From Hyphomicrobium sp. (GTDB lineage Bacteria > Pseudomonadota > Alphaproteobacteria > Rhizobiales > Hyphomicrobiaceae), in the NCBI GenBank assembly GCA_030598645.1, contig JAUVPN010000088.1, positions 1 to 8,984 of the forward strand: 8,984 nucleotides of DNA, written 5' to 3'. Each line of letters opens with the position of its first letter. Position 1 is the first letter of the stretch. Under the pieces are notes generated by a model, which saw only the letters and a program-made list of their open reading frames with translations, did no database searches and was not told the origin of the DNA. Position numbers and translations under genes: made by a program. Of the stretch, positions 1 through 8,984 are shown one piece after another.

Positions 1-38
1 CCCAGTCGGTTCGAAAAACCCCTGACAAATAAATGAAC

Positions 39-72
39 TGGTTCGATTGCCAAACCAAGTCTTTTCGAACCA
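39..72. repeat. Inverted repeat TGGTTCG ... CGAACCA, copy 1
   Basis: Perfect 7-base arms lie at 39-45 and 66-72 around a 20-base spacer. A related copy starts 53 bases later, and a partial GGTTCGAA element lies upstream at 8-15. The arms could form a hairpin or be a protein-binding dyad. There is no adjacent transposase, so I cannot assign it to a mobile element. Confidence 0.5.
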
Positions 73-91
73 CCAACCGACGATTTCGCAC

Positions 92-121
92 TGGTTCGAT
101 AAACAAATGTTTTTTGAACCA
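92..121. repeat. Inverted repeat TGGTTC ... GAACCA, copy 2
   Basis: Perfect 6-base arms lie at 92-97 and 116-121. Alignment with copy 1 keeps CTGGTTCGAT at the left edge (40-49 differs only in its lost first bases) and a T-rich run followed by GAACCAC at the right. This suggests that the two copies arose by tandem duplication and then diverged. Function unknown. Confidence 0.45.
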
Positions 122-209
122 CGCCCTCAGCGATCCATCGTCGGATTGCAAGACCAAAGCCGGGGGGTTAGCCAATGTGCTCGCCCGCTGCCCAGAGGTT
201 TGCGGCTTC

Positions 210-243
210 GCCGAAATCTGGCAGCCCCTGACGCACGTGCGCG
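210..243 (+). repeat. Diverged direct repeat, unit A
   Basis: This 34-base unit matches 386-419 at 26 of 34 positions by eye, including the shared cores TGGCA and TGACGC. Unit A also contains the perfect 10-base palindrome CGCACGTGCG at 232-241. The two copies are 176 bases apart and in different reading frames, so the similarity is not a repeated protein domain in one frame. Confidence 0.35.
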
Positions 244-385
244 TTAAGCGCGGTCTCCTTTTCAGTCCACGGCTCTACGCGCGGGCTTGGGTTGGAACGT
301 TGAGACCACGGCCGGCGTGGGGAAGGTCGAGGCGCCCAGCAGACGGGAGAACTTGCCGTCACTTGTTTGTCGATGGGCCGGGCAC

Positions 386-419
386 GCCAAAACTTGGCAC
401 CCCATGACGCGCGCACGCG
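386..419 (+). repeat. Diverged direct repeat, unit B
   Basis: Second copy of the unit at 210-243. It keeps GCC-AAA, TGGCA, CCC and TGACGC-CG at the same spacings, but the palindrome at its right end is replaced by an alternating GC/AC run. It may be a remnant of a repeated accessory element. GC-rich sequence raises the chance of a coincidental match. Confidence 0.35.
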
Positions 420-480
420 CACTGCATCCGAAACTCAGCAGGGCTGGAGGCCGCTCTAGACACGAAGACGCGGGAGCTAA

Positions 481-899
481 TTGACCCTGAGCGTTCCGTT
501 TTCCAAGTTCAATCTCACCGACGACGACAAGAAACCCGAGGCCCTGGCAGACCATGGAAACCGGGCCAATCCGGCAATCCATCGGGTCGACCTGCCAAAG
601 ACGCCCGCATCGTCAAACTCGCGGATAACTGGACCGAGAAAAGCGTCGACACACTCGTCGAGATCATGAGTGATCCGGACGCGCGCAATAGCGATTGCCG
701 CGAATGCGCGCGCCTCCTGCTCGCATACGCGCATGGCCATCCGCGCACCATGAGGGAGGTCGAGCTCAATGCGACACTGTCCATCACAGACGAGTACCTG
801 CGAGCCCTTAAGGAGGTAATTGAGAAAGTGAGCCAGCAAGCTGGCGTTGTGTCGTCAGGCGATAGTGGGAAGGTTATTGAGCACGAGGAAGTTGATTGA
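481..899 (+). pseudogene. Frameshifted DUF5681-type protein gene
   Basis: From 561 the reading frame gives PGQSGNPSGRPAKDARIV, which is the hallmark motif of DUF5681 proteins. These small proteins are common on phages, islands and integrated elements and are often described as similar to terminase small subunits. The same frame continues without a stop to TGA at 897-899 and includes a helical, acidic C-terminus. The expected acidic lead-in (TDDDKKPEA) is readable just upstream, but in the frame that starts at 481. The two parts join if one base was lost near 541, giving ...KPEA-PGRPWKPGQSGNP... The open part alone has an internal ATG at 666, which would make a 77-residue fragment without the signature motif. 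I therefore call this a broken gene. No clear ribosome-binding site or ATG precedes the N-terminal part. Confidence 0.6.
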
Positions 900-1843
900 A
901 CACCCGTCAGGCGTGGCACTGTTGAGAAGTGATTTAAGCTCGCCTTTTCGCCGGTATCTTCGATGAAGTTGTGCCCCTATCCGTGCCCCAATCCGCAACG
1001 CGTCGTGTGTTGAGAGGAAAATAGCGCTGAAATCAAATGATAAAACTCTCCCTTTCCATGCAAGGCCACCTGATGGCATATCTGTTGTTCACTGGTTTCT
1101 CTTCAATAGCATGATGGCGTGAAGCAGGCCAAAAGCGAAGCACCAACAACCATATTACTAAAGGGAATGCTCCAAGTCTGCTCGCGGGCTCGGCCCCTGC
1201 GTGAGCGTGTAGTTTCGGGCATGCATTGAAAGCCCCGGAGCCTAGACTGTCGGTCAATCGCTGTTATGCCCCCCTTTTGAGGTACTTCGGGGGCAGGCGG
1301 AAATGGGAGAAGGTTCACACCTGCCGATCACAAAATCATTGCGAGAATAAGAGAAATTTAATCAGTATACATATTATGCGTTATTCCAGCAGATATGAGG
1401 TTGGTTGCAGGCCCCCTTGCTGCTCGGATCTACGCTCGGGCCTATATGTTGTGGCTGCTCATTAACGAGGTGCCGAGCAAGTGAACACTGATTGGCGGGG
1501 TGCTCGTAGTCACTGTAGTGACATTGCGCGCGCTGCTCGGAACCCAATGGTCCAAATGGACAACATAAAATAGTGAGACATGTTTGCTAGGTGATTCGAA
1601 TGCAGGCAGTCACAATCATAGGTGTCTCAGGATTTGTTTTCCACGGAATACCGCGGCAAGAAATTTGCTCGTGCCCTCATCGTAATGTCACCCCATGACC
1701 GAAGTCGAGCGCCGCGGTTGGGACGCGGTGATGGAGGATATGATCAAGGAAGCGAATGACGGACCGGAGTACCATGGGTGTCTCCTATTTGGCCAACTCT
1801 GACCCGGCCCCCCGCTAAAGTGGTCCGCTCTCTAACCAATTCC
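900..1843. other. Long intergenic stretch without recognisable genes
   Basis: About 940 bases with no gene I can support. Short frames on both strands show no motif. The part around 1335-1385 is visibly more AT-rich than its surroundings. A perfect 14-base palindrome (GTCACT-GT-AGTGAC) lies at 1509-1522. An ATG frame at 1695-1802 encodes 35 residues (it begins MTEVERRGWDAVMEDM) but has no ribosome-binding site and is probably a gene fragment. It runs into the insertion-sequence-like sequence near 1797-1830. Overall it looks like decayed accessory DNA. Confidence 0.5.
1797..1833. mobile_element. Possible insertion-sequence end remnant
   Basis: The run from CTGACCCGG through a C-rich tract to TAAAGTGGTCCGC resembles terminal sequences that I associate with rhizobial insertion elements. 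It truncates the small frame that ends at 1802. No transposase gene, matching opposite end or target duplication is visible, so this is at most a solo or decayed end. The recognition is from memory of style, not from an alignment. Confidence 0.2.
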
Positions 1844-2302
1844 TCACTTCGGAAATAGCGTCAGCGATACCGTCGTTTCTTCTTGAACCAATGTCACAGC
1901 AGTCGGGTTGACCTTTTGAACCCGCCAGCCGTGGACCGCATCACCTGCCTGCACCCTCAAAATGGCGTCGGTCGATTTTTGCTGTTGCAGTGCCAACGAT
2001 TTCCCGTTGCCCGATACCACCCCGACGAGTCCGAAAGCTTTGGTGTCCGGCTTTTTCTTCGGCTTTATGGTAACCACACGCCTAATGTGCTTGATGATCC
2101 GCGGAGGACGTCGGGTGTTTGTGAACAAGGGGCGCTTGATCGCGTGGCCGAGTTGCTCGAGGTCGATCACGGAAAGGGGATTTACCGGCGCGACCTCATC
2201 TCGCATCTCACCCGACGATTGCGACACCGCCCGTCGTTCCGGCTCGATACGACCGATCTCCACACCAGCACTTTGATCTCCTAGCTCATCGGCATTCACC
2301 AT
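1844..2302 (-). CDS. Orphan type II secretion GspN/GspC-like protein
   Basis: The predicted protein has 152 residues if ATG at 2302 is used. The motif KRPLFTNTRRPP at about residues 56-67 is typical of the start of the periplasmic homology region of type II secretion GspC/GspN proteins. A basic linker follows (about 70-88), then a small beta-rich domain (FGLVGVV at 90-96, GWRV at 125-128, and a C-terminal VSLTLF). In full systems such proteins link the inner-membrane platform to the secretin. Here I see no clear N-terminal membrane helix. The frame stays open upstream to 2614, but that extension runs antisense into the polyketide synthase and looks non-native. It may therefore be truncated at the N-terminus. 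No other secretion genes lie in the window. It is transcribed away from the synthase gene, with a 236-base gap. The ribosome-binding site is weak. The start is uncertain: GTG at 2305 is directly adjacent. Confidence 0.5.
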   Translation of the reverse strand: MVNADELGDQSAGVEIGRIEPERRAVSQSSGEMRDEVAPVNPLSVIDLEQLGHAIKRPLFTNTRRPPRIIKHIRRVVTIKPKKKPDTKAFGLVGVVSGNGKSLALQQQKSTDAILRVQAGDAVHGWRVQKVNPTAVTLVQEETTVSLTLFPK

Positions 2303-2476
2303 CACGTCACACCAAATGAATACTCCAAGGTGTTTCACGTCGGCAATAAGTAAGCATAAGCTCCGATCGAGAACATCCACCACAAAGTACCTGAGTAAGA
2401 TTGTACCTGCAGCAGATCGGTCACAGCCGCCACCAAAAGGCCAGATTAACCCTCTCAGAGCTAACAATTTGCCGAC

Positions 2477-2492
2477 CTGTTTGCCCACACAG
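2477..2492. promoter_or_regulatory. Small dyad upstream of the polyketide synthase
   Basis: CTGT-N8-ACAG lies 46 bases before the synthase start and could be an operator half-site pair. Its centre contains TTGCCCACA, which recurs at 5464-5472 in the divergent region upstream of the transporter. Four-base arms and one shared nonamer are weak evidence. I could not identify sigma-70 or sigma-54 promoter elements with confidence in this gap. Confidence 0.2.
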
Positions 2493-2538
2493 ACAGTCAA
2501 ACGAGCTACAACTGTTGCGGCGCGGGTGGGAGAAAGCC

Positions 2539-3639
2539 ATGTTAAGCGAGTTGGAGGGGCAGGCCCTGGGCCGCCAAGGGGGTCAAATCGTGGTCGACAT
2601 TGCTGGCATTGCAACCGCAGTGCCCGAGCACAAGGTCACGCAGGAGGAGGTCGCCTATCGTGCCCAGACCGTCTTCCCGCAATATGCCCGCCTTGAGGGC
2701 CTTTACACCAACACAGGGATAGAGTTCCGTTATGCATGCGAGCCCCGCGACTGGTATCTGGAACCGCGGACGTGGGAAGAGCGCACCCAATCCTTCCAAC
2801 ACCATTCACTGAGCCTGCTTGAGGACGTCGCGCGACGGTCTGTGGCATCAGCTGGTCTGCGGCTCGAGGACATCGACGTTATTGTCACCAATACGATCAC
2901 CGGCCTGGCAATCCCGAGTCTGGAGGCGCGGCTGATGAACCGTATGGGCTTCCGATCGGATGTAGAGCGCTTGCCGATATTTGGGCTTGGATGCGGCGGC
3001 GGTGTTGCAGGGCTGGCGCGCGCGGCGAAGATGGCGAAAGCCGAGGCCGGCCAGAACGTCCTGTTCCTCACCATCGACCTGTGCTCGCTGTGCTTGAGAA
3101 TTACCGATCCGAGCCTGGCGATGTTCGTCTCCTGCGCACTTTTCGGCGACGGCGCGGTCGGTGTGGTCCTGCGCAGCAGGCAGGAGAACCCGACCGAAAA
3201 CGCGTCAGCCCCCCTTGGCCGCATTGTCACCACCGGTGAGCACTTTTGGTCTAAGACCGAGCACATCATGGGATGGGACATCAAGAACGACGGCTTCGGC
3301 GTTGTCCTAAGTCCCGAGCTGCCGACCTTGATGCGCAACAACCTCGGTGAGGCGCTTTCCGGCTTCCTGGATCGCGTTGGGCTGACGCTCGAAGATTTCG
3401 ACGGCTTTCTGTTTCACCCTGGGGGACGAAAGGTTCTGGAGACAGCCGAGTCAGCGCTTGGGCTTTCCAGCGACGACCTGAAATCCTCCTGGGAGGTTCT
3501 GCGCGACTACGGCAACATATCATCGGCAACAGCGCTCTTTGTCCTAAAGCACGCAATTGAAAGCGGTGCCCATGGGCGCCATCTGCTGGCAGCCTTCGGG
3601 CCCGGGTTCAGCGCCTATTTCGTCGTGCTTGACCTCTGA
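2539..3639 (+). CDS. Type III polyketide synthase (alkylresorcinol/alkylpyrone synthase-like)
   Basis: This 366-residue protein has the chalcone/stilbene synthase fold. The N-terminal domain starts at VDIAGIATAVPEHKV (about residues 19-33). The catalytic Cys152 lies in FGLGCGGGVAGLARA, His293 in FLFHPGGRKVLE and Asn326 in YGNISSATALFVL, so the full Cys-His-Asn triad is present. FGDGAVGVVL (202-211), MGWDIKNDGF (244-253) and the C-terminal FGPGFSAYF loop (353-361) are also family hallmarks. The length is close to that of bacterial type III synthases. Such enzymes extend a CoA or carrier-bound starter with malonyl-CoA; in bacteria with methyltransferase and flavoenzyme neighbours they usually make long-chain resorcinols or pyrones. 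The ATG at 2539 is preceded by GGGAG at 2528-2532. The frame is open back to 2401, but that extension is non-homologous. The gene converges on the oxidoreductase gene with only 5 bases between stop codons. The product is inferred, not proven; a short-chain phloroglucinol-type product is possible. Confidence 0.92.
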   Translation: MLSELEGQALGRQGGQIVVDIAGIATAVPEHKVTQEEVAYRAQTVFPQYARLEGLYTNTGIEFRYACEPRDWYLEPRTWEERTQSFQHHSLSLLEDVARRSVASAGLRLEDIDVIVTNTITGLAIPSLEARLMNRMGFRSDVERLPIFGLGCGGGVAGLARAAKMAKAEAGQNVLFLTIDLCSLCLRITDPSLAMFVSCALFGDGAVGVVLRSRQENPTENASAPLGRIVTTGEHFWSKTEHIMGWDIKNDGFGVVLSPELPTLMRNNLGEALSGFLDRVGLTLEDFDGFLFHPGGRKVLETAESALGLSSDDLKSSWEVLRDYGNISSATALFVLKHAIESGAHGRHLLAAFGPGFSAYFVVLDL

Positions 3640-3644
3640 GGGAG

Positions 3645-4763
3645 TCACGCACGCATGGTATCTGATGGTGCGTTAGTGAGACGCGTCAGTCGCGTAAGGC
3701 CCGTTGCCAGGCCGGGGAACGCTGCAACGGCGCCAACACTCAAGAAACGGGCAAGCGGGCTCCTGAATGACAGGTCGATGGCTCTTGCCCAGCGAAATTG
3801 GCCACGAAGGCGTGCATGGAAGACGTCTTGAAACTGGCCAGCTCGCTGGCCGGTGACAACCGCCTGCGCTGCAGCGATACCTGATAACAGGGCGATCGAC
3901 GTCCCGTCCCCCGTGAATGATGGGATAACGGCAATCTGGTCGCCAATCGGAAAAACGCGCGCCTCGATCTCATTGTGCCGAATATAACCGATCGGAATGG
4001 CAGAGATGGTTGCCGGCTTTTCAGCCAATGGCTTTGCATTAACGAGCAAGTCACAGAGATAGGGCGACTGGCGCGCGAGCTCATCAAGCTGCGTCGACCA
4101 GCGGCCTTGCGTGCGCTGCATGAACGACTTGACGGCAAGCCAGCACAATGTCGCTGCACCGCATTCGATATTGCACGCACCGATGTAACCGCCGCGATAA
4201 CTGACGAGCTGCACCACACCGAGCAGTGAGCGGACAGCACTGGCACTGAGCTCGAATGACATCTTGAACGCCGTTGGGCCGCCGCCCGGTCGCTGCAATC
4301 CCCTGAAGTTGTGCTTGCCGGTTGCCAATGCGACCCATTGAGCTGTAAGTGCACGCCCGCCAATCTGGATGGTGACATGGCGAGGACCGGGTTCAAGCGC
4401 GCTCGCTCCCTTTCCCCTGATGATCTCTGCACCGGCACGCCGCGCTTCGCTTAGCAAGCTTTCATCCAACTTCAGCCGCGAAAGGCCGGCGGCATCAAAG
4501 GGAAGCGGTGCGGTTGCCGCGATCCTTTGCGTCGCCAATCGGAAATCCGTGATGCGATGCGCCCCCATCGCCCGCACATCGAGACCAAGTCCTAAGAGCA
4601 GCTGTTGCGCCTCCGCGCTCAGAAAATCACCGCAGACCTTGATCTGTGGCGCGGGAGTTCGTTCGATGACGGCAACCCGCAGACCTTGACGCGCGAGCGT
4701 TAGGGCAAAGGCGCTACCCGCTAGTCCGCCGCCGATCGCTATGGCATCGAAGTCCATTTTCAC
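3645..4763 (-). CDS. FAD-dependent oxidoreductase, geranylgeranyl-reductase-like
   Basis: This 372-residue flavoprotein has an N-terminal dinucleotide-binding fold: IGGGLAGSAFAL, with GxGxxG at residues 11-16 and Glu34 closing the second strand. KVCGDFLS (42-49) resembles the conserved CG(D/E) segment of geranylgeranyl-reductase-like enzymes. FPIGDQIAVIPSFTGDG (271-287) is the second FAD motif (GD at 274-275). There is no membrane anchor. Members of this superfamily either reduce isolated double bonds in lipid chains or hydroxylate aromatic rings. In phenolic-lipid clusters a neighbouring flavoenzyme (SrsC type) hydroxylates the resorcinol ring; the CGDF motif here points at least as well to chain reduction. 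The start is GTG at 4763, preceded by GAGGG seven bases upstream; ATG at 4757 is the alternative but is poorly spaced. The GTG overlaps the methyltransferase stop by one base (TAGTG), so the two are translationally coupled. Confidence 0.85.
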   Translation of the reverse strand: MKMDFDAIAIGGGLAGSAFALTLARQGLRVAVIERTPAPQIKVCGDFLSAEAQQLLLGLGLDVRAMGAHRITDFRLATQRIAATAPLPFDAAGLSRLKLDESLLSEARRAGAEIIRGKGASALEPGPRHVTIQIGGRALTAQWVALATGKHNFRGLQRPGGGPTAFKMSFELSASAVRSLLGVVQLVSYRGGYIGACNIECGAATLCWLAVKSFMQRTQGRWSTQLDELARQSPYLCDLLVNAKPLAEKPATISAIPIGYIRHNEIEARVFPIGDQIAVIPSFTGDGTSIALLSGIAAAQAVVTGQRAGQFQDVFHARLRGQFRWARAIDLSFRSPLARFLSVGAVAAFPGLATGLTRLTRLTNAPSDTMRA

Positions 4764-5332
4764 TATTTCGCCCTCGGAACCTCGCCCAGACTCTGCTGGA
4801 GATTTCCGCTCGCAGCTCGGCGCCGCTCCTTTAGCGCAGCATCCTCCAGCACGATTTTGTAGCGGACGACGGCAGTCCAGATTGCCGTCATGATAAGGGC
4901 CAACGCTATGGCACCGAAGGCAAGGGGGAGTACAAGAGTCTCCAGTACCGTCACGACGTAGTTCGGATGGCGCACCCAGCGATAGGGACCGCGCCGTTCG
5001 ATCGGGGCACCTTCAAGCGTGATGATCCTGTGTGTCCAATAGCGCCGCAGCGTCCCGATGATCCAATAGCGTGCCACTTGCAAAACGAAATAGACAGCAA
5101 GCAGTGGCCAGATGATCCCAGCATCAGACGGGATAAGAAAGAAGATGGCGGCAATCCAAGCCAGGTGCGAGACAGCAACGACGGGGTAGTAGTTAGCGCC
5201 TTCCTCATGCGCGCCCTGAGCCAGAAGCCGGCGCGTATTGCGCATCGAAAGGGCTTCCTCGAGTCCGCGCTGCAGCAACACAATGAGGGCGGCAGCCTGG
5301 GCGGGCCCGATGAAATCAAGAATGGAGTCCAT
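4763..5332 (-). CDS. Membrane methyltransferase, isoprenylcysteine carboxyl methyltransferase family
   Basis: From ATG at 5332 the protein has 189 residues. Hydrophobic segments lie at about 10-20, 50-67, 72-91 and 129-156. The family signature GPYRWVRHPNY (residues 115-125) is followed by a long hydrophobic hairpin and RYKIVLEDAALKER (157-170). This is the SAM- and substrate-binding end of ICMT-like enzymes, in which an acidic pair follows an Arg. Homologues beside type III synthases (the BpsB type) O-methylate alkylpyrones or resorcinols in the membrane, which fits the neighbours here. The frame remains open to a TTG at 5431 and passes an ATG at 5389, but the extra residues look non-native and would overlap the palindrome at 5392-5417. 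I therefore prefer 5332, though its ribosome-binding site is weak. It is the first gene of a two-gene operon with the oxidoreductase. Confidence 0.82.
   Translation of the reverse strand: MDSILDFIGPAQAAALIVLLQRGLEEALSMRNTRRLLAQGAHEEGANYYPVVAVSHLAWIAAIFFLIPSDAGIIWPLLAVYFVLQVARYWIIGTLRRYWTHRIITLEGAPIERRGPYRWVRHPNYVVTVLETLVLPLAFGAIALALIMTAIWTAVVRYKIVLEDAALKERRRAASGNLQQSLGEVPRAK
4771..4775 (-). promoter_or_regulatory. Ribosome-binding site deciding the GTG start of the oxidoreductase
   Basis: GAGGG on the minus strand lies 7 bases before GTG at 4763 and 13 bases before ATG at 4757. The spacing favours GTG. It sits inside the last codons of the methyltransferase gene, which supports coupled translation. 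Confidence 0.6.
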
Positions 5333-5391
5333 CGAAAAGCTTTTCTGGAGCGCGGCATCAGTTTCAATCGAGGAGCCGCGCCAATGCATTG

Positions 5392-5417
5392 GTCTGCCGC
5401 GAAGTATCGCGGTAGAC
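5392..5417. promoter_or_regulatory. 26-bp palindrome in the divergent control region
   Basis: The arms GTCTGCCGCGA (5392-5402) and TCGCGGTAGAC (5407-5417) flank the 4-base centre AGTA; 10 of 11 arm positions pair. It lies 60-85 bases upstream of the methyltransferase start at 5332 and about 190 bases upstream of the transporter start. That placement suits an operator for a dimeric repressor controlling the tailoring operon, or an RNA hairpin in its leader. No regulator gene is in the window to pair with it. Confidence 0.45.
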
Positions 5418-5607
5418 GTTGTTCCTGGCAAGAAACAGAGGACGACATCCTCAATTTCGGCACTTGCCCACAGAGGGACGGGATGTCTAAGTCTGCGCTT
5501 GATGACCCGCTACGATTAGCGCCAATAGATACGGCATCGAGATGGTAAGTATGAGGCGTAACCGCAGCTGGCTCATCCAAGGTCGAAATGCTTAAGTCCA
5601 GCGCACG

Positions 5608-8001
5608 ATGAGCCATCGAGCATTGAGGACCACGACGCAACCGCATCCTACCGCATCACTCGGGCTCGGGATCGAGCGCCTTGGCCTCATCGCGGCCCGT
5701 CACCCGTGGGTAACTCTTACTGTCATTGTCGCCCTTACGTGTGTCAGCGCCATCGGTCTACTGCGGCTCGAAACAGACGACTCGCTCAATGAGTTCTTTC
5801 GCTCGAGCAGCGAAAGCTATCGCGAATACCAGGAGCTCAAACGCGGTTTCCCGGTCAGTGGCAACGACGTCCTTGTGGTCGTTGAAGCAGATAGTCTGAA
5901 ACGCGCAAGTACGCTGGAAAGTCTTCGCGACCTGCAGTTGGAGCTCTTGCTGGTCGAGAACGTCATCGGCGTCCTGTCGCTTTTTTCTGTCCACGAGCGG
6001 CCACGAGGTGACGAGATCCCGCCACCGCTGATCCCTGAGACGCTGCCTGAAGGTGAAGCCCTAGACCAGCTTATCGAACAGGTGCGCTTGCATCCGTTCG
6101 TCGGTGGCCGGCTTCTGTCAACAAAGGCCGGAGGAGCCCAAACCGTCGTTTTCATTGTCGAGGTCGCTGAGACGGCAAGTGAGGACGACGAATTTACGGC
6201 AATAATCCATGACGTTCAGCAGACCGCAAACACGTTCGCGGTGCATAGCGGGCTGAAAGTGGGATTGACCGGCATTCCCGTTATGAAGCTTGAAATTGGC
6301 GAAGCGAGCCGCCGTGATCGCATCGTCTTCAACGTCGCAGGTTTTTGTGTCGGCCTCATCGTCTGTTTGATCTTTTTCCGTCGGCTGGATCTCGTTGTTA
6401 TCTCTAATGTGGCTCCCATCGCATGCGTTTTGTGGACACTCGGGCTATTTGGTTTTTGTGGAATCGCGCTGAACCCGATCTTGAATGCGGTCCTGCCCCT
6501 GCTCATGGTGATCGCCTTTACGAACTCCATGCACCTCGTGTTTGAGATGCGCGCCGGGCTTCAAGGTGGCCTTGAAAAGTGCGATGCTATCCGCAGAGCG
6601 ATTTTGAGTGTGGGACCGGCCTGCGTCGTGACCACACTGACCACCATGCTTGCGTTGCTTTCCATTGCGCTGGCGGACTCCGAACTCATCCGGACGTTCG
6701 GGCTCGCTGCCGCCGGCGGAATGATCCTAACCTTTCTTGCCGTAATTCTATTGCCGCAGGCAGCCTCGGCCGCCGACACGGACTACGCGAGCGCCCGGCC
6801 GCTTACGTGGCTTGATAAGTTCTCGATCGGCCTCGCGCATCATCTCGCCAAGCGGTGCTGGCTGATTTCGATCGCTGGGCTAGCCCTGTTTGTCCTCGTC
6901 GTGGCGCTCTACCTACGCGTTGATCCGTACTATCGACTGACCGACATCACACCGCGCAATGAGCAGGCCCACGTCGTTTCAGAGCGCCTTGAGAAAAGTC
7001 TCACCGGGATTCATCCCGTGCAGGTCCTTGTGCGCTGGCCGGCGAACGAACCGGCAGGATCTGAGCGGATCTTGAAACTGCTCGGTGAAGTCGACCAGGT
7101 GCTGCGCGAAAACGAGATCGTGCACAACGTCTGGTCTATCGAGAGGCTACGCCGTTGGATCGTCGTGGACGGTGTTGCCGTGCCGGAAGATTGGTCGGTA
7201 CACATCGAAAAGCTGCCACCCAACATCTCCAAGAGGATGATTAACGAAAGCGAGCGTGCAGCCGTTGTGTCGGGATTCATCCCGGATCTGGAAGCTCATG
7301 ACGTTCTTGCGCTAAAGAAGGAAATCGAAGGAGCGGTTAGGCCGGTCCGTGTGCGCTATCCTGACTTTGAGCTTGTCGTATCGGGTGTGTCGGTTATGTC
7401 GGCGACAGCGGCGCTTAGCGTCATTGAACAGCTCAACCGCTCGCTTCTCATGGCTATTGTACTCGTCATCGTCTGCATGACGTTGGCATTCCGGTCGTTG
7501 CAGGTCGGGCTGCTGAGCTTGCTTCCCAACCTGTTTGCGCTCGCAGCCACGGGGGCTTTACTCTATGTCCTCGGATGGGGCCTCGAGTATGCCGGCATCA
7601 TTGCGTTGACGGTTGCGTTCGGTCTTGCTGTCGATGACACCATCCATGTGGTCAATCGCTTTCGCAATGAGGCTCAGGGCTCCGAGTCTTTGGCAGCAGC
7701 CGTTGAGCGGACAATCGCACGCATCGGCCCGATTCTGATCTTAACGACCATTGTCTTGGTGTTTGGGATTTCGGTCTCGGCATTGAGCGTCGTACCGCCG
7801 ACGAAGATGTTTGGTCAGATTTGTGTTGCAACCCTCGTCTTCGCCCTTCTCGGCGATCTCATCCTTCTGCCGGCCTTGATGCTGGTGGCAACACGTTTCG
7901 GGTTTTTACAAAGCGCGATTGACCCTGGAGTTGGCCGGGCAACAACAGATGATGTCGGGGCTGCGTCGGTCGACCGGACGTCAGATCGCCCCGTGGCTTG
8001 A
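5608..8001 (+). CDS. MMPL/RND-family lipid exporter (HpnN-like architecture)
   Basis: This 797-residue inner-membrane transporter has the duplicated RND layout. A helix at about 35-53 is followed by a periplasmic domain (54-238), which starts with ETDDSLNEFF. A five-helix block spans 239-385, a second first-helix lies at 417-436, a second periplasmic domain at 437-611, and a final five-helix block at 612-762. The second half carries FGLAVDDTIHVVNRF (671-685), the classic proton-relay helix, with Asp676 and Asp677. The matching helix of the first half is IAFTNSMHLVFEMR (302-315), with Thr305 and Asn306 at those positions. RND proteins of this type move hopanoids, carotenoid-like lipids and other lipids from the inner membrane using the proton gradient. 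Its place across a control region from lipid-tailoring genes suggests export of the polyketide lipid. ATG at 5608 gives a normal N-terminus but has a poor ribosome-binding site. The substrate is inferred. Confidence 0.9.
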   Translation: MSHRALRTTTQPHPTASLGLGIERLGLIAARHPWVTLTVIVALTCVSAIGLLRLETDDSLNEFFRSSSESYREYQELKRGFPVSGNDVLVVVEADSLKRASTLESLRDLQLELLLVENVIGVLSLFSVHERPRGDEIPPPLIPETLPEGEALDQLIEQVRLHPFVGGRLLSTKAGGAQTVVFIVEVAETASEDDEFTAIIHDVQQTANTFAVHSGLKVGLTGIPVMKLEIGEASRRDRIVFNVAGFCVGLIVCLIFFRRLDLVVISNVAPIACVLWTLGLFGFCGIALNPILNAVLPLLMVIAFTNSMHLVFEMRAGLQGGLEKCDAIRRAILSVGPACVVTTLTTMLALLSIALADSELIRTFGLAAAGGMILTFLAVILLPQAASAADTDYASARPLTWLDKFSIGLAHHLAKRCWLISIAGLALFVLVVALYLRVDPYYRLTDITPRNEQAHVVSERLEKSLTGIHPVQVLVRWPANEPAGSERILKLLGEVDQVLRENEIVHNVWSIERLRRWIVVDGVAVPEDWSVHIEKLPPNISKRMINESERAAVVSGFIPDLEAHDVLALKKEIEGAVRPVRVRYPDFELVVSGVSVMSATAALSVIEQLNRSLLMAIVLVIVCMTLAFRSLQVGLLSLLPNLFALAATGALLYVLGWGLEYAGIIALTVAFGLAVDDTIHVVNRFRNEAQGSESLAAAVERTIARIGPILILTTIVLVFGISVSALSVVPPTKMFGQICVATLVFALLGDLILLPALMLVATRFGFLQSAIDPGVGRATTDDVGAASVDRTSDRPVA

Positions 8002-8099
8002 CCACGTGTGAAGCAGCTGGGAGGTTGTCAACCGTGCTTCAATCACTGGTCGTTCGTCTCCAAAGCTGAGAGGTTTACGCCTCAATACCGGAAGGATTT
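8002..8099. other. Short gap between transporter and small lipoprotein gene
   Basis: In this 98-base gap I see no convincing terminator. An imperfect hairpin-like sequence around 8066-8084 (TGAGAGG ... CCTCA) has too short a stem to call. Co-transcription of the downstream small gene with the transporter is therefore possible. Confidence 0.3.
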
Positions 8100-8336
8100 A
8101 TGGTCAGGAATCATTATCGACGCTTGGTACTAGCTAGTCTGACAATTCAAGCTGTTTTGCAATCTTGTGGTGGGAGTATTCGAGCGGAAGTGATGCTTCT
8201 GCCACGTCCCACGCCCAATTTGTTTCGCACCAGCACCGCCCCCCTCACCAATCTGATCAAGAATACAGGCTTCGAGCCGGACATCGCACGTCACCTTGCT
8301 AAGCGTGTGTTCGGTTCAGTTCTCTTGCCATCGTGA
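8100..8336 (+). CDS. Small predicted lipoprotein, unknown function
   Basis: This 78-residue protein has a basic N-terminus (RNHYRR), a short hydrophobic stretch (LVLASLTIQAVL, residues 9-20) and then LQSC with Cys at 23. This looks like a lipoprotein signal sequence with a non-ideal lipobox. The mature part is only about 55 residues, rich in Pro, Leu and Thr at first, then a possible amphipathic helix (EPDIARHLAKRVF). The ATG at 8100 has a strong ribosome-binding site, GGAAGG, four bases upstream, so it is probably translated. It follows the transporter on the same strand by 98 bases. A role as a small accessory protein to the RND pump is speculation from position. I recognise no family. It could also be the remnant of a longer gene. 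Confidence 0.5.
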   Translation: MVRNHYRRLVLASLTIQAVLQSCGGSIRAEVMLLPRPTPNLFRTSTAPLTNLIKNTGFEPDIARHLAKRVFGSVLLPS

Positions 8337-8352
8337 AACCATAAGAGGAACG

Positions 8353-8370
8353 GGGAGGGGACAACCTCTC
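8353..8370 (+). other. Possible weak stem-loop after the small lipoprotein gene
   Basis: GGGAGG (8353-8358) can pair with CCTCTC (8365-8370) with one G-U pair and a 6-base loop. No T-run follows, so it is not a typical intrinsic terminator. The perfect palindrome GTATGCATAC follows at 8381-8390. Confidence 0.2.
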
Positions 8371-8441
8371 TCGGTTGTGGGTATGCATACTCGTACCGTG
8401 TCGACGCGAACCACTCCAGTACGAACAAATTGAGCATAACA

Positions 8442-8451
8442 AGAGAGGGGG
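8442..8451 (+). promoter_or_regulatory. Strong ribosome-binding site deciding a GTG start
   Basis: AGAGAGGGGG lies four bases before GTG at 8456 and makes this the best start for the small membrane protein. The longer frame beginning at 8375 and the internal ATG at 8528 are less well served. Confidence 0.55.
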
Positions 8452-8455
8452 ACTA

Positions 8456-8731
8456 GTGAATTATGACGATGGGGCGAGAGCTTCCGAGACCAAACTCCAA
8501 GCTGTCTGTTCCGGGCGGTGCCATGTGATGTGTGAGCGGCTGCGAGTCGTCGGCCTGTTTGCGATGCGTTTTGTCATTGCACCGGTTGTGTTCACGATAT
8601 TTCCTCGGGGAGGCGGTATCATTCTTATTGCGTTCGTGCTCTTCGCGTTATTCTGGGGTGACAAGAAAATGACTGGTGAGACCGACGTGAACGAGGCGCC
8701 TGCTAACGCTACCAACATTGCGCACGGATGA
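8456..8731 (+). CDS. Small two-helix membrane protein, unknown function
   Basis: With the GTG start the protein has 91 residues. A polar N-terminus of about 30 residues contains three Cys (18, 22, 26). Two hydrophobic segments follow, RVVGLFAMRFVIAPVVF (about 30-46) and GGIILIAFVLFALFW (about 53-67), joined by a short Phe-Pro-Arg-Gly turn. The polar tail has GDKK at 68-71 and ends in an Asn/Ala-rich run. This suggests a helical hairpin in the inner membrane with a charged tail. ATG at 8528 would give a 67-residue protein that keeps both helices and is a reasonable alternative. It lies 119 bases after the small lipoprotein gene on the same strand. I recognise no family and can assign no function. 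Link to the lipid locus is by position only. Confidence 0.5.
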   Translation: MNYDDGARASETKLQAVCSGRCHVMCERLRVVGLFAMRFVIAPVVFTIFPRGGGIILIAFVLFALFWGDKKMTGETDVNEAPANATNIAHG

Positions 8732-8832
8732 ACAGATCGGGCAACCTCGGGGACAAAAGCAATTGAATTTTGGGTGAGTGACCTGCAGCGCGGCGCGAAC
8801 GTTTCCAGTGGTGCTTCCGGTTATCCTTCGAG

Positions 8833-8854
8833 TCTAAAATCTAAAATTTCGAAA
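8833..8854. promoter_or_regulatory. AT-rich tandem TCTAAAA repeat with TTTCGAAA palindrome
   Basis: Two adjacent copies of TCTAAAA (8833-8839 and 8840-8846) run into the palindrome TTTCGAAA (8847-8854) in otherwise GC-rich sequence. The element sits 105-126 bases upstream of the possible gene start at 8959, a plausible place for a promoter or operator. Confidence 0.25.
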
Positions 8855-8958
8855 ATGCCCGGCCCTCAACCGCATTGCTGCTGCAATCCGAGTATCCTGT
8901 GCCGAGGACTGGGTGCCCCGCAAGCTGGTCATATCCTGCTTAGCGCGAGAGGCAGATC

Positions 8959-8984
8959 ATGTCTGTCCCAAAACTGCAACAGCG
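8959..8984 (+). CDS. Possible start of a gene cut by the window end
   Basis: ATG at 8959 is preceded by GAGAGG six bases upstream, a good ribosome-binding site. The eight codons that follow (MSVPKLQQ) are open to the window end. Nothing about function can be said from so little sequence. Confidence 0.35.

Follow-up and report, generated by a model that had tools for sequence, protein, structure and literature searches.

A candidate make-modify-export locus for a polyketide-derived lipid in Hyphomicrobium

Alkylresorcinols, alkylpyrones and polyketide quinones occur widely, and to our knowledge it is rarely asked how such lipids reach outer layers, whether cyst coats, biofilms or the medium. 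The window analyzed here, an 8,984-nucleotide stretch of a Hyphomicrobium contig, carries a type III polyketide synthase (PKS), a flavoenzyme, an ICMT-family methyltransferase and an MMPL-family transporter side by side, and thereby raises the question of whether a single locus might make, modify and export a polyketide-derived lipid.

Gene layout and protein families

The four families occupy consecutive open reading frames (ORFs), each scoring above its Pfam gathering threshold, and their positions agree with the initial annotation (Table 1). The order and orientation read pks> <flavoenzyme <icmt mmpl>; a gap of 5 nt separates the stop codon of pks from that of the flavoenzyme gene, and the icmt stop overlaps the flavoenzyme start, which bears out the description of the latter two genes as coupled. 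Since alternating strands make a single transcript impossible, an operon of all four genes was ruled out, and mmpl transcription points away from both icmt and the flavoenzyme gene. Judged from the alignment, the true icmt start is probably an internal ATG near 5332 rather than the TTG at 5431, and the gene layout makes it likely that the divergent intergenic region holds both the icmt and the mmpl promoters. Repeats were sought in this region and none were found; the window gave nothing at the Rfam gathering score and no tRNA, and a Pfam search of the flanking ORFs (four, then two more) returned no match. According to a simple gene caller, the surroundings of the locus contain one 77-residue ORF only.

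Table 1. Features of the locus (window coordinates)
Feature	Position	Strand	Description	Basis
Type III PKS gene	2539..3639	+	366 aa, BpsA/Pks11-like	Pfam, alignment
FAD-dependent oxidoreductase gene	3645..4763	-	372 aa	Pfam, predicted fold
ICMT-family membrane methyltransferase gene, BpsB-like	4763..5431	-	TTG start	PF04140
MMPL-family RND transporter gene	5608..8001	+	797 aa	PF03176
Divergent intergenic region icmt/mmpl	5333..5607	.	Extent if icmt starts near 5332	

The synthase exceeded the cut-offs of PF02797 and PF00195 (Chal_sti_synt N/C) and has the annotated triad, Cys152, His293 and Asn326, intact, which together identify it as a type III enzyme. Of 75 aligned homolog rows (one gene being represented twice, as L001 and L054), 74 share the triad, and the remaining one, L020, consists of gaps there. 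The best solved relative was Mtb Pks11 (192 bits), while an identification as DpgA was rejected (NF042429, 156.2 bits against an equivalog cut-off of 425). At the cyclization-control position, counted back from Gly256 in CHS numbering, the window synthase has Trp246. A tryptophan is also found at the equivalent position of the pyrone synthase Pks11 and in 20 of 21 BpsA-type Bacillales rows (gaps in the other), so this residue was discarded as proof of ArsB-type resorcinol formation.

The flavoenzyme matched PF01494/PF01266 (FAD_binding_3/DAO) above cut-off. Its predicted fold (pLDDT 91.7) was closest to the flavin halogenases ChlB4 and PltA, with group A monooxygenases also present and identities of 13–22% among the matches listed (50 rows). 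Flavin-dependent halogenases are recognized by such a fold together with a catalytic lysine. We regard the protein as a probable aromatic hydroxylase with the PKS product as its substrate; membership of the geranylgeranyl reductase family was rejected (TIGR02032, 91.9 bits against a cut-off of 158.8). A search with the flavoenzyme placed a match no more than 1 kb from a type III PKS match in 19 of 20 positive genomes. The ICMT match (PF04140, 68 bits) starts at a distance of 1130 bp from the end of the PKS, the flavoenzyme lying in between, which is a BpsA-BpsB-type pairing. The locus unites the PKS, methyltransferase and oxidoreductase roles known from srs/pkq/hid-type cassettes.

The annotated 800-residue MMPL/RND pump held up as to family (PF03176, 82.9 bits against a gathering score of 20.5), its length being 797 residues. 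A profile search of solved structures returned HpnN and MmpL3 as the best matches, and the fold matches comprised MmpL3/4/5, HpnN and NPC1-like proteins; these profile and fold matches place it nearer to lipid RNDs than to tripartite pumps. The best NCBIfam match was the HAE3 subfamily TIGR00921 (179.7 bits, below the cut-off of 351.9). HpnN, a hopanoid RND transporter with a lipid cargo according to its PDB title, is the best profile match and has a similar fold, but the window protein falls well short of the HpnN models (107.5 and 30.1 bits against equivalog cut-offs of 751.85 and 1100), and it was not assigned to that family. Nine residues are missing after residue 380, close to where a predicted helix ends; they are present in all 34 aligned relatives, including the sibling P0121, which is 98% identical to the window protein. 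Without them, the window transporter may be nonfunctional.

Recurrence of the enzymes and of neighboring exporters

Linkage was assessed in 95 pks loci chosen by high rank in the search lists and not at random, 26 of them having less than 4.5 kb on one side. ICMT adjoins pks in 86 loci, including 67 of the 71 more distant ones (PKS identity below 55%). Among the 24 loci with a PKS identity of at least 55%, 14 have the flavoenzyme beside pks, as against none of the other 71. The synthase-methyltransferase-flavoenzyme set is a recurrent cassette of a known kind, in line with the initial annotation. In more distant loci, a PKS and an FAD enzyme accompany a methyltransferase of a different class, as determined by Pfam (L153) or by clustering (L155 and L161).

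Exporters are far less regular neighbors. An adjacent MMPL gene occurs in three of the 95 loci, namely the window, L001 and L210, and an MFS efflux gene in 12, in 11 of which it immediately follows icmt in the same orientation; 80 loci showed neither kind. Two MFS proteins were run against NCBIfam, and both passed the DHA2 model TIGR00711. L001, from a Hyphomicrobium metagenome-assembled genome (MAG), repeats the four-gene order and strands at 70/55/60/50% identity (pks/FAD/icmt/mmpl). L210 is a tight pks-icmt-mmpl operon with overlapping or touching genes, followed by a small gene whose product opens with a signal-like segment; the operon's MMPL is only 27% identical to that of the window and represents a separate recruitment. 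The close relatives L083, L085 and L087 showed no exporter, and a DAHP synthase gene lies beyond icmt in L003.

The chance expectation for an MMPL gene within 4.5 kb was 0.17 for 94 loci, giving P(2 or more) = 0.013, a modest and post hoc value calculated for the MMPL genes alone. Background MMPLs were counted at E up to 1e-30 and locus profile matches at E up to 1e-3, so the chance expectation is somewhat underestimated. Lack of conserved linkage had been named at the outset as grounds for dropping the proposal; instead, the transporter link recurs in a small group. It is conserved there, but only 3 of the 13 loci with both icmt and the flavoenzyme show an exporter of either kind, and the other 10 show neither. 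The MMPL link to the enzyme set is real but narrow. When 385 genomes of the class were searched for the MMPL at E up to 1e-150, G001 was the only find among the matches listed, in which at most two candidates per genome had been scored; the family of G237, with eight genomes, added nothing new.

Three further MMPL-flavoenzyme pairs lie on contigs of identical size (9954, 22342 and 53279 bases), the 22342-base pair also matching a PKS, and these suggest three more linked cases; a shifted-size control gave a mean of 0.16 matches and a maximum of 2 (sizes of 5 kb or more). Same-size matches at 2690 bases (P0229/P0338) were treated as chance, as were those at 3904 bases (P0127/P0292), a length that could not accommodate mmpl, icmt and a complete flavoenzyme gene. 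In the MMPL tree, the five linked proteins (window, L001 and the three same-size pairs) fall in one 17-row set with an SH-aLRT of 100, apart from the unlinked Hyphomicrobiales MMPLs. On contigs of at least 9 kb, 4 of 6 members of this set share a size with the PKS or flavoenzyme lists, as against 0 of 48 outside it, with the window's own contig among the four and a flavoenzyme list that was queried with the L001 protein and so favors that group. Within the tree, the linked label was no more clustered than in shuffles (5 changes vs. 4.9), with linkage status unassigned for most clade members and a warning of long branches from the tool. The linked rows do not form one clade in either the flavoenzyme or the PKS tree, and the four genes therefore need not have travelled together.

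Known systems and competing readings

Among the closest described arrangements is bpsA-bpsB of Bacillus subtilis, which yields alkylpyrones and a methylated form and, like the window, sets a PKS next to an ICMT-family methyltransferase. The pair was present in 21 of 21 fetched Bacillales loci, none of which matched the window flavoenzyme or MMPL. PKS identity to this system is 31–38%, and the window icmt differs in lying on the opposite strand behind the flavoenzyme. Compared by role, srsABC, pkqABC, hidABC and the Planctomycetota cassettes likewise hold three enzyme functions in one locus, and those studied yield methylated alkylresorcinols or quinones (PMC9927152, PMC10896814). Unlike in the window, the available text of these sources describes no neighboring exporter: “transport” is absent from that of PMC9927152, and “transporter” appears once in that of PMC10896814, for an unrelated gene. 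One cassette operon described there includes a putative lipoprotein and a lipid-binding protein (PMC10896814). The view that an exporter beside such a set is unprecedented finds no support, given the MFS genes in 12 of our loci and the RND, MFS and ABC transporters that have been described for a number of type III PKS clusters in cyanobacteria, where the authors suggest an extracellular role (PMC8086630). Those clusters are hybrid type I/III or contain cytochrome b5, and no ICMT-flavoenzyme set is described for them in the portion of that source available to us.

We put the probability that the locus makes, modifies and exports a polyketide-derived lipid at about 0.5. The synthase would extend a long-chain acyl starter to a tetraketide resorcinol or a tri- or tetraketide pyrone, the flavoenzyme would hydroxylate the ring, and the membrane-embedded ICMT enzyme would methylate a hydroxyl, so that a lipid of the methoxylated phenolic or quinone type would result in the inner membrane. 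Driven by the proton gradient, the MMPL protein would then lift this lipid towards the periplasm or outer membrane, in the way that HpnN and MmpL3 lift their own lipids out of the inner membrane. The sequences show the genes, the catalytic triad, the conservation of the cassette, the lipid-type fold of the transporter and the recurring exporter links in a minority of loci. How long the chain is, which ring forms and in what order the steps run we infer, as we do the cargo, the direction and the destination of the lipid, its placement in the outer membrane in particular. Export is favored because exporters of two unrelated families adjoin the pks-icmt pair; the scarcity of MMPL neighbors, the many loci showing neither exporter, the trees in which linked rows do not group, the direction of mmpl, the nine-residue gap and the modest P value count against it. 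With more reserve, we suggest that the window's MMPL set (16 listed protein clusters) could be a transporter family dedicated to a type III polyketide lipid, alphaproteobacteria having repeatedly attached an exporter to pks-icmt (MMPL at least twice, DHA2-type MFS elsewhere). On this suggestion, such lipids would be exported or deposited in the outer membrane by a dedicated route instead of getting there through partitioning.

It is somewhat unlikely, though a serious alternative, that the product is a quinone retained in the inner membrane, where it serves low-oxygen electron transport, as the mycobacterial pkqABC products do, with the MMPL serving another lipid or merely sharing the divergent promoter region. 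Quinone-making operons of this kind are described in M. smegmatis and Streptomyces sp. MNU77 (PMC9927152), the PKS-methyltransferase-FAD logic recurs in L153, L155 and L161, and most loci with icmt and the flavoenzyme show neither exporter; yet those three loci use another methyltransferase class, whereas that of the window is BpsB-like, and the L001 transporter, the L210 operon and the recurrent MFS genes are left unexplained. Should the enzyme pathway be genuine and the MMPL a chance neighbor, moving an unrelated hydrophobic compound and present since the region is gene-poor and rearranged, the rarity of adjacent MMPL genes, the opposed transcription, the nearly empty surroundings, the P value for two non-window cases and the unclustered linked label would all fit. 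This is nonetheless an unlikely account, as order and strands are kept in L001 at about 50–70% identity, hence over a long divergence, and both the contig-size sharing and the L210 operon speak against it.

The poorest fit, and in our judgment very improbable, is a self-protection pump, the product being bioactive (e.g., a pyrone or phenol with antimicrobial or signaling activity) and the transporter, like MFS proteins elsewhere, expelling an effector or conferring self-resistance rather than placing a lipid in the envelope. The 4-hydroxy alkylpyrone of the bpsA-bpsB operon does alter biofilms of several Bacillus strains and kill two others (PMC5686519), and both MFS proteins that were run fit a DHA2 efflux model, but the profile and fold of the window MMPL point first to the lipid carriers HpnN, MmpL3 and NPC1-like proteins, MmpL4 and MmpL5 also being close.

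The conserved four-gene locus and the overlapping pks-icmt-mmpl operon offer concrete transporter candidates. Because a second, unrelated family of exporters recurs next to this gene pair, the question of lipid export becomes a general one, beyond a single contig.

Genomic setting

The locus had also been placed in a rhizobial island and tentatively given a role in a host-associated or resting state, and we retain neither description as supported. Neither the whole window nor, at E up to 1e-20, the MMPL protein matched the plasmids searched, and the nearest named relatives of the PKS and flavoenzyme come from Hyphomicrobiaceae/Hyphomicrobiales MAGs. Hyphomicrobiales also includes rhizobia, and on the sequence a rhizobial host is possible. 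Distant PKS relatives, all below 60% identity, occur in 106 plasmid records, of which Rhizobium accounts for 44. Separately, the window ORF at 1844–2614 on the minus strand has a 32% match (E 1e-5) to a hypothetical protein encoded beside gspM on a Bradyrhizobium plasmid.

Locus layout and gene neighborhood

The window contains four sizeable consecutive ORFs. The pks and flavoenzyme genes are convergent, with stop codons 5 nt apart; the icmt stop codon overlaps the start of the flavoenzyme gene, and icmt and mmpl are divergent. The four genes form at least three transcription units. Judging from the alignment, the true icmt start probably lies near 5332. A simple gene caller found a single flank ORF (77 residues, 666-899), the Rfam search of the window returned 0 matches, and the tRNA search returned none. 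At the left edge (8-122), direct and inverted GGTTCGA-type repeats are clustered, perhaps as a protein-binding or recombination site.

Genes of the window, and loci with an MFS gene beside the PKS-ICMT pair
Feature	Location	Strand	Basis
Type III polyketide synthase (PKS)	2539-3639	+	ORF, Pfam above gathering score
Flavoenzyme	3645-4763	-	ORF, Pfam above gathering score
ICMT-family methyltransferase	4763-5431	-	ORF, Pfam above gathering score
MMPL/RND transporter	5608-8001	+	ORF, Pfam above gathering score
MFS beside PKS-ICMT pair	L088, L100, L187, L188, L192, L193, L205, L222, L224, L227, L232, L234, L235, L239		

Gene neighborhoods were compared across 95 PKS loci, comprising the window and 94 loci from the tops of ranked lists, a non-random sample in which 26 of 95 have less than 4.5 kb on one side. 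ICMT adjoins the PKS in 86 of them. The flavoenzyme does so in 14 of the 24 loci with at least 55% PKS identity (a count that includes a weak 30% match, L002, and a fragmented match, L091) and in 0 of the 71 others. Across 397 genomes of the order of the Hyphomicrobium MAG G001, a flavoenzyme match (E up to 1e-40) occurred in 20. In 19 of these a type III PKS match lies at most 1 kb away, and in G379 the flavoenzyme is on a separate contig. This proximity persists where the PKS is only ~30% identical, and the flavoenzyme is the gene most specifically linked in the set.

Three loci (L153, L155, L161) carry a second PKS clade (~30% identical), in which another methyltransferase separates the PKS from a flavoenzyme of the same family; the methyltransferase class was assigned by Pfam in L153 (Methyltransf_25) and by clustering in L155 and L161. 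By clustering, a convergent 412-residue gene follows the pks-icmt pair in L093, L094, L095, L096 and L098; Pfam identifies the copy in L095 as a ketoacyl synthase, and this gene possibly supplies an acyl starter.

Exporters beside the PKS-ICMT pair

MMPL adjoins the PKS in three of the 95 loci (window, L001, L210). Twelve loci have an MFS efflux gene there, and 80 have neither exporter. Among the 13 loci having both icmt and flavoenzyme, an exporter is present in three: the window, L088 and L001, a Hyphomicrobium MAG locus with gene order and strands identical to those of the window. Some loci of close PKS relatives, among them L083, L085 and L087, had no adjacent MMPL or MFS exporter. Four of 106 plasmid records, tallied separately, gave ICMT in 4/4, MFS in 2/4 (L187, L188) and MMPL in 0/4.

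In 11 of the 12 cases the MFS gene immediately follows icmt in the same orientation, ~500-600 bp away from the end of the PKS gene. L088, where flavoenzyme and icmt are present as in the window, has its MFS gene (6770-8374) just upstream of pks. The MFS proteins of L187 and L088, the two run against NCBIfam, pass the DHA2 model, and the remaining MFS genes were assigned by identity to L187 and L188. In L210 (5226-9598, minus strand), pks, icmt and mmpl run in one direction and touch or overlap; the mmpl end is overlapped by an ORF of 172 residues whose N-terminus looks signal-like by eye. A Pfam search of this ORF gave no match, and it is a candidate periplasmic partner. Since the L210 MMPL, which lies outside the tree sampling, is only 27% identical to that of the window, it looks like a separate recruitment.

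Given a background of 58 MMPL matches in 363 Mb (78 genomes), 0.17 MMPL genes were expected within 4.5 kb among the 94 non-window loci versus 2 observed (P = 0.013, a post hoc value for which the background cut-off was stricter than that used for the loci). MMPL and flavoenzyme proteins occurred on contigs of exactly equal size (at least 5 kb) in three cases (9954, 22342, 53279), and shifting the contig sizes as a control yielded 0.16 equal-size pairs on average and never more than 2. In the MMPL tree, which carried a long-branch warning, the five linked MMPLs (those near pks or flavoenzyme, including cases inferred from equal contig sizes) fall within one 17-row set (SH-aLRT 100). The linked label was no more clustered in this tree than in shuffles (5 changes vs. 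4.9), because most members are of unknown status; linked rows do not form one clade in the flavoenzyme or PKS trees. On contigs of at least 9 kb, 4 of 6 set members (one being the window's own) matched PKS or flavoenzyme contig sizes versus 0 of 48 outside the set, a result favored by a flavoenzyme query that came from the linked group. Among 385 genomes of the class, only G001 yielded an MMPL match with an E-value of 1e-150 or below; this speaks against a conserved link, as do the scattered linked rows of the flavoenzyme and PKS trees and the exporter-free loci L083, L085 and L087.

Predicted functions and product

The PKS triad Cys152, His293 and Asn326 reported in the initial annotation was confirmed, and it is common to 74 of 75 aligned homolog rows (one gene entered twice; row L020 has gaps at those sites). 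The closest solved PKS is the alkylpyrone synthase Pks11 of M. tuberculosis (192 bits), and Bacillales BpsA-type proteins match the window PKS at 31-38%. In Azotobacter, according to PMC6274091, resorcinol or pyrone formation is set by Trp281 (ArsB) versus Gly284 (ArsC). The residue equivalent to Trp281 is Trp246 in the window PKS; since Pks11 and the BpsA-type proteins carry Trp too, Trp246 does not discriminate between resorcinol and pyrone. At this cyclization-control position Phe replaces Trp in three PKS relatives: L173, L182 and one gene covered by both L056 and L086. Neither icmt nor flavoenzyme is adjacent in L086, L173 and L182, the last of which begins at a contig end, and the same holds for L083, whose PKS has Trp.

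The predicted flavoenzyme structure (pLDDT 91.7) is nearest to flavin halogenases, at 13-22% identity within the first 50 rows; these rows also include group A monooxygenases as well as a geranylgeranyl-reductase-like protein. Ring hydroxylation is the favored function, with halogenase or reductase activity as a possible alternative. For the MMPL, a 35-sequence profile ranked HpnN and MmpL3 top among solved proteins, and the predicted model (pLDDT 80.9) resembles MmpL3/4/5, HpnN and NPC1-like proteins; the protein scored below the curated HpnN and HAE3 cut-offs. A segment that we take to be TM4 from the MMPL layout has Asn in the window's MMPL group and Asp in most unlinked relatives, and the TM10-like segment retains Asp-Asp. 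The window MMPL is nine residues short after position 380 (6736-6770), at a predicted helix end. This segment is present in all 34 other aligned rows, including P0121, a protein 98% identical to the window MMPL. The loss is either a natural deletion or an assembly variant, and it may disable the window's copy.

The most likely working scheme is one of synthesis, modification and export, of which the analysis establishes only the genes present, the catalytic triad, the conservation of the cassette and the kind of transporter. The PKS would produce a resorcinol or pyrone with a long chain; once the flavoenzyme and ICMT had modified this lipid in the inner membrane, the MMPL would lift it out. 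A serious but less likely alternative is that the product would stay in place as a quinone electron carrier, for which pkqABC offers a precedent (PMC9927152).

Novelty and origin of the locus

PKS-methyltransferase-oxidoreductase cassettes are known from Streptomyces and mycobacteria (PMC9927152), and among 96 type III PKS genes of planctomycetes, 58 belong to such operons (PMC10896814). RND, MFS and ABC transporters are reported for cyanobacterial type III PKS clusters (PMC8086630). No description of MMPL with a PKS-ICMT-flavoenzyme set was found in the largely open-access literature searched; PMC10619280 alone there combines MMPL, transporter and type III polyketide synthase, the last of these solely in its reference list. 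The enzyme cassette itself is thus known; what is new, as a variation on a known theme, is the linked set of four genes and the exporters that recur beside pks-icmt.

The window PKS itself is listed on one contig only, of 9283 bases. In trees it pairs with P0003 (SH-aLRT 97), and the flavoenzyme with P0333 (SH-aLRT 82); each of these two proteins is named as belonging to a Hyphomicrobiaceae bacterium MAG and is listed on a contig of 7918 bases. A plasmid search with the window gave no near match. The earlier suggestion of a rhizobial island is without direct support, the remaining hints being one flank-ORF match and distant PKSs on plasmids. The former, ORF 1844-2614 (minus strand), may be a relic; it is 32% identical to a hypothetical protein encoded next to gspM, within a type II secretion cluster carried by a Bradyrhizobium plasmid. 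The distant PKS relatives, all below 60%, occur in 106 plasmid records, of which Rhizobium accounts for 44.
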